Positions 1 to 64,000 of a DNA stretch of 64,000 nucleotides are shown here, piece by piece. The translations under genes and the position numbers were made by a program. Source of the stretch: Streptomyces sp. XD-27 (GTDB lineage: Bacteria > Actinomycetota > Actinomycetes > Streptomycetales > Streptomycetaceae); assembly GCF_030553055.1 (NCBI RefSeq), contig NZ_CP130713.1:6510001-6574000 (forward strand), in the 5' to 3' direction. Every line of letters begins with the position of its first letter. Positions within the stretch are counted from its first letter, which is position 1. The notes below the pieces were generated by a model. That model made no database searches, was not told where the DNA came from, and saw nothing but the letters and a program-made list of their open reading frames with translations.

Positions 1-50
1 CAGTCGCCGGTCAGTTGGTTGACCGCCCGTACGGTCTCTTCGGCGAGCAT
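1..50 (-). CDS. 5' end of a minus-strand gene cut by the window edge
   Basis: On the minus strand an ATG at 50-48 opens a frame that stays open to the window edge, giving 16 residues beginning MLAEETVRAVNQLTGD. A purine-rich stretch (GGAACGGGA) lies just upstream of the ATG and could serve as the ribosome binding site. The residue mix looks like ordinary coding sequence, but the fragment is too short to assign a family. It would be divergent from the DUF5954 gene. Coding status is an inference. Confidence 0.35.
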   Translation of the reverse strand, partial: MLAEETVRAVNQLTGD

Positions 51-319
51 TCCCGTTCCCCGTCCCCGTCTCCGTCGCTCAGCCCATCGGCCGGACCGAC
101 ACCGCCCCCGGCCGTTGATCAGGGTATCCGCCCGGGTGCGTGCCGCCCCGATCTCGCTCGCGCCCCAGGAGGCCACCGACGTCCGCACGCGGTGGCACAC
201 CAGCCCACCGCGTGTGGTCGGGTAGCGGAACCCCCAGCGCGCCGGACGCGTGGCATGAAGTTCTGATCATTCTGGGCGTTCGGGCCTGGCGAGTGGGCCC
301 CAGTGGCAACAATGTGCGC
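51..319. other. intergenic region, probable divergent promoter area
   Basis: About 270 bases separate the edge gene from the DUF5954 gene. Several short frames are open here only because of high GC; none has coding-like composition or a recognisable product. Promoters for both flanking genes should lie here, but I could not identify a convincing -35/-10 pair. Confidence 0.4.
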
Positions 320-1335
320 ATGGCCGACGACTGGAAGCGACAGCTGGATCGGATCCACGCGGGCCTGGTGCGCCGCGATGACCCCGCCGCCTGGGTGGCC
401 GAGGCCGATGCGGTGGAGAGATCCCGTCGGTATCCGTACTTCGCGCTCCGCGGGCCGGTCTTCGGTGTCGCCGCGCGGGATTCCGGAGTCGGTACGGGGT
501 GGCGGCTGGTGGAGTCGATGACGAGCGGCACCCCTCAAGAGGCCCGGGACTCGTTGAACTCCATGCTGTGGTTCAGGGCCAAGGACGACACCGACGACCC
601 CGGCGTACGGCGCGACCTGCTGGCGGCGGTGGCGGTGCTCGAACGCGAGCCGGTCAACGAGTTGGAGGCCCTCGGCGTGCGGTACCGGGTGGTACGGGGT
701 GACGCGTTCGCCCGCGGCGGCGAGGACGGCTTGGAGCCGCCGAGGCCGACCGACGCGGAGGCGGCCGACCTGTCCTGGGACGGGCGTCATGAGACCCCCT
801 CCCGGACCCCGGCTTCGTCCTCGACCCCGACCGGGAGGACGGCCTTATGGAGAGCGCCCTGAAGCTGGCGCTGCGTGACTTCTCCTACCCGGGTGCGCCG
901 TTCGCCCGCGACGCGTGTGAGGACTCCGAGCGGGCCGTCGCGGACTATCCGGACGTCGTACTCCTCCCCGTGGGCTTCGGCGTCGCCGAGCGCACGGAGC
1001 GAGGGTGGCGGCCGCGCGGGGCTCTTATGCCCACCCCGCACGAGGCGCGGTGTCTGCTCTACGACGGCTTGGCCGAGGGCTGGCCCACGTTCCAGGGGTT
1101 GAGCGAATCGGAGCAGGCGGACTACGCGCGAGCCGCGGAGGAGTTCAGAGCCGCGGGCCGCGCCGATGAGGCGCGGGTGGGAGGCAGCCTGTTCCGGATC
1201 TGCCGCATCGGACGGATGGTCCGCTCCGGCACGGACGGGCCGGAGCCGCCCCGCCTGTCGGACCGGGACCGGTACGAGCCCATGAAGCTGCACCCGACGA
1301 TGGACGACGACGGCACCCTCCGCCACGACGACTGA
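320..1335 (+). pseudogene. DUF5954-family protein, interrupted by a frameshift near 790-800
   Basis: The gene reads in one frame from ATG 320 (MADDWKRQLDRI; an in-frame GTG at 314 is an alternative start) to about 795. The continuation, DPGFVLDPD followed by MESALKLALRDFSYPG, lies in the preceding frame and runs to the stop at 1335. Neither half is complete: the first runs off into non-family sequence and ends at 862, and the second has only an internal ATG at 847. Adding one C to the five-C run at 795-799 rejoins them into a protein of about 338 residues. The product is an actinomycete-specific cytoplasmic family of unknown function. The break could be a real mutation or a base-calling error. 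Confidence 0.7.
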
Positions 1336-1351
1336 CCGCCGGACCGGGACG

Positions 1352-1600
1352 TCACCAGTAGGAGTATCCGTAGTACTTCGACAGGGACGCGAGGCGCGGT
1401 TTGACCAACATCTCATAGGCGCAACGGTCCTTGGCCAGCTTCTCCAGGGGACTCTCGCAGACGAGTCTCACGACCGGGCCTGGTTCCCCGTCGTCTCCTG
1501 CGGGGGCCGCGTGAGCCGTGCCCGTGAGCGCGGCGAGGCCGCCGGCTGTCAGGGTGAGGGCGGTAAGAGTAAGAGCGGTTCTGTGGATAATCGTTCGCAT
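1352..1600 (-). CDS. small secreted protein, about 82 residues
   Basis: ATG 1600 gives MRTIIHRTALTLTALTLTAG..., a Sec signal peptide with a basic start, a Leu/Thr/Ala hydrophobic core and a probable cleavage after AHA near residue 32. The mature part is only about 50 residues and holds two cysteines (in LVCES and DRCAYE), which could form one disulfide. An in-frame ATG six codons upstream (1618) is possible, but the signal peptide fits the 1600 start better. I recognise no family. The gene converges with the DUF5954 gene, with only 16 bases between the stops. Confidence 0.6.
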   Translation of the reverse strand: MRTIIHRTALTLTALTLTAGGLAALTGTAHAAPAGDDGEPGPVVRLVCESPLEKLAKDRCAYEMLVKPRLASLSKYYGYSYW

Positions 1601-1724
1601 TTGACTTTTGTACGGCATATCACACTGGCGAGGAGGCCGCGACGCGCTGGTAACGGAGCAGGACGACCCCGTTGCCGAAGGGGCGGGTCTCTTCAGCGCC
1701 GTGATCTGAACAAGATGACCTTTC

Positions 1725-3326
1725 TCATCGTGGTCCTTTCGCTCTCACCGGGGTTCTTCCACTCATTCCGTCCCGCTTTTTCTGTCCCGCCTTTTCTGTC
1801 CGGTGGCTGGGGAGTCCGGCGGCCAGCAGCGTGCCGGCCGCGGCCACCGCCGCGAGGGCCACCAGTGTGGGACCCATCGCGGAGGTGAAGGCATCGCCGG
1901 TCCAGCGCGGTCCCGCGCCGGACGCGCGGGTGGTGGCGGGGGCCGGCGTGGAGAGGGTCATCAGCATCGTGGCCGCGGCCACCCCCAGCGCAGGGCCGAT
2001 GTTCATCGCGGTCTGCTGGAGTCCGCCGGCCACGCCGGCGGCGTCCAGCGGCGCGTGGCGCACGACGACCGCCGTCGCGGTGACCATCACCGTGCCGAAA
2101 CCCGCGCCCAGGACGAGGAAGCAACCGCCGATCGCGACGGCGGTCGACCCCTGGTCGAGACGGGACAGCAGCAGGATGCCCAGGGCCAGGAGGGCCATCC
2201 CCGCCACAGCCGTCCGGCGGGCACCCTGACGGCGCATCAGGACAGCGGAGACCGGCGCGCTCAGCACCATCATCACGGCCAGGGGCAGCACTCTCAGGCC
2301 GCACTGGAGCGGGTCCAGCGCGAGGACGTCCTGGAGGAAGTACGTGCCGAGGAACAAGGCCCCGAAGAGCGCCGCCGACGCGGCCACCAGCACGCCGAGC
2401 GCGGGGGCCACGGCCGCCGACCGGAACACGCTCGGCGGCACCAGCGGACTCGCCGTACGCCGCTCGTGCCGGACGAAGGCGCCGCCGGCGGCGGTCACGG
2501 CGGCAAGGCCCAGCCCGGTCGCCGCCGTCCACCCCGATTCCGGTATGCCGACCAGTGTGTGCACCAGGCAGGCCAGGGCCGCCGCGAGAAGGCAGGCGCC
2601 GGGCAGGTCGAGCCGCACGTGGTCCGGCTTGGGTCCGTGGCCCGGGTGGGGTGCCCGGCCTGGCCGCCGTTCCGGTTCCTGACCTGGCTCCGGCCCAGGA
2701 CCCGGCTCCGGTTCCTGGCCCTTCCGTTCCGGGCCCTTGCGTTCCGGGCACCTCGGTTCCCGGTCGTCCGGTTCCGGTACGCGTACGACGAGAGCCAGCG
2801 CGCCCGCGGCCAACGCCGGTACGACGCCGAGGAAGAACACCGCTCGCCAGCCCCAGTGCGCGGCCAGCGCGCCGCCGACGACCGGGCCGGCCGCGGCCGC
2901 CGCGCCGATGGCACTCGTACGCAGCGCGATCGGCCTGCCGAGTTGGTCACGCGGGTACGCGGCGCGCAGCATCCCGAGCGTGGCCGGTTGCAGCAGCGCG
3001 CCGAAGACGCCCTGGGCGACGCGCAGCCCGATGACCCAGCCGACGCCGGGCGCCAGGCCGATCGCCGCCGACGCGGCGGCGAATCCCAGCATTCCGATGG
3101 CGAAGATCCGCTGATGGCCGTACCGGTCGCCGAGGCGGCCGGAGAAGACGAGCAGGCTCGCCACGGCGATCAGATATCCGGTGCTGGTCCACTGGACCTG
3201 GGTGAACGAGGCGTTCAGATCCCGCTGCATGGTGGGCTGCGCGACGGTCAGGACGGTCCCGTCGAGCGCGACGATCACCGCACCGGTGATGCTGCCGGCG
3301 AGCGTGAGGTGTTGGTGACGCCCCAT
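1725..3326 (-). CDS. MFS multidrug-type exporter (DHA2/EmrB-like, 14 TM)
   Basis: The ATG at 3326 overlaps the stop of the TetR gene by one base (TGATG), so the pair is translationally coupled. The product of 533 residues begins MGRHQHLTLAGSITGAVIVALDGT and has the LDGTVLTVAQPTMQRDL region and GRLGDRYGHQR loop of proton-antiport drug exporters, with hydrophobic segments to the end. A Pro/Glu/Gly/Arg-rich hydrophilic insert of about 50 residues sits in the central loop (coding region near 2610-2790). Its role is probably efflux of a hydrophobic compound sensed by the adjacent TetR protein. A longer open frame extends upstream to 3998 but overlaps the TetR gene and is not used here. Confidence 0.85.
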   Translation of the reverse strand: MGRHQHLTLAGSITGAVIVALDGTVLTVAQPTMQRDLNASFTQVQWTSTGYLIAVASLLVFSGRLGDRYGHQRIFAIGMLGFAAASAAIGLAPGVGWVIGLRVAQGVFGALLQPATLGMLRAAYPRDQLGRPIALRTSAIGAAAAAGPVVGGALAAHWGWRAVFFLGVVPALAAGALALVVRVPEPDDREPRCPERKGPERKGQEPEPGPGPEPGQEPERRPGRAPHPGHGPKPDHVRLDLPGACLLAAALACLVHTLVGIPESGWTAATGLGLAAVTAAGGAFVRHERRTASPLVPPSVFRSAAVAPALGVLVAASAALFGALFLGTYFLQDVLALDPLQCGLRVLPLAVMMVLSAPVSAVLMRRQGARRTAVAGMALLALGILLLSRLDQGSTAVAIGGCFLVLGAGFGTVMVTATAVVVRHAPLDAAGVAGGLQQTAMNIGPALGVAAATMLMTLSTPAPATTRASGAGPRWTGDAFTSAMGPTLVALAAVAAAGTLLAAGLPSHRTEKAGQKKRDGMSGRTPVRAKGPR

Positions 3327-3982
3327 CAGGCTGTCGGCCCGGGTGTCGTCGACCCGGGCGACCCCGGTCCGGGCGATCCCGGTCCGGGCGTCGTCGAGCC
3401 GGGCGTCGCCGGTCCGAGGTGCGCGTCCAGCGCGGCGCACAGCAGCGGTTCGACGTCGTCGGCTCCCGTCGCGAGTTGGAGGCTGCCCCAGCCCCACAAC
3501 TGGGCGACGCCGTGCAGGTTCGCCCACAGCGCGCCCGCCGCGACCCGCGGCTCCATGCCGGGCTCCGTCCGTACCTGGGCGACGAGGTCGACCAGGAGGC
3601 CGAACAGCGGCAGGCTGGTCTCGCGCAGGCCCAGGCGGCCGCTCTCCAGCAGATCGTGGCGGAACATCAGCTCGTACATGCCGCGGTTGCCCAGCGCGAA
3701 GTCGAGATAGGCCCGCCCCAGCGCCATGAGCCGGGCGCGCGGGTCCGCCTGACGGCCGCTCACCGCCTCGTCGGCCTTCGCGCTCAGCTCGGCGAAACCC
3801 TGACGCGCGATGGCGGACAGCAGATCGACGTGCGTGGGGAAGTAGCGGCGGGGCGCCCCGTGCGAGACCCCGGCCCTGCGGGCGATCTCCCGCAGCGAGA
3901 GGGCCTGCGCCCCCTCGCTGGTCACCAGGTCGACGCCGACCTCCACCAAACGGGCTCGAAGCCCCGTGTCGCGCTCGTTCAT
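3326..3982 (-). CDS. TetR-family transcriptional regulator of the adjacent exporter
   Basis: The N-terminus carries a TetR helix-turn-helix (LSLREIARRAGVSHGAPRRYF, with recognition-helix pattern GVSHGAPRRYFP) and a C-terminal ligand domain with a TetR_C-type region (LFGLLVDLVAQVRTEPGMEPR). The protein ends in a Pro/Gly/Ser/Thr repeat tail. ATG 3982 is chosen over the GTG at 3988 because it starts the family-like sequence; no Shine-Dalgarno sequence precedes either, which suggests a leaderless transcript. A perfect inverted repeat overlaps the start, so autoregulation and control of the coupled MFS gene are expected. Confidence 0.85.
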   Translation of the reverse strand: MNERDTGLRARLVEVGVDLVTSEGAQALSLREIARRAGVSHGAPRRYFPTHVDLLSAIARQGFAELSAKADEAVSGRQADPRARLMALGRAYLDFALGNRGMYELMFRHDLLESGRLGLRETSLPLFGLLVDLVAQVRTEPGMEPRVAAGALWANLHGVAQLWGWGSLQLATGADDVEPLLCAALDAHLGPATPGSTTPGPGSPGPGSPGSTTPGPTA

Positions 3983-3983
3983 G

Positions 3984-4015
3984 GACACTGTCTACCATGG
4001 TCAGTAGACAGTGTC
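3984..4015. promoter_or_regulatory. TetR operator: perfect 12-bp inverted repeat
   Basis: GACACTGTCTAC (3984-3995) and GTAGACAGTGTC (4004-4015) are exact reverse complements separated by 8 bases. The site begins two bases upstream of the TetR ATG, where the promoter of the TetR-MFS unit must lie. Size and symmetry are typical of TetR-family operators; binding by this regulator is inferred from position. Confidence 0.8.
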
Positions 4016-4038
4016 TATCAAGATCCTTTCCTCGATGG

Positions 4039-5445
4039 TCAGGCGTACATCGACCGCCACGCCCCCTCGTACGCCTCCCGCACCCGCCGCCCCGCCGCCC
4101 CGCCGTCCGCGGGTGCAGGGACCTCCACCGCGCCGGAGGGCGACCACCGCGGCGGGTGCGGGGCCCCGCTCAGGGCCCAGGCGGCCTGACGGGCGGCGCC
4201 CAGCGCCACGTACTCGTCCGGATGGGGGACGGTGACCGCCGCGCCGAAGATCTCGGCGGCGACCTCGCCCACCACCGGTGCCTTGGCGGCACCGCCGATG
4301 AGCAGCACCCGGTCCACCGCGACGCCCTCCGCGCGCAGCTTGTCCAGGGCGTCGGCCATGCCGCACAACATGCCCTCGACCGCGGCGCGCGCCAGGTTGT
4401 GCGGGTACATGTTGGCCTTGCGCATGCCCAGCAGGCTCCCGGAGGCGTCCGGGAGGTTGGGGGTGCGCTCGCCGCCGAGGTACGGCAGCAGGACGAGCCC
4501 TTCCGTGCCGGGTGCGGCCTTGGCCGCGAGCGCGCCGACCTCCGCCAGGTCGGTCCCCAGCATCCGGGCCGTGGAGCTGAGCACCCGCGCCGCGTTGAGG
4601 GTGCAGACCAGGGGCAGGAACCGCCCGGTGGCGTCGGCGAAGCCCGCGACCGAGCCGGAGGCGTCGGCGGTGGGGTGCGGCGAGCACGCGAAGGCCGTGC
4701 CGCTGGTGCCGAGCGAGACGACGACGTCGCCGGGGCCGATGCCGAGGCCCAGCGCGGCCCCCATGTTGTCGCCGGTGCCCGCGGCCACGAGCACGCCGTC
4801 CGGTGTCCGCCCCGCCGCCTCGGACGGCTCCAGCACCCGGGGCAGCCCGGGGGCGCGGCCGCGGAAGGCGAGGTGGAGCAGGTCCTCGCGGTAGCGCCCC
4901 TCGGCCGGGGACCAGTAGCCGGTGCCGGACGCCTCGCCGCGGTCGGTGGTCGGCTCCGCCCAGGCCGCGGCGCCACCGCGCAGCCGCCAGGTGAGCCAGT
5001 CGTGCGGCAGCAGCACCGCCTCCGTACGGTTGGCGAGTCCGGGCTCGTGGTCGGCCATCCAGCGCAGCTTGGCGGCGGTGATGGCGGCGACCGGTACGGT
5101 GCCGACCGCCTTCGCCCACCGTCGGGCCCCGCCGAACTCCTCGACGAGATCCGCGGCGGCCCGCGCGGAGCGGGTGTCGTTCCACAGCAGCGCTTCGCGG
5201 ACCGGCTCCCCGTCCAGGCCGAGCGCCACCAGGCCGTGCTGCTGCCCGGCGACGGCGATCGCGTCCACGTGCTCCAACAGGCCCTTGCCGGCCGTGAGCA
5301 GGGCCTGCCACCAGGCCTCGGGGTGCACTTCGGTGCCCTCGGGATGGGCCGCGCGGCCCCGCGCCAGCACCTCGCCCGTCCGGGCGTCGCAGACGACGAT
5401 CTTGCAGGACTGGGTGGAGCTGTCCACCCCCGCGACGGTGGGCAC
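4039..5445 (-). CDS. xylB: xylulokinase
   Basis: A FGGY-family carbohydrate kinase of 468 residues, the usual length for XylB. It phosphorylates D-xylulose to D-xylulose 5-phosphate with ATP, in the cytoplasm. Visible marks are the N-terminal phosphate loop GVDSSTQSCK, the substrate motif AVAGQQHGLVAL, the D-containing segment LLWNDTRS, GTGDNMGAALG with the conserved catalytic Asp, and a C-terminal LIGGAAKAP nucleotide site. The start is four bases from the stop of the upstream polyol dehydrogenase, so the two are almost certainly cotranscribed. The context implies that xylulose is made from a pentitol. Confidence 0.9.
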   Translation of the reverse strand: MPTVAGVDSSTQSCKIVVCDARTGEVLARGRAAHPEGTEVHPEAWWQALLTAGKGLLEHVDAIAVAGQQHGLVALGLDGEPVREALLWNDTRSARAAADLVEEFGGARRWAKAVGTVPVAAITAAKLRWMADHEPGLANRTEAVLLPHDWLTWRLRGGAAAWAEPTTDRGEASGTGYWSPAEGRYREDLLHLAFRGRAPGLPRVLEPSEAAGRTPDGVLVAAGTGDNMGAALGLGIGPGDVVVSLGTSGTAFACSPHPTADASGSVAGFADATGRFLPLVCTLNAARVLSSTARMLGTDLAEVGALAAKAAPGTEGLVLLPYLGGERTPNLPDASGSLLGMRKANMYPHNLARAAVEGMLCGMADALDKLRAEGVAVDRVLLIGGAAKAPVVGEVAAEIFGAAVTVPHPDEYVALGAARQAAWALSGAPHPPRWSPSGAVEVPAPADGGAAGRRVREAYEGAWRSMYA

Positions 5446-5449
5446 GGCC

Positions 5450-6448
5450 TCAGGCTCCCGGGCGGATCTGGATTTTGCGGCCGTGGCCGGCGCGGAAGGC
5501 CTGGAGCGCGTCCCCGAACTCCTCCAGCGCGAAGCTGTGCGTGATCATGGTGGCGGCGTCCACGACGCCCTTGCCCATGAGCTCGACGGCCCGTCCGAAG
5601 CTGTGCACCACGGCCATGGAGCCGACCACGGTGATCTCGTCGTTGTAGATACGGAACGGTGAGAACGCCGCCTTCGCCTCGGACGGGGCGACGCCGAACT
5701 GCTGGAACGTCCCCCCGCGCCGGACCCGGGACAGCCCGTCCTCGATGGCCGGGACGGCCCCGGTGCAGTCGATGACGACCTCCCAGCCCTGCGGCCGGTC
5801 GAACGCGTCGGCGCCGGTGGCCACCGCGTCCGCGCCGAGCCCCCGCGCCACCTCCAGCCGGTCGGTGTTGAGGTCGACCATCGAGACGGAGGCGGCCCCG
5901 GCCCCGACGGCCAGCTGGAGCATCATCAGGCCCATGGTGCCCGCGCCGTAGATCAGGTAGTGCGAGCCGAGGTCGCGGGGGAGTACGTCGAAGCCGTGCA
6001 CCGCGCAGGAGAGCGGTTCGATCAGTGTCCCCTGCACCAGGTCCACGCTCTCGGGCAGCCGGTGGCAGTTGGCGGCGGGGACCGTGACGTACTCGGCCAT
6101 GGCGCCGTCCACCGTGTCGCCGATGGCGCCCCACCGCTCGCACAGGTTGCCGCGGCCGACGGCGCAGAAGTGGCAGGCGCCGCAGAAGAGGGACGGGTCG
6201 ACGGCGACCCGGTCCCCGGTGCGGACCCCCGTCACCCCGGACCCGAGCGCGACGACCTCACCCGTGAACTCGTGTCCGGGGATGATCGGGTACGGGGTGG
6301 GGGCGAACTCCCCGTCGACGATGTGGACGTCGGTGCCGCAGATGCCCACGGCGGCGACCGCCACGACGACCTCGCCGGGCCCCGGGCTGGGGTCCGCCAC
6401 CGTCTCCACGGAATACGTGCCGGGGGTCTCGATCACTACAGCGCGCAT
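5450..6448 (-). CDS. zinc-dependent polyol (xylitol/arabinitol-type) dehydrogenase
   Basis: A medium-chain dehydrogenase/reductase of 332 residues. It has the catalytic zinc region CGTDVHI and GHEFTGEVV, a structural-zinc cysteine cluster (FCGACHFCAVGRGNLC), and a Rossmann segment with IYGAGTMGLMM followed by VDLNTDRL, whose Asp suggests NAD(H) preference. Start ATG 6448 has GAAAGG upstream; longer frames reach into the DeoR gene. The family oxidises polyols to ketoses. Beside xylulokinase and a pentitol-type transporter, the likely reaction is xylitol or D-arabinitol to D-xylulose, but the sequence alone does not fix the substrate. Confidence 0.85.
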   Translation of the reverse strand: MRAVVIETPGTYSVETVADPSPGPGEVVVAVAAVGICGTDVHIVDGEFAPTPYPIIPGHEFTGEVVALGSGVTGVRTGDRVAVDPSLFCGACHFCAVGRGNLCERWGAIGDTVDGAMAEYVTVPAANCHRLPESVDLVQGTLIEPLSCAVHGFDVLPRDLGSHYLIYGAGTMGLMMLQLAVGAGAASVSMVDLNTDRLEVARGLGADAVATGADAFDRPQGWEVVIDCTGAVPAIEDGLSRVRRGGTFQQFGVAPSEAKAAFSPFRIYNDEITVVGSMAVVHSFGRAVELMGKGVVDAATMITHSFALEEFGDALQAFRAGHGRKIQIRPGA

Positions 6449-6519
6449 GAAGTTGACTGCCTTTCGGGTGGTGCGGGGGTCCGGAGCGGTGCGGTGGGTA
6501 CGGGACCGGCTCGCCCGGC

Positions 6520-7317
6520 TCAGACGGTGACGAGCTCGACGGGGACGCCGAGCGCCTCGATGGCCGTGACCTCCGCCTCGGGTGCGGCCGCGTCCGTCAC
6601 GATCAGGTCGTAGCCGGTGGCGTCGCCGTAGCCGTAGGTGGCCGTACGGCCGAACTTGGTGTGGTCCACGGGGAGCACGCGGCGCTCCGCCGCGCCCTGC
6701 ATGGCCTCCTTGAGGTCGGCCCACTCCTGGTCCGGGTGGTACAGCCGGCCGCCCTGGAGGGCCGTGGCGGAGGAGAACATCACGTTGGCGCGGATCCGGG
6801 AGAGCTGGCGCAGCGTGTCCGTGCCGGCGCACGCCTCGAAGTCGTTGCGGAAGGTGCCGCCCAGCAGTACCACCCGCGTGCCGGGGGCGGCGTCGGCGCC
6901 GCCGACCAGCCCCGCCACCCGGAGGGAGTTGGTGACCACGGTCAGATCCGCGATCCGCGTGAGCTTCCGGGCGAGCGGGAAGAGCGTGCTGCCGCAGTCC
7001 ATGAGGACGGTCTGACCCGGCTCGACCTCCCGGGCCAGCACCTCGGCGAACGCCTCCTTCACCTCGATGTCGAGGTATTCGCGGAAGCGGGTGGCGGTCT
7101 CCAGGGTGACGTTCGGCAGGGCGACGGCCATGCCGCGGCGCTTGTGCAGCAGCTGACGGGACTCCAGGTTCGCCAGGTCGCGGTGGACGGTCATGGTGCT
7201 GACCTCAAGGCTCTCGGCCAGGGCGTCGATGCGGACGGCGCCCTCGGTGATGACGTGCTGGAGCAGCCGGCGCCGGCGCTGCTCGACCTCTTCCTCGGTG
7301 CCGCGACTTGGCCTCAT
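6520..7317 (-). CDS. DeoR-family repressor of the polyol locus
   Basis: A 265-residue protein with an N-terminal DeoR helix-turn-helix (IDALAESLEVSTMTVHRDL) and a C-terminal sugar-phosphate sensor domain (DCGSTLFPLARKL, VVTNSLRVA, VVLLGGTFRNDFEACAG). DeoR proteins repress sugar and polyol genes and release DNA when they bind a phosphorylated intermediate, here plausibly xylulose 5-phosphate. It is the first gene of the unit DeoR-dehydrogenase-xylB and is divergent from the transporter, so one intergenic region can control both. Start ATG 7317 has GGAG upstream. Confidence 0.88.
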   Translation of the reverse strand: MRPSRGTEEEVEQRRRRLLQHVITEGAVRIDALAESLEVSTMTVHRDLANLESRQLLHKRRGMAVALPNVTLETATRFREYLDIEVKEAFAEVLAREVEPGQTVLMDCGSTLFPLARKLTRIADLTVVTNSLRVAGLVGGADAAPGTRVVLLGGTFRNDFEACAGTDTLRQLSRIRANVMFSSATALQGGRLYHPDQEWADLKEAMQGAAERRVLPVDHTKFGRTATYGYGDATGYDLIVTDAAAPEAEVTAIEALGVPVELVTV

Positions 7318-7489
7318 GGGGCCTGCTCCCTCCTCGACTGCCTGTCGCCCGGCGTTCCGGGCTCGTCAAACATCACACACTTTCTGAGAAGTTTTGGCAA
7401 TCCATTGACAGGAATTGTTTCCTCCAGTTTTCATCGGGCCACATCGACGCGGCGCTCACCAGGCGCCGTACCAGCACGGAGGTGTCCCC
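7318..7489. promoter_or_regulatory. divergent promoter region between DeoR gene and transporter
   Basis: The 172-bp gap is notably AT-richer between about 7370 and 7435. It holds a consensus TTGACA at 7405-7410 directed toward the transporter and short dyads around it (CAAT-CC-ATTG near 7398-7407, GGAA-TTGT-TTCC near 7411-7422). These fit a repressible promoter with a DeoR operator, but no -10 element is convincing and the operator is only a candidate. Confidence 0.45.
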
Positions 7490-8827
7490 GTGGCCGAAAG
7501 CCTCACTCCGACTCCGCCCCCGACTCCGACTCCGCCCCCGGCTCATGCCCCGGCCCCGCTCCCCGGACCCGACGACGGGCCGCCGTCCGCGAGGAGTTCG
7601 CTCCCTCGGGGGCTGCTCGACCGGATCGGCATCCCCGCCACGCTGGCCTGGGGGTATCTCGGTCTCGTCCTGTTCATGATCGGAGACGGGATCGAGGCCG
7701 GCTATCTCTCGCCGTACCTCGTCGACCTGGGCTTCTCCGAGAGCGGCGTCGGCGTGGTCTTCACCGTCTACGGCGTCGCCGCGGCGGTCGGCGCGTTCCT
7801 CGCCGGCGCGCTGTCCGACGCGTGGGGGCCGCGCCGGGTGATGGCCGCCGGAGCGGTCTTCTGGGTGGTCTTCCACATCCTGCTGCTGGCGGTCGCCGTC
7901 CCCGCCAAGAGCTATCCGCTGATCCTGGCGAGCTACGGCATCCGAGGGCTCGGCTACCCCCTGTTCGCCTACGGCTTCATGGTCTGGATCATGGCGTCCG
8001 TGCCCAGGCGGCAGGCGGGCACCGCGCTCGGCTGGTTCTGGTTCTCCTTCACCCTCGGGCTCCCCACCCTCGGCTCGCTGCTCGCCGCCTCGCTCATCCC
8101 GGCCATCGGCGCCTACCGCACCCTGTGGCTCGCCCTCGGCCTGGTCCTCGCCGGCAGCGCCGTCGCCCTGACCCTGCTGCGCGACCGGACCGGCTTCCAG
8201 GGACTGCTCCCGCCAGGGCAGCGCGACGTACGCAGCACCCTCGCCGGGAGCTTCACCATCCTCACCGAGAAGCCCAAGGTCGCCATCGGCGCGGTGGTCC
8301 GGCTCATCAACACCACCTCGCAGTTCGGCGTCTGGGTCTTCATGCCGCTGTTCTTCACCGACCGGATCGGGTTCGAGCTGTCGGAGTGGCTGCACCTGCT
8401 GACCGTGATGATGGGCACCAACCTGGCGTTCGTGGTGGTCTTCGGCGCCCTCGGCGACCGCTGGAGCTGGCGCCGGACCGTGGCCTGGCTCGGCGGCGTG
8501 CTCTCCGCGATCGGCTGCCTGGCCCTGTACTACCTGCCGGTCGCGGCGGGCCACAACTTCCTCGTCGCGGCGGTCGCGGCCGGCGCCCTCGGCGCCGGGA
8601 TGGCGGGCTACGTACCGCTGCCGCCGCTGCTGACGGCCCAGGCCCCCGAGCGCAAGGGCCAGGTGATGTCCGCGTACAGCCTCGGAGCGGGGGCGAGCGT
8701 CGCACTGGGGCCGCTGATCGGGACCCTGTTCATCGGGCCGCTGGGGGTCCAGGGCGTGATGTGGATCTACGCGGGGCTGCACCTTGCCAGCACGGTGCTG
8801 GCGCTGCTGCTGCCCGAGCGCCGGTAG
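7490..8827 (+). CDS. MFS pentitol transporter, RbtT/DalT/CsbX type
   Basis: GTG 7490 with GGAGG 7 bases upstream is the best start (445 residues). After a Pro/Thr-rich cytoplasmic leader of about 40 residues come 12 hydrophobic segments. Stretches such as YGIRGLGYPLFAYGFM, GWFWFSFTLG and TLWLALGLVL resemble the Klebsiella ribitol and D-arabinitol transporters RbtT and DalT as I recall them. It should import a pentitol by proton symport for the divergent dehydrogenase and xylulokinase. Xylitol, arabinitol and ribitol remain possible substrates. Confidence 0.85.
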   Translation: MAESLTPTPPPTPTPPPAHAPAPLPGPDDGPPSARSSLPRGLLDRIGIPATLAWGYLGLVLFMIGDGIEAGYLSPYLVDLGFSESGVGVVFTVYGVAAAVGAFLAGALSDAWGPRRVMAAGAVFWVVFHILLLAVAVPAKSYPLILASYGIRGLGYPLFAYGFMVWIMASVPRRQAGTALGWFWFSFTLGLPTLGSLLAASLIPAIGAYRTLWLALGLVLAGSAVALTLLRDRTGFQGLLPPGQRDVRSTLAGSFTILTEKPKVAIGAVVRLINTTSQFGVWVFMPLFFTDRIGFELSEWLHLLTVMMGTNLAFVVVFGALGDRWSWRRTVAWLGGVLSAIGCLALYYLPVAAGHNFLVAAVAAGALGAGMAGYVPLPPLLTAQAPERKGQVMSAYSLGAGASVALGPLIGTLFIGPLGVQGVMWIYAGLHLASTVLALLLPERR

Positions 8828-8880
8828 GGCCGGCCGAGGGCCGACAGGGCTGGCCGAGCGGCGGTGGTGCTGCCCGCGGG

Positions 8881-8945
8881 GCGGTGGCGGCGCCCGAGCG
8901 GTGGCGGCGCCCGAGCGGTGGCGGCGCCCGAGCGGTGGTGGCGGG
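8881..8945. repeat. 17-bp tandem repeat, about 3.8 copies
   Basis: GCGGTGGCGGCGCCCGA occurs three times exactly, starting at 8881, 8898 and 8915, followed by a degenerate partial copy. It lies between the transporter stop and the CseA-like lipoprotein gene, where the promoter of the lipoprotein operon would be expected. Function unknown; it may be slippage-prone filler. Confidence 0.85.
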
Positions 8946-8998
8946 AGGCCCGGGGGCGGGCGGGTGCCGCCGCGGCGCGCCGTTAGGCTGGCGGGGCC

Positions 8999-9714
8999 AT
9001 GCGTCCCCACCGTTCCGAGCCCGCCCGTGCGGCAGCCTTCCCCGCCACGCTGGCCGGGCTTGTCCTGGCGGCGGCGGGCCTGGTCGGCTGCGCGGCCGAC
9101 ACCGGGGCGCGGGACGGCGGCGCGGCGCCCCCGCTCACGGCCCCGACCAGCGCGTCGCCGCTCTGGCCCGGCTACACGCCCCCGGTATCGCCCGCCAAGC
9201 CCGAGCCCAGCACCGCCGTCGAGCCGTATCCGCCGGTCAAAGGCGTCACCGTGCCCGCCGGAGGGTTGCGCAAGCTGTCCGTACGGACGCTGCTGGAGCA
9301 CGACTACAACGTGCCGGAGTGGGTGCGCGGCGCCGCCCGGGGCGACTGCTTCGCGGACTGCACCCTGCGCGATCCCGTCTACCGCGACCTGACCGGCGAC
9401 GGCCAGGACGAGCTGGTGGTGGCCATCGACGCGCCGGCGTTCCGGCTGACCGTGCTCGAGGTCTACCGCACCTCCGGCGACACGGTGCGTCCCGTGCTGA
9501 TCCACTACGGGACGCTCGGGCTCACCGGCGAGACCCTCGGCCGCGACCTCGTCATCTCCTCCCGCGGCGAGGAGGGGCAGGTCACCACCCACCTGAAGTG
9601 GAACGGGCGGATCCTCGCCCCCGTCCCTCCATCGGAGGGCCGACCGGCACACCTCCGGACGCCCGGGAAACGCCGGGCGCGGACACCGGCGCAGACGCGA
9701 GGACGACACCATGA
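8999..9714 (+). pseudogene. CseA-like lipoprotein, with a probable frameshift close to its 3' end
   Basis: ATG 8999 gives a signal peptide ending in a lipobox (AAAGLVGC; Cys near residue 31), then a Pro/Ser/Thr linker and a domain with DLTGDGQDELVVAIDAP, an FG-GAP-like calcium loop. The frame does not stop at the expected place but runs 700 bases into the response-regulator gene. A one-base slip near 9630-9640 restores the ending DARTTP with a TGA at 9712-9714 that overlaps the next ATG (ATGA). CseA is the lipoprotein that tunes the CseBC envelope-stress system in S. coelicolor; this is a paralogue lacking sigE next to it. Confidence 0.65.
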
Positions 9715-10529
9715 CCACCGCCTTCACCCCGCCCGGAGCCGCGGGAGCCGCCCACGTCGCGGAAGCCACTGGCGCCGTCGGGTCCGCTGGGTCCGCCGGG
9801 GTCGCCGGGTCCGCCGGGGCCGCGACCGAGGCGCACCTGCTGCTCGTCGAGGACGACGAGGTGATCCGCAACACGGTCCGGATGGTCCTCCAGCGGTACG
9901 GATTCACCGTCTCCACCGCGGGCGACGGCCTCACCGGCCTGGAACTCTTCCGCGAGCGCCGGCCCGACCTGCTCCTGCTGGACGTCATGCTGCCCGAGTT
10001 GGACGGGATCGGCCTGTGCCGCCGGGTACGGGAGATGAGCCTGGCGCCGATCCTGATGCTGTCCGCCCGCGGCGACGCCCTCGACGTCGTGTCCGGACTC
10101 GAAGCGGGCGCCGACGACTACGTGGTCAAGCCGTGCGAGAGCGCCGTGCTCGTCGCCCGGATCCGCTCCCTGCTGCGCCGCGCCTCCTTCGCCCCCGTGG
10201 AGCGGGCGGGGGAGGGCGGCGGCGCGGCCGGGGCCGACGACGACGGGCTCCTCACCTTCGGCGACCTGACGATCGACCCCAAAGGCATGGAGGTGCGCCG
10301 CGCGGGCGAGCCGCTGGCCCTGACCCCGACCGAGCTGCGGCTGCTGCTGGAGTTCGCCGCCTCGCCCGGCGTCGTCCTCGAACGCCGCACCCTGCTCAGC
10401 CGCGTATGGGACCACGCCTGGCACGGTGACACCCGCGTGGTCGACCTGCACGTACAGCGCCTGCGCGCCAAGATCGGCGCCGAACGGATCGAGACGGTCC
10501 GCGGCTTCGGCTACAAACTCAGGCGCTGA
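9711..10529 (+). CDS. CseB-like OmpR-family response regulator
   Basis: The receiver domain starts near residue 42 (HLLLVEDDEVIRN) with phospho-acceptor Asp91 in LLLLDVMLPELDG, the Ser of MLSARGD and Lys in DDYVVKPCE. A winged-helix DNA-binding domain follows (LTPTELRLLLEF ... VVDLHVQRLRAKIG ... VRGFGYKL). The segment LDVVSGLEAGADDYV closely resembles CseB, the activator of sigE in Streptomyces. An Ala/Gly-rich leader of about 40 residues, built from short GGGTCCGC-type repeats, is unusual. It overlaps the lipoprotein stop and is followed two bases later by the kinase. Confidence 0.85.
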   Translation: MTTAFTPPGAAGAAHVAEATGAVGSAGSAGVAGSAGAATEAHLLLVEDDEVIRNTVRMVLQRYGFTVSTAGDGLTGLELFRERRPDLLLLDVMLPELDGIGLCRRVREMSLAPILMLSARGDALDVVSGLEAGADDYVVKPCESAVLVARIRSLLRRASFAPVERAGEGGGAAGADDDGLLTFGDLTIDPKGMEVRRAGEPLALTPTELRLLLEFAASPGVVLERRTLLSRVWDHAWHGDTRVVDLHVQRLRAKIGAERIETVRGFGYKLRR

Positions 10530-10531
10530 CG

Positions 10532-11809
10532 ATGGCACTGAGATGGCGGATCGCCGCCCTCGTGGCCGCGGCGACCTGCGCCGTCGCCGCGGCCGTCGGC
10601 GTCCTGGTCCACCACGCCTCCCGCGACCGCGAACTGTCCCAGGCGCGCGACGCCGCCCGCACCACGCTCGACCGCGCGGCCGTCACCTACGCCCGCACCG
10701 GCGCGGTCCAGGGCTCCGGCGCCGCCCTGGACGCGCCCGGTCTCCCGGCGGGCCTGCGCGGCCTGGTGGCCAAGGGCCATCGGGGCACCGAGTTCGCCTC
10801 CGGGCCCGGCGGCCCGGCGATGTGGGCGGCGCGGCCCGCCGGCGACCGGGTGCTGTCGGTGCGGGTCGACATGGGCCAGACCATCCGGGACCTCAGCGCC
10901 CTCGACGCCAACATCCTGCTGGCCGGCCTGGTCACCACCGCCGTCGTCCTACCGCTGGGGGTGGTGACCGCCGAGCGCATGGGCCGGCGGCTGCGGATCG
11001 CCGCCGGGACCGCGCGCCGGATCGCGGCCGGGGACCTGGACGCCCGGATCTCCGCCGCCGGCCGCCCGCACGACGAGATCGCCGAGATCTCCGGGGCCGT
11101 GGACTCCATGGCCGCCGCCCTCCAGGAGCGGCTCCGCAGCGAGCAGCGGTTCACCGCCGACGTGGCCCACGAGTTGCGCACCCCGCTGATGGGGCTGGTC
11201 ACCGCCGCCGAACTGCTGCCGCCGGACGACGAGGCGGCCGGCTACGTACGCGACCGGATACGGGTGCTCAGCACCCTGGTCGAGGACCTGCTGGAGATCT
11301 CCCGGCTGGACGCCGGGGTGGAACGGGCCGACCTGGCGCCGTGCCCCGTCGCGCCCCTGGTCGAGGAGGCCGTGGCACGGACCGCGCTGCCCGTGGAGGT
11401 GCGCCCGGAGAAGGGAGCCGGGGACGGCGGCGAGGCCGCGCGGGTCTGGACCGACCCCCGGCGGCTGGAGCGCATCGTGGCCAACCTCATCGTCAACGCG
11501 CACCGGCACGGCAGCCCTCCGGTCGAGGTGGCGGTGGCCGCGGACGGCCGCACGGTGACCGTACGGGACCACGGGCGCGGCTACCCCGACGCACTGCTCA
11601 AGGAGGGCCCGCAGCGCTTCCGCACCGGGGCCCGCGAGCGCGGCCGGGGCCACGGGCTGGGGCTGACGATCGCGCTGGGCCAGGCCCAAGTGCTGGGCGC
11701 CGCGCTGGAGTTCGGCAATGCGCCCGATGGCGGGGCGGTGGCCGTGCTCCGGCTCCCGGACGGCCCCGGACCGGACCCGGACCCTGATCAGGGGCCGATA
11801 CACGACTGA
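10532..11809 (+). CDS. CseC-like sensor histidine kinase
   Basis: A 425-residue membrane kinase. TM1 is near residues 7-27, followed by an extracytoplasmic sensor of about 95 residues, TM2 (ILLAGLVTTAVVLPLGVV), HAMP, a DHp domain with His213 in ADVAHELRTP, and an ATPase domain (NLIVNAHRHG, VRDHGRGYP, GRGHGLGLTIALGQ). The pattern HELRTP-GLVTAAELLPP and the GQAQVLGA ending are shared with CseC, which senses cell-envelope damage in Streptomyces. With the lipoprotein and regulator it forms one operon; the downstream transglycosylase gene suggests wall stress as the input or output. Confidence 0.87.
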   Translation: MALRWRIAALVAAATCAVAAAVGVLVHHASRDRELSQARDAARTTLDRAAVTYARTGAVQGSGAALDAPGLPAGLRGLVAKGHRGTEFASGPGGPAMWAARPAGDRVLSVRVDMGQTIRDLSALDANILLAGLVTTAVVLPLGVVTAERMGRRLRIAAGTARRIAAGDLDARISAAGRPHDEIAEISGAVDSMAAALQERLRSEQRFTADVAHELRTPLMGLVTAAELLPPDDEAAGYVRDRIRVLSTLVEDLLEISRLDAGVERADLAPCPVAPLVEEAVARTALPVEVRPEKGAGDGGEAARVWTDPRRLERIVANLIVNAHRHGSPPVEVAVAADGRTVTVRDHGRGYPDALLKEGPQRFRTGARERGRGHGLGLTIALGQAQVLGAALEFGNAPDGGAVAVLRLPDGPGPDPDPDQGPIHD

Positions 11810-11878
11810 TACACCGCCGAGCCCGAACCGACGGGCAGCCTTGGCCTTCCCAAGATCCTGGCCGCCGAGTATGGCGCC

Positions 11879-13780
11879 ATGCGCACGCGGACCAGGCCCC
11901 AGCAGGACACGACCGGCGAGGTGGACACGACCGGCGAGGAGGGGACGGCCGGTGAGGAGGAAACGGCCGGGAAGAAGAAGAGGGTGCGGCGGACCGGCAT
12001 CCGCCGCTTCTTCACCTGGCGGAAGCTCCTCGCCTACGCCCTGTCCCTGTGGGCCCTGCTGCTGGGCGCCTTCGCCGTCCTCTACTACTGCATCGACATC
12101 CCCGAGGCCAACGCGCTGGCCAAGGCGGAGGCCAACGTCTATCTGTACAGCGACGGCACGGTCGCGGCCCGCACCGGTGAGATCAACCGCGAGCGCGTGC
12201 CCATCAGCCGGGTGCCGAAGTCCGTGCAGCGCGCCTTCGTCGCGGCCGAGAACAAGTCCTTCTACCAGGACGCGGGGGTCGACCCGATGGGGATCGCCCG
12301 CGGCCTGGTCAGCACCGTGACCGGCGGCGGCACCCAGGGCGGGTCCACCATCACCCAGCAGTACGTCAAGAACTACTACCTCAGCCAGGAGCAGACCGTC
12401 ACCCGCAAGGTGAAGGAGCTGGTCATCGCGCTCAAGGTCGACCAGCGCAGCTCCAAGGACGAGATCCTCGCGGGCTATCTGAACACCAGCTACTTCGGGC
12501 GCGTCGCCTACGGCATCCAGGCCGCGGCCCGCGCGTACTACGACAAGAACGTCGAGGAGCTGACCGTCGAGGAGGGCGCGTACCTCGCGGCGCTCGTGCA
12601 GGCCCCCAGCCAGTACGACTGGGCCGTCGCGGGCCCCACCGCCAAACGGCTGGTCACCCAGCGCTGGAACTACGTCCTGGACAACATGGTCGACATGGGC
12701 TGGTTGGACCCCGACCGGCGGCGGGGCATGCGCTTCCCCGAGCCGGTCGCCCCGAAGCCCGCCCCCGGGCTCGGCGGCCAGGCGGGCTATCTGGTCGAGG
12801 CCGCCCGGCAGGAGCTCATCGCCGCCGGGGTCGGCGAACAGGAACTCGCGGCCGGCGGCTGGACGATCACCCTCTCCGTCGACCGGGACAAGCAGCGGTC
12901 GCTGGAGCGCGCGGTGGCGCGGCAGTCGCGCGACGACGGCGAGGAGACGTCCCGTACGGACGGCGGCGGTGGGTCGTCCCGTACGGACGAGGGCGGTGGG
13001 ACGTCCCGTACGGCGGAGGCCGACACGCAGACCGGAGCCGTCTCGGTGGACCCCCGCACCGGCCGGGTCCTCGCCCTCTACGGCGGCCGGGACTACACCC
13101 GGCACTACATCAGCAACGCGACCCGCTCCGACTACCAGGCGGGCACCGCCTTCGAACCGATCGCGCTCGCCGGACGGCTGGAGCACGGCGCGGACACCGC
13201 CGTCGGCCCCGCCGAGATCAGGAAGACCGCCGAGGCCCTCGGCATGGACCCGGACGCCAGCGGCTTCACGGTCCCCGAGGCGACGACCCTCGGCCTGATG
13301 GGGACCAGCCCGCTGGACCTGGCCGGGGCCTACGCCACGCTCGACCACCAGGGCCGCAAGGTCACCCCGACGATCGTGGCCTCCGCGCGACGCGGCGAGA
13401 CGGCGGTGAACCTGCCGGACGCGATCGGCGGCCAAGCCGTGCAGCGGGAGACGGCCGACAAGGTCACGGCGTTCCTCGCCGACCCGCGCGGCCAAGGCAC
13501 CAAGGAGCCGGTGTGGCTCGGAACCGTCCCGCAGGCGGTCGCGGCGAAGTCCGGCAGGTCCGATGACCGGAACGCGGCGTGGTTCGTCGGCTATACGCCC
13601 CAACTCGTCACGGTGGTGGGGCAGTTCGGCGAGGACGCGAAGAGCCGGAAGCAGGTGCGGCTGAAGGGGGCGGGCGGCGGCCGGGTCGAGCGGATCTGGT
13701 CGGCGTACATGGGGGAGGCCCTGCGCGATGCGGAACCGGCCGGCTTCGAGTTCTTTCCCCAACCCCGCCCTTTCCCGTAA
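11879..13780 (+). CDS. class A PBP-like transglycosylase with a degenerate transpeptidase domain
   Basis: Residues 1-40 are charged and cytoplasmic, one TM follows (LLAYALSLWALLLGAFAVL), then a GT51 glycan polymerase with catalytic Glu124 in VAAENKSFY, GGSTITQQYVKN and the LNTSYFGRVAYGIQAAA region. The C-terminal penicillin-binding domain is damaged. Where SxxK is expected (DYQ-G-SxFKP) the sequence is AGTAFEP, so Ser is Thr423 and Lys is Glu426, and the segment that normally carries SxN is missing. A KSG box (557-559) remains before WFVGYTPQLV. It should polymerise peptidoglycan strands but not crosslink them. It follows the Cse-like operon by 69 bases. Confidence 0.85.
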   Translation: MRTRTRPQQDTTGEVDTTGEEGTAGEEETAGKKKRVRRTGIRRFFTWRKLLAYALSLWALLLGAFAVLYYCIDIPEANALAKAEANVYLYSDGTVAARTGEINRERVPISRVPKSVQRAFVAAENKSFYQDAGVDPMGIARGLVSTVTGGGTQGGSTITQQYVKNYYLSQEQTVTRKVKELVIALKVDQRSSKDEILAGYLNTSYFGRVAYGIQAAARAYYDKNVEELTVEEGAYLAALVQAPSQYDWAVAGPTAKRLVTQRWNYVLDNMVDMGWLDPDRRRGMRFPEPVAPKPAPGLGGQAGYLVEAARQELIAAGVGEQELAAGGWTITLSVDRDKQRSLERAVARQSRDDGEETSRTDGGGGSSRTDEGGGTSRTAEADTQTGAVSVDPRTGRVLALYGGRDYTRHYISNATRSDYQAGTAFEPIALAGRLEHGADTAVGPAEIRKTAEALGMDPDASGFTVPEATTLGLMGTSPLDLAGAYATLDHQGRKVTPTIVASARRGETAVNLPDAIGGQAVQRETADKVTAFLADPRGQGTKEPVWLGTVPQAVAAKSGRSDDRNAAWFVGYTPQLVTVVGQFGEDAKSRKQVRLKGAGGGRVERIWSAYMGEALRDAEPAGFEFFPQPRPFP

Positions 13781-13810
13781 CTGGGGCTCCGCCCCGGGCC
13801 CCGGTCCTCA

Positions 13811-13844
13811 ATCGCCGGTCACTCGAGAATCGCCGGTCACTCGA
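13811..13844. repeat. direct repeat duplicating the 3' end of the aldehyde dehydrogenase gene
   Basis: ATCGCCGGTCACTCGA occurs at 13811-13826 and 13829-13844 (period 18). The second copy contains the stop codon of the minus-strand dehydrogenase (TGA at 13839-13837); the first lies just beyond it. A GGGGC-TCC-GCCCC hairpin at about 13784-13796 precedes it in the convergent gap and may help terminate transcription. Confidence 0.85.
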
Positions 13845-15306
13845 ACCACCGCTGAGGGCGCGGCGCGGTGTTGTGCCAGATGTGCTTGGCCTCCTGGTAC
13901 TCGGCAAGCCCGGCGGGCCCCAGCTCCCGCCCGATCCCGGACTGCTTCCTCCCGCCCCACTCGGCCTGCGGGACGTACGGATGGAAGTCGTTGATCCACA
14001 CCGTCCCGGCCCGGAGCTGGCCCGCCACCCGGTGGGCCCGCTCCATGTCCCGGGTCCACACCGCGCCCGCCAGTCCGTACACGGTGTCGTTGGCCAGCGC
14101 GACCGCCTCCGCCTCGCCGCGGAACCGCTCGACGGTCAGCACCGGGCCGAACGACTCGTCCCGCACCACCGACATCCCCGGGGTGCAGTCGTCCAGCACG
14201 GTCGGCAGGTAGTAGAAGCCGTCCCGCAGCTCCGGGTCGGCGGGCGGGGTGCCGCCGCAGCGCAGCACCCCGCCCTCGTCCAGCCCGGCCGCGACATACG
14301 TCTCCACCTTCGCGCGGTGCGCCTCGGAGATCAGCGGCCCGGTGCGGGCCTGTTCGTCGAACGGGCCGCCGAGCCGGATCCGGCGGGCCCGGTGCACCAC
14401 CTCGTCGACGAACGCGTCGTGCAGCTTGTTCTCCACCAGCAGCCGGGCACCCGCGGAACACACCTGACCCGAGTTCAGGAACGCCGCCGTCAGCGCGTAG
14501 TCGACGGCCGTGTCGAAGTCGGCGTCGGCGAAGACGATGTTCGGGTTCTTGCCGCCCAGCTCCAGGGCGAGCTTCTTCACGGTCGGGGCGACGGCGGCCA
14601 TGATGTGCCGCCCGGTGGTGAGCCCGCCGGTGAAGGACACCAGGTCGACCCGCTCGTCCGTGGTGAGCGCCTCGCCGACGACGGGCCCGGCGCCCAGCAC
14701 CAGGTTGGCGGCCCCGTCCGGCAGCCCGGCCTCGGCCAGCAGCCGCATCAGGTGGATGGCGGTGTGCGGCGTCAGCTCGCTCGGCTTGAGGACGATGGCG
14801 TTGCCCGCCGCGAGCGCGGGCGCGACCTTCCACGCGGTCTGCAGCAGCGGGTAGTTCCACGGGGTGATCAGCGCGCAGACGCCGACCGGTTCGTGCACCA
14901 CCCGGCTGTCGATCTCCGGGCTGCCGGTGTTCACCACCCGGTCGGTGCCGCCCGCGGCGGACAGCGCGCCGAAGTAGCGGAAGCAGCCGACGACGTCGTC
15001 CACGTCGTAGCCGCTCTCGACGTACCGCTTCCCGGTGTCCATGGACTCGGCGCGGGCGATGGCCGCCTTGTCCCGGACGAGCAGGTCCGCCACCCGCAGC
15101 AGCAACCGGCCGCGCTCGGCGGCCGGGGTGCGGGGCCACGGACCCCGGTCGAAGGCGTCCCGGGCCGCGAGCACGCCGGCCAGCGCGTCCTTGGGCCCGC
15201 CCTCGTCGACGGTGGCGACCAGCTTGCCGTCCGCCGGGCAGCGGATCTCACGCGACTGTCCGTCGGCGGCTGCGCTCCACTGACCTCCGATGAACAGCTC
15301 CGGCAT
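13837..15306 (-). CDS. aldehyde dehydrogenase, betaine-aldehyde-dehydrogenase type
   Basis: A full-length 489-residue ALDH. It has the NAD-binding LITPWNYPLLQTAWK, catalytic Glu in LALELGGKNPNIVF, catalytic Cys in NSGQVCSAGARLLV, and the C-terminal ESFGPVLTVERF and GGRKQSGIGRELG motifs. Family resemblance is strongest to betaine/aminoaldehyde dehydrogenases (BetB/GbsA type), which oxidise betaine aldehyde or other aminoaldehydes to the acid with NAD(P)+. No choline dehydrogenase lies beside it, so the substrate is open. It converges on the PBP gene and is divergent from the secreted deiminase gene. Confidence 0.88.
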   Translation of the reverse strand: MPELFIGGQWSAAADGQSREIRCPADGKLVATVDEGGPKDALAGVLAARDAFDRGPWPRTPAAERGRLLLRVADLLVRDKAAIARAESMDTGKRYVESGYDVDDVVGCFRYFGALSAAGGTDRVVNTGSPEIDSRVVHEPVGVCALITPWNYPLLQTAWKVAPALAAGNAIVLKPSELTPHTAIHLMRLLAEAGLPDGAANLVLGAGPVVGEALTTDERVDLVSFTGGLTTGRHIMAAVAPTVKKLALELGGKNPNIVFADADFDTAVDYALTAAFLNSGQVCSAGARLLVENKLHDAFVDEVVHRARRIRLGGPFDEQARTGPLISEAHRAKVETYVAAGLDEGGVLRCGGTPPADPELRDGFYYLPTVLDDCTPGMSVVRDESFGPVLTVERFRGEAEAVALANDTVYGLAGAVWTRDMERAHRVAGQLRAGTVWINDFHPYVPQAEWGGRKQSGIGRELGPAGLAEYQEAKHIWHNTAPRPQRWFE

Positions 15307-15613
15307 GGGGTGCCTCCGGCTGGGGGAGAGACGGCTGGTCCACGCCGAGCCTATGTGTCACCGGTCACCGCCGCATGGCGTGGTACTCCGCCCCGGCCGC
15401 CCACTTCACCGACCGGGAGGCGCTGTCAAGCGCCGCGCGGAGGAGATTCCGTACTCCCGCGCCACACCCTGGGGTGGCCCGCCGCCCCGCCGCCCCGGGG
15501 TGGATGTACGCCCGCCGGCCGTTTTCGCCGCCGCCGCACAACGCCCGTGCCCCGTCGGGCCTCTTCCTCCACGCACACCTCAGAACACCTCTCTCACGAA
15601 ACGAGAAGAACGC
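15307..15613. other. divergent intergenic region, about 300 bp
   Basis: This gap separates the dehydrogenase start from the deiminase start and should carry both promoters. The frames open across it have no family features or supporting start context. I could not find a strong -35/-10 pair or dyad. Confidence 0.5.
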
Positions 15614-17578
15614 ATGGTGCGTGTGACACTTCCGGGGCGCCTTCCGGGACGTTTGCCGGGACGTCTTCCGGGGCGCCTTCCGGGACGGACCGCTCTGGCC
15701 ATCGCGCTGGCGGGCGCGGCGCTGGTTCCCGTGGCCCCCGCCTTCGCGGCCGACCCGCCCGCCCGGGCCGACCTCCGCGCGGACGTCAACCGCGACGGCG
15801 CGGTGGACGTCGCCGGCGACACGGACACCGCGGGCGAGGACCGGTGGACCACCCGGCGGGGCGCGGTCTTCCTCCCCAACATCGACGACGACACCAAGCG
15901 GTGCAAGTCGACCGGCCCGAACGGCAAGCCGCTCCCCGACGCCCAGCTCGCCAAGTGCAACGACGCCGCCGACACCAAGGTCAACGGCGCGGCGGACGCC
16001 GCCGACCTGGCCCGGCTGCGCACCGTACCGATGCCCGACCTGCGCGGCGGCGCCACCGGCACGGTCAAGGTCACCGGCACCGGCGCGAAGCACACCCGAC
16101 TCTTCGTCAAACGCGCCACCGGCTGGACCGCGGTCACGCCGACCACCCGGCTGTCCGCCGCCGAGCTGCGCGCCGGGGTCGAACTCGGCATCGAGGGCAC
16201 CGACGTCGTACGCGACCGGGCGGTGTGGGACGGCACCGCGGTCGTCGAACTCAAGGTCAGCCCCGGCGGCGGCGCCGAGGCCAGCACCGACCGGGTCACC
16301 CTGCACGCGGCCCCGCTGCTCACCCACCACCACCTCCAGCAGGCGCAGCAGGTCCTGGTCACCGAGCTGCGCGGCAACGACCCGTACGAGCGCACCCAGC
16401 GGAAGTTCGTCAAGACGCTGGAGACCGAGGTCAAGCGGGCGGGCATCGCCACGCCGCTGGTGAAGTTCACCAAGGGCGACGACATCTGGGCGCAGGACTT
16501 CCTGGAGCCGGGGTACGTGACCATGGCCGGCCCCGGCGGCACGCCGCAGGGCATGCGGGTGATGATCCGCTCCGCGCAGCCGGACCGCACGGCCGGCCGC
16601 CAGGTGTTCGAGAAGCTGCGCGGGCGCGACGTGGGCGGCGTGCAGGTCGCGCTCGGCCGCGGCGACGAGAGCTCCACCCTCGACTCCATGGGCAACCTGG
16701 AGACCATCCCCGCCTACGAGCACGGCGGCCGGTCCTACCCCGCCGGGCGCATCATCATGGGCGAGCAGAAGGACATCGGCTTCAAGCCGGCCAAGGCGAT
16801 GCGCACGCTGCTGGCGTCGCAGGGCATGCAGGACCCGCTGCTGCTCGACACCTCATGGCTGCACGTCGGCCACGTGGACGAGTTCGTCCAGTTCCTGCCC
16901 GCCGACACCCCGCGCGGCTGGCGGATCGCCGTCGCCGACCCGGAGGCGGGGATGCGACTGCTCAAGGACGCGAAGGCCGCGGGCCACGGCGCGACGAAGA
17001 TGTTCTCGGTGAAGGGCACCGGCGACACGCCCGCGCCGAAGGAGACCATCGACCAGGCGCTCGCCTCCCGCGAGCTCCGTGCGGACAACGCGCTCGCCGC
17101 GCGGCGGATCGCCGCCAACCTGGAGATCCTCAAGCGGGAGACCGGCGTCACCGACGCCGAGGTGGTCCGGGTGCCCGCGCTGTTCACGCGCGGTTCCGGG
17201 GAGCGGGGCGACGTCGCGGGAACGCCGCGGCTGACCCGGCTCGGCGCGTCGGTGGAGGTGCCGGACGCGGTACGGGAGTACGGCCAGCAGCGGGACCTCA
17301 AGGCGCCCGCCGCGGACACGGTGATGACGAGCGCGTACATACCGGGCGCGGTCAACGGCGTGGTCCTCGGCAAGGACCGCTACCTCGCGCCGAGGCAGTG
17401 GGGGCCGGTGATCGGCGGCAAGGACATCTTCACCGAGGCGGTGGACGCCGTGTACCGCGCGGCGGGGATGCGGGTGTCCTACATCGACGACTACGCGACC
17501 TACCACCTGGGCATGGGCGAGGTGCACTGCGGCACGAACACCCTCCGGGACATCTCGACGCCCTGGTGGAAGCGCTAG
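15614..17578 (+). CDS. secreted peptidyl-arginine deiminase-like enzyme
   Basis: The 654-residue product begins MVRVT, then five LPGR repeats, a hydrophobic core and cleavage near AFA-ADPP. Next is a calcium-loop-like DVNRDGAVDVAGD, a beta-rich middle, and a C-terminal PAD catalytic domain. The four active-site positions of human PAD4 are recognisable: Asp295 in WAQDFLEPG, His420 and Asp422 in WLHVGHVDEFVQF, and Cys639 in GEVHCGTN. PADs convert protein arginine to citrulline in a calcium-dependent reaction; here the enzyme is exported, so extracellular proteins or peptides are the likely targets. Start ATG 15614 has GAGAAGAA upstream. In-frame upstream starts exist but would bury the signal peptide. 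Confidence 0.88.
   Translation: MVRVTLPGRLPGRLPGRLPGRLPGRTALAIALAGAALVPVAPAFAADPPARADLRADVNRDGAVDVAGDTDTAGEDRWTTRRGAVFLPNIDDDTKRCKSTGPNGKPLPDAQLAKCNDAADTKVNGAADAADLARLRTVPMPDLRGGATGTVKVTGTGAKHTRLFVKRATGWTAVTPTTRLSAAELRAGVELGIEGTDVVRDRAVWDGTAVVELKVSPGGGAEASTDRVTLHAAPLLTHHHLQQAQQVLVTELRGNDPYERTQRKFVKTLETEVKRAGIATPLVKFTKGDDIWAQDFLEPGYVTMAGPGGTPQGMRVMIRSAQPDRTAGRQVFEKLRGRDVGGVQVALGRGDESSTLDSMGNLETIPAYEHGGRSYPAGRIIMGEQKDIGFKPAKAMRTLLASQGMQDPLLLDTSWLHVGHVDEFVQFLPADTPRGWRIAVADPEAGMRLLKDAKAAGHGATKMFSVKGTGDTPAPKETIDQALASRELRADNALAARRIAANLEILKRETGVTDAEVVRVPALFTRGSGERGDVAGTPRLTRLGASVEVPDAVREYGQQRDLKAPAADTVMTSAYIPGAVNGVVLGKDRYLAPRQWGPVIGGKDIFTEAVDAVYRAAGMRVSYIDDYATYHLGMGEVHCGTNTLRDISTPWWKR
15629..15688. 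repeat. five 12-bp tandem units encoding LPGR repeats
   Basis: Units of CTTCCGGGGCGC type repeat five times with one or two substitutions each, in phase with the reading frame of the deiminase gene. They encode (LPGR)x5 in the basic part of the signal peptide. Copy number is likely to vary by slippage, changing the length and charge of the leader without breaking the frame. Confidence 0.9.
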
Positions 17579-17665
17579 CGGCCGGCGGTCACGCGCTACC
17601 GGCGGGCCGGGTGCGCCCGGCCCGCCGGTAGCCGTACTCCGACGGCCCCTGCTCCGGGCGCCCCT

Positions 17666-17716
17666 TCCTCAGACGTCCCTTCCTCAGACGTCTCCTCAGA
17701 CGTCTCCTCAGACGTC
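17666..17716. repeat. four copies of a 12-bp unit at the 3' end of the SsgA-like gene
   Basis: TCCTCAGACGTC starts at 17666, 17681, 17693 and 17705. The last copy contains the stop codon of the minus-strand SsgA-like gene (coding for the final Asp-Val-stop); the others lie beyond the stop. Each unit contains the palindrome GACGTC. Confidence 0.9.
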
Positions 17717-18121
17717 CCGCAGCAGCGTGGCCAGATCGTCGTCCAGGGCCATGTACCCGCCCTCGTCGCCCTCGGTGACCACCTCGTATGAGCGCTCCAG
17801 GAAGCGCCGCAGATCGGCGGTGCGGAACTGGACCAGCGCGATGCCCTCGGGAGCGTGGAACTCCAGGATCGTCCGCTCCCCGTCGCACGGCCACACCTGC
17901 ACGTCGCCGTTGCCCGCCGGGCCGCGCAGCCCGGCGGCGAGCAGCTCGCGGCCGAACGTCCACTGCACCTCCGAACCGTCCAGGGAGGCGGCCGGGGGGA
18001 AGCCCACGTGGACGGCGAACGGATCCGTACGCGTGTAGCGGAGAGTCGCAGGGATGGCGCGGGCCTCCGGCGTGGACGCGATGAGGCGTGCCTGGACGGC
18101 TTGGTCGATGACGGTGGACAT
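17708..18121 (-). CDS. SsgA-like sporulation/cell-division regulator (SALP)
   Basis: A 137-residue protein with the SALP pattern: RLIASTPEARAIPATLRYTRTDPFAVHVGFP, then VQWTFGRELLAAGL and DVQVWPCDGERTILEF, ending in an acidic GGYMALDDDLATLLRDV. SALPs occur only in morphologically complex actinomycetes and steer septum site selection, wall remodelling and spore maturation. The exact paralogue (SsgA to SsgG) cannot be assigned. Start ATG 18121 has GGGAG 8 bases upstream. A perfect 16-bp palindrome matching a Crp-type site lies about 90 bases upstream. Confidence 0.88.
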   Translation of the reverse strand: MSTVIDQAVQARLIASTPEARAIPATLRYTRTDPFAVHVGFPPAASLDGSEVQWTFGRELLAAGLRGPAGNGDVQVWPCDGERTILEFHAPEGIALVQFRTADLRRFLERSYEVVTEGDEGGYMALDDDLATLLRDV

Positions 18122-18209
18122 CGCCGGGCTCCCTAGCGATCGATGCGGATCCTTGACCCTCTTGACCGGATAGACGTCCAGACGGTGGCGGCAGTGCATC
18201 CGAAGATGG

Positions 18210-18225
18210 CGTGACGTACGTCACG
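18210..18225. promoter_or_regulatory. perfect palindrome resembling a Streptomyces Crp site
   Basis: CGTGACGTACGTCACG is an exact 16-bp palindrome and contains GTG-N6-GTCAC, which fits the consensus GTG(N)6GNCAC that I recall for S. coelicolor Crp. It lies 89 bases upstream of the SsgA-like start codon, on its promoter side, and downstream of the GNAT gene stop. Binding is an inference. Confidence 0.55.
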
Positions 18226-18262
18226 ACCCCTTCGATTCGGTGGATATGTGGGGCTTATGTCT

Positions 18263-18303
18263 ATGAAATCCACACCATCACGGCGATGAAATCCACACCA
18301 TCA
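18263..18303. repeat. 18-bp direct repeat at the 3' end of the small GNAT gene
   Basis: ATGAAATCCACACCATCA occurs at 18263-18280 and 18286-18303. The second copy ends in the stop codon (TGA on the minus strand) of the acetyltransferase gene; the other copy lies just beyond it. Confidence 0.9.
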
Positions 18304-18606
18304 ATCGGTGACCCGGCTGCGGTTCTTGTACGAAAGGCTCAGATAGTCGGGATGGCGGGCCATCCAGCCCGAGACGAAGGGGCACGCGGCCAGCACCTCC
18401 AGCCCCTCCGCCCGCGCCGCGTCCAGCGCCGAGCGGGTGAGCGCCGAGCCGACGCCCTGGCCCTCGTAGGCCGGGTCCACCTCCGTGTGGACGAACGCGA
18501 TCAGCCGCGGCGTGCGGATGTACTCGGCGAAACCCGCGAGTTCGCCGCCGAGGCGGGCCTCGAAGCGCTGCGCCTGGGGCGCGTCGCTGACCGTGACTAC
18601 TGTCAT
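18301..18606 (-). CDS. small GNAT-family N-acetyltransferase (YjdJ/COG2388 type)
   Basis: A 101-residue protein from ATG 18606. It contains the acetyl-CoA motif VDPAYEGQGVGSALTRSALDAARA and the end ACPFVSGWMARHPDY, both typical of the compact YjdJ/COG2388 group. The substrate of this group is unknown. It lies upstream of, and in the same direction as, the SsgA-like gene, but a 180-bp gap with a palindrome makes cotranscription uncertain. Confidence 0.82.
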   Translation of the reverse strand: MTVVTVSDAPQAQRFEARLGGELAGFAEYIRTPRLIAFVHTEVDPAYEGQGVGSALTRSALDAARAEGLEVLAACPFVSGWMARHPDYLSLSYKNRSRVTD

Positions 18607-18753
18607 GCGGTACGTCTCCTCGCTCCCCCTGCCCACGATAGGAAGGGGGCGGGGCTCCCGCGATTCGACTTCCGCGATGCGGCGCGGGGCACCGGGCGGT
18701 GCCGCCGCCGGGCCCATGGACGGGGGCCTGCCGATGGGCTAGCTTCCAGCGCC

Positions 18754-19926
18754 ATGAGGGGCATGGGGAAGCTGATACGAGTGGTGTCCACTGGGCTGTT
18801 CGGGGCGGCGTTGACGGCAGCCATCGGCATACCGGCGCATGCCGGACCGGGGCAGGGCGGATCGGGGCATGCCGGACCGGCGCAGGGCGGATCGGCGCAG
18901 GGGGGATCCGCCCGGGCCGAGACCGTACCGGGGCAACTGCCGCACGCCGGATGGCGGCTCAAGGACACCGGAACCGACGCCCGCTTCCGCGGGCTGGCGG
19001 CCGTCAGCCGGGACACGGCCTGGCTCGCGGGCTCCAAGGGCACCGTCCTGCGCACCACCGACGGCGGCCGCAGCTGGCGGGACGTCTCCCCGCCGGGCGC
19101 GGGCGAGCTGGAGTTCCGCGACGTCGAGGCGTTCGGCGCCCGGCGGGCGGTCGTCCTGGCGATCGGCGAGGGCGAGGCGTCCCGCGTGCTCCGTACGGAA
19201 GACGGCGGCGCCACCTGGACGGAGAGCTTCCGCAACACCGACGCGCGCGCCTTCTACGACTGCATGACGTTCTTCGACTCCCGGCACGGCATCGCGCTCA
19301 GCGACCCCGTGGACGGGAAGTACCGCATCCTGTCCACGGGGGACGGCGGCCGCAGCTGGCGGGTGCTGCCCTCGGACGGGATGCCCGCCGCCCAGCCGGG
19401 CGAGGCGGCGTTCGCCGCCAGCGGCCAGTGCCTGGTCAGCTCGGGCGGGCGGCACGCGTGGCTCGCCACCGGCGGCGCGGCCACCTCCCGGGTGCTGCAC
19501 TCCGCCGACCGGGGCCGCACCTGGTCGGCGACGGACACGCCCGTCCCGGCCGGCGACCCGGCGCGCGGCGTCTTCGCGCTCGCCTTCCGCGACTCCCGGC
19601 ACGGCCTCGCGGTCGGAGGCGACTACCGCGCCGGACAGCCCTCGCCGCGGGCCGCCGCCGTCTCCCGCGACGGCGGCGCCACCTGGACGGCGGCCGGGCA
19701 GCCGCCGCCCGCCTACCGGTCGGGGGCGGCCTGGCTGCCGCACACCGTCTCCGCCGCGCTCGCCGTCGGCCCCACCGGCACCGACCTCACGACCGACGCC
19801 GGCCGCAGCTGGCACACGCTCGACGACGGCTCGTACGACACGGTCGACTGCGCGCCGGACCTGGGCTGCTGGGCAGCGGGCGAACGCGGGCGCGCGGCGC
19901 GCCTGGAGTTCCAGCTAGTGCCGTGA
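18754..19926 (+). CDS. secreted BNR/Ycf48-like beta-propeller protein
   Basis: ATG 18754 yields a signal peptide (LFGAALTAAIGIPAHAGPGQ), a Gly/Gln/Ser-rich repeat linker and about seven propeller blades. Several carry the BNR Asp-box pattern SxDGGxxW, for example TTDGGRSWRDV, TEDGGATWTES, STGDGGRSWRV, SADRGRTWSA and TTDAGRSWHTL. Such proteins are called oxidoreductases or sialidase-like in actinomycetes, without known activity. The last codons and the TGA stop (19924-19926) lie inside the terminal inverted repeat of the neighbouring cassette, so insertion may have replaced the native C-terminus. Confidence 0.82.
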   Translation: MRGMGKLIRVVSTGLFGAALTAAIGIPAHAGPGQGGSGHAGPAQGGSAQGGSARAETVPGQLPHAGWRLKDTGTDARFRGLAAVSRDTAWLAGSKGTVLRTTDGGRSWRDVSPPGAGELEFRDVEAFGARRAVVLAIGEGEASRVLRTEDGGATWTESFRNTDARAFYDCMTFFDSRHGIALSDPVDGKYRILSTGDGGRSWRVLPSDGMPAAQPGEAAFAASGQCLVSSGGRHAWLATGGAATSRVLHSADRGRTWSATDTPVPAGDPARGVFALAFRDSRHGLAVGGDYRAGQPSPRAAAVSRDGGATWTAAGQPPPAYRSGAAWLPHTVSAALAVGPTGTDLTTDAGRSWHTLDDGSYDTVDCAPDLGCWAAGERGRAARLEFQLVP

Positions 19927-20776
19927 CCGGAAACGATCACCGGAGTGGTGTGACGGCCGGGCGGCCGCAGCGGTGGTGTCACGCAGGTCAACAATGTCGC
20001 GCCAGTGCCTGTCAGTTCCCCGGTCTAGGGTCGCCCGCATGGCCGAGCCCTCCTTTCTGACCGCCGTGCGTGAGTCGTACGACACGGTTGCCGTCGACTA
20101 CGTCGAACGCGTCCCGCCTCCAGCCGAGATGGACCCGCTGTCACGCGCGATGCTGGCGGGGTTCGCCGAACTCGTGCGGACGGCCGGTCTGGGGCCGGTC
20201 GCGGACCTGGGATGCGGCCCCGGCCGCGTGACGGCGCACCTGGCTGGGATGGGGGTGTCCGCCTTCGGCGTCGATCTGTCACCGAAGATGATCGGGCTGG
20301 CCCGCCACGCCTATCCGAACCTGCGGTTCACCGAGGGCTCGATGACCTCGCTGGAGATGGGGGACGACGAGCTCGGCGGCATCCTGGCCTGGTACTCCAC
20401 GCACCACACGCCCCCGCAGTGGCTGCCGGCGGTGTTCGCCGAGTTCCACCGCACGCTCGCGCCCGGCGGCTACCTGCTCTGGGGAGACTATGTCGGCGAT
20501 GAACGGCTGCATCCGACCCAGGGCTATGGCCGTCCGGTGTCCTACGAGTCGTACCTTCTGCCCCTGGACCGCATAGTCGGCCTGCTGGACCAGGCCGGAC
20601 TCGTTGTCACCGCGAGACTGGAGCAGGAGCCCGGCGGACGGGTGAGGAGACCGCGCGCCTGCCTCCTGGCCCGCAAGCCCGAAACACCCTGACGGGGCTT
20701 GTTCCTGCGGCGAGGCCGCTCGTGCCAGAACGCAGACGATCACGAGGCGGGCGTTGATCGTTTCCGGTCACGGCAC
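19918..20776. mobile_element. putative transposase-less insertion cassette carrying a methyltransferase
   Basis: A 23-bp sequence beginning AGTGCCGTGACCGGAAACGA at 19917 recurs as an exact reverse complement at 20755-20777. The pair frames one complete gene (methyltransferase) in about 860 bp. The ends share the pattern AGTGCTGTGACCG with the termini of the IS630-family element at 22902-24152. The left end is preceded by TA, the IS630 target; at the right the matching position reads TG. There is no transposase inside, so movement would need one in trans. The mobile interpretation is inferred from structure. Confidence 0.65.
20039..20692 (+). CDS. class I SAM-dependent methyltransferase
   Basis: A 217-residue Rossmann-fold methyltransferase with SAM-binding motif I VADLGCGPGRVTAHL, motif II GVDLSPKMIGLAR, then a post-II region with EGSMTSLEM and HRTLAPGGYLLW. 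The acceptor cannot be named. The gene fills the space between the two 23-bp inverted repeats and so looks like cassette cargo. Start ATG 20039 has TAGGG upstream. Similar stand-alone methyltransferases are common in Streptomyces and may act on small molecules. Confidence 0.85.
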   Translation: MAEPSFLTAVRESYDTVAVDYVERVPPPAEMDPLSRAMLAGFAELVRTAGLGPVADLGCGPGRVTAHLAGMGVSAFGVDLSPKMIGLARHAYPNLRFTEGSMTSLEMGDDELGGILAWYSTHHTPPQWLPAVFAEFHRTLAPGGYLLWGDYVGDERLHPTQGYGRPVSYESYLLPLDRIVGLLDQAGLVVTARLEQEPGGRVRRPRACLLARKPETP

Positions 20777-20936
20777 TGGCAAAGAGGCTGTTGTAGGCGC
20801 ACACCTTCGGTCGGCGGATCTCGACGCGGTGGCGGCGCGCTCATTGGTGCGGTGTTCCAGTGGCAGCTCACTCCAGGGCAGCTTTGTCAGTACTGACGAC
20901 CTGTCCCATCGAGAGCCGGTGGGACACCCCCTCCGG

Positions 20937-21466
20937 CTACTCGCCGGTGACGCCGTCGGCAAGCTCCCGGACGATGTCGAGGTGCCCGACATGCCGCGCG
21001 TACTCCTGGAGCAAATGGAACAGCACCCAGATCAGCGTTGGCCGCTCTTCCTCGGGCGGGACCCGGCCCCCAGAGTGGCCATCCGGTCCTCCAGTCGCGC
21101 GCCGGCGACGATCGCGCGGGACCGCTCGCACTGGGCACGGAAGAACGCCGTCACATCCTCGACGGTCTCATCCGGCTCGACACACCATCTGCCGCCACGG
21201 GCTTCCATATCGCCCCACGGCTGTTCGACCTGCTGGCCGGCGAAGCCCCACTGCAGCCAGCGCAGCTCCACATAGGCCAGATGCTTCAGCAGCTCCAGTG
21301 GCGCCCAGCCGGATGGCAGCCGACTGCCCCGCAGCTCCTCGTCGGTCAGGCCGTCCAGCTTGCGCAGCACGGCGTCACGGTAGAAATCCAGATAGCCCGC
21401 CAACAACTCGGCCGGGCTGGTGAGCGTGACATCGGGCTCCGCCGGGGGCTCGGCTTCAGCAGTCAT
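20937..21466 (-). pseudogene. DinB/DUF664-family protein, frameshifted
   Basis: The frame from ATG 21466 (MTAEAEPPAEP) carries the DinB-like four-helix start LLAGYLDFYRDAVLRKLDGL and the metal-site region LELLKHLAYVELRWLQ, then drifts after MATLGAG and stops at 21032. The true continuation, VPPEEERPTLIWVLFHLL then EYARHVGHLDIVRELADG, is in another frame and ends at 20937. One missing G in the five-G run at 21070-21074 (read on the minus strand) explains it. Intact relatives are metal-binding or mycothiol-linked S-transferase-like proteins. The break may be a mutation or a sequencing error. Confidence 0.78.
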
Positions 21467-21800
21467 GGCAGGTGATGTTAAGCGGAGACCCACAGGCACG
21501 CCACGCGCTCACAGCAAAGCGTCCTGCCCGTCGACTGCCCGGTCAACGGTGCGAGCCGGGCCACTAGTGCTGTGACCGGGAACGTTCGCCGGGTTGCTCG
21601 TTGTGCTGGTTGGAGGTGACGACACCTCCAACCAGCGGGGGGAGGCGGGATGGCGCCGCCGGTCAGGGTCCGAAGGCTGCCGGGTGGCGTTGGGTCAGGT
21701 GCTCTCGGCGGTCACCGACACCTGCGGGATGGCCGTCGTGCTGGCCCGCCTTCCGTACAACCGGCGCTGACCGCGACCACCCATGACAAGTTCCCGGGTG
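21467..21800. other. intergenic region with an orphan IS630-type end and a strong hairpin
   Basis: Between the DinB gene and the oxidoreductase there is no credible gene. From 21567 the sequence GTGCTGTGACCGGGAACG and the following TTCGCCGGGTT match the termini of the nearby IS element and cassette, and it is preceded by TA. No partner end is visible. At 21605-21636 GCTGGTTGGAGGTG and CACCTCCAACCAGC form a perfect 14-bp stem with loop ACGA. This looks like the relic of a deleted or very small element. Confidence 0.7.
21605..21636. terminator. perfect 14-bp hairpin, terminator-like or element-internal
   Basis: The arms 21605-21618 and 21623-21636 are exact reverse complements with a 4-base loop. 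There is no T-run after it. It lies 5 bases inside the orphan IS630-type end, so it could be a structural part of a small mobile element rather than a terminator. Confidence 0.5.
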
Positions 21801-22739
21801 TCAGGGCACGAGCACGATCTTGCCGCGCACTCGGCCGCTCTCACTCAGCTCGTGGGCCTTGGCGGCCTCGGTCAGAGGCAGCGTCTCCTCTACGGACGGG
21901 CGTACCCCAGCGCGGTCCACCAGGTCGGCGAAACCGGCCAAGTCGGCCGGGGTCGGTTCGAGGTAGTACTCGAGGAACCGCACGCCGTTCGCCTGTGCCT
22001 GCTCCGTCACGGCCGTCCGGTCGACCCCGACGCCCACAACGTCGATGAGGATGCCGCCGCGCTTGAGCGTACGCAGCGACCTCGGCCCATACTCCTTGCT
22101 GATCGTGTCGATCACCACGTCCACGTCACGCAGGCTCGTGAAGTCGGCCGTCGTGTAGTCGATGAGTTCGTCCGCGCCGAGCTCGCGCAGGAAGGCGTGC
22201 TTGGCCGTCCGGGCCGTGCCGATCACGTACGCCCCGCGCGCCTTGGCGATCTGGACGGCGAAATGTCCCACGCCGCCCGCCGCCGCGTGCACCAGAACGC
22301 GCTGACCGGGCTGCACCTGGGCGATGTTCACCAAGGTCTGGTAGGCGGTCAGGCCCGCGATGCCCAGTGCCGCCGCGTGCACGTGATCGAGGGTGGTGGG
22401 TTTGGCGGCTATGGAGGTCTCGGGTACGAGCACGTAGTCGGCGTGGCTGCCGCGCGGCGGGGTCACCCATCCGAACACTTCGTCACCGGGCCGGAAGCCG
22501 CTCCCTCCTTCACCGATCTCGTCCACCACTCCGCTGAACTCGTGTCCCAGGACGAAGGGCGGCTCGCCGAACCACTGCACATGCCCCGCGCGGACTTTCC
22601 AGTCCGCTGGGTTGATGCCTGTGGCATGCACGCGCACGAGAACCTCACCGGGCGCGGGGCTGGGCCGGTCGGCCTCCGCAACTTCGAGAACTTCCGGACC
22701 GCCAAAGGAAAGCTGCTTGATCACTCGCATGTGATCCAT
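21801..22739 (-). CDS. NADP-dependent quinone-oxidoreductase-type enzyme (MDR family)
   Basis: A zinc-independent medium-chain reductase of about 312 residues. The N-terminal GroES-like half has SFGGPEVLEV and VHATGINPADWKVRAG, and the cofactor domain has LVHAAAGGVGHFAVQIAKARG (AxxGVG), ending in SESGRVRGKIVLVP. Such enzymes reduce quinones or enones with NADPH. ATG 22739 (MDHMRVIKQ) and ATG 22730 are both possible starts; family alignments favour the region of the second. The gene lies between the orphan IS end and the IS630 element and may belong to the accessory patch. Confidence 0.85.
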   Translation of the reverse strand: MDHMRVIKQLSFGGPEVLEVAEADRPSPAPGEVLVRVHATGINPADWKVRAGHVQWFGEPPFVLGHEFSGVVDEIGEGGSGFRPGDEVFGWVTPPRGSHADYVLVPETSIAAKPTTLDHVHAAALGIAGLTAYQTLVNIAQVQPGQRVLVHAAAGGVGHFAVQIAKARGAYVIGTARTAKHAFLRELGADELIDYTTADFTSLRDVDVVIDTISKEYGPRSLRTLKRGGILIDVVGVGVDRTAVTEQAQANGVRFLEYYLEPTPADLAGFADLVDRAGVRPSVEETLPLTEAAKAHELSESGRVRGKIVLVP

Positions 22740-22901
22740 TCTCAACGAACGCCATCGATTGCAAAGCAGGCCCCCCACGAAAGCAGGTACCCGACCGTCG
22801 AGGACCGCCGTGAGTGGCGGCCGTGGGACGACAGCCGGGGCCGACGACCCGCAGGGCGACGGGAGACCGCCGCAGAACCGGGCGAGGTCGGCCGGCCGCT
22901 A

Positions 22902-24152
22902 GTTCTGTGACCGCCTCGGTTCGCCAGGTTGGTGGGTCATGTCGCGTCGGAGAGGGGGCGTCCGCCCCAGCGGATGCCCTTCTCGCTGCGGATGCGGGCG
23001 CGTTCACGTCGTTGGGCGGCCAGGACCTCGGGGTGGCGGGTGTGGGTGTTGCGCCAGCGCAGGTAGCGGTGCAGTTCACGGGTCTGGACGGTGTGGTTGG
23101 GGTGGTGGGAGTTGGCGAGGGTGAACTGCCGCAGCGGTCCGAAGTGCGCTTCGACCGGATTGGCCCAGGAGGCGTTGGTGGGGGTGAAGCACAGCTCGAC
23201 ACGGTGCTTCTTCGCCCAGGCGCGGATCTTGGTGCCTTTGTGGGCGGAGAGGTTGTCCATGATCACGTAGATCGGGGCGCCGTCCGGGCGGGCGGCGCGG
23301 ATCGACTTGAGCGCGGTCAGGGAGTTCACCGCGCCCTTGCGGCGGTGGTTGACGCCCCACACGGTGTCGTCGCCGACCGAGTAGCAGCCGTGAAAGTAGG
23401 TGACGCCGTGGGTGCGGTGGTAGGTCGCCGGGACCCGGTCGGGCCGGCCCGGCTTCGCCCAGCAGGACCCGCCGGTGGGACGGATGCCCAGCGGCCCGAA
23501 CTCGTCGAATGCGAAAACCCGGTCCGGTAAATGGTCCAGGACGTGCTCGATCCGGTCGAGCTTGGCGTCCCGCTGGGGGTCGGTGGACTCCTTCCACGTC
23601 TTGGTGCGCTGGAAGGTGACGCCGCGGCGGGCAAGCAGACAGCGCAGAGCCTCACGCCCGATCCGGATCGTCCGGCCGTGGACCTTGCACAGATAGGCGG
23701 CGAGTTTGCGGATCGACCAGCGGGTGAAGAGCTGGCCGAGCTTGGTCGGGCGGGTGACGGCCGTCGCCACGACGAAGTCCTCGTCGTCAGTGCTCAGCAG
23801 GCGGGGACGGCCTCCCGCCCACCGAGGGCCCAGGCAGCCAAGCCCGATCTCGTTGAACCGGTGGATCACGTCGCGCACCGTGTCCTCGTCAGCCGCCACC
23901 AACTGGCCGATGACCGGCACCCGGTTCCCACCGGCCGACGCCAGCATCATCGCCCGCCGGTACCGCACCGCGCTGGTACTGCCCCGCCGCACGATCTGCT
24001 GCAGCTCCTGACCCTCTTGATCAGTCAGACGGCGCACTTTGACCGGTACCGCCACCACGCCTCCACACGCTCGATGGGATGTCAGCCCCCCATCCAACCG
24101 GCCCCAGCCTCAGCGGGTGCCCGAACCCGGCGAACCAATGTGGTCAGAGCAC
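22902..24152. mobile_element. complete IS630-family insertion sequence (1251 bp)
   Basis: The element is bounded by imperfect inverted repeats of about 33 bp: left GTTCTGTGACCGCCTCGG from 22902 and, reading inward from 24152, GTGCTCTGACCACATTGG, each followed by a TTCGCC-GGTT block. TA flanks both sides (22900-22901 and 24153-24154), as expected from the TA target duplication of the IS630/Tc1 group. The single transposase gene is intact, so the copy may be active. Confidence 0.85.
22937..24055 (-). CDS. IS630-family DDE transposase
   Basis: A 372-residue transposase with an N-terminal helix-turn-helix region (VIGQLVAADEDTVRDVIHRF) and a winged-helix linker. The catalytic triad is Asp in FAFDEFGPLG, Asp in YVIMDNLSAHKG and Glu in NPVEAHFGPLRQF. 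GTG 24055 is chosen because GGAGG sits 7 bases upstream; GTG 24058 is an alternative, and the frame is open farther upstream. A TTA codon (23530-23528) in a genome where TTA is very rare means full expression may need the bldA leucyl-tRNA, tying transposition to development. Confidence 0.9.
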   Translation of the reverse strand: MAVPVKVRRLTDQEGQELQQIVRRGSTSAVRYRRAMMLASAGGNRVPVIGQLVAADEDTVRDVIHRFNEIGLGCLGPRWAGGRPRLLSTDDEDFVVATAVTRPTKLGQLFTRWSIRKLAAYLCKVHGRTIRIGREALRCLLARRGVTFQRTKTWKESTDPQRDAKLDRIEHVLDHLPDRVFAFDEFGPLGIRPTGGSCWAKPGRPDRVPATYHRTHGVTYFHGCYSVGDDTVWGVNHRRKGAVNSLTALKSIRAARPDGAPIYVIMDNLSAHKGTKIRAWAKKHRVELCFTPTNASWANPVEAHFGPLRQFTLANSHHPNHTVQTRELHRYLRWRNTHTRHPEVLAAQRRERARIRSEKGIRWGGRPLSDAT

Positions 24153-24218
24153 TAGCCGCCGCCGCACTGACGGGCCTGGGGCACCTCCCGAACGGAGTCC
24201 GAGGCCCGCCCGAGGACG

Positions 24219-24518
24219 CTACGCCGGCAGCTGCTCCCGGTAGTCGGCCAGCCCGGGCGCCGTCTTGGTCGCGATGAACTCCGTGATGCGGTACGCGCAG
24301 ACGCCCGCCACCGTGAACGGGTCCGACGCCGCGATCCTCTCGATCGCGGCGCGGTCCTCGGCCACCGCGAGGATCACCCCGCCGTCACGCGGCTGCTTGC
24401 GCCCGGAAGCGAGGACGACGCCCGCGGCGTACTGCTCGTCCAGCCAGGCGACGTGCTCTTCGAGCAGAGCGTCGACGCGCTCCATCGGGGCGGTGTAGGT
24501 CAGCTCAAGTACGAACAT
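24219..24518 (-). CDS. YciI-like family protein
   Basis: A 99-residue protein with the YciI ferredoxin-like fold pattern: MFVLELTYTAPMERVDAL, then HVAWLDEQYAAGVVLASGRKQP with the conserved His-Asp pair, and AASDPFTVAGVCAYRITEF. The family is small and cytoplasmic, sometimes enzymatic or a dehydrochlorinase-like domain, but most members lack a known role. It is divergent from the endonuclease V gene with 35 bases between starts. Confidence 0.85.
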   Translation of the reverse strand: MFVLELTYTAPMERVDALLEEHVAWLDEQYAAGVVLASGRKQPRDGGVILAVAEDRAAIERIAASDPFTVAGVCAYRITEFIATKTAPGLADYREQLPA

Positions 24519-24553
24519 GGCAGCACCCTACGCCGGGCGGGTGTTCGAGTACC

Positions 24554-25267
24554 GTGAGCACCATCATGACCATGCGTCCCACCAGAACCGAGCTGCTACG
24601 CGACTGGCCCACCACCGAAGCGGAGGCGACCGCCGTCCAACTGCGGCTGCGGGCGCTCGTGGAACGCGGCGAGGAGGGGCCCGCCCCGGGCACGGGCGTC
24701 GTCGTCGGAGTCGATGTCGCCTACGACGACGAGCGCGACACCGTCGCGGCCGCCGCCGTCGCGCTGGACGGCCGCACGCTGGAGGTGCTGGAGGAGGCCA
24801 CGGCCGTCGGCCGGGTCTCCTTCCCGTACGTACCCGGGCTGCTGGCGTTCCGTGAGATCCCCACCGTCCTCGACGCGCTGGACCGGCTCACCCGCACCCC
24901 GGACCTGGTGGTGTGCGACGGCTACGGGCTGGCCCACCCGCGCCGCTTCGGGCTCGCCAGCCACCTGGGCGTCCTCACCGGCCTGCCCACCGCCGGCGTC
25001 GCGAAGAACCCCTTCACCTTCGGCTTCACGGACCCGGGCGCCCGGCGCGGCGACTGGTCGCCGCTGCTGGACGGCACCGAGGAGGTCGGCCGGGCGCTGC
25101 GCACCCGGGACGGCGTCAAGCCGGTGTTCGTCTCCGTCGGACACCGGGTGAGCCTGCCGGCCGCCTGCGCGTGGACGCTCCACCTGGCGCCCGCGTACCG
25201 GCTGCCGGAGACGACCCGACGCGCGGACGCGCTCTGCCGGGAGGCGCTGGCGCGACAGCAGGGTTGA
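24554..25267 (+). CDS. nfi: endonuclease V (deoxyinosine-specific)
   Basis: A 237-residue endonuclease V that nicks DNA near deoxyinosine arising from adenine deamination. The family motifs are in order: GVVVGVDVAYDDE with the first metal Asp, FPYVPGLLAFREIP, VVCDGYGLAHPRRFGLASHLG with the second metal Asp and the conserved His, and PTAGVAKNPF. GTG 24554 begins the frame; ATGs at 24566 and 24572 are alternatives, and no clear Shine-Dalgarno sequence separates them. Confidence 0.9.
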   Translation: MSTIMTMRPTRTELLRDWPTTEAEATAVQLRLRALVERGEEGPAPGTGVVVGVDVAYDDERDTVAAAAVALDGRTLEVLEEATAVGRVSFPYVPGLLAFREIPTVLDALDRLTRTPDLVVCDGYGLAHPRRFGLASHLGVLTGLPTAGVAKNPFTFGFTDPGARRGDWSPLLDGTEEVGRALRTRDGVKPVFVSVGHRVSLPAACAWTLHLAPAYRLPETTRRADALCREALARQQG

Positions 25268-25345
25268 CCGGGCGCCGGGCGACCGGCGGGGCCGTGCCAC
25301 CCCGGCGGCGGCCCGACCGCCCATGCGTTGGCGGCCACCCGGACG

Positions 25346-25840
25346 TCACCGGAGCCGGCGCGTCTCCAGAAGGAAGCAGCCGAACTCGACGAACCGTACG
25401 TGTACGGCCGCCACCTCCGGATCCGCGTACACCTCGGCGAGCGCCTCGTCGACGGTCACGGTGTCACCGTCGAGCAGCCGCCCGCCGAGGATCCTCCCGT
25501 CCGCGGAGTACGCGCGGAGCACCCTCCGGTCGCCGTGCATCACCTCGGGAAAGCGGCTGCCCGCCCAGCCGTCGCACTCGGCGGGGTGGATGAAGACCGG
25601 GCCGACCTCGTCGTACGGTCCCGGTCGGGCCCCGGTCTCGCGCGCCCAGCGGCGCAGCGGGGCGTAGGAGGCCAGTGCGATCTTCTCGCCCGGAGTGCCG
25701 CGGCGCAGACAGCAGCGCAGCGGCGCCCCGCCCTCCTCGTCCACGTACGGCTGCGGCGCGTTGCCCGCGTCGTCCCGTTCGCGCAACTGCTTCAGTACGG
25801 CGGGGGCGATGGCCCGGATCTCGTAGTCGTTGTCGCTCAT
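25346..25840 (-). CDS. DUF1203-family protein
   Basis: A 164-residue protein (MSDNDYEIRAIAPAVLKQLR) matching the DUF1203 layout: CCLRRGTPGEKIALASY, then GARPGPYDEVGPVFIHPAEC, then RVLRAYSADGRILGG and the C-terminal VHVRFVEFGCFLLE. The function of this family is unknown. ATG 25840 is selected; the open frame continues upstream into sequence of the next gene's 3' region. Confidence 0.85.
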   Translation of the reverse strand: MSDNDYEIRAIAPAVLKQLRERDDAGNAPQPYVDEEGGAPLRCCLRRGTPGEKIALASYAPLRRWARETGARPGPYDEVGPVFIHPAECDGWAGSRFPEVMHGDRRVLRAYSADGRILGGRLLDGDTVTVDEALAEVYADPEVAAVHVRFVEFGCFLLETRRLR

Positions 25841-25911
25841 GTGCCCATCGTGGGGGCGGGGGTGGGCCTGATGCTGGCGGGATCCGGACGAGGATCTTTC
25901 CCGCCACTCCG

Positions 25912-26334
25912 TCAGAAGGAGCGGACGTAGATCTTGGCGCCGGAGTGGAAGCGAGCGGTCAGCCCGTGATGGCCGGGCCGGGCATCCGGGCGCTGCGACC
26001 ACAGTTCGAGCGAGCACAGCTCCCGGTTCCCGCTGGACGACAGCAGCGACGCCAGCCACCGTTCCGCGTCTGCGGCCGATGGGCTACCCGCGATCTGAGG
26101 GCACTCGATCGGCGCCATGGGGTCACCTTCGACAGGTGCTTCCGGCACGCTGTGCTTATCCCCGGGGGCCAACTCCGCGATGACCTGCCACTGGACCTCG
26201 GTACCGCCGAGCTTCACCGCCAAGCCGAACGGATGCTTGGTGTCACCTGCCTCGGCGAGCGTCGTCACTATGTCTGCGGCCGGGGCGTTCTTCGCAAGGT
26301 CGAGGGCGAAGTCCTGGAAGCGCTGCGGCCGCAT
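25912..26334 (-). CDS. hypothetical protein, 140 residues, of a Streptomyces accessory type
   Basis: The sequence MRPQRFQDFALDLAKNAPAADIV with GDTKHPFGLAVKLGGTEVQWQ and a C-terminal LTARFHSGAKIYVRSF is coding-like and recalls small uncharacterised proteins near XRE regulators in Streptomyces accessory islands. It has no signal peptide or membrane segment. It is the last gene of a minus-strand set that is divergent from the XRE/TPR regulator. Confidence 0.72.
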   Translation of the reverse strand: MRPQRFQDFALDLAKNAPAADIVTTLAEAGDTKHPFGLAVKLGGTEVQWQVIAELAPGDKHSVPEAPVEGDPMAPIECPQIAGSPSAADAERWLASLLSSSGNRELCSLELWSQRPDARPGHHGLTARFHSGAKIYVRSF

Positions 26335-26398
26335 TGATGGTTGTTCCTTCCGTGGAGAACAGGCCGAGGGGTGGCCAGGCCGGGCGGGGGGGGCGTAA

Positions 26399-26593
26399 TC
26401 AGCGCAGGCGGTTGCTTTCGCGCGCGCAGTGATCGCAGACGTACCGGGAGCGGAGCACCAGCCGCATGGCCGCCGAGTCCTTGTGGACCGGGCAGAGCCA
26501 AGACAGCTCCGAGTCCTCTGGTAAGTCGTGCTTGAGGAACCGCCGGAGCGTGGCGCGTACGCCGCCGTCTTCGGGGGTGCCGCTACTCGTCAT
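26399..26593 (-). CDS. small Cys/His-containing protein, 64 residues
   Basis: The protein has the arrangement WLCPVH followed by YVCDHCARE, four candidate zinc ligands that suggest a small zinc ribbon. It overlaps the stop of the upstream gene by 11 bases, so the two are probably translationally coupled. A TTA codon is used at residue 24, suggesting bldA dependence. No family recognised. Confidence 0.65.
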   Translation of the reverse strand: MTSSGTPEDGGVRATLRRFLKHDLPEDSELSWLCPVHKDSAAMRLVLRSRYVCDHCARESNRLR

Positions 26594-26879
26594 CTCCGCT
26601 GTCGCCCTCGGTGCCGTTCGGTTCTTCTGCGGGCGGGTCGGCGGGCCGGATGGTCTCGTGCGCGCCCAGGTCGTACCCGTTCACGTTGTCATCGGTCGCA
26701 CCAGAGCAACGGTCACGTGCGTCCGCGTCCGTGCGCGGGCGCGCGTCTTCGAGACGCTGAGCCAGCGGACACAGCTTCCCGGAGGGACACTCCGCGCATT
26801 CGGCCTGGTGCATGCTCAGGGCGGCCACCAACTGTGTGATATCCGCCGTACGGGGACTCGTGGAGCCTTCGGCAGCCAT
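26583..26879 (-). CDS. hypothetical Cys-containing protein, about 98 residues
   Basis: From ATG 26879 the product (MAAEGSTSPRTADITQLV) has a helical N-terminus with HQAECAECPSGKLCP, a short Cys cluster, and an acidic low-complexity end rich in Asp, Glu and Pro. It overlaps the 64-residue gene and is divergent from the XRE/TPR regulator. It could be an accessory partner of the regulator, but nothing in the sequence proves it. Confidence 0.62.
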   Translation of the reverse strand: MAAEGSTSPRTADITQLVAALSMHQAECAECPSGKLCPLAQRLEDARPRTDADARDRCSGATDDNVNGYDLGAHETIRPADPPAEEPNGTEGDSGDDE

Positions 26880-27038
26880 GCGCTCACCTCCGCTCCGCCT
26901 GCCGTTGCCTGGCCATGCCCAGTCAACGGCGCGTACGGCACGGCGGACAGGTGAGAGAGCCCCGTCTCTCATCGCATGACCCAGGTGATTTTTGCCTTCG
27001 CCCGTGTCTGGGTGACCGCACACCGTTACCGTGAGGGC

Positions 27039-28295
27039 ATGGCACAGGAGAACCGCAAGCTCGCTGCGCGGATCGCTGAACTCGGCTTTTCTCAAGCAGA
27101 GTTAGCCCGTCAGATCAACGCTGAAGTCGAACTCCTGACAGGCAAGCCGGGCAACGTCACCGATGCCGACATCCGGCGGTGGCTGCGTGGTGCGACCAAG
27201 TGGCCGCAGGACCGGATCAGGCTGTGCGTGGAGAAAGTTCTCGATGCCAGTGCCGAAGACCTGGGGTTCGTGCCTCGCAAGAAGCGCATCGCACCACCGG
27301 AGGATGATCCCGTGAACCGACGTGCACTCTTGACCGCCACAGGCGGTACGGCCCTGGCCATTGCCGCTCCGTACGCACCCGCCCATGGGCGCCTTGGTAT
27401 CAAAGACGTCCGGCGATTCCATCAGGACTACGTGGCCATCCTCCGGCACGATCAAGCCGTGGGGGGATCGCAGAAGGTGGAGAACCTCGCGGTGGAACTG
27501 GCAGCGTGGATTCAATCCGCCCTTGCCGCTTCCTTGTCCTCAACCCGCGTGCGAGCCATGCTCTATCGACTCGCCGCAAACGTCATCAGCTCAGCGGCAT
27601 TCGCATCTATCGACGCAAGCTCTCCGCAGCGGGCACGCGCTCATCTCGACAAGGCTCTGACCTTCGCCAGTCTGTCCCGCGACAGCGAGACGATGTACCA
27701 CGTCTGGAACCATCTGACCCTCACCTCCAGCCAGCGTGAGAACCACGCCGAAGCCGTCGCCGGAACAGAGGTGATGAAGCGCTCCTCCATCGCCCGGAGA
27801 GACCCGTTGTACGTCTCTCTCGGGCACATCCGGAACGCCAACGGACTCGCACGCCTCCGGCGTCGCTCAGAAGCTCTGCGAGCTCTCAGCGACGCGGAGC
27901 GTGCCTTCGCCCGTAGCACCGACGAGCAACGGACAGAGTGGATCAAGTTCTTCGACGCCAGCGAGGTGGACGCTCTGTCCTCATTTATATGGTCGGCGCT
28001 GGGTGATCACGGACGGGCGGAGTACTGCCTGCATCGCACGCTCGCTGCCATCCCTGACGGTATGGTCCGCAACAAGGCGCTCTATACAGCCCATCTGTCG
28101 CTGGCGCAGGCCAGACAAGGAGACCTGGAGTTGGCCTGCGCGACAGGTAGAAGGGTTCATGCATTGCTGCTGCCCTCTTCCGGGTCAAGGAGAACCGCTC
28201 ACACTCTGGCCGCGACACGAAAGGTGATCGTAGCCTCAGGATCGAAGAGCCCCGAAATCGTCGAGTGGGTCGAGGAGACCAGTCAATGGATGTGA
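27039..28295 (+). CDS. XRE-type regulator with TPR-like C-terminal domain
   Basis: Residues 1-70 form an XRE helix-turn-helix (ELGFSQAELARQINAEV ... VTDADIRRWLRGATKWP). The remaining 350 residues are helical repeats with TPR-like spacing (ARAHLDKALTFASLSRD, AEYCLHRTLAAIPDGM, HLSLAQARQGDLELACATGRR), as in Streptomyces regulators that sense small peptides or partner proteins. Leu22, inside the helix-turn-helix, is encoded by TTA (27102-27104), so translation should depend on bldA. GC is visibly lower than in neighbouring genes. Its stop overlaps the next ATG by 10 bases. Confidence 0.82.
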   Translation: MAQENRKLAARIAELGFSQAELARQINAEVELLTGKPGNVTDADIRRWLRGATKWPQDRIRLCVEKVLDASAEDLGFVPRKKRIAPPEDDPVNRRALLTATGGTALAIAAPYAPAHGRLGIKDVRRFHQDYVAILRHDQAVGGSQKVENLAVELAAWIQSALAASLSSTRVRAMLYRLAANVISSAAFASIDASSPQRARAHLDKALTFASLSRDSETMYHVWNHLTLTSSQRENHAEAVAGTEVMKRSSIARRDPLYVSLGHIRNANGLARLRRRSEALRALSDAERAFARSTDEQRTEWIKFFDASEVDALSSFIWSALGDHGRAEYCLHRTLAAIPDGMVRNKALYTAHLSLAQARQGDLELACATGRRVHALLLPSSGSRRTAHTLAATRKVIVASGSKSPEIVEWVEETSQWM

Positions 28296-28798
28296 AGCGC
28301 TACACGCATGCCAATGCGCGGGACGTCAGGTCCCTGCTGCTCGATATCCACGATGACGCGTATGCGAATAATCCGAACCCGTTTCACTCGCGTGAACGCT
28401 TCTCGTACTTTGTCGATCTGTGGTCCTCACGTGAGAACTGGCAGTGTGTGGTGGGTTGGGAAGAGGGCGGCCCTGTCGGGTACGCATACGGCTCCATGCT
28501 CAAGCCGGGTGGATGGTGGAAGGGGCACCAGCGACCAGCCAGCACCAAGGGCTCCGTCTTCGCGCTGTCAGAATTGATGGTGGTTCCTCAATGGCGCGGT
28601 ACAGGTCGGGCAAAGAAGATTCATGACGCACTGCTCGAATCGGTCGAATCCGATGTCGTAACGCTCCAAGTGGAGTCCACCAACCCAAAGGCTCAATCTC
28701 TATATGAAAGTTGGAAGTACAACAAGGTGGGCGAAGCGAAGCCATCAGACGATTCGCCGCTATACGCCGTCATGGCCAAGAAGCTGAAGCACGGCTGA
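28286..28798 (+). CDS. GNAT-family N-acetyltransferase
   Basis: A 170-residue acetyltransferase starting MDVKRYTHANARDV. The acetyl-CoA site is SELMVVPQWRGTGRAKKIHDALLE (pattern Q/RxxGxG/A), and the C-terminus VTLQVESTNPKAQSLYESWKYNKV is typical of the fold. The ATG lies 10 bases inside the XRE/TPR gene, so the two are coupled and the regulator probably acts with or on this enzyme. The substrate is unknown. Base composition is lower in GC than the surroundings. Confidence 0.85.
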   Translation: MDVKRYTHANARDVRSLLLDIHDDAYANNPNPFHSRERFSYFVDLWSSRENWQCVVGWEEGGPVGYAYGSMLKPGGWWKGHQRPASTKGSVFALSELMVVPQWRGTGRAKKIHDALLESVESDVVTLQVESTNPKAQSLYESWKYNKVGEAKPSDDSPLYAVMAKKLKHG

Positions 28799-28850
28799 GC
28801 ACCTGGGCCCGGGCGACCGGGCGACCGGGAGACGGACGAGATGCCCCGGG

Positions 28851-30056
28851 TCACGGGGACGGGCGGGGCGGGGACACCGTCCGGAAGACCAGGCCCGCCC
28901 GGACCAGCCGTTCCGTCAGGGCCTCGCCCATCGCCGTGGCCGTCGTGACCTGGCCCGCCGTCTCCGGGAGATCGTCGAGCGCCAGGCAGAGCGCGGACTC
29001 GGCGAGCATCTTCGCCGTCTCGCCGTAGCCCGGGTCGCCGCCGGACACCTCCGTGACCACCCGTCGGCCGCCGCCCTCGCCCGCGAAGCGGACCGCGAAC
29101 CAGCTCCTGGCGCGCCGCTCGGCGTCCGGGCCCTCGCCGGGGCTGAGCCTGCCCGACAGCCAGCGGCGGGCCGGTGGGAGCTGGGCGGCGGCGAGCAGGG
29201 CGGCGAAGCCGGCGGCGCCGCCGACGAGGACGGGCAGCCGGTCGGCCACCACGTGGGCGCGGTAGCGGAAGTCGGGGCCGTAGCGAGACAGGGCGGCGGC
29301 GGAGCGGCCCACGATCTGCGGGTCTATGGTCGGCATCGGCACGGCCCAGGCGCCCAGGTCCCGGCGCCGGTGGAGGGTTCCGGGACCGGCCGAGATCGTC
29401 CGGTCGGCGGGGCGGGGTTCGGCCCGCCGCCTCGCCGCGGCGGCGCGGACCATGCCGACCGGGCGAGACAGGGCCGTCATGGCGGAGGCCAGGGTGCCGC
29501 CGGAGACGGTGCCGCTGCCGCGTACGAAGCCCTCGATCCGCAGCGGCACTCCCTCCGGCAGCCGTGTCACCGTGTAGTGGACGCCGAGGTCCTGCGGGAT
29601 CGAGTCGAAGCCGCAGGAGTGCACGATCCGGGCGCCCGTCGACCGGGCGAGCGCGTGGTGCCGCAGATACATCAGATCGACGAACTCCGGCTCGCCGGTC
29701 AGGTCCACGTAGTCCGTCCCGGCCTCGGCGCACGCGGCCACCAGCGGCTCGCCGTACGTCAGATAGGGGCCGACGGTGGTGGCCACGACGTGCGTGTCGG
29801 CGGCGATCGCGCGCAGCGACGCCGGGTCGGTGCTGTCGGCGCGCAGCAGCGCGAGACCGGCGAGCTCCGGGGCGTCCGCCGCCAGCCGGTCCCGCAGCCG
29901 CTCCAGCTTCTCCCGGTCGCGGCCCGCCAGCGCCCACCGGACGCCGGCGGGGGCGTGCTCCGCCAGATACGCCGCGGTGAGCCCGCCTGCGAAGCCCGTC
30001 GCGCCGAACAGCACGATGTCGTACGCGCGTTGTGTCGTGGACTCCCGACGCCGCAT
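28851..30056 (-). CDS. saccharopine-dehydrogenase-like / trans-acting enoyl reductase family protein
   Basis: A 401-residue protein with an N-terminal Rossmann motif IVLFGATGFAGGLTAAYLA, then ALAGRDREKLERL, TTVGPYLTYGEPLVAACAEAGTDYVDLTGE and HSCGFDSIPQDLG, the signature of the saccharopine dehydrogenase NADP-binding group to which mycobacterial trans-acting enoyl reductases belong. A late hydrophobic stretch suggests membrane association. No lipid synthase lies beside it, so its substrate is unclear. It is divergent from the six-gene plus-strand operon. Confidence 0.82.
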   Translation of the reverse strand: MRRRESTTQRAYDIVLFGATGFAGGLTAAYLAEHAPAGVRWALAGRDREKLERLRDRLAADAPELAGLALLRADSTDPASLRAIAADTHVVATTVGPYLTYGEPLVAACAEAGTDYVDLTGEPEFVDLMYLRHHALARSTGARIVHSCGFDSIPQDLGVHYTVTRLPEGVPLRIEGFVRGSGTVSGGTLASAMTALSRPVGMVRAAAARRRAEPRPADRTISAGPGTLHRRRDLGAWAVPMPTIDPQIVGRSAAALSRYGPDFRYRAHVVADRLPVLVGGAAGFAALLAAAQLPPARRWLSGRLSPGEGPDAERRARSWFAVRFAGEGGGRRVVTEVSGGDPGYGETAKMLAESALCLALDDLPETAGQVTTATAMGEALTERLVRAGLVFRTVSPPRPSP

Positions 30057-30319
30057 CCCGGGTTCCTCTCGTCCGCTCGCCTCCCCCCGACCCCGACCCT
30101 ACGAAGCCGCCGATTTTCCGGTCAACACGTCGATCCGCACGCCCACCTGGCGCGCCGTGCGGGCTTGACAGCCCGTGTCGCCTCGGACACATTGCGGGCA
30201 CATAGGATGTCCTACGTCCGGTTTGATCTCCGGTTTGGTCTCCGGCTTTGATCTTCGGCTTTGATCTTCGGTTTGGACTCGGGTTCGATCTCGTCAGCAC
30301 GCCAGAAAGCTGGACTCTG
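30057..30319. promoter_or_regulatory. divergent regulatory region with a 12-bp dyad and tandem repeats
   Basis: A consensus TTGACA lies at 30165-30170. TAGGATGTCCTA (30203-30214; arms TAGGA/TCCTA) is a perfect dyad around a 2-base centre. From 30218 to 30292 a 12-14-bp unit of the type CCGGTTTGATCT repeats about six times up to 27 bases before the aldolase start. The dyad resembles a GntR-class operator. The repeats would be transcribed as leader if the promoter is upstream; their role is unknown. Confidence 0.55.
30218..30292. repeat. six degenerate 12-14-bp tandem repeats in a leader region
   Basis: Units begin at about 30218, 30230, 30242, 30256, 30269 and 30281, each a variant of CCGGTTTGATCT. 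The block is AT-richer than its surroundings and sits directly before the first gene of the aldolase operon. Confidence 0.8.
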
Positions 30320-31258
30320 ATGCGCCTTCCGGTTCCGCTCACGGGCGTCGTCCCGCCGCTGTGCACGCCGCTGACCCCCGCCGGCGACATCGACACCGGA
30401 TCGCTGACCGCCCTGGCGGAACGGCTCGTCGCGGCCGGGGTGAGCGGGCTGTTCGCCCTCGGCTCCAGCGGTGAGGCCGCCTATCTGACCGATGGGCAGC
30501 GGCGCACCGTGCTGACGACCGTGTGCGCCGCCGCGGGCGGACGGGTGCCCGTGCTCGCCGGGGCGATCGACATGACGACGGCGCGGGTGCTGGACCACGC
30601 CAGGGCCGCGGCGCAGGCGGGCGCGGACGGCCTGGTGGTCACCGCCCCCTTCTACACCCGCACCCACCCCGCGGAGATCGCCGACCACTTCCGCCGCGTC
30701 CGGGACGGAGCCGGGCTGCCGCTGTTCGCGTACGACCTGCCCGCCTCGGTGCACACCAAGCTGACCGCGGCGCTGCTGCTGCCGCTGGCCGAGGACGGCA
30801 CGCTCGCCGGGCTCAAGGACAGCAGCGGTGACGACGGGGCGCTGCGCCGGCTCCTGGTGGAGCTGCGCCGCCGCGGCCTGGACCGGTCCTTCTCGGTGCT
30901 GACGGGATCCGAACTCGCCGTGGACGGCGCGCTGCTGGCGGGCGCGCACGGCGTCGTACCCGGTCTCGGCAACGTCGATCCCGACGGGTACGTGCGGCTG
31001 TACGAGCACGCGCGCGCGGGCCGCTGGCGCGAGGCCGCCGCCGAACAGGACCGGCTCGCCGCCCTGTTCGCGATCACCGAGAGCGGCGATCCGGCGCGCA
31101 TGGGCGGCAGTTCCTCGGCCCTGGGCGGGTTCAAGGCCGCGCTGCACCTGCTCGGCGTGATCGACTGCCCGGCCACCGCCGCCCCCCAACTCCCGCTCGG
31201 CGAGGCCGAGCACGCGACCGTACGCGGGATCCTGCGGGAGGGAGGACTGCTGCGATGA
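30320..31258 (+). CDS. DapA/NanA-family lyase-synthase (pyruvate aldolase type)
   Basis: A 312-residue TIM-barrel class I aldolase. Visible features are the GSSGEAAYLT carboxylate-binding loop (GSTGE in DapA), Tyr in LFAYDLP and the Schiff-base Lys in AGLKDSSGDDG. The family covers dihydrodipicolinate synthase, N-acetylneuraminate lyase and several keto-acid aldolases. The coupled NanT-type transporter favours a catabolic lyase over lysine synthesis. ATG 30320 is chosen because the family sequence (PLTGVVPPLCTPLT) starts right after it; upstream sequence is repeat DNA. Confidence 0.85.
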   Translation: MRLPVPLTGVVPPLCTPLTPAGDIDTGSLTALAERLVAAGVSGLFALGSSGEAAYLTDGQRRTVLTTVCAAAGGRVPVLAGAIDMTTARVLDHARAAAQAGADGLVVTAPFYTRTHPAEIADHFRRVRDGAGLPLFAYDLPASVHTKLTAALLLPLAEDGTLAGLKDSSGDDGALRRLLVELRRRGLDRSFSVLTGSELAVDGALLAGAHGVVPGLGNVDPDGYVRLYEHARAGRWREAAAEQDRLAALFAITESGDPARMGGSSSALGGFKAALHLLGVIDCPATAAPQLPLGEAEHATVRGILREGGLLR

Positions 31259-32700
31259 ACCCGGCCGCCGCGGGACCTCCGCCGCCCTGGTACCGCGAGG
31301 TGTCCCGCGGACAGTGGAAGGCGATGGCCGCCGCCTGGATCGGCTATCTGCTGGACGGCTTCGACTTCGTCCTCATCACCCTCGTCCTCACCGAGATCGC
31401 CGACGAGTTCCACCTGAGCCCGGCGGCCGCGGCGAGCCTGGTCTCCGGGGCGTTCGTCACCCGCTGGCTGGGCGGCGCGCTGCTCGGCGCGATGGGCGAC
31501 CGCCACGGCCGCAAGGCCGCCATGGTCGCCAGCATTCTGCTCTACTCGCTCGGCACCTTCGCGTGCGGCTTCGCCTGGGACTACGCCAGCCTCTTCGCCG
31601 CCCGGCTGCTGATCGGCATGGGCATGGCGGGGGAGTACAGCGCCAGCGCCACCTACGTCCTGGAGAGCTGGCCCGCCCGGCTGCGCAACCGCGCCTCTGG
31701 TTTTCTGATCTCCGGATACGCGGGCGGCACCATCCTCGCCTCCGAGCTGTACAAGTGGGTCGTACCGCACTGGGGCTGGCGGTGGATGTTCTGGATCGGC
31801 GTCGCGCCGGTGCTCGTCGCCCTGTGGGTGCGGCGCGCCCTGCCGGAGGCGGCGGACTGGAGCGCGGAGGTGGCCGGGCGGGCGGCGCGCCCGAACCCCT
31901 TCCGCCCGCTGTTCCGCGGCCGGGTGCGCGGGTGCGTCAACGCCGCGCTCGCCGCCGCCGCGACCGCCGCGCTCCTGTGCGTCTTCACCCCGCTGGGCGC
32001 GGGCCTGGTGTGGCCGCCGGCGCTGCTGGCCGCGGGCTGCCTGTTCGCCTTCGCCGCGCAACTGGGCGGCCGCCGAGGCTGGGTGCTGTACGTGGCGCTG
32101 ATGTGCACCGTGTTCTGCGCGTTCCTCTACAGCTGGCCGATCCAGGCGCTGCTGCCCACGTATCTCAAGACCGAGCTGGGCTACGCGCCGTCCGAGGTCA
32201 CCGACGTGATGTTCTACGCGGGCTTCGGGACGATGCTCGGCTGCTGGCTTGCGGGGTTCGTCGGCGACTGGATCGGCACCCGGCGGGCGTACGCCTGCAC
32301 CCTGCTGGGCTCGCTCGCCTTCGTCTTCCCCGTCTTCGCCGTCCAGGACTCGCTGGTCGGCCTCGGCGTCCTGCTCTTCTTCCTGCTCGCGCTGGGGCAG
32401 GGCATCTCCGGCATCCTGCCCAAGTACATCGCGAGCCACTTCCCGACCGAGAACCGGGCCGCGTCGCTGGGCTTCGTCTACAACACCGGGGCGCTCGGCG
32501 GCGCCGTCGCCCCCGTGCTCGGCGCCCACCTGGCCGAGGGCATGCCGCTGGGCCGGGCGCTGGCGGTGCTCACGTTCGGGCTGACCCTGGTGGTGATCGT
32601 GCTCGTCGGCGGGGACGTGCCGCGGCGGCTCGCCCGGCTGGCCGATCCGGACGCCATGGCTTCGTCAGCAACCCTTGTGGAAACTGGAACCCGTTCTTAG
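31255..32700 (+). CDS. MFS transporter, sialate/organic-acid:H+ symporter (NanT-like)
   Basis: A 481-residue MFS protein. Its ATG overlaps the aldolase TGA (ATGA). The N-terminus (QWKAMAAAWIGYLLDGFDFVL) and the loop GAMGDRHGRKAAM, with AGEYSASATYVLESWPARLRNRASG in the A-like motif, are characteristic of the metabolite:H+ symporters that include NanT. It probably imports the acid split by the aldolase or degraded by the downstream CoA-linked enzymes. The exact substrate is not deducible. Confidence 0.85.
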   Translation: MNPAAAGPPPPWYREVSRGQWKAMAAAWIGYLLDGFDFVLITLVLTEIADEFHLSPAAAASLVSGAFVTRWLGGALLGAMGDRHGRKAAMVASILLYSLGTFACGFAWDYASLFAARLLIGMGMAGEYSASATYVLESWPARLRNRASGFLISGYAGGTILASELYKWVVPHWGWRWMFWIGVAPVLVALWVRRALPEAADWSAEVAGRAARPNPFRPLFRGRVRGCVNAALAAAATAALLCVFTPLGAGLVWPPALLAAGCLFAFAAQLGGRRGWVLYVALMCTVFCAFLYSWPIQALLPTYLKTELGYAPSEVTDVMFYAGFGTMLGCWLAGFVGDWIGTRRAYACTLLGSLAFVFPVFAVQDSLVGLGVLLFFLLALGQGISGILPKYIASHFPTENRAASLGFVYNTGALGGAVAPVLGAHLAEGMPLGRALAVLTFGLTLVVIVLVGGDVPRRLARLADPDAMASSATLVETGTRS

Positions 32701-32746
32701 CATCAGCGGTGTTACAGCATCGGTGTCACAAAGAGGTGGGGGCCGG

Positions 32747-33925
32747 ATGACGGAGTCGGAAGCGTCGGAAGCGGAGGCGACGCCGGCACCGCGCGGCCCG
32801 CTGGCCGGAGTGCGCGTGGTGGAACTCGCGGGGATCGGCCCGGGACCGTTCGCCGCCATGCTCCTGGCCGACCTCGGCGCGGACGTGGTGCGGATCGACC
32901 GACCCGGCGGCGCGGGACTGCGGATCGACCCGGACTACGACATCACCAACCGCAACAAGCGCTCGGTGCTGCTGGACCTCAAGACCCCCGACGGGGTGGC
33001 GGCCGCCCTCGACCTGGCCGAGCGGGCCGACATCCTCATCGAGGGCAACCGGCCCGGCGTCGCCGAACGGCTCGGGATCGGCCCGGACGCCTGCCTGGCG
33101 CGCAATCCGCGGCTGGTCTATGGCCGGATGACCGGCTGGGGCCAGGACGGCCCGCTCGCCGACACCGCCGGGCACGACATCGGCTACATCGCGATCACCG
33201 GCGCCCTGTCCATGATCGGAACCAAGGCCGACCAGCCGCCCGCGGTCCCCGCCAACCTCCTCGGCGACTACGCGGGCGGCTCGCTCTACCTGGTCATCGG
33301 CGTCCTCGCCGCGCTCCAGCACGCCCGTACCACCGGCACCGGACAGGTCGTCGACGCGGCCATCGTCGACGGCACCGCCCACCTGACCGCCATGATCCAC
33401 GGGATGATGGCGGCCGGCGGCTGGCAGGACCGGCGCGGCGCCAACCTGCTCGACGGCGGCGCCCCGTTCTACGGCACCTACGAGACCGCCGACGGCGGCT
33501 ACATGGCGGTCGGCGCGCTGGAGCGCAAGTTCTACGCCGAGTTCATCGAGCTGCTCGGGATCGCCGACCAGGTGCCCGCCCGCGACGACTTCGCGCACTG
33601 GGGAGAACTGCGCGCCGCCGTCGCCGCCCGCTTCCGCACCCGTACCCGCGCCGAGTGGACGGACGTCTTCGAGGGCTCGGACGCCTGCGTGGCGCCCGTG
33701 CTGTCGCTGCGCGAGGCCCCCGGCCACCCGCACCTCGCCGCCCGCGGCACCTTCGTGGCGCACGCGGGGATCACCCAGCCCGCCCCCGCACCGCGCTTCT
33801 CCGCCACGCCCGGCGCGGTGCACCGGCCTCCCGCCCGGCCCGGCGCGGACGCCGCGGAGGTGGCCGCCGACTGGGGCGTCACGGGCCTGTCCCCGCACGA
33901 GCCTGCCAAGGAGAGCGAGCAATGA
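32747..33925 (+). CDS. CaiB/BaiF-family CoA-transferase, alpha-methylacyl-CoA racemase type
   Basis: A 392-residue class III enzyme. GVRVVELAGIGPGPFAAMLLADLGADVVRI begins the fold. AGHDIGYIAITGAL and NLLGDYAGGSLYL carry the His-Asp and Asp positions that act as acid/base in AMACR, and FYGTYETADGGYMAVGALE holds the region of the conserved Glu. AMACR epimerises 2-methylacyl-CoA so that beta-oxidation can use branched chains. It is followed by coupled beta-oxidation genes (ATGA with the next gene), fitting a branched or sterol-like acid. Start ATG 32747 follows a G-rich ribosome binding site. Confidence 0.88.
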   Translation: MTESEASEAEATPAPRGPLAGVRVVELAGIGPGPFAAMLLADLGADVVRIDRPGGAGLRIDPDYDITNRNKRSVLLDLKTPDGVAAALDLAERADILIEGNRPGVAERLGIGPDACLARNPRLVYGRMTGWGQDGPLADTAGHDIGYIAITGALSMIGTKADQPPAVPANLLGDYAGGSLYLVIGVLAALQHARTTGTGQVVDAAIVDGTAHLTAMIHGMMAAGGWQDRRGANLLDGGAPFYGTYETADGGYMAVGALERKFYAEFIELLGIADQVPARDDFAHWGELRAAVAARFRTRTRAEWTDVFEGSDACVAPVLSLREAPGHPHLAARGTFVAHAGITQPAPAPRFSATPGAVHRPPARPGADAAEVAADWGVTGLSPHEPAKESEQ

Positions 33926-35064
33926 AGCGCGACATCTTCACCGCGGAGCACGACGCGTTCCGCGAGACCGTCCGCACCTTCCTGGCCAAGGAGGTGCTGC
34001 CGCACCACGAGCGGTGGGAGAAGGACGGCATCGTGGACCGCGAGGCGTGGCGCGCGGCGGGCCGCCAGGGGCTGCTGGGCACCGCCGTCCCCGAGGAGTT
34101 CGGCGGCGGCGGGAGCGACGACTTCCGCTACGCCGCCGTGCTGTCGGAGGAGTTCGCGCGCGCCGGCGCCAGCGGCCTCGCCCTGGCGCTGCACAACGAC
34201 ATCATCGGCCCGTACCTCACCTCGCTCGCCACCGAGGAGCAGAAGCGGCGCTGGCTGCCCGGCTTCTGCTCGGGCGACATCGTCACCGCCATCGCCATGA
34301 CCGAGCCCGGCGCGGGCTCCGACCTCCAGGGCATCCGCACCACCGCCGAGGACCGCGGCGACCACTGGCTGCTCAACGGCTCCAAGACCTTCATCTCCAA
34401 CGGCATCCACGCCGACCTCGTGATCGTCGTGGCCAAGACCACCCCGGAGGGCGGGGCCAAGGGCCTCAGCCTGCTCGTGGTCGAGCGCGGCATGCCCGGC
34501 TTCGAGCGCGGCCGCAACCTCGACAAGATCGGCCAGAAGGCGCAGGACACCGCCGAACTGTTCTTCAACGACGTCCGCGTCCCCAAGGAGAACCTCCTCG
34601 GCGAGCTCGACGGCGGCTTCGTCCACCTGATGAACAACCTCGCCCAGGAACGGCTGTCCATCGCGGTCAGCGCCATCGCCGGGGCCGAGCGGCTGCTGGA
34701 GATCACCACCGCGTACGTCAAGGAGCGCGAGGCGTTCGGAAAGCCGCTGGCGAAGCTCCAGCACATCAGGTTCCAGATCGCCGAGATGGCCACCGAGTGC
34801 GCCGTGACCCGCACCTTCCTGGACCGCTGCATCGTGGAGCACTCGGCGGGCGGGCTGGACGCCGTCCACGCCTCGATGGCCAAGTGGTGGGCCACCGAAC
34901 TGCACAACCGGGTCGCGGACCGCTGCCTGCAACTGCACGGCGGCTACGGCTACATGGCGGAGTACCCCGTCGCCCGCGCCTTCACCGACGGCCGCATCCA
35001 GACCATCTACGGCGGCACCACCGAGATCATGAAGGAGATCATCGGCCGCTCGCTGCTGTCCTGA
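33922..35064 (+). CDS. acyl-CoA dehydrogenase
   Basis: A 380-residue flavoenzyme catalysing the first oxidation step of beta-oxidation. It has AIAMTEPGAGSDLQGIRTTA and WLLNGSKTFISNG (FAD/substrate region), LQHIRFQIAEMA, and the catalytic Glu in QTIYGGTTEIMKEIIGRSLL. The ATG overlaps the racemase stop. Chain-length preference cannot be told, but the racemase partner suggests branched substrates. Confidence 0.9.
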   Translation: MKRDIFTAEHDAFRETVRTFLAKEVLPHHERWEKDGIVDREAWRAAGRQGLLGTAVPEEFGGGGSDDFRYAAVLSEEFARAGASGLALALHNDIIGPYLTSLATEEQKRRWLPGFCSGDIVTAIAMTEPGAGSDLQGIRTTAEDRGDHWLLNGSKTFISNGIHADLVIVVAKTTPEGGAKGLSLLVVERGMPGFERGRNLDKIGQKAQDTAELFFNDVRVPKENLLGELDGGFVHLMNNLAQERLSIAVSAIAGAERLLEITTAYVKEREAFGKPLAKLQHIRFQIAEMATECAVTRTFLDRCIVEHSAGGLDAVHASMAKWWATELHNRVADRCLQLHGGYGYMAEYPVARAFTDGRIQTIYGGTTEIMKEIIGRSLLS

Positions 35065-35103
35065 CCCCCCACCCGGACCTGTGTGTCGAAAGGCTGACCG
35101 ACC

Positions 35104-36318
35104 GTGACCCCCGAAGCGTACGTATACGACGCCATCCGCACCCCGCGCGGGCGTGGCAAGGCCACTGGCTCCCTGCACGGAACGAAACCCATCGACCTGG
35201 TCGTGGGCCTGATCCACGAGATCCAGCGGCGGCTCCCGGACCTCGACCCGGCCGCCATCGACGACATCGTCCTCGGCGTCGTCAGCCCCCTCGGAGACCA
35301 GGGCTCGGACATCGCCAAGGTCGCGGCCATCGCCGCCGGCCTCCCCGACACCGTCGCGGGCGTCCAGGAGAACCGCTTCTGCGCCTCCGGCCTCGAGGCG
35401 GTCAACCTGGCGGCGGCCAAGGTGCGCTCCGGCTGGGAGGACCTCATCCTGGCGGGCGGCGTCGAGTCGATGTCGCGGGTGCGCATGGGCTCCGACGGCG
35501 GCGCCTGGTTCGCCGACCCGATGACCGCCTACGAGACCGGGTTCGTCCCCCAGGGCATCGGCGCCGACCTGATCGCCACCGTCGAGGGGTTCTCCCGCGG
35601 GGACGTCGACACCTTCGCCGCGCTGTCCCAGGAGCGGGCCGCCGAGGCGTGGAAGGACGGGCGGTTCGACCGGTCCGTCGTCCCCGTCCGCGACCGCAAC
35701 GGCCTGGTCGTCCTCGACCGTGACGAGCACATCCGGCCCGGCACCACCGCCGAGACCCTGGCCTCCCTCAAGCCGTCGTTCGCCGCGATCGGCGAGGCGG
35801 GCGGCTTCGACGCCGTCGCGCTGCAGAAGTACCACTGGGTCGAGGCCATCGACCACGTCCACCACGCCGGCAACTCCTCCGGCATGGTCGACGGCGCGGC
35901 GCTGGTCGCCATCGGAAGCGCCGAGGCCGGGGCCCGCTTCGGGCTCACCCCCCGTGCCCGGATCGTCTCCGCCGCCGTCTCCGGGGCCGACCCCACGATC
36001 ATGCTCACCGGGCCCGCCCCCGCCTGCCGCAAGGCCCTGGCCAAGGCCGGGCTGACCATCGACGACATCGACCTGGTCGAGATCAACGAGGCGTTCGCCG
36101 CCGTCGTGCTGCGCTTCGTCAAGGACATGGGGCTGAGCCTGGACAAGGTCAACGTCAACGGCGGGGCGATCGCCATGGGCCATCCGCTGGGCGCCACCGG
36201 CGCGATGCTGGTGGGCACGCTCGTCGACGAACTGGAGCGCCAGGACAAGCGGTTCGGCCTGGTGACCCTGTGCGTCGGCGGCGGCATGGGCATCGCGACC
36301 GTCATCGAACGTCTCTGA
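35104..36318 (+). CDS. acetyl-CoA C-acyltransferase (thiolase)
   Basis: A 404-residue thiolase of FadA type. The acyl-enzyme Cys is in [47 protein letters not shown] (catalytic His) and [14 protein letters not shown] (second Cys) are in the usual order. It cleaves 3-ketoacyl-CoA with CoA to release acetyl- or propionyl-CoA. GTG 35104 starts 39 bases after the dehydrogenase stop, behind AAGG. Confidence 0.92.
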
Positions 36319-36347
36319 CCGTCCCTTCCCTTACGGAGCAGCAGAAC

Positions 36348-38543
36348 ATGAGCGAGACCCCCGCAGGCGAGACCCCCGAAGCGCCGGCCATCCGCTGGGA
36401 ACAGGACGAGACCGGCGTCGTCACCCTCGTCCTGGACGACCCCGGACAGTCGGCCAACACCATGAACGCCGCGTTCAAGGACGCCCTCGCCGCCGTCGCC
36501 GACCGCGCCGAGGCGGAGCGGGAGACCATCCGCGGCATCATCGTCACCTCCGCCAAGAAGACGTTCTTCGCGGGCGGCGACCTCAAGGACATGATCAAGA
36601 TCGGGCCCGCCGAGGCCCAGCAGGCGTTCGATGCCGGCATGGACATCAAGCGCGACCTGCGCCGCATCGAGACGCTCGGCAAGCCGGTCGTGGCCGCCAT
36701 CAACGGCGCCGCTCTCGGCGGCGGTTACGAGATCGCCCTCGCCTGCCACCACCGCGTCGCCCTCGACGCGCCCGGCTCGAAGATCGGCCTGCCCGAGGTC
36801 ACCCTCGGGCTGCTGCCCGCCGGGGGCGGCGTGACCCGTACGGTGCGGCTGCTCGGCATCACCGACGCGCTGCTCAAGGTGCTGCTCCAAGGCACCCAGT
36901 ACCCGCCGCGCCGCGCCCTCGCCGAAGGACTGGTGCACGAGGTCGCCGAGTCGGAGGAGGAGATGCTCGCCGCGGCGCGCGCCTTCATCGACGCGCACCC
37001 GGAGTCCCGGCAGCCGTGGGACGAGAAGGGCTACAAGATCCCCGGCGGCACCCCGGCGCACCCGAAGTTCGCGGCCAACCTCCCGGCCTTCCCCGCCACC
37101 CTGCGCAAGCAGCTGGCCGGGGCGCCCTACCCGGCGCCCCGCAACATCCTGGCGGCCGCCGTCGAGGGCGCCCAGGTGGACTTCGAGACCGCGCAGGTCA
37201 TCGAGGCGCGCTACTTCACCGAGCTGGTGACCGGCCGGATCGCCAAGAACATGATCCAGGCCTTCTTCTTCGACCTCCAGGCGGTCAACGCGGGCCGCAG
37301 CAGGCCCCACGGCGTCGAGCCGCGCCAGGTGCGCAAGGTCGCCGTGCTGGGCGCCGGCATGATGGGCGCGGGGATCGCCTACGCCTGCGCCAAGGCCGGC
37401 ATCGAGGTGGTCTTGAAGGACGTCTCCGCCGAGGCGGCCGCCAAGGGCAAGGCGTACTCCGAAGGGCTGCTGGCCAAGGCGCTCGCCAAGGGCCGCACCA
37501 CCGAGGCGAAGCGCGACGCGCTGCTGGCCCGCATCACGCCCACCGCCGACGCCGCCGACCTGGCGGGCTGCGACGCGGTCATCGAGGCGGTCTTCGAGGA
37601 CACCGCGCTCAAGCACAAGGTGTTCCAGGAGATCGAGGGCATCGTCGCGCCGGACGCCCTGCTGTGCTCCAACACCTCCACCCTGCCGATCACCGCGCTC
37701 GCCGAAGGCGTCGAGCGGCGGGCCGACTTCATCGGACTGCACTTCTTCTCGCCCGTCGACAAGATGCCGCTGGTGGAGATCATCAAGGGCGAGCGGACCG
37801 GCGAGGAGGCGCTGGCCCGCGCCTTCGACCTCGTACGCCAGATCCGCAAGACCCCGATCGTCGTGGGCGACTCGCGCGGCTTCTTCACCTCCCGCGTCAT
37901 CGGCCAGTTCATCAACGAGGGCGTGGCGATGGTGGGGGAGGGCCTCGACCCCGTCTCCGTGGAGCAGGCCGCCGCCCAGGCCGGCTACCCCGCCAAGGTG
38001 CTGTCCCTGATGGACGAGCTGACCCTCACCCTGCCGCGCAAGATCCGCGCCGAGACGCGGCGCGCCGTGGAGGAGGCGGGCGGCAGCTGGACGGAACACC
38101 CGGCGGACGCCGTGATCGACCGGATGGTCGACGAGTTCGGGCGGCCGGGCCGCGGCGCCGGCGCGGGCTTCTACGAGTACGGCGCGGACGGCCGGCGGAC
38201 CCGGCTGTGGCCGGGACTGCGCGAGCACTTCACCACCACGGGCGCGGCCATCCCGTTCCAGGACATGAAGGAGCGGATGCTCTTCGCCGAGGCGCTCGAC
38301 TCGGTGCGGTGCCTGGAGGAGGGCGTGCTCACCTCCGTCGCGGACGCCAACATCGGCTCGATCCTGGGGATCGGCTTCCCGGGCTGGACGGGAGGCGTGC
38401 TCCAGTACATCAACGGCTATGACGGAGGTCTGCCCGGCTTCGTGGCCCGCGCCCGCGAGCTCCAGGCGGCGTACGGAGACCGGTTCGCGCCCCCGGCGCT
38501 GCTGCTGGAGAAGGCGGAGCGGGGCGAGACGTTCCACGACTGA
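36348..38543 (+). CDS. FadB-type enoyl-CoA hydratase/3-hydroxyacyl-CoA dehydrogenase
   Basis: A 731-residue bifunctional enzyme. The N-terminal crotonase domain (about residues 15-290) has [13 protein letters not shown] and [18 protein letters not shown]. The dehydrogenase follows with NAD site [21 protein letters not shown], then [19 protein letters not shown] and a C-terminal domain with [13 protein letters not shown]. It performs hydration and NAD-dependent oxidation between the dehydrogenase and thiolase steps. ATG 36348 has GGAG 9 bases upstream and 29 bases separate it from the thiolase. Confidence 0.92.
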
Positions 38544-38581
38544 TCCGCCGCGGTCGGCACGCAGGCAGCCGCGGGCCCGGT

Positions 38582-39286
38582 TCAGCCCTCGCCGAACCAG
38601 GCCCGCAGCTCCTCCTTCATCGACCGCTGGAAGGCGATCACCAGGGCCTGCACCACCAGCGGGTGCATATGGGCCGAGAGTGCCTTGATGGCCTCCACCT
38701 CCTCGCCCCCGACCTCGTCCCGGAAGAGCCGGCTGAGCTCGCGGGCCGCCGACCGGGTGTGCTCCTGCACCACCGCGTGCGCGGCCAGGATCGACTCCAG
38801 CGCGATCGGCACGTCCAGCAGCCGCACCCCCAGGTGCAGGGTCGCCGGGTCGATGCGGAAGACATCCGGGTCGTCGGTGCGCTCCAGCATGCCCATCGCT
38901 GCCAGCCGGTCGACGTCCTCCTCCACCAGCTCCCGCCCGGCCCGCCGCGCGAGCTGCTCGCGGGTCGCGTCCTGCGGCGCCTCCGGCGCCCACGAGGCGA
39001 CCAGCGCCCGGTGGATGGCCAGGTCGTCGGCGCTCAGATCCGCCGGAAGCCGGTGCAGATAGCGCTCGATGGCGGCCAGGGTCATCCCGTGGTGCTGGAG
39101 CTCCTCGATCAGCGCCAGCCGGGACAGGTGCTCGGGCCCGTAGCGGCCGACGCGGCGGGGGCCGATCTCGGGGGGCGGCAGCAGCCCCCGGGTGCTGTAG
39201 AACCGCACGGTACGGACGGTCACCCCGGCCCGGGCCGCCAGCTCGTCGACGGTGAGGGTCGTCGGTTCCCCGGTCTCCGCGCTCAT
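38582..39286 (-). CDS. MerR-family regulator facing the beta-oxidation operon
   Basis: A 234-residue protein. The MerR winged helix is [29 protein letters not shown] with a tyrosine-rich wing ([14 protein letters not shown]), and a long helical C-terminal domain replaces the short metal-binding tail of classical MerR. Such regulators commonly accompany fatty-acid operons in Streptomyces and may bind acyl-CoA, though that is not visible here. It converges with the FadB gene, 38 bases apart. Start ATG 39286 has GAGG upstream. Confidence 0.85.
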
Positions 39287-39412
39287 CGGCCGCGCCTCAC
39301 TCTCCGCTCTGCTCCCGATGGTCCAACAGTATTGCTGTCTCACCGGCGCTGCGAAACCCCTGGTCAACGAGATACCGGCCGCAGCGGGCCGCCGGCGATA
39401 GCCTCGGTCGAC

Positions 39413-39814
39413 ATGGCGGAACCCCTCTACTACGTCGACCGCTCGGACATTCGCGAGGGCAGGCTCGCGGAGGTCAGGAACGGGATGCGCGACCTGGCCG
39501 CGTTCGTCGAGTCGCGCGAGCCGCGGCTGATCGCGTATCACTTCTTCATCGACGAGTCGGAGGCCACGATGACCGTGGTGGCCGTCCATCCCGACTCGGC
39601 GTCGATGGAGCTCCACCTGGAGCTCGGCGGCCCGAGGTTCCGCGCGTTCGCCGCGCTGATCCGCATGAGAGCCATCGACGTCTACGGACGGCCGAGCCCG
39701 GCGGTCGTGGACCGGCTCCGTCAGAAGGCCGAGATGCTCGGCGGGGGCACCGTCACCCTCCACACGCCGCAGGCGGGCTTCAGCCGATGGCAGGCGCGCC
39801 GGGACACCGCCTGA
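39413..39814 (+). CDS. hypothetical protein, 133 residues
   Basis: The product (MAEPLYYVDRSDIREGRLAEVR) has the layout of a dimeric alpha-beta-barrel, ABM-like domain: DLAAFVESREPRLIAYHFFIDESEATMTVV, then LELGGPRFRAFAALI. No catalytic residues are apparent. It is divergent from the MerR gene and ends just before the DUF2236 gene. Confidence 0.72.
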   Translation: MAEPLYYVDRSDIREGRLAEVRNGMRDLAAFVESREPRLIAYHFFIDESEATMTVVAVHPDSASMELHLELGGPRFRAFAALIRMRAIDVYGRPSPAVVDRLRQKAEMLGGGTVTLHTPQAGFSRWQARRDTA

Positions 39815-39852
39815 GGAACCGCACGGCGGGCGGGAGGCGCGACAATGCGGCC

Positions 39853-40689
39853 ATGGGGTACCACACGCCCACCGGGCCCGTATGGCGCTACTTCGGGGAT
39901 CTTCGCTGCATGCTCGTCGCCCCGCAACTGCTGGTGCTGCAGGTCGCCCACCCCGTCGTCGGAGCGGGGGTGGAGGATTACTCGGCGTTCCGGACCCAGT
40001 CCTGGCGGCGGCTGTGGGAGACCCTGCTGTCGCTGAACACGGTGATCTACGGAGGGGAGCGGGCCGCCGAGGCCGAGACGGCGCGGTTGCGCGCGCTGCA
40101 CGCGCGCTTCACCGGCACCGACGCCCGCGGGCGGCCCTACCGCGCGCTCGACCCCGAGGCGTACCACTGGGTGCACGCCACCCTCGTCATGGGAGCGGTC
40201 GAGGCCCACGAGCGCTTCGGCAGGCCCTTCGGACCGGCGCTGACGGAGGCGTACTACCGCGAGATGCGGGGCGTCGGGCGGCTGTGGGGGCTGGCGGAGC
40301 GGGACATGCCGGCCGACTGGGCCGCGTTCCGCGCGTACTACGACGACATGGTGGCGCGGCGACTGGAGCCGAACGCCTCCGTCCAGGACCTGCTGGACGT
40401 CCTGCGGCACCCCGCGAAGCCGCCCGTGCGGTGGGTCCCCGCCGCGCTGTGGCGACCGGTGGCCGACGCTCTGGGCCGCGGCACGCTGCTGGTCACCGCC
40501 GGGATGCTGCCCGCCCCGCTGCGCGAGCGCTTCGGGCTGGCCTGGACGCCGCGCCAGGAGCGGACGCTGCGGCGGTTCGCGCGGGCGGTCCGGGTGGGCA
40601 TGGCGGTGGTGCCGCCGCCCCTGCGGATCGCGCACGCGCGCGCCCTGGCGTGGTGGAACGTACGGCGGCGCGCCGGAGCCCGCCCGTGA
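39853..40689 (+). CDS. DUF2236/MpaB-family oxygenase-like protein
   Basis: A 278-residue protein of the family that includes the fungal MpaB and the latex-clearing protein fold. Features include VAPQLLVLQVAHPVVGAGV with the conserved His, AYHWVHATLVMGAVEAHERFG with a His that could bind heme, and a C-terminal FARAVRVGMAVVPPPLRIAHARA. Family members are thought to be heme-dependent oxygenases, but activity here is inferred. ATG 39853 overlaps no neighbour. Confidence 0.8.
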   Translation: MGYHTPTGPVWRYFGDLRCMLVAPQLLVLQVAHPVVGAGVEDYSAFRTQSWRRLWETLLSLNTVIYGGERAAEAETARLRALHARFTGTDARGRPYRALDPEAYHWVHATLVMGAVEAHERFGRPFGPALTEAYYREMRGVGRLWGLAERDMPADWAAFRAYYDDMVARRLEPNASVQDLLDVLRHPAKPPVRWVPAALWRPVADALGRGTLLVTAGMLPAPLRERFGLAWTPRQERTLRRFARAVRVGMAVVPPPLRIAHARALAWWNVRRRAGARP

Positions 40690-40740
40690 CCGGCGGACGG
40701 CAGCCGGTCGCGGGCGGGCTCAAGGCCGAGGGCCCGGGGC

Positions 40741-42249
40741 TCAGTGCCCGTGCTCGTCCTCGTGGTCGTGCACCGTGTTCGTGGCCTGGATCTTCTGCCA
40801 CGACTTCGGCGCCGCGGGCTTGCTCTTCGCGCCGATGGCCGCCTTCCGGGCGGTGGGCGCGGCCGGCTTGGACGGGGTGAACAGCCAGGTGTCGAAGAGC
40901 GCCGAGAGCTCCTTGCCGGTCGCCTTCTCGGCGAACGTCACGAAGTCCTGGACCGAGGCGTTGCCGTACCGGTTCGCCGTCGGCCACTCCTTGAGCAGCG
41001 GGAAGAAGGCCTTGTCGCCTATCTCGTTGCGCAGCGCCTGCAGCGCGATCGCGCCCCGGTCGTACACGGCGATGTGGAACTGGTTGTCCGGGCCCGGGTC
41101 GCCCGGCTTGACCTTCCAGAACGGATCGTCGGCCCCGTACTTGGCGTACGCGAAGTCCGCCAGCTCCTGCGCGGTGCCCTCGCCCTCCTTCTCCGACCAC
41201 AGCCACTGGGCGTAGCGGGCGAAGCCCTCGTTGACCCAGATGTCGCGCCAGTCCTTCACGGAGACGCTGTCGCCGTACCACTGGTGGGCCAGCTCGTGGA
41301 CGACGAGGGAGGCGTTGGCGCCGTTGCTGAACCCCTTCGGGCTGTAGAAGACCCGGGTCTGGGTCTCCAGCGCAAAGCCGGTCGGCACGTTCGGCACATA
41401 GCCGCCCAGCGCGGTGAACGGATACGGGCCGAACACCTCGCTCAGCCAGTCGGCGATCTCACCCGTCCGCTCGACGCTGGCCCGCGCCGCGCCCGCGTTC
41501 TCGCCGAGGTCCTTGCTGTAGGCGTTGATGACGGGCAGCCCGTTGGCGGTGGTGTCGGTGGTGATGTCGAACTTGCCCACCGCGAGCGTCGCCAGGTAGG
41601 TGGCCTGCGGCTTGGCGGCCCGCCAGTTGTACCGGGTCCAGCCGCCCGCCTGCGGAGAGGTCGACTGCAAGGTGCCGTTGCTGATCGCCTGGGTGCCCTC
41701 GGGAACCAGGACCGAGACGTCGTACGTGGCCTTGTCCAGCGGGTGGTCGTTGCTCGGGAACCACCAGGCGGCCGACTCCGGCTCGCCCGCCGCCACGCCG
41801 CCGTCCGGCGTGCGCAGCCACGCGGTGAACCCGTCGACCTGCACGGCGGACGGCGTCCCGCTGTAGCGGACGACCACGGTGAACGGCTTGCCCTTGTCCA
41901 ACTGGGCGGCGGGGGTGATCTCCAGCTCGTGGCTGCCGGTCGCCTTGAAGTCCGCCTTCTTGCCGCCCACCAGCACCGAGCTCACATCGAGCGCGAAGTC
42001 CAGGTTGAAACGCGTCAGATCCTGCGTGGCGGAGGCCAGGATCGTCGCGGTGCCCTCCAACCGGTCGGTCTTCGGCTGGTACTTCAGCCTCAGGTTGTAG
42101 TGGGAGACGTCGTAACCGCCGTTCCCGTAGGTGGGGTAGTAGGAGTCCCCGATGCCCGGTGCACCCGGGCCCGGCTCGGCCGCGGACGCCGGGATCACCA
42201 GCAGCAGGCTGGCCGCGGCCGCCGTCGGGACGATGAGTCTGTGACGCAC
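40741..42249 (-). CDS. secreted M1-family metallopeptidase
   Basis: A 502-residue exported aminopeptidase-like enzyme. GTG 42249 has GGAGG 6 bases upstream. The signal peptide LIVPTAAAASLLLVIPASAA is followed by the M1 beta domain and the zinc site HELAHQWYGD, with Glu in the downstream IWVNEGFARY (HExxH-18-E). The exopeptidase GAMEN motif is replaced by FALETQTRVF, as in a secreted actinomycete subgroup. The C-terminus ends in a basic linker and a His-rich tail (HDHEDEHGH) that could bind metal. Confidence 0.9.
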   Translation of the reverse strand: MRHRLIVPTAAAASLLLVIPASAAEPGPGAPGIGDSYYPTYGNGGYDVSHYNLRLKYQPKTDRLEGTATILASATQDLTRFNLDFALDVSSVLVGGKKADFKATGSHELEITPAAQLDKGKPFTVVVRYSGTPSAVQVDGFTAWLRTPDGGVAAGEPESAAWWFPSNDHPLDKATYDVSVLVPEGTQAISNGTLQSTSPQAGGWTRYNWRAAKPQATYLATLAVGKFDITTDTTANGLPVINAYSKDLGENAGAARASVERTGEIADWLSEVFGPYPFTALGGYVPNVPTGFALETQTRVFYSPKGFSNGANASLVVHELAHQWYGDSVSVKDWRDIWVNEGFARYAQWLWSEKEGEGTAQELADFAYAKYGADDPFWKVKPGDPGPDNQFHIAVYDRGAIALQALRNEIGDKAFFPLLKEWPTANRYGNASVQDFVTFAEKATGKELSALFDTWLFTPSKPAAPTARKAAIGAKSKPAAPKSWQKIQATNTVHDHEDEHGH

Positions 42250-42517
42250 GAGTCCTCCAACTCGTAGGGGAGAACGATCACTCGGGACTCTATGTACTCA
42301 CTGGGAGCCATGGTGTCCACGGGGCGAGGCTGTCATGTGTTCGACATCGTGTCGACATCATTCGACATCAACCGGCATCAGCCGCCGTCCCGCGTGCAGT
42401 TCCCCGCGCTTGACGATTCGCGAGACCTGCCGGTGCGACTCCCCGTAGTGTGACCCGCGCCTCCCCCTCTTCTCATCCGCTCATCGCACTCGCCCTACGA
42501 AAGGAACGACTCCTCCC
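42250..42517. promoter_or_regulatory. divergent intergenic region with TCGACATC repeats
   Basis: This gap separates the M1 peptidase from the acidic protein gene. TCGACATC recurs three times (42341, 42352, 42362), and the first forms a dyad TCGACA-TCG-TGTCGA at 42341-42355. The spacing of about one helical turn between copies suggests a protein-binding array, but no regulator can be named. Confidence 0.45.
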
Positions 42518-43129
42518 TTGGACGAGAACACCCCTGCCCCTGGCCAGCAGCCACCCGTCCCCGCCTGGTCGCCCACCGTCTCCGTCCCCGTCCCCGCGGT
42601 GTCCGGGCACCCGGCTCCCGACCCCTCGGGCAAGCCGCCCGGCCGCCTGCCGGGCTCGCGCCGTACCCGCCTGATCGCCCTCGCCGCCGCCGTCGCCCTC
42701 GCGGGCGGAGCGGGGATCGGCTGGTACGTCCTCGCCGACGACGAAGACCTCATGAGCCACGTCGAGATCAGCGGCGGAAAGCAGGTGACCGGCGACGACA
42801 CCGAAGACGAGGACTGCGACGACTACGACGAGTACACCTACAACGACTGCGACAGCGAGGACGACTCCGACGACGACACCTACGAGTTCATCTACAAGGT
42901 CACCAACAAGGGCGACGGACCCGCCAACTACACCGCGATCATCAACGCCTTCGACAAGGACGGCGACTACATAGGCCAGACGTACATTCTCGTCGGACAC
43001 CTCAAGCCCGGAAAGTCGGAAGCCGACACCGAGGAGCTCAGCTCCTACAGCATGGAAGACGACAACGAGGTGGCGGACATCGCGACCGTCAAGCTCGCCC
43101 ACGTCGAACGCACCGCTCTCGCGAACTGA
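42518..43129 (+). CDS. membrane-anchored protein with an acidic extracytoplasmic stretch
   Basis: TTG 42518 starts a 203-residue protein with a Pro-rich cytoplasmic head of about 48 residues, a basic RRTR, one membrane helix (LIALAAAVALAGGAGIGWYVL) and an outside domain. That domain begins with an Asp/Glu-rich stretch with two Cys (near GDDTEDEDCDDYDEYTYNDC) and ends in a small beta-fold like FxxE/DUF4352-type lipoprotein domains (YKVTNKGDGPANYTAIINAF). The function is unknown; the acid run could bind calcium. Confidence 0.75.
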   Translation: MDENTPAPGQQPPVPAWSPTVSVPVPAVSGHPAPDPSGKPPGRLPGSRRTRLIALAAAVALAGGAGIGWYVLADDEDLMSHVEISGGKQVTGDDTEDEDCDDYDEYTYNDCDSEDDSDDDTYEFIYKVTNKGDGPANYTAIINAFDKDGDYIGQTYILVGHLKPGKSEADTEELSSYSMEDDNEVADIATVKLAHVERTALAN

Positions 43130-43285
43130 CCGTTCGCCACCGGTCCTTCGCCACTGACCCTTCACTCTCCGGGATTCGCGGTCCGCGACCGGCCACTCCG
43201 GCCCCTGCCGACTTCCCCGGCGGGGGCATCTCATTTGCCGACAGCCCCCTTCTGCTGACGAGTTGACTCGCGCTAACGTCCGGCC

Positions 43286-45253
43286 GTGCTGCTACGTAGG
43301 CGGAAACCCCGCACCCCCCATGCCACCTTGCTCGCGGCGGCGATCGCCGCGTTGCTGGCCGTGTTCACCTCAGTCCTCGGCTCGCCGGCCGCGCAGGCCG
43401 ATCCCGCCGGGCACCACGCGCCGCGGGAGAGCCGACCCGTGTACTCCTACAAGGACGCGATACGCGAATCCGTCTGGGTCGACACCAGGCTCGACGGCGA
43501 CGGCGACGGCAGGACCGACCGGGTCGCCGTCGACATCGTGCGGCCGCGCGAACCGGCCCAGCAGGGCCGCCGGATACCCGTGATCATGGACGCCAGCCCC
43601 TATTACTCCTGCTGCGGGCGCGGCAACGAGAGCCAGAAGAAGACCTACGACGCGAACGGCAAGCCCGTCCAGTTCCCGCTCTTCTACGACAACTACTTCG
43701 TCCCGCGCGGCTACGCCACCGTCCTGGTCGACCTCGCCGGAACCAACCGCTCCGACGGCTGCGTCGACATCGGCGGCGCCTCCGACATCCAGTCCGCCAA
43801 GGCCGTCGTCGACTGGCTGAACGGCAGAGCCCGCGCCTACACCACCCGCACCGGCACCCGCACCACCACCGCGAGCTGGTCCAACGGCGCCACCGGCATG
43901 ATCGGCAAGAGCTACGACGGCACCGTCGCCAACGGCGTGGCCGCCACCGGCGTCAAGGGCCTGAAGACCATCGTGCCCATCGGCGCCATCAGCTCCTGGT
44001 ACGACTACTACTTCGCCAAGGGCGCCCCGCTCTACGACGGCGGCCCCGACGGGCTGTCCGACGCCGTCGAGAGCCCCGAGGCCCGCGCCCGCTGCGGCGC
44101 CGTGCAGCAGAAGCTCGTCGAAGGCGCCCCGCGCACCGGCGACTGGACCCCGCTGTGGACCGCCCGCGACTACACCGCGAACGTGAGCAAGGTGCGCGCC
44201 AGCGTCTTCGCCGTCCACGGCATGCAGGACCTCAACGTGCGGATGAAGCACCTCGGGCAGTGGTGGGACGGGCTCGCCGACGCCGGGGTGGAGCGCAAGA
44301 TCTGGCTCTCCCAGACCGGTCACGTCGACCCGTTCGACTTCCGCCGCGCGGAGTGGGTCCGCACCCTGCACCGCTGGTTCGACCACTACCTGCTCGGCGT
44401 CGACAACGGCATCGAGCGGGAGCCCATGGCCGACATCGAGCGCGCCCCCGACCGGTGGTCCACCGACAAGGTCTGGCCCGCGGAGGGGATCAAGACCACC
44501 ACCCTGCACCCGAGGCCCGGCACGGCCGCGGGCGTCGGCGACCTCGGCACCGACCCGGCCGCGCCCGGCAGCAGCGCCGTCTTCACCGACGACCCGGCGC
44601 ACAGCGAGGCGGACTGGGCCAAGCGGATCGACACCGCCACCCCGGACAAGGCCGGATTCAGCACCCCGGTGCTGAAGGAGGACCTGCGGCTGTCCGGATC
44701 GAGCCGGGTCACCGTCACGGCCACCCCGTCCACGTCCAGCGCCCACCTGACCGCGGTCCTGGTCGACCTCGGCCCGGACACCATCCGCGACTACACGGCG
44801 GACGGGGAGGGCATCCGCACCCGCACCGACCGCACCTGCTGGGGCAGCTCCACCACCGGTGACAGCGCCTGCTTCAAGGCGACCGAGGCCGACACGGCGA
44901 ACGTCGACTACACCGTCGTCAGCCGCGGCTGGGCCGACCTGGGCAACCACGCCGACGAGGGCCACGGCGGCCCGCTGACGCCCGGTACGCCATACACCAT
45001 CACGCTCGACCTGGCCGCCACCGACCATGTCGTGCCGGCCGGACACCGGCTCGCGCTGATCATCGGCGGTACGGACGCGGGGCTGATCGAGCCACCGGCC
45101 TCCACGCCGCGCCTGACGATCGACCTCACGCGTACGTCGGCCGACCTGCCGCTGGTCGGCGGCGCGCCGGTCCTCGCGGGCTCCTCGCTGCCGGCGGCCG
45201 ACGGCCCGCTGAAGGGCGTGGGCGTGCCGCGCCGGTCGGTACTTCTCCACTGA
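43286..45253 (+). CDS. secreted Xaa-Pro dipeptidyl-peptidase (S15 family)
   Basis: A 655-residue exported serine peptidase. GTG 43286 gives LLRRRKPRTPH, then a hydrophobic core and AQADPAG cleavage. The alpha/beta-hydrolase domain has nucleophile Ser in GMIGKSYDGTVANG, an Asp in VHGMQDLNVRMK and His in LSQTGHVDPFDF. A C-terminal jelly-roll (X-Pro C-terminal domain) follows from about residue 400. It releases Xaa-Pro dipeptides outside the cell. The neighbouring M1 and M14 enzymes suggest a peptide-scavenging cluster. Confidence 0.9.
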   Translation: MLLRRRKPRTPHATLLAAAIAALLAVFTSVLGSPAAQADPAGHHAPRESRPVYSYKDAIRESVWVDTRLDGDGDGRTDRVAVDIVRPREPAQQGRRIPVIMDASPYYSCCGRGNESQKKTYDANGKPVQFPLFYDNYFVPRGYATVLVDLAGTNRSDGCVDIGGASDIQSAKAVVDWLNGRARAYTTRTGTRTTTASWSNGATGMIGKSYDGTVANGVAATGVKGLKTIVPIGAISSWYDYYFAKGAPLYDGGPDGLSDAVESPEARARCGAVQQKLVEGAPRTGDWTPLWTARDYTANVSKVRASVFAVHGMQDLNVRMKHLGQWWDGLADAGVERKIWLSQTGHVDPFDFRRAEWVRTLHRWFDHYLLGVDNGIEREPMADIERAPDRWSTDKVWPAEGIKTTTLHPRPGTAAGVGDLGTDPAAPGSSAVFTDDPAHSEADWAKRIDTATPDKAGFSTPVLKEDLRLSGSSRVTVTATPSTSSAHLTAVLVDLGPDTIRDYTADGEGIRTRTDRTCWGSSTTGDSACFKATEADTANVDYTVVSRGWADLGNHADEGHGGPLTPGTPYTITLDLAATDHVVPAGHRLALIIGGTDAGLIEPPASTPRLTIDLTRTSADLPLVGGAPVLAGSSLPAADGPLKGVGVPRRSVLLH

Positions 45254-45546
45254 CCCTCCCCCTACGCCCTGGGGGCGTGGGGGACCCCCACCTTCCCGAA
45301 ACTGGGGCTCCGCCCAGACCCCGGTCCTCAAGCTCCCCCGGACTTCGTCCGGGAGGTACCCCCAGACGGGCTGAAATCAGCCCGTCCGGTGCTTGAGGGG
45401 CACCTCTGCGCTGCTGGCGTGGGGCCCAGCGGACGTCCGGGCCCGCGGCGGAGCCCCGGTTCGGGAAGGGCGGGATCGGGGACAAAGCCCACCGCCCCGG
45501 CTGCGAGCAGCCCGCAGCCGGCACCCGCAGACAAGGAGAAGCACCC
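45254..45546. terminator. nested hairpin region downstream of the Xaa-Pro peptidase gene
   Basis: An outer pair CCTCAAGC (45326-45333) and GCTTGAGG (45391-45398) encloses two hairpins: CCCGGAC-TTC-GTCCGGG (45337-45353) and GACGGGCTGA-AA-TCAGCCCGTC (45365-45386). The flanks carry the motif CTGGGGCTCCGCCCAGACCC, also seen near 13.79 kb and 51.49 kb. It probably terminates transcription of the peptidase gene. No coding sequence is supported before the M14 gene. Confidence 0.7.
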
Positions 45547-46863
45547 GTGCCCGCACGCACACACCTCCGCCGCGCCGCCCTCTGCGCGGCGATCGGCGCG
45601 TTACTGACCGCGTCGGCCCTCACCGCGCCCGCGCGGGCCGACGTACCGCCGCCCCGTACCGGGTTCGAGACCAGCCACGGCGCCCGCTGGACCACCCAGC
45701 CCGAGGAGCAGGCGTTCCTCGCCGACGTCGACGAGGCGAGCGACCTGGTCGACGTCGACCGCATCGGCACCACCGGACAGGGCCGCCCCCTCCAGCTCGT
45801 ACGGATCGGCGCCCCGGCCCACGGCGCCAACGGCGCCCAGCGCGCCCACGGCAACACCGTGCTGCTCGTCTGCTCCCAGCACGGTGACGAGCCGTCCGGC
45901 CGCGAGGCCTGCCTGACCACCGTCCGCGACCTGGCCTACGCCACGGACGAGCCGACGCGCCGCTTCCTGGCGCGGACGGGCGTCCTGGTGATCCCGACCG
46001 CCAACCCCGACGGCCGCGCCGCCGACACCCGGGAGAACGCCGACGGCGTCGACATCAACCGCGACCACATCGCGCTGCGTACGACGGAGGCGCGGGCCAT
46101 CGCGGGCGTGCTCCGTGACCACCGCCCCGACACCGTCTACGACCTGCACGAGTACGGCGCCACCGCCCCGTACTACGTCAAGGACCTGCTGACCCTGTGG
46201 CCGCGCAACCTCAACACCGCCGACCGGGTGCACGACGAGGCGCACACGCTCTCCGAGTCCTACGTCCGGCCGGCCGCCCAACGCTCGGGTCACAGCACCG
46301 GCACCTACGGCATCTGGACCGACCCGGAGACCGGCGACCCCGTCAAGCAGGTCGCGGGCGACGGGCAGGAGCGCATCCTGCGGAACACCGCAGGGGTCAA
46401 GCACGCCGTCGGGCTGCTGGTGGAGACCCGCGTCGACGCCCTCACCGAGGCCGAGCAGACCGACCCCGCCGTCAACAACCGGCGCCGGGTGGGCTCCCAG
46501 CAGGCCGCCCTGGACGGGCTGCTCGCCTTCGCCGACGAGCGTCGGAACCGTATCCGGGAAGCCACGGCGCGCGCCCGGCTGGCGGGCTACGCCGACACCG
46601 GCCCGGTCTACCTCGGTGGCGCGGACAACGACCCGGCGACCGAGGAGCAGGTGCTCGCCGATCCGCCGTGCGGGTACCGGCTGGACGCCGCGCAGTACGC
46701 GTCCGTGCGGGACGAGCTGGCGCTGCACGGGGTCACGGCGCGCCGGGACGGCGGCGGTTTCCTGGTGCCGCTGCGGCAGCCGCTGCGCGCGCTGGTTCCG
46801 CTGCTCCTCGACGGCCGCGCCGGCCATCACCTGACGGCAGGCCAGCCCGTAACCGGCTGCTGA
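45547..46863 (+). CDS. secreted M14-family zinc carboxypeptidase
   Basis: A 438-residue exported peptidase. GTG 45547 has AAGGAG upstream. After a signal peptide ([20 protein letters not shown]) the zinc ligands appear as HGDE in [16 protein letters not shown] and His in [11 protein letters not shown]; substrate Arg/Asn lies in [10 protein letters not shown] and the catalytic Glu in [12 protein letters not shown]. It should remove C-terminal residues from peptides or wall fragments outside the cell. A C-terminal region of about 100 residues is of unclear use. Confidence 0.88.
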
Positions 46864-46960
46864 CCTGCGGCCGCGCCTGGCCGCCGGGCCGTACGCCGTG
46901 TGGTAGGGGGTACTGAGCAGCCGGAACTGATTCGGCGTCACCTCAGCGAAAGGCCGTCGT

Positions 46961-48713
46961 GTGCCGGAGACCCACTCGCCCGCGGGGGACGACAGCAGCG
47001 GACCCCCTGACGAACACCCGATCATCGCGGACATGCTGCCCGGCAGCCCGCACCGGACGCATGCCCCCCGGACCGACCGCGTGGTGTTCGGTGTCACCGC
47101 CGCGCTCACCCTCGCGTTCGTCCTCTGGGGGCCATCGCCACCGACGAGCTCAAGGACGTCTCCAGCGACATACTGTCCGAGCTGATCCACAACGGCGGCT
47201 GGGCCTTCATGCTGGCCGCCACCGGGTTCGTGGTCTTCGCGCTGTGGCTGGCCGTCAGCCGGTACGGCCGGATCACGCTCGGCAAGGCGGGCGAGGAGCC
47301 CGAGTTCCGCACGGTGTCGTGGGTCGCGATGATGTTCAGCGCGGGCATGGGCATCGGCCTGATGTTCTACGGGGTGAGCGAGCCGCTGGCGCACTTCGTG
47401 GACCCGCCGCCCGGCACCCGCCCGCGGACGCCGCCGAGCGGACCGAGGAGGCGATGGCCACCACGCTGTTCCACTGGGCGCTCCACCCGTGGGCGATCTA
47501 CGCCGTCGTGGGGCTCGCCATCGCGTACGGCAGCTTCCGGCGCGGCCGCCGCCAGACCATCAGCGCGGTCTTCACCCCGCTGCTGGGGGAGAAGCGCGCC
47601 CACGGCTGGGTCGGGCAGGTCATCGACATCCTCGCCATCTTCGCCACCCTCTTCGGCTCGGCCGCCTCGCTGGGCCTGGGCGCCCTGCAGATCGGCAGCG
47701 GCATGGAGGAGCTGGACTGGCTGGACAACGTCGGGACCGGGCTGCTGGTGGTCGTGATCGCGGTCCTCACCATCGCGTTCGTCGCGTCCGCCGTCTCGGG
47801 CGTGGAGAAGGGCATCCAGTGGCTGTCCAACACCAACATGGTGCTGGCGCTGCTGCTGGCCGTCTTCGTCTTCGTCGTCGGGCCCACCGTCGTCATCCTC
47901 GACCTGCTGCCCACCACCCTCGGCGCCTACTTCGGCGACCTGCCGCAACTGGTCGGCCGCACCGAGGCCTCCAGCGGCCCGCGGGTCGCCGAGTGGCTGG
48001 GCAACTGGACCGTCTTCTACTGGGCGTGGTGGATCTCCTGGACGCCGTTCGTCGGCATGTTCATCGCCCGCATCAGCCGCGGGCGCACCATCCGGCAGTT
48101 CATCGGCGGGGTCATCCTGGTGCCCAGCACGGTCAGCCTGGTCTGGTTCTCGATCTTCGGCGGCTCGGCGATCAAACTCCGGGAGGGCGGCGATCTCACC
48201 GGTGACATCGTGCCGGACACGGAGCTGTTCAGCGTCCTGGCGGAGTACCCCATCACCACGGTGACGAGCGTGCTGGTGATGATGCTCGTCGGCATCTTCT
48301 TCGTCTCCGGCGCGGACGCCGCCTCCATCGTGATGGGTTCCCTGTCCCAGCAGGGCTCCATGGAACCGAGCCGGCCCGTCGTCGTCTTCTGGGGCGTGGT
48401 CACCGGCGCGGTCGCGGCCGTCATGCTGCTGATCGGCGGCGGCGGGGGCGACGCCCTGACCGGCCTGCAGAACCTGACGATCATCGCGGCGGCGCCGTTC
48501 GCCGTGGTGATGGTGGCGATGTGCGTCGCCCTCGTGCGGGACCTGCGGCAGGACCCGCTGATCGTGCGGGGCGAGATGGGCGAGGAGGCCGTGAACATGG
48601 CGGTCGTCGCCGGGCACCGGAAGTACTCCGGCGACTTCGAGATCCGCATCGGCCCCGCGAGCGCCGCCGACAAGGAGACCGGGCAAGCCCACCATGCGCC
48701 CCCCGGCGGCTGA
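46961..48713 (+). pseudogene. BCCT-family choline/betaine transporter broken by two frameshifts
   Basis: GTG 46961 (GAAAGG upstream) starts the correct N-terminus (ADMLPGSPHRTHAPRTDR), which goes off frame after FVLWG. The next frame holds FMLAATGFVVFALWLAVSRYG through EPLAHFVDPPPGT, and a third frame carries AERTEEAMATTLFHWALHPW to the stop at 48713 with the conserved BCCT core (FWAWWISWTPFVGMFIARISRGR). One missing G near 47127-47131 and one missing C near 47420-47430 would restore a protein of about 584 residues. BCCT carriers import choline or betaine for osmoprotection. Whether the gene is dead or misread needs resequencing. Confidence 0.85.
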
Positions 48714-48717
48714 GCCG

Positions 48718-49692
48718 TCAGGGCAGCCGGCGGGCGGCAAGCGCCGCCGCCTCGCGGGCGCAGCCCCAGGACACGGTCACGCCGGCCCCGCCGTGCCCGT
48801 AGTTGTGGACGCACCACGCCCCGCCGGGCAGCCGTTCCCCCTCCAGGCGCACCCGGGAGCGCGCGGGCCGCAGCCCCACCCGGTGGGCCAGGACGCGGGC
48901 ATCGGCCAGCGCGGGATGGACGCGGGCGCAGCGGGCCACGATGGCCTCGGCCGTCGCCGGGTCGGGCGCGGTGTCCCAGACGCCCTCCCGCGCCGTGCCG
49001 CCCAGCACCAGTCCGTACGGCTGCGGCAGCGCGTACACCGTGTCGGCGGAGGCGGGGTCGGCGGCCACGAACCACTCCTCGACGCCCGGGTTCTCCACGA
49101 CCACCAACTGGCCCTGCACCGGACGCACGTCGGCGTCGCCGACCAGCTCCCGGGCCCCGAGGCCCGTGCAGTTCACCACCAGCGGTGCGGCGTCCCCCGC
49201 CTCGTCCAGGGACGCGATGCCGCGCCGCACGACCGAGCCGCCCGCCGCCTGGAGCCGGTCGCGCAGATACGCCAGGTACGCGGGCATGTCGACCAGCGGC
49301 ACCCGGGCCCGCAGCCCGGACGCGACGCCTCCCGGCAGCTCGCCGGGACCGGCCGCCGGACGCAGCCCCGGCACCTGGGCCGCCCACGGCCCCAGGTCCG
49401 CCACGGTGATCCCGGCCTGGGTGCCCGCGACCATCCGTACGCCCGCCTCCGGCGCGGTCCCCGCGAGCTCCGTCAGCGCCCGCAGGGTCTCCAGCGCCCA
49501 CGCGCCGACCTGCTCCCGCGGCTCGACGCGGTACGGCCACCACAGCCCACCGGCCACCGCCGAGGTGGTCTCGGGCGCCGCGTCGCGGCTCCACACCGTC
49601 ACCCGCACCCGGCCCGCCGAGCCCTCGGCCAGCACCACGGCGGTGGTCAGCCCGATGACCCCGCCTCCGACAACGATCACGTCACTCGCCAT
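48718..49692 (-). CDS. D-amino-acid oxidase family FAD enzyme
   Basis: A 324-residue flavoprotein. FAD-binding VIVVGGGVIGLTTAVVLAEG starts the protein, followed by AGGLWWPYRVEP, VNCTGLGARELVGD and the C-terminal VGLRPARSRVRLE (Arg that holds the substrate carboxylate) and HNYGHGGAGVTVSWG. DAAOs oxidise D-amino acids to keto acids with H2O2. It converges with the BCCT gene (stops 4 bases apart) and is divergent from the ABC-F gene. ATG 49692 has no clear ribosome binding site; longer starts are possible but would not be family-like. Confidence 0.9.
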   Translation of the reverse strand: MASDVIVVGGGVIGLTTAVVLAEGSAGRVRVTVWSRDAAPETTSAVAGGLWWPYRVEPREQVGAWALETLRALTELAGTAPEAGVRMVAGTQAGITVADLGPWAAQVPGLRPAAGPGELPGGVASGLRARVPLVDMPAYLAYLRDRLQAAGGSVVRRGIASLDEAGDAAPLVVNCTGLGARELVGDADVRPVQGQLVVVENPGVEEWFVAADPASADTVYALPQPYGLVLGGTAREGVWDTAPDPATAEAIVARCARVHPALADARVLAHRVGLRPARSRVRLEGERLPGGAWCVHNYGHGGAGVTVSWGCAREAAALAARRLP

Positions 49693-49765
49693 GCCCGGAG
49701 GGTAGTGACCCGGAGCGGAAAATCGGGAGGGGCGGGGAAGGGAAGCAACTAGGATCGACGGCCTG

Positions 49766-51403
49766 ATGACTGCAACTCTCGTCGCCAAGGATCTCGCCGC
49801 CGGCCACGGCGACCGCACCCTGTTCTCCGGCCTGGACCTGGTCGTCGCCCCCGGCGAGGTCATCGGCCTGGTCGGCGCGAACGGCGCGGGCAAGTCGACC
49901 CTGCTGCGCATGTTCGCGGGGCTGGCCGACCCCGAGCAGGGGGCCGTCGCCCTCAGCCCGCCGCACGCGACCGTCGGCCATCTGCCGCAGGAGCCCGACC
50001 GGCGGCCCGGAGAGACCGTACGCGCCTTCCTGGCCCGGCGCACCGGTGTCGCCGCCGCACAGGCCGAGCTGGACGCCACCACCCAGGCGCTCGCCGACGG
50101 CGCGCCCGGCGCCGACGACGCGTACGCCGTCGCGCTGGAGCGCTGGCTGTCGCTGGGCGCCGCCGATCTCGACGAGCGCGCCGAGGAGGTCGCGGCCTCC
50201 CTCGGCCTCGGCATCGGCCTGGACCGGGCCATGACCGAGCTCTCCGGCGGCCAGGCGGCCCGCGCCTCGCTGGCCTCCCTCCTGCTCAGCCGCTACGACG
50301 TCTTCCTGCTGGACGAGCCCACCAACGACCTGGACCTGGACGGCCTGCGGCGGCTGGAGGAGTTCGTCACCGGGCTGCGCGCGGGCACCGTCCTGGTCAG
50401 CCACGACCGCGAGTTCCTGGCCCGCACCGTCCACAAGGTCCTCGAACTCGACCTCGCGCAGCAGCAGGTGACCCTGTTCGGCGGCGGCTACACCGCGTAC
50501 CTGGAGGAGCGCGAGACGGCCCGGCGGCACGCGCGCGAACGGTACGAGGAGTACGCGGACACCCGCGCCAACCTGGAGCTGCGGGCCCGCACCCAGCGCG
50601 CCTGGATGGAGAAGGGCGTCAAGAACGCCCGGCGCAAGGCGAGCGACAACGACAAGATCGGCCGGAACGCCCGCGTCGAGGCCACCGAGAAGCAGGCCGC
50701 CAAGGCCCGCCAGACCGACCGGCTGATCGAGCGGCTGGAGGCCGTCGAGGAGCCGCGCAAGGAGTGGGAGCTGCGGATGGAGATCGCCGCCGCGCCCCGC
50801 TCGGGCGCGGTGGTGGCGACCCTGCGCGGCGCCGAGGTGCGCCGCGGGGACTTCCGCTTCGGCCCGGTCGACCTGCAGATCGACTGGGCCGACCGCGTCG
50901 CGATCACGGGGGCCAACGGCTCCGGCAAGTCCACGCTGCTGGCGGCCCTGCTCGGACGGCTCCCGCTGGACCGGGGCGCCGCGTCCCTCGGGTCCGGCGT
51001 GGTGGTCGGCGAGGTCGACCAGGCCCGTGCGCTGTTCTTCGGCGGCGAGTCGCTGCTGGAGGCGTTCGGCGCGGCCGTACCGGAGCTCGCGCCCGCCGAC
51101 GTCCGCACCCTGCTCGCGAAGTTCGGCCTCAAGGCCGACCACGTGCTGCGGTCGGCCGCGACGCTGTCGCCCGGCGAACGCACCCGCGCGGCGCTGGCGC
51201 TCCTCCAGGCCCGCGGCGTCAATCTCCTCGTGCTGGACGAGCCGACGAACCACCTGGACCTGCCGGCGATCGAGCAGTTGGAGTCGGCGTTGGCGTCGTA
51301 CCCGGGCACGTTGCTGTTGGTGACGCACGACCGCCGGATGCTGGAGGCGGTGCACACGACGCGGCGGCTGCGGGTGTCGGAGGGCCGCGTCACGGAGGAC
51401 TGA
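49766..51403 (+). CDS. ABC-F family ATP-binding protein
   Basis: A 545-residue protein with two ABC ATPase domains and no membrane segment. The first has GANGAGKS, LSGGQAARAS and FLLDEPTNDLD; the second has GANGSGKS, LSPGERTRAA and LVLDEPTNHLD. The linker between them is long and highly charged (EERETARRHARERYEEY, ARRKASDNDKIG), the hallmark of ABC-F translation factors that act on stalled ribosomes or confer antibiotic protection. Which role this one has is unknown. Confidence 0.9.
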   Translation: MTATLVAKDLAAGHGDRTLFSGLDLVVAPGEVIGLVGANGAGKSTLLRMFAGLADPEQGAVALSPPHATVGHLPQEPDRRPGETVRAFLARRTGVAAAQAELDATTQALADGAPGADDAYAVALERWLSLGAADLDERAEEVAASLGLGIGLDRAMTELSGGQAARASLASLLLSRYDVFLLDEPTNDLDLDGLRRLEEFVTGLRAGTVLVSHDREFLARTVHKVLELDLAQQQVTLFGGGYTAYLEERETARRHARERYEEYADTRANLELRARTQRAWMEKGVKNARRKASDNDKIGRNARVEATEKQAAKARQTDRLIERLEAVEEPRKEWELRMEIAAAPRSGAVVATLRGAEVRRGDFRFGPVDLQIDWADRVAITGANGSGKSTLLAALLGRLPLDRGAASLGSGVVVGEVDQARALFFGGESLLEAFGAAVPELAPADVRTLLAKFGLKADHVLRSAATLSPGERTRAALALLQARGVNLLVLDEPTNHLDLPAIEQLESALASYPGTLLLVTHDRRMLEAVHTTRRLRVSEGRVTED

Positions 51404-51423
51404 CGCCTCGCGGCGGGCGTTGT

Positions 51424-51472
51424 CCTCAAGCGCCGGACGGGCTGGATTTTCCAGCCCGTCCGGCGCTTGAGG
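51424..51472. terminator. perfect 23-bp bidirectional terminator hairpin
   Basis: The arms 51424-51446 and 51450-51472 are exact reverse complements around the loop TTT. The hairpin lies between the convergent ABC-F and tex genes and carries the CTCAAGCGCCGGACGGGCTG block also found in altered form near 45.33-45.40 kb. Position and stability indicate termination in both directions. Confidence 0.9.
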
Positions 51473-51539
51473 ACCGGGGTCTGGGGCGGAGCCCCAGTTG
51501 AGGGAAGGGGCGGGGAGGGGAAGAGGCGCCCCGCGAGGG

Positions 51540-53933
51540 CTACAGCAGGCCCGCCCGCCGCAGCGCGTCCGCCATCGCCCCGTTCACCGGAGCCGCGTCC
51601 CGGCCGCCACCGCCGCCGCGCCCCTCGCGGCCGTTGCCGCGCCGCTGCTGCGGGGCGCCGCGCTTCGCGCCGCCGCCGCGGCCGCCGCGGTCCGCGCGCT
51701 CGCCGCGGTCCCGGTCGCGGCCCCCGCCTCCGCCGGCGGACGGCGCGTCGTCGTCCAGCCGCAGCGTCAGCGAGATCCGCTTCCGCGGGATGTCGACGTC
51801 CAGGACCTTCACCTTCACGATGTCGCCCGGCTTGACCACGTCGCGCGGGTCCTTCACGAACGTCTTCGACATCGCCGAGACGTGCACCAGACCGTCCTGG
51901 TGGACGCCGATGTCCACGAACGCGCCGAACGCCGCCACGTTGGTGACGACCCCTTCGAGGACCATGCCCGAGGCCAGGTCGCCGAGCTTCTCGACGCCCT
52001 CCTTGAACGTGGCGGTCTTGAACGCGGGCCGCGGGTCCCGGCCCGGCTTCTCCAGCTCGCGCAGGATGTCCGTCACCGTCGGCAGACCGAACTTCTCGTC
52101 CACGAAGTCGGCCGGCTTCAGCGACCGCAGCACCGACGTGTTGCCGATCAGCGACGCGACCTCGCTGCCCGTCGTCTTCACCATCGACCGCACCACCGGG
52201 TACGCCTCCGGGTGCACGCTGGAGGCGTCCAGCGGGTCGTCGCCGCCGCGGATGCGCAGGAAGCCCGCGCACTGCTCGTACGCCTTCGGGCCCAGCCGCG
52301 CCACGTCCTTGAGCGCCTTGCGCGACCGGAACGGGCCGTTGGTGTCGCGGTGCGCCACGATGTTCTCGGCGAGCCCGGCGCCGATGCCCGACACCCGCGC
52401 CAGCAGCGGCGCGGACGCGGTGTTCACGTCCACGCCGACGCCGTTCACGCAGTCCTCGACCACCGCGTCCAGGGAGCGCGAGAGCTTCACCTCGGACAGG
52501 TCGTGCTGGTACTGGCCGACGCCGATCGACTTCGGGTCGATCTTGACGAGCTCGGCCAGCGGGTCCTGGAGCCGCCGGGCGATGGAGACCGCGCCGCGCA
52601 GCGACACGTCCAGACCGGGCAGTTCCTGGGAGGCGAACGCCGAGGCCGAGTACACCGAGGCGCCCGCCTCGGAGACCATCACCTTGGTGAGCTTCAACTC
52701 CGGGTGCCTGGCGATCAGTTCGCCGGCCAGCTTGTCGGTCTCGCGCGACGCCGTGCCGTTGCCGATGGCGACGAGCTCGACCGCGTGCTCCTTGGCGAGC
52801 CGCGCCAGCGTCGCCAGCGACTCGTCCCACTTGTTCTGCGGGACGTGCGGATAGACGGTGTCCGTGGCGACGACCTTGCCGGTCGCGTCGACGACGGCCA
52901 CCTTCACGCCTGTACGGAAACCGGGGTCGAGCCCCAGCGTGGCGCGGGTCCCGGCCGGCGCGGCCAGCAGCAGGTCCCGCAGGTTGGCGGCGAAGACCCG
53001 CACCGCCTCGTCCTCCGCCGCCGTACGCAGCCGCAGCCGCAGGTCGATCCCGAGGTGCACCAGGATCCGGGTGCGCCAGGCCCAGCGGACGGTGTCCGCC
53101 AGCCACTTGTCGGCCGGGCGGCCGCGGTCGGCGATCCCGAACCGCCGGGCCACCATCGCCTCGTACGTGCTCGGGCCGGGGGCCCCGCTGTCCGCGGAGG
53201 GCTCCTCCGGCTCCAGGACGAGGTCGAGGACCTCCTCCTTCTCGCCGCGGAGCATTGCCAGCACCCGGTGCGAGGGCAGCTCCGTGAAGGGCTCGGCGAA
53301 GTCGAAGTAGTCGGCGAACTTCGCGCCTTCGGTCTCCTTGCCCTCCCGGACCTTCGCGGCCAGCCGGCCCCGGCCCCACATGCGCTCGCGCAGCTCGCCG
53401 ATCAGGTCGGCGTCCTCCGAGAACCGCTCGGTGAGGATCGCCCGCGCCCCGTCCAGGGCCGCCTGCGGGTCCGCCACGCCCTTGTCCGCGTCCACGAAGG
53501 CCGCGGCGGCGGCCGGCGGCTCCACGGACGGGTCGGCCAGCAGCCCCTCGGCGAGCGGTTCGAGACCGGCCTCGCGGGCGATCTGCGCCTTCGTCCGCCG
53601 CTTCGGCTTGAACGGCAGATAGATGTCCTCCAGCCGCGCCTTGGTCTCGGCGGCCCGGATCTGCGCCTCCAGCTCCTCGGTGAGCTTGCCCTGCTCGCGC
53701 ACCGAGTCCAGGATCGCCGACCGCCGGTCCTCCAGCTCCCGCAGATAGCGCAGCCGCTCCTCGAGGGTCCGCAGCTGGGCGTCGTCGAGCATCTCGGTCG
53801 CTTCCTTGCGGTAGCGCGCGATGAACGGCACGCTCGACCCGCCGTCCAGCAGCTCGACGGCGGCCTTGACCTGCCGCTCCCGTACACCGAGTTCCTCGGC
53901 GATCCTGCCTTCGATGGACATCGTCACGCTCAC
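51540..53933 (-). CDS. tex: Tex-like S1 RNA-binding transcription accessory protein
   Basis: A 797-residue Tex protein. It opens with a helical N-terminus ([18 protein letters not shown]), [17 protein letters not shown] and [24 protein letters not shown], continues with a YqgF-like domain ([19 protein letters not shown]), helix-hairpin-helix repeats ([21 protein letters not shown]) and a C-terminal S1 domain ([29 protein letters not shown]). The last 70 residues are a Gly/Arg/Asp-rich tail. GTG 53933 is preferred over ATG 53921 because AAGGA lies 7 bases upstream. Tex assists transcription and RNA metabolism. Confidence 0.93.
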
Positions 53934-54049
53934 GCTCGGTTCCTTGTCATCCCGTCCGATCTGCGGTCTGCATTGTGGCAGGTGGCGGGCGCGGAGCGGC
54001 GGTGCCGGGTCGGACATGCCGGTGACGGGCCCCCGGGCGGCGGCGTGTG

Positions 54050-54913
54050 TCAGCTCTTGCCGATGAGATCGGCCGGGAAGGCGCCCGCCGCGAACGCCGC
54101 CGTGGTGAACGCCGTCGCCAGCTCCGTCAGCCGCGCGGTGCCCGCCGCGCCCAGGTGCTCGTACGGCGCCCGGTCGAGCCGGTCCGTCGCGTCCTCCAGG
54201 GCCTTGCGCAGGTCCGTACCCGCCGGCGTCAGTTCGCCCTCGGCGTCCAGCAGCCCGCGCTCACGCAGCCGGTCCTGGGCCGCCGCCCACTCCTGCGGCG
54301 TCCAGCCGCGGGTCGCGAGGATCCACTTCGGGGACATTCCGCGCCCGCTCGCCGTGTGGCTCGCCAGCGCCTCGACGGGGTCGAGACCCGCCTCGACCAG
54401 GGCCATCAGATGGCCGTCGCCGCGGTGCTCGCGCAGCAGGGTGGCGGCGTGCCACAGGGCCAGGTGCGGGACCTCCGGGACCGGCAGGTCGGCGTGGGCC
54501 GCGTACAGCGGGCGGGCGGCGCGCGAGCACGCCTCGGTGGCCCGCAGCGCCAGCTCGGCGGCCTCGGCCAGCTCCTTCGAGGCGAGCGCCTCCTCGCCCA
54601 GCACCCGCCGCAGCACGGAGTCGGCGGCGCGCAGCCGGGCGTCGAGCGCGGCCTGCGGGGAGACCACGTCCCAGGCGGCGGGTATGTGCCGGGCGACCAG
54701 CTCGTACTTGAAGTTGAAGAAGGTCGCGGCGACGGTGCCCGCGCCGACCCTGCCGAACGCCGCCGAGCGCCCCACGAAGTACGAGGCGGACCGGTCCTCC
54801 AGGCCGAGCGCCGTGAGCTCCCGGTGGTAGTCGGGGGCGAAATAGACGGCGGAGTGGAGCGGGTTGACGACGTTGTGGCAGTGGCGTCCGGCGCGTGCGG
54901 GAAGTGTGGTCAT
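54050..54913 (-). CDS. SCO6745-family protein
   Basis: A 287-residue soluble protein ([27 protein letters not shown]) of an actinobacterial family named after S. coelicolor SCO6745. It includes [26 protein letters not shown] and an apparent winged-helix in the second half ([28 protein letters not shown]). Molecular function is unknown; a DNA- or effector-binding role is possible. The presence of idi shortly after agrees with the SCO6745-SCO6750 order that I recall. Confidence 0.85.
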
Positions 54914-55005
54914 GCCCGGCACGTTACCTGCGGGTACGGGTGTCCGGAAGAGGGATCCCGCGATTGACCGACCGGTAGGTATGCCTGGCTGGAACCGCCC
55001 GGCGG

Positions 55006-55764
55006 TCAGTCCGTCGGCGGCGTCCAGGTGAAGCGCGGCGTGCGGCGTTCGAGGAACGCGGCCACCCCCTCCGCCCGGTCGCCGCTGTCCCGCGCCTGCC
55101 GCGTCCAGTACGCGATGCGGTCCTCCTCGGCGGGGCCCGCCGCGAACTCCTTCGCCGCCGCCTGCGTCAGTTGAGACCGGGCGGCCAGCACCGCCGTGAA
55201 CTCGGCCACGCGCTTGTCCAGTCCGCCCGCGGGCAGCACCTCGTCCACCAGGCCGGTGCGCAGCGCCCGCGCGGCATCGATCAACTCGGCCGAGAACAGC
55301 AGGTACTTGGCGGTGGCCGGGCCTACCAGCGCCACCAGCCGCCGGGTCGAGGACGCTCCGTAGACGATGCCGAGCCTGGCCGGGGTGATCCCGAAGCGGG
55401 CGTCCTCCTCCGCGAACCGCAGGTCGCACGAGGCGGCGAGCTGGCAGCCGCCGCCCACGCAGGAGCCCCGGATCGCGGCCAGGGTCGGCTTGGGGAAGGC
55501 GGCGAGCGCCTCCTCGGCGGCCACCGCCAGCCCCTTGGACTCCTCGTCGCCGCCGGTCAGCGCGCCGATGTCGGCACCGGCGCAGAAGGTATCCCCGGCG
55601 CCGGTGAGCACCAGGGTCCGCACCGCCGGGTCGGCGGCCAGGCGGTCCAGCAGCACGGGCAGCTCGCGCCACATCCCGATGGTCATGGCGTTGCGTTTGG
55701 CGGGGTTGCGGATGACGACCGTGGCGACGCCGTCGGCGACGCCGTGCTCCAGGCGGGGCTTCAT
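55006..55764 (-). CDS. enoyl-CoA hydratase/isomerase family protein
   Basis: A 252-residue crotonase-fold protein. ATVVIRNPAKRNAMTIGMWRELP, GAGDTFCAGADIGALTGG (oxyanion hole) and RGSCVGGGCQLAASCDLRFAEE mark the CoA pocket. The position of the first catalytic Glu of true hydratases is occupied by Gly-Cys, so isomerase or other crotonase chemistry is possible. ATG 55764 starts the family-like region; a longer frame runs to 55818. Confidence 0.88.
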   Translation of the reverse strand: MKPRLEHGVADGVATVVIRNPAKRNAMTIGMWRELPVLLDRLAADPAVRTLVLTGAGDTFCAGADIGALTGGDEESKGLAVAAEEALAAFPKPTLAAIRGSCVGGGCQLAASCDLRFAEEDARFGITPARLGIVYGASSTRRLVALVGPATAKYLLFSAELIDAARALRTGLVDEVLPAGGLDKRVAEFTAVLAARSQLTQAAAKEFAAGPAEEDRIAYWTRQARDSGDRAEGVAAFLERRTPRFTWTPPTD

Positions 55765-56016
55765 GCAGCGGATCGTATCCGGGGGCGCCGAAGCGTCCGG
55801 AGCGGCCGGTGAGATCACAGGGGGTCACCAGAGCCTTCGGTGCGCTCCGGCGTACGCGGAAGTAATCGGTCGACTTCCGTCCTCCGGGCGACCTGGAGGG
55901 GCTGACACGCTCAAAAGCCGCCAATACTTGCTGACTTGTGGTCAGTAGGCCGGACTATGCCCCGCGATTCCCAACACTCGACGTAGCGGTCGAGCGGCGA
56001 TGGGTGGGTATCGGTC
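55765..56016. other. intergenic region without recognisable gene
   Basis: About 250 bases between divergent genes (hydratase leftward, HATPase protein rightward). The composition is less GC-rich around 55905-55960. No dyad or promoter pair stood out, and the minus frame at 55911-56102 lacks coding character. Confidence 0.4.
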
Positions 56017-56538
56017 ATGGAGATCCTCGGGAACGTCCCACCTGACCACGGTCGGGCGGCTCCTCGTGCCCGCATGGCATACGAGGGGGTGTGGCGGTTC
56101 ACCGCCCCCTCGCTGGACTCCTCCGTACCGCGGGCCCGGCACGCCGTGCGCGACCTGCTGGCGCGGCAGGGCGTGCCCGCCTACGGCGACCTCGTCCCCA
56201 GCCTGCTGCTGATCGTCTCCGAGCTGGTCACCAACGCCGTCCGGCACGCGGCCCTGCTCTCCCCGGAGATCGCCGTCGAGGTCTCGATCGGCCCCGACTG
56301 GGTGCGGGTGGCCGTGGAGGACAACCACCCGTACCGGCCCAAGGCACTGGAGGCGGATCAGGGGCAGACCGGCGGCCGCGGCCTGCTGCTGGTGCAGGCG
56401 ATCACGGCGGAGGCGGGCGGCGCCTACGACGTCGCGCACACCGCGAGCGGCGGCAAGGCGGTCTGGGCCGCCCTGCCGTTCACCCCGCCCGCCGCGGCGG
56501 CGCCCGCTCAGGTCACCAACCCGCACCGGGCCCGGTGA
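56017..56538 (+). CDS. ATP-binding protein, RsbW-like HATPase (serine-kinase/anti-sigma type)
   Basis: A 173-residue stand-alone GHKL ATPase. SELVTNAVRHA is the N-box, VRVAVEDNHPYRP the G1 region with Asp, and TGGRGLLLVQAITAEAG the G2-like box. Such proteins are abundant in Streptomyces and resemble anti-sigma-factor kinases, partnering with anti-anti-sigma factors; no sigma factor is adjacent here. Its 3' end overlaps the idi gene by 26 bases in convergent orientation. Confidence 0.87.
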   Translation: MEILGNVPPDHGRAAPRARMAYEGVWRFTAPSLDSSVPRARHAVRDLLARQGVPAYGDLVPSLLLIVSELVTNAVRHAALLSPEIAVEVSIGPDWVRVAVEDNHPYRPKALEADQGQTGGRGLLLVQAITAEAGGAYDVAHTASGGKAVWAALPFTPPAAAAPAQVTNPHRAR

Positions 56539-57118
56539 GCTCCCGGATCACCGGGCGGGCGGCGTCCAGCACCGTCGGGAACCAGGCCGAGAACGTACGG
56601 GTCTCGCGCAGCCGCGCCAGCTCCCCGGGGGTCACGAACGCGGTCTCCTCGATCTCGGCCGGATCCGGCCGCAGCTCCGCCCGGACCAGACCCGCGAACA
56701 GGTGGTTGTACTCCTGCTCGACCAGGCCCGACGCCGGGTCCGGATGGTTGTAGCGGACGGTTCCCGCCTCCCGCAGCAGTGCGGGCGCGACGCCGAGCTC
56801 CTCCCCGGTGCGCCGGGCGGCGGCGACGAACGGCGGCTCGTCCGGGTAGGGGTGCCCGCAGCAGCTGTTCGACCAGACGCCGGGGGAGTGGTACTTCCCC
56901 AGCGCCCGGCGCTGGAGCAGCAGCCGCCCCGAGTCGTCGAAGAGGAAGACGGAGAACGCGCGGTGCAGGCGGCCGGGTGCCCTATGGGCCGACAGCTTCT
57001 CCGCGGTGCCGATCGTCCGACCCTCCTCGTCGACCAGTTCCAGCAGGATCTGGTCCGTGGAGCCGCCCGGGGCGGGAGAGGTGCCGGTGCTGCGGCCGTT
57101 GGTGGGTGTGATCGACAT
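56513..57118 (-). CDS. idi: isopentenyl-diphosphate delta-isomerase type 1
   Basis: A 201-residue Nudix-fold isomerase that interconverts IPP and DMAPP. It shows LHRAFSVFLFDDSGRLLLQRRA, the catalytic Cys in SNSCCGHPYPDEPP and Glu in LVEQEYNHLFAG. The first 30 residues are a Ser/Thr/Gly-rich extension. Start ATG 57118 has GAGGA upstream. It supplies isoprenoid precursors for polyprenyl lipids and hopanoids or carotenoids; no prenyltransferase gene is in the window. Confidence 0.93.
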   Translation of the reverse strand: MSITPTNGRSTGTSPAPGGSTDQILLELVDEEGRTIGTAEKLSAHRAPGRLHRAFSVFLFDDSGRLLLQRRALGKYHSPGVWSNSCCGHPYPDEPPFVAAARRTGEELGVAPALLREAGTVRYNHPDPASGLVEQEYNHLFAGLVRAELRPDPAEIEETAFVTPGELARLRETRTFSAWFPTVLDAARPVIRELTGPGAGW

Positions 57119-57172
57119 TGACCATCCTCGTCGTCGGTCCGGAATCACCAAGTCTGACGCAATCCTGCCCGG

Positions 57173-58090
57173 CTACCGGCAGGATCTGGCCTCGTGCTCC
57201 GCATGTCCACCGGGCTCCAACTGGAACGTGCAATGGGTGACGTCGAAATGCTCACCCAGACAGCCCTGCAGGTCGTGCAGCATCCGCTCGTGTCCGGCCG
57301 CGTCCAGCATTCGCGGGCTGACCACCACATGCGCGGACAGCACCGGCATTCCCGAGGTGATCGTCCATACGTGCAGGTCGTGCAGGTCCTCCACCCCGTC
57401 GACGGAGAGGATGTGGGCCCGCACCTCCGCCATGTCCACATCCTTGGGCGCCGCCTCCAGCAGCACGTTCAGTGTCTCCCGCAGCAGCTTCCAGGTCCGC
57501 GGGACGATCATCAGCGCGATCAGCACCGAGGCCACCGGGTCGGCCGCCTGCCAGCCCGTCGCCAGGATGATTCCGGCCGAGATCAGGACGGCGACCGAGC
57601 CCAGCGCGTCGGCCAGCACCTCCAGGAAGGCGCCCCGTACGTTCAGGCTGTCCTGCTGCCCGGGCAGCAGCAGGGCCAGCGACACGGCGTTCGCGGCAAG
57701 GCCGATCGCACCGAAGACGAGGGTCAGCCCGCCCTCGGTGCCGGCGGGGGAGGCGAGCCGGCGCACCGCCTCGACGAGGATGTAGCCGCCGACCCCGAAC
57801 AGCAGCAGGCAGTTCCCCAGCGCGGCCAGGATCTCGGCGCGGGCGTAGCCGTAGGTGCGGCGCGCGCTCGGCGGCCGGTTGGCGAAGTGGACCGCCAGTA
57901 GCGCCATCGCCAGACCGAGCGCGTCGGTCGCCATGTGCCCGGCGTCCGCCAGCAGCGCCAGCGAGTCGGCCACGACGCCACCGGCGATCTCCACCGCCAT
58001 CACCGCCAGGGTGATGCCCAGGGCGCACCGCAGCCGCCACTGGTGGGCGGCCGTCGCCGTGCCGTGGCCGTGACCGTGGCCCGTGCCCAT
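57173..58090 (-). CDS. cation diffusion facilitator (Zn2+/Co2+ efflux)
   Basis: A 305-residue CDF transporter. It begins with a His-rich MGTGHGHGHGTATAAH, followed by six TM helices with DSLALLADAGHMATDALGLA (HxxxD metal site in TM2) and AFLEVLADALGSVAVLIS (TM5 site), and a C-terminal cytoplasmic ferredoxin-like domain (DLHVWTITSGMPVLSAHVVV). It exports zinc or related divalent metals. ATG 58090 follows GGAGG closely. The upstream leader has inverted and direct repeats that may be a metal-responsive control site. Confidence 0.92.
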   Translation of the reverse strand: MGTGHGHGHGTATAAHQWRLRCALGITLAVMAVEIAGGVVADSLALLADAGHMATDALGLAMALLAVHFANRPPSARRTYGYARAEILAALGNCLLLFGVGGYILVEAVRRLASPAGTEGGLTLVFGAIGLAANAVSLALLLPGQQDSLNVRGAFLEVLADALGSVAVLISAGIILATGWQAADPVASVLIALMIVPRTWKLLRETLNVLLEAAPKDVDMAEVRAHILSVDGVEDLHDLHVWTITSGMPVLSAHVVVSPRMLDAAGHERMLHDLQGCLGEHFDVTHCTFQLEPGGHAEHEARSCR

Positions 58091-58241
58091 AGCTCCTCCC
58101 GTCACCGGTAGCCCCGCTCACGGGGCCTCCCGTTCACAGGGGTTCCCGTCACCGGGAACGCCTGTGACGGGAACGCCTGTGATCCCAGTGAACTACGGCG
58201 GGGCGCCGGTCCGGGCGGGCCACCACGGCGGGTAACCCGGG
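58091..58241. promoter_or_regulatory. leader of the CDF gene with inverted and direct repeats
   Basis: TTCCCGTCAC (58143-58152) pairs with GTGACGGGAA (58164-58173), and GGGAACGCCTGTGA occurs at 58154-58167 and 58169-58182. The array lies 50 to 90 bases upstream of the CDF start. It could be a regulator site, but no known metal-box consensus (Zur, CzrA) is evident. Confidence 0.45.
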
Positions 58242-59228
58242 TCAGCCGCGACGCGCCTCCGGATGGCGCAGGCACCAGCCCTCCCACGCCGACTCCACCA
58301 TGGACCGCACGTCGTGCCGGGCGGTCCAGCCCAGCTCCTTGCCGATCAGCTCGGTCGAGCCGACGACCCGCGGCGGGTCGCCCGCCCGGCGCGGCTCCAC
58401 CACCGGCGTCAGCTCCGTACGCCCGGTGATCTCAAGGATCAGATCCGCCATCTCGCGTACCGAGACGCCCTGGCCGGTGCCGATGTTCACCGTCAGGTCG
58501 CCCGCGCCGCGCTGCCCGGCCAGCCGGCGGGCCACCGCGAGATGCGCGGAGGCCAGGTCCTCGACATGGATGTAGTCGCGGACGCAGGTGCCGTCCGGGG
58601 TCGGGTAGTCGGTGCCGAAGATCCGCGGGGACTCCCCGTGGGTGATCCGCTCGAACATCATCGGGACGAGGTTGAACACCCCGGTGTCGGCCAGCTCGGG
58701 CCGCGCCGCACCCGCCACGTTGAAGTAGCGCAGACAGGCCGTGGAGATCCCGTGCGCCGCACCGGTGGCCCGGACCAGCCACTCGCCCGCCAGCTTGGTC
58801 TCGCCGTACGGGTTCACCGGGTGGCAGGGGGTCTCCTCCGTGACCGGATCCGCGTCCGGACTCCCGTAGACGGCCGCGGAGGACGAGAACACGAAGCTGC
58901 CGATCCCGGCCGCGGCGACCGCCTCCAGCAGCACGGTCAGCCCGTGCACGTTCTCGCGGTAGTAGCGCAGCGGCTGCTCGACGGACTCCCCGACCTGCTT
59001 GGCGGCCGCGAGATGCACCACCCCCGTCACGCCGAGGTCGGCGAACGTCGCGTCCAGCAGCTCGCGGTCGAGTGTGGAGCCGGTCACCAGGGGGACGCCG
59101 GCCGGCAGCCGCTCGGTGACACCGCTGGACAGATCGTCCAGCACTGCCACGCTCTCGCCGGCCTCCGCCATCGCCCTTACTACATGTGCCCCGATATATC
59201 CGGCACCGCCGGTGATCAGCCATGTCAT
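58242..59228 (-). CDS. galE: UDP-glucose 4-epimerase
   Basis: A 328-residue extended short-chain dehydrogenase: GGAGYIGAHVVRAMAEAG (NAD), VVHLAAAKQVGESV, SSSAAVYGSP and the catalytic pair in NPYGETKLAGEWLV (YxxxK). It interconverts UDP-glucose and UDP-galactose. It is divergent from the CDP-alcohol phosphotransferase operon, where UDP-sugars might serve the adjoining glycosyltransferase. Confidence 0.92.
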   Translation of the reverse strand: MTWLITGGAGYIGAHVVRAMAEAGESVAVLDDLSSGVTERLPAGVPLVTGSTLDRELLDATFADLGVTGVVHLAAAKQVGESVEQPLRYYRENVHGLTVLLEAVAAAGIGSFVFSSSAAVYGSPDADPVTEETPCHPVNPYGETKLAGEWLVRATGAAHGISTACLRYFNVAGAARPELADTGVFNLVPMMFERITHGESPRIFGTDYPTPDGTCVRDYIHVEDLASAHLAVARRLAGQRGAGDLTVNIGTGQGVSVREMADLILEITGRTELTPVVEPRRAGDPPRVVGSTELIGKELGWTARHDVRSMVESAWEGWCLRHPEARRG

Positions 59229-59485
59229 GACGGCACCCTATCCACGTGCCGCAAGGAGGGCGTTTGTCGGGGGAGCGCCGATCCACCATGATGATCGCGG
59301 CAAGGCGTGAACCGTCGGTCACCCGATCGGGCGGTGAATGTGCGGTGAACGGATGCTTCCGTCCATCCGATAGCCTCTGCCGACATGCCGCCGCCCGCGC
59401 AGGGCCGTGTGGCACATGCCGCCCGCTGCCCGGACCGCCGTGGCCGGGTCTGGCCGCCATGCCAGATGCCAAGGAGTGAGTTCGT
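59229..59485. promoter_or_regulatory. divergent intergenic region between galE and the CDP-alcohol operon
   Basis: About 257 bases with no coding sequence supported. GCGGTGAA recurs near 59334 and 59343. The ribosome binding site AAGGAG of the downstream gene is at 59471-59476. Promoters are not identified with confidence. Confidence 0.4.
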
Positions 59486-61426
59486 CTGTCGACCGCCATT
59501 CTCACCGGTCCGCCGGTCGTCGGCTCGTCTCTCGAGGACGACCTTCGGTCGCTGGGGTTCGACGTGCGTATGGCGGCTGACGCCGCCGAGGTAGCGACGG
59601 AGCTGGCCGCCGTGCCGGCGGGGGAGCGGGTCGCGGTCGTCGACACCCGTTTTCTCGGCCACGTGCACGCGCTGCGGCTTGCCCTGACCGACCCGCGTTT
59701 CCCGGCGGCCGCGGTCCCGGGCGCGATGACGGCGCAGCCGGAAGCCCGTGCGGCGCTCACCGAGGCGGTTGTGGGCATTCGTGCCGCTGGGGCGGAACGG
59801 GTGGGCACAACCGCACCCGCACCCGGCGACGATGCGCCTACCCCCGCCGGAGCTGTCCCGTCTCGTACGCGTGTGCAGCCCGGTGGGCCGGTTGTGCCCA
59901 CCCGTTCCGCCCTGCGGAACGATTGCCCACAACCGGTGCCGGATGTGCTGGCCCATGAGCTGGACGCCGCAGGCGTCAGCGTGCACCGGCCCGAGCTCGG
60001 TGTGCTCGTCGCCGCCGTGCCCACGGACCCGCAGGACAGGGCAAGCGCGCGGGCCGACATCGCTGCCGTCGACGACGAATCCGTCCGGCTGCGCAGCGCC
60101 GTGAAGTCCCGCGACGGGTTCTTCACCACCTTCTTCATCAGCCCGTACTCCCGCTACATCGCCCGCTGGTGCGCCCGCCGCGGCCTCACCCCCAACCACG
60201 TCACCACCGCCTCCCTCCTCACCGCGCTGATCGCCGCCGCCTGCGCCGCCACCGGCACCCGCCCCGGGTTCGTCGCGGCCGGCGTCCTGCTGATCGCCTC
60301 CTTCGTGCTGGACTGCACCGACGGGCAGCTCGCCCGCTACTCGCTGCAGTACTCCACCCTCGGCGCCTGGCTCGATGCCACCTTCGACCGCGCCAAGGAG
60401 TACGCGTACTACGCGGGCCTCGCGATCGGCGCCGCCAACGCCGACGGAGACGACGTATGGGCGCTGGCGCTCGGCGCGATGGTGCTCCAGACCTGCCGGC
60501 ACGTCGTCGACTTCTCCTTCAACGAGGCCAACCACGACGCCACCGGCAACACCAGCCCCACCGCCGCCCTCTCCGACCGGCTCGACAGCGTCGGCTGGAC
60601 GGTCTGGGCGCGCCGCATGATCGTGCTGCCCATCGGCGAGCGCTGGGCGATGATCGCCGTGCTCACCGCGTGTACCACGCCCCGCATCACGCTGTACGCG
60701 CTGCTCATCGGCTGCGCGCTGGCCGCCTGCTACACCACCGCGGGCCGCGTGCTGCGCTCCCTGACGCGGAAGGCGCACCGGACCGACCGGGCCGCGGCCG
60801 CGCTCGCGGACCTCGCCGACTCCGGGCCGCTCGCCGAAGGCTTCGCCGCGGCCTTCAAGAACCCGGCCCGCGCGCTGCCCGGCTTCGCCGCCCCGGCCGT
60901 GGCCCTGCTCGGCGGGGCCGCGATGGTCGCTGTGGCGGCCTTCACACCCTTCGGCGGCCCGTGGCCGCTGCTGGCCGCCCTCGGCTACGCGCTGGCCGCC
61001 GGTCTCGCGGTCGCCCGGCCCCTCAAGGGCCCCCTCGACTGGCTCGTACCGCCGTTCTTCCGGGCCGCCGAATACGGCACCGTCCTGGTCCTGGCCGCCA
61101 AATCGGACGTGAACGGGGCCTTGCCCGCGGCTTTCGGACTGGTGGCGGCCGTCGCCTACCATCACTACGACACGGTGTACCGCATCCGCGGTGGCACCGG
61201 CGCGCCCCCGCACTGGCTGGTGCGGGTGATCGGCGGGCATGAGGGGCGGACACTGGCCGTCGCGGCCGCCGCCGCTCTCTGGCAGAACCAAGGTTTCACT
61301 TTTGCGCTGACGGCCCTCGCGGGCGCGCTGGCGCTGGCGGTGCTCAGCGAGAGCATCCGCTTCTGGGTGGCCGCCCATAAACGGGGTGCACCCGCCGTAC
61401 ACGACGAATCAGGAGAACCCGCATGA
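59486..61426 (+). CDS. CDP-alcohol phosphatidyltransferase with N-terminal extension (DUF5941 type)
   Basis: Coding-like sequence (STAILTGPPVVGSSLEDDL, SLGFDVRMAADAAEVATEL) extends upstream of the first ATG/GTG back to CTG 59486, which follows AAGGAG by 9 bases; an in-frame stop (59477-59479) lies just before. The 646-residue product has an N-terminal nucleotidyltransferase-like half, then from Asp276 the CDP-OH-P motif DCTDGQLARYS...G..LD.TFD (DxxDG..AR..G..D..D), and many TM helices. It transfers a phospho-alcohol from CDP to another alcohol in the membrane. Residues 95-150 come from an inserted inverted-repeat element. It overlaps the next gene by ATGA. Confidence 0.85.
   Translation: MSTAILTGPPVVGSSLEDDLRSLGFDVRMAADAAEVATELAAVPAGERVAVVDTRFLGHVHALRLALTDPRFPAAAVPGAMTAQPEARAALTEAVVGIRAAGAERVGTTAPAPGDDAPTPAGAVPSRTRVQPGGPVVPTRSALRNDCPQPVPDVLAHELDAAGVSVHRPELGVLVAAVPTDPQDRASARADIAAVDDESVRLRSAVKSRDGFFTTFFISPYSRYIARWCARRGLTPNHVTTASLLTALIAAACAATGTRPGFVAAGVLLIASFVLDCTDGQLARYSLQYSTLGAWLDATFDRAKEYAYYAGLAIGAANADGDDVWALALGAMVLQTCRHVVDFSFNEANHDATGNTSPTAALSDRLDSVGWTVWARRMIVLPIGERWAMIAVLTACTTPRITLYALLIGCALAACYTTAGRVLRSLTRKAHRTDRAAAALADLADSGPLAEGFAAAFKNPARALPGFAAPAVALLGGAAMVAVAAFTPFGGPWPLLAALGYALAAGLAVARPLKGPLDWLVPPFFRAAEYGTVLVLAAKSDVNGALPAAFGLVAAVAYHHYDTVYRIRGGTGAPPHWLVRVIGGHEGRTLAVAAAAALWQNQGFTFALTALAGALALAVLSESIRFWVAAHKRGAPAVHDESGEPA
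59767..59934. mobile_element. MITE-like element, 168 bp, inserted in frame in a coding gene
   Basis: Left arm 59767-59812 and right arm 59890-59934 are near-exact inverted repeats of about 45 bp. Both run GGTTGTGGGCA (outer end) to GGGTGGGCACAACC (inner end), with three or four differences and one indel. The 168-bp length is a multiple of three and no stop occurs in the host frame, so the element encodes an extra linker of about 56 residues (Pro/Ala/Arg/Thr-rich). No transposase is within it. I recall similar sequences scattered in other Streptomyces genomes, which needs confirming. Confidence 0.75.
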
Positions 61427-62166
61427 TCGGCCTCGTGCTGGCCGCCGGCGCCGGACGGCGTCTGCGTCCCTACACCGACACTCTGCCCAAGGCCCTGGTG
61501 CCCGTGGACGGCGAGACGACCGTCCTCGACCTGACCCTCGGCAACTTCGCGGAGATCGGCCTGACCGAGGTCGCGATCGTCGTCGGCTACCGCAAGGAGG
61601 CCGTGTACGCGCGCAAGGAGGCCCTGGAGCAGAAGTACGGCCTCAAGCTCACCCTCGTCGACAACGACAAGGCCGAGGAGTGGAACAACGCCTACTCCCT
61701 GTGGTGCGCCCGTGACGTCATCGCCGCCGCCGACGGCGTGATCCTCGCCAACGGCGACACCGTGCACCCGGTCTCCGTCGAGAAGACCCTGCTCGCCGCC
61801 CGCGGCAACGGCCAGAAGATCATCCTCGCCCTCGACACGGTGAAGAACCTCGCCGACGAGGAGATGAAGGTCATCGTGGACCCCGAGAAGGGCGTCCAGC
61901 GCATCACCAAGCTGATGGACCCGGCCGAGGCCACCGGTGAGTACATCGGCGTCACGCTCATCGAGCAGGCGGCGGCCGCCGAGCTCGCCGAGGCCCTGAA
62001 GACCACCTTCGAGCGCGACCCCGACCTGTACTACGAGGACGGCTACCAGCAGCTCGTCAACGACGGCTTCAAGGTCGACATCGCGCCGATCGGCGACGTC
62101 TCGTGGGTCGAGATCGACAACCACGACGACCTCGCCAAGGGCCGGGAGATCGCATGCCGGTACTGA
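61423..62166 (+). CDS. sugar/polyol-phosphate nucleotidyltransferase (cytidylyltransferase-like)
   Basis: A 247-residue NTP transferase fold protein. The N-terminal LAAGAGRRLRPYTDTLPKALV is the nucleotide-binding signature (GxGxRLxP...PK), followed by VGYRKEAVYARKEALEQKYG, ANGDTVHPVSV (metal Asp) and DVSWVEIDNHDDLAKGREI. The layout resembles LicC-type or inositol-phosphate cytidylyltransferases. Between two CDP-alcohol phosphotransferases it plausibly makes the CDP-polyol they use. Start and stop overlap both neighbours. Confidence 0.85.
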   Translation: MIGLVLAAGAGRRLRPYTDTLPKALVPVDGETTVLDLTLGNFAEIGLTEVAIVVGYRKEAVYARKEALEQKYGLKLTLVDNDKAEEWNNAYSLWCARDVIAAADGVILANGDTVHPVSVEKTLLAARGNGQKIILALDTVKNLADEEMKVIVDPEKGVQRITKLMDPAEATGEYIGVTLIEQAAAAELAEALKTTFERDPDLYYEDGYQQLVNDGFKVDIAPIGDVSWVEIDNHDDLAKGREIACRY

Positions 62167-63215
62167 CCCGGCTCATCCCCTCGCCCGTCGTCGTCGACAT
62201 CTCCCCGGGCGCGCTGGACGACCTCGCGGGTCTCCTGGCCGACCAGCGGATCTCCGCCTCCGGCAAGCTCGCCATCGCCATCAGCGGCGGCTCGGGCGCC
62301 AAGCTGCGCGAGCGGCTGGCGCCCGCGCTGCCCGGCGCGTCCTGGTACGAGGTCGGCGGCGGCACCCTGGACGACGCGATCAAGCTCGCCGACGCCATGA
62401 AGAAGGGCCACTACGACGCGGTGGTCGGCATGGGCGGCGGCAAGATCATCGACTGCGCGAAGTTCGCCGCGGCGCGGATCGGCCTCCCGCTGGTCGCCGT
62501 CGCCACGAACCTCTCGCACGACGGCCTCTGCTCGCCGGTCGCCACGCTCGACAACGACGCCGGCCGGGGCTCGTACGGGGTGCCCAACCCGATCGCGGTC
62601 GTGATCGACCTGGACATCATCCGCGAGGCCCCGATCCGCTTCGTGCGGTCCGGCATCGGCGACGTCATCTCCAACATCTCCGCCGTGGCCGACTGGGAGC
62701 TCTCCCACAAGGAGACCGGCGAGGCGATCGACGGACTGGCCGCCGCCATGGCCCGCCAGTGCGGCGAGGCCGTGCTGCGCCACCCCGGCGGCGTGGGCGA
62801 GGACAGCTTCCTCCAGGTGCTGGCCGAGGGCCTGGTCCTCACCGGCATCTCGATGTCCGTCGCGGGCGACTCCCGCCCCGCCTCCGGCGCCTGCCACGAG
62901 ATCAACCACGCCTTCGACCTCCTCTACCCCAAGCGGGCGGCCAGCCACGGCGAGCAGTGCGGCCTGGGCGCGGCCTTCGCCACCCACCTGCGCGGGGACA
63001 AGGAGACCTGCGGCCAGATGGTCGAGGTGCTGCGCCGGCACGGGCTGCCCGTCCTGCCGACCGACATCGGCTTCAACGAGGACGAGTTCGTCAAGGCGGT
63101 GGAGTTCGCGCCGCAGACCCGGCCCGGCCGCTACACCATCCTCGAACACCTGAACCTCTCCACCGACGCGATCAGGGACGCATACGCCGACTATGCAAAA
63201 ACCATCGGTAGCTGA
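62154..63215 (+). CDS. iron-containing alcohol dehydrogenase family, glycerol-1-phosphate-dehydrogenase-like
   Basis: A 353-residue enzyme of the EgsA/AraM branch. Visible motifs are VVGMGGGKIIDCAKFAAARIGLP (NAD), VATNLSHDGLCSPVATLDN, FVRSGIGDVISNISAVADWELS (metal Asp region), and two metal His segments, ACHEINHAFDLLYP and ASHGEQCGLGAAF. This family reduces dihydroxyacetone phosphate to sn-glycerol 1-phosphate, the archaeal-type stereoisomer. ATG 62154 overlaps the nucleotidyltransferase by 13 bases. It would feed the cytidylyltransferase, but a different polyol phosphate cannot be excluded. Confidence 0.82.
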   Translation: MPVLTRLIPSPVVVDISPGALDDLAGLLADQRISASGKLAIAISGGSGAKLRERLAPALPGASWYEVGGGTLDDAIKLADAMKKGHYDAVVGMGGGKIIDCAKFAAARIGLPLVAVATNLSHDGLCSPVATLDNDAGRGSYGVPNPIAVVIDLDIIREAPIRFVRSGIGDVISNISAVADWELSHKETGEAIDGLAAAMARQCGEAVLRHPGGVGEDSFLQVLAEGLVLTGISMSVAGDSRPASGACHEINHAFDLLYPKRAASHGEQCGLGAAFATHLRGDKETCGQMVEVLRRHGLPVLPTDIGFNEDEFVKAVEFAPQTRPGRYTILEHLNLSTDAIRDAYADYAKTIGS

Positions 63216-63972
63216 ACTCCGCCCGGTCGTTCACCCCCCGGGGGTGAAGGACCGGCGGAGCGGTGAGCACTGGGCCGGCCGGCTCTACATGCGCGAGCTC
63301 TCGCTGCGCATCACCCGGCACCTGGTGAACACGCGGGTCACGCCCAACCAGCTGACCTATCTGATGACCCTCGCCGGTGTCCTGGCGCTGCCGGCCCTGC
63401 TGCTGCCGGGGATCGCCGGGGCGCTGCTCGGCGTGCTGATGGTCCAGCTCTACCTCCTGCTCGACTGCGTCGACGGCGAGGTCGCCCGCTGGAAGAAGCA
63501 GTACTCGCTCGCCGGTGTCTACCTGGACCGGGTCGGCGCGTACCTGTGCGACCTCGCGGTGCTGGTCGGCTTCGGTCTGCGCGCCGCCGACCTGTGGGGC
63601 GACGGCTCGCCCGAGTGGCTGTGGGCCTTCCTGGGCACGCTGGCCGCGCTCGGCGCCGTCGTGATCAAGGCCGAGACCGACCTGGTCGGCGTCGCCCGGC
63701 ACCAGGGCGGGCTGCCGCCGGTGCAGGAGGCGGCGGCCGAGCCGCGCTCGTCCGGGGTGGCACTGGCCCGCAAGGCCGCCGCGGCGCTGAAGTTCCACCG
63801 GCTCATCCTCGGCATCGAGGCCTCGCTGCTGATCGTGGTCCTGGCGGTGCTGGACCAGATCCGGGACGACCTCTTCTTCTCGCGCCTGGGCGTGGCCGTG
63901 CTGGCCGGCATCGCCGTCCTGCAAACCCTGCTTCACCTCGTGTCCATCCTCGCGTCGAGCAGGCTCAAGTGA
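63193..63972 (+). CDS. CDP-alcohol phosphatidyltransferase (second copy)
   Basis: A 259-residue integral membrane enzyme with NTRVTPNQLTYLMTLAGV and the CDP-OH-P signature LLDCVDGEVARWKKQYSLAG..LDRVGAYLCD (DxxDGxxAR..G..D..D). It overlaps the dehydrogenase gene by 23 bases and the next gene by 4. As the membrane partner of the nucleotidyltransferase and the dehydrogenase it would join a CDP-polyol to a lipid or glycan acceptor. Acceptor and product are unknown. Confidence 0.87.
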   Translation: MQKPSVAELRPVVHPPGVKDRRSGEHWAGRLYMRELSLRITRHLVNTRVTPNQLTYLMTLAGVLALPALLLPGIAGALLGVLMVQLYLLLDCVDGEVARWKKQYSLAGVYLDRVGAYLCDLAVLVGFGLRAADLWGDGSPEWLWAFLGTLAALGAVVIKAETDLVGVARHQGGLPPVQEAAAEPRSSGVALARKAAAALKFHRLILGIEASLLIVVLAVLDQIRDDLFFSRLGVAVLAGIAVLQTLLHLVSILASSRLK

Positions 63973-64000
63973 ACGCGGCCACGATGAAGGTCGGCGCGGT
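63969..64000 (+). CDS. 5' end of the next gene in the CDP-alcohol operon (window edge)
   Basis: GTG 63969 overlaps the TGA of the previous gene (GTGA) and reads VNAATMKVGAV to the window end. The KVGAV start is compatible with a GT2-family glycosyltransferase, which often follows this gene order in Streptomyces as I recall, but ten residues do not prove it. Confidence 0.55.
   Translation, partial: MNAATMKVGA

Follow-up and report, generated by a model that had tools for sequence, protein, structure and literature searches.

Integron gene cassettes are single-gene cargo with a repertoire rich in resistance-like enzymes, and IS630 itself has a preference for CTAG. The elements described here resemble integron cassettes in their single-gene, resistance-like-rich repertoire, and differ from them in that each gene has its own transposon ends. 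In kind, the cassette that is our subject is known from the transporter IS (tIS), an insertion sequence with passenger genes (PMC3129680, PMC9330008), and from the mobile insertion cassette (MIC), exemplified by the qnrS2 cassette of pAC3 with its 22-bp repeats (PMC5444012). Like tIS, the parent elements considered below have one transposase, two ends and a passenger unrelated to transposition, whereas the passages on tIS in PMC3129680 and PMC9330008 name no passenger-bearing IS630, and here 60/65 sampled elements of one IS630 lineage have passengers. Like the MIC of pAC3, the cassette is a coding unit between IS-type inverted repeats, lacks a transposase and is attributed to internal deletion, but its ends are of the IS630 type, its target is CTAG/TA, its cargo is a methyltransferase (MT), and there are parent elements that bear the same cargo. 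ISY100 and other IS630/Tc1 elements (PMC2170065, PMC6400869) belong to the same superfamily and share terminal repeats and a TA preference, but unlike them, the elements here carry passenger genes. Among the titles and abstract openings listed for the open-licence PMC literature searched, none concerns a cargo-carrying IS630 in Streptomyces, and an IS630 version of such a cassette did not appear in that material.

The methyltransferase cassette and its ends

In the 64,000-nucleotide stretch of Streptomyces sp. XD-27 DNA analyzed here (hereafter the window), an arm of sequence AGTGCCGTGACCGGAAACGATCA at 19917–19939 (+ strand) and its reverse complement at 20755–20777 (− strand) are identical at 23/23 positions, and the 29-nt arms are 93% complementary. 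They enclose one complete MT ORF at 20039–20692 (+) in a cassette of 861 bp with no transposase inside. An earlier note on this DNA had described perfect 23-bp inverted repeats around one complete gene and had proposed a transposase-less, IS630-type cassette with MT cargo, and both descriptions are borne out. With a coding sequence between IS ends and no transposase, the cassette can be classed, judging by its layout, as a MIC. We consider it very probable that it is a transposase-deleted derivative of a passenger-carrying tIS from a Streptomyces IS630-family lineage.

By a rough, uniform-composition estimate, about 0.0002 exact 23-bp inverted pairs would be expected by chance in 64 kb. The string AGTGCYGTGACCGG occurs three times without mismatch in the 7.55-Mb genome, each time within the window (19917 on the plus strand, 20764–20777 on the minus strand and 21566 on the plus strand); with one mismatch allowed, the whole-genome totals are not above the background control. 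A solo end at 21566 matches the left 27 bases of the cassette at 23/27 positions, and the ends of an intact IS630 nearby match them at 17/27 (left) and 18/27 (right), or at 11/13 and 10/13, respectively, over the first 13 bases. Together, the exact arms, the genome-wide counts, the composition estimate and the end comparison rule out a chance origin of the repeats. The claim that the cassette ends match the termini of the intact IS630 survives as a partial likeness, at 17/27 and 18/27 positions, and not as identity, and by its ends the nearby IS630 falls into a different sub-lineage instead of being of the same type.

The left terminal inverted repeat (19917–19939, +), with element-type similarity to ~19943, adjoins the insertion target CTAG at 19915–19918, which contains TA at 19916–19917 and also forms the left side of the larger island described below. 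The right terminal inverted repeat (20755–20777, −) is followed by TG, not TA. Since the left junction is CTAG and the right junction CTGG, the TA duplication of the cassette is imperfect (TA/TG). The right repeat is also shortened within its inner part, to 23–25 bp versus about 33 typical of the family. Between the MT gene and the site of the lost transposase, a putative relic of an old IS630 end lies at 20722–20743 (+), with 0/2000 shuffles scoring as high. One copy of the cassette is present in this genome. On its left lies a YCF48/BNR-repeat-like host gene (18754–19926, +), whose final codons and stop (CTA GTG CCG TGA) come from the inserted end. This host gene has 15-bp tandem repeats near its start (window 18831–18920), and many of its relatives are alignable only from about residue 53–67 onward. 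Further upstream, four copies of the short tandem repeat TCCTCAGACGTC (window 17666–17721) stand where a small ORF on the minus strand ends.

The passenger gene encodes a 217-aa class I SAM-dependent methyltransferase (Methyltransf_25, E 2e-19), with a Rossmann-like fold and SAM motif I. Its fold neighbors are many different methyltransferases, and none of its 19 NCBIfam matches, all far below their cut-offs, provides a named function. It can be likened to Cg3271, a class I SAM methyltransferase of Corynebacterium glutamicum (PDB 3h2b). A scan of the cassette for a sigma-70 promoter and a terminator found none. Ahead of the ATG stands TCTAGGGTCGCCCGC (20024–20038, +), of which the exact string TAGGGTCG is kept in 36/46 copies of the gene; we take it, by analogy with actinobacterial promoters, to be the promoter-like −10 of a leaderless transcript.

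Relatives of the methyltransferase gene

Relatives of the MT came from two sources: genome contigs, of whose 217 confirmed loci the best 80 were taken, and 295 Streptomyces genomes, which added 30 further loci, the window's own included, and each of which (295/295) has a relative at E ≤ 0.001. After removal of nine duplicates (sequences that appear under two handles, and the second copy, L028), 46 distinct loci remained for comparison, all with ≥84% nucleotide identity and the window among them. In many of them, homology to the window ends near −125, at the repeat. The left end is recognizable in 20/46 loci (weakly in L009) and the right end in 8/46; the reversed pattern, used as a control, gave 3 hits in 89.6 kb. 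In 18/46 loci, IS630 transposase pieces in the opposite direction lie ~70 bp past the MT stop, and any trace of an end or transposase is found in 27/46. Six loci have both ends (L003, L012, L017, L019 with a weak right end, L053 and the window): no transposase lies between them in L003, L012, L019 (weak) and the window, and in L017 they enclose a short transposase piece. L053 is near full length (1.98 kb, −125 to +1859 from the MT start), has CTAG at each end, and holds the MT, the transposase and both ends, with both genes frameshifted. None of the 46 loci has an intact transposase, as the longest single alignment covers 317/372 residues (the L007 sequence ends early).

As compared across these relatives, the same MT adjoins an IS630 transposase that converges on it, and the same ends enclose both. 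Because the MT stands beside a decayed transposase in the relatives and L053 keeps all the parts, we interpret the cassette as the remnant of a passenger IS630 from which the transposase was deleted. The relatives indicate that the cassette most likely came from an MT-carrying IS630 with its own transposase. Elements of this parental type, with passenger and transposase inside the ends (60/65 elements in the sample below, and L053 for the MT form), can themselves be classed as tIS. The parent would have been an IS630 whose transposase was separated from one end by a passenger gene, the passenger having been captured once the element used an end beyond its own old one, which would survive as an inner relic in some elements. 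An internal deletion at the present locus would then have taken away the transposase together with a portion of the right repeat. The MT may have been retained since it is helpful to the host, probably via small-molecule methylation, and a related transposase could still move the cassette in trans.

The MT genes themselves are intact in 40/46 loci by a fixed rule (ATG, GTG or TTG start, 205–235 aa); L016 (237 aa) and L031 (GTG one base on) bring the number of open frames to 42, and four frames are broken (L034, L036, L053 and L066). Across the 780 pairs of the 40 intact genes, counting those pairs with dS > 0.05, dN/dS has a median of 0.29, which indicates purifying selection, and a maximum of 0.67. 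Nineteen of the 46 loci have no end or transposase trace, one of which, L015, has a relic end. In the MT tree, in which 22 of the 43 inner branches are open, trace-less and IS-linked copies are intermixed (10 label changes, with 23/500 shuffles as low). With labels mixed in this way, a restriction of the MT to IS-linked copies is unsupported. Given the 19/46 trace-less loci and their mixing with IS-linked copies, an older, non-IS origin is possible for part of the family. MT relatives of 50–75% identity are widespread, some in conserved synteny, as might be expected if the MT were an ordinary chromosomal gene and the repeats were due to chance or unrelated; we give this reading next to no credence, as it is opposed by the exact 23-bp arms, by a left end common to 20/46 copies, by the different places in which the copies lie, and by transposase fragments at a fixed distance from the MT.

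By flank comparison, the MT copies occupy unrelated neighborhoods. Anything in common is seen in 2/990 pairs of upstream flanks (45 of the 46 loci) and in 2/946 pairs of downstream flanks (44 of the 46). One pair, L001/L083, has ~110–130 bp of flank in common on each side and may represent a single insertion; the remaining pairs, L012/L031 upstream and L003/L011 downstream, show 68–72% matches. A conserved syntenic MT, which the earlier note had named as the finding that would speak against mobility, is ruled out by the unrelated flanks in 988/990 and 944/946 pairs. The nearest copy, L082 in genome G254, has 97.5% identity over the 845 bp that run inward from the end, whereas the host segment 0.45–1.1 kb past the island is 77% identical to the same genome, and this difference points to horizontal transfer. 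The host segment is 74–77% identical for G234, G144, G191 and G159, and the MT elements there (L083–L086) are 91–92% identical where aligned. A further MT copy, of 88% amino-acid identity, is located on a linear plasmid of S. akebiae, with no recognizable ends found around it. Duplicate MT copies occur in G254, with equal score at 370450 and 11169733, close to the ends of the chromosome and in opposite orientations, and in another genome (L027/L028), near the ends of two contigs; these are consistent with the terminal inverted repeats of linear chromosomes.

The 4.24-kb island

The cassette is part of an island at 19916–24154 (4.24 kb) that is absent from relatives. Past the cassette, the island contains a DinB/mycothiol-S-transferase-like gene (21032–21466, −), a second, truncated IS630 (21564–21679, +), a zinc-type NAD(P)H quinone oxidoreductase-like gene (21801–22730, −), and the intact IS630 (22899–24155, −). 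The truncated copy is the transposase-side end, ~115 bases with CTAG, the terminal repeat and the first transposase codons. The intact IS630 has its ends at 22901 and 24153, CTAG on both sides and its transposase at 22937–24055, and the quinone reductase gene, lying between it and the solo end, is a candidate for captured cargo. The transposase is of the IS630 DDE type (NF033545, 158.5 bits vs a cut-off of 100), with DDE-like motifs at 183, 265 and 299, which we take to be its catalytic residues. A second open IS630 transposase is present elsewhere in the genome.

The next host gene is YciI-like (named by eye; 24219–24518, −) and directly follows the YCF48-like gene in relatives with an empty site. 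These two genes are convergent neighbors within 600 bp in 14/29 relatives and 1.2 kb apart in 1/29; in the other 14/29, no YciI gene was seen within the 1.5 kb fetched. In six relatives, the joined window flanks can be aligned straight over the junction. The adjacency of the two genes and the alignment of the joined flanks indicate that the insertion is the whole block from TA 19916 to TA 24154. Empty sites, suggested in the earlier note as a check, thus exist in 14/29 relatives, but what is missing there is the whole island and not the 861-bp cassette alone. Four of the nine CTAG sites in the window are element junctions.

That the island entered CTAG in a single step, as one multi-cargo composite IS630 transposon with the MT, DinB-like and quinone reductase genes and the transposase, strikes us as doubtful. 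Its outermost ends face inward and both lie in CTAG, it is the part that relatives lack, and larger blocks with this repeat at their borders are known (L259, 5.3 kb; L260, 5.4 kb), but the ends within it (20777, 21566 and 22901) point to stepwise nesting, and the nearest relatives of the DinB and quinone reductase genes (L227, L242, L243) have no such ends around them. More distant DinB relatives do occur as cargo, in L152, where a gene of 43% identity lies inside IS630 ends, and probably in L258 (40% identity over 93 aa). Within the island, the ends at 21564 and 24155 form a pair 2,588 bp apart with CTAG on both sides, which encloses the quinone reductase gene and has the left end of the intact IS630 inside. 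An intermediate in cargo capture would be expected to have such an arrangement.

A cargo-carrying IS630 lineage

Matches to the window transposase at E ≤ 0.001, many of them distant, occur in 263/295 Streptomyces genomes. Our sample consists of 85 transposase loci (L111–L195): the 30 given by the search itself and 55 others, for which long coverage was the main ground of choice. In a strict two-ended test, for which reversed patterns gave 0 matches in 457 kb on both strands, 65/85 loci have both ends and 20 are unsettled. Of these 65 elements, 60 have cargo, usually one gene, and five are simple IS. The cargo lies on the 3′ side of the transposase in 46, on the same side with a relic inner end in eight (the intact IS630 of the window included), on the 5′ side in five, and on both sides in one. 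A looser test of the 74 loci with a left end yields 55 with cargo, five simple and 14 unsettled. Like boundaries around different cargo, which the earlier note had proposed to look for, are therefore found in 60/65 two-ended elements. Its remark that cargo-bearing units are rarely described has to be set beside the same count, as cargo is common in this sample.

Codon bias and length were used to pick 54 cargo ORFs, which form 42 clusters (L123, L133, L193 and L195 are doubtful genes), and 28 of the 40 cargo proteins scanned, the less sure L112, L115 and L123 among them, have Pfam matches at 1e-5. The labels are Pfam family names and thus predicted functions: alpha/beta hydrolases (L113, L124, L155, L186), LD-carboxypeptidase (L114), GNAT acetyltransferases (L116, L121, L131), inositol phosphatase (L122), other methyltransferases (L127, L166), glyoxalase (L129), SUKH and Imm51/Imm53 immunity proteins (L130, L135, L136, L177), DUF6368 (L139), NADAR (L146), the beta-lactamase family (L148, L185), OMP decarboxylase (L151), SDR (L160), AAA_33 (L163), aminoglycoside-2″-adenylyltransferase (ANT(2″); L165), APH (L172, L183), D-ala-D-ala dipeptidase (L178) and DinB/MDMPI (L194). 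Named plasmids have the same layout, for example in S. rutgersensis, where a transposase and a "class I SAM-dependent methyltransferase" lie between ends with 0 and 1 mismatches to the end pattern; the plasmid records examined are annotated as "IS630 family transposase" plus a neighboring gene.

TA is present at both ends in 52/55 cargo elements and CTAG in 48/55, as expected of TA insertion with duplication. Two pairs of copies within one genome, L151/L154 (99.8%) and L138/L143 (99.9%), have alignments that stop at the element ends, by which transposase and cargo appear to have moved as one unit. Across genomes, L127/L128, L139/L147 and L137/L138 are 95–98% identical, with homology ending together at the repeats. 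Comparison of these borders shows that transposase-plus-cargo units of this lineage entered CTAG, with TA duplication, as units. L151 and L154 each have one GGTTCGCC-type end and one cassette-type end, a hint that both types can be handled by a single transposase. The same pair bears on whether the cassette is actively mobilized in trans by the intact IS630 2.1 kb away. Movement in trans is plausible, given this pair twice in one genome at 99.8%, matched outer repeats on the cassette, and two open IS630 transposases, one of them in the window with DDE-like motifs and the other elsewhere in the genome. Active mobilization by this particular neighbor is nonetheless unlikely in our view, as the ends are alike at only 17–18/27 positions, the right TA is lost, and the cassette is a single copy for which neither a second site nor an empty site of its own is seen. 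The single copy also means that there is no direct sign of the 861-bp form itself jumping; this, the TG at the right junction and the short right repeat also weigh against the reading we prefer, a transposase-deleted remnant of an MT-carrying IS630.

How cargo entered such elements may be read from relic inner ends. The bases just past the transposase stop resemble an IS end (p<0.01) in 14/55 cargo elements, again 14/55 when the test was rerun with 400 shuffles for all, and the same test gives 0/55 in mid-cargo and 0/55 inside the transposase. In the MT family, relic inner ends are found in 6/46 loci, including that at 20722–20743 of the window. The simplest reading is that the cargo is flanked by an old end, which has become internal, and by a newer one on the outside; with no relic seen in 41/55 cargo elements and 40/46 MT loci, decay or another capture route is possible. 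Past the outer right repeat, L111 (the window) and L148 are the only elements whose likeness to the transposase-side end spans 90 bases; in seven of the other 53, it stops just beyond base 55. Capture always by way of a complete second IS copy is rejected as a general rule.

In a broader reading, for and against which we see about equal chances, Streptomyces and their relatives would host a cargo-capturing IS630 lineage that acts as a one-gene shuttle, an actinobacterial counterpart of integron cassettes: single genes would be captured by use of an end beyond the element's own, for instance that of a second, opposed IS copy as still visible at 21564–24155, spread among chromosomes and linear plasmids, and, where selected, outlast the transposase. 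If the gene neighboring the transposase is cargo, antibiotic producers would have detoxification, resistance-like and immunity genes that travel as individual transposons, and a simple end sequence would suffice to trace gene flow between strains and plasmids. Retention of the old inner end in some elements would make the capture step directly testable, and the many copies with a dead transposase and a live MT would be a natural experiment on cargo retained by selection.

Allowing ≤3 mismatches, the end pattern is found in 49/394 genomes of the class and 14/137 genera, with 0 control matches. There is a second transposase-less cassette, L256 (415 bp); the protein it encodes and the cargo of L263, an element with a transposase, share 62% identity over 108 aa. 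Blocks of 3.5–5.4 kb between such ends (L259, L260 and L261) contain several ORFs, their kinds judged by eye, and L257 (198 bp) has both ends and no clear gene, as in a MITE. Genome G173 has 65 end-pattern matches, of which several of the ten listed are one variant ending in CACCGTG, an apparent burst.
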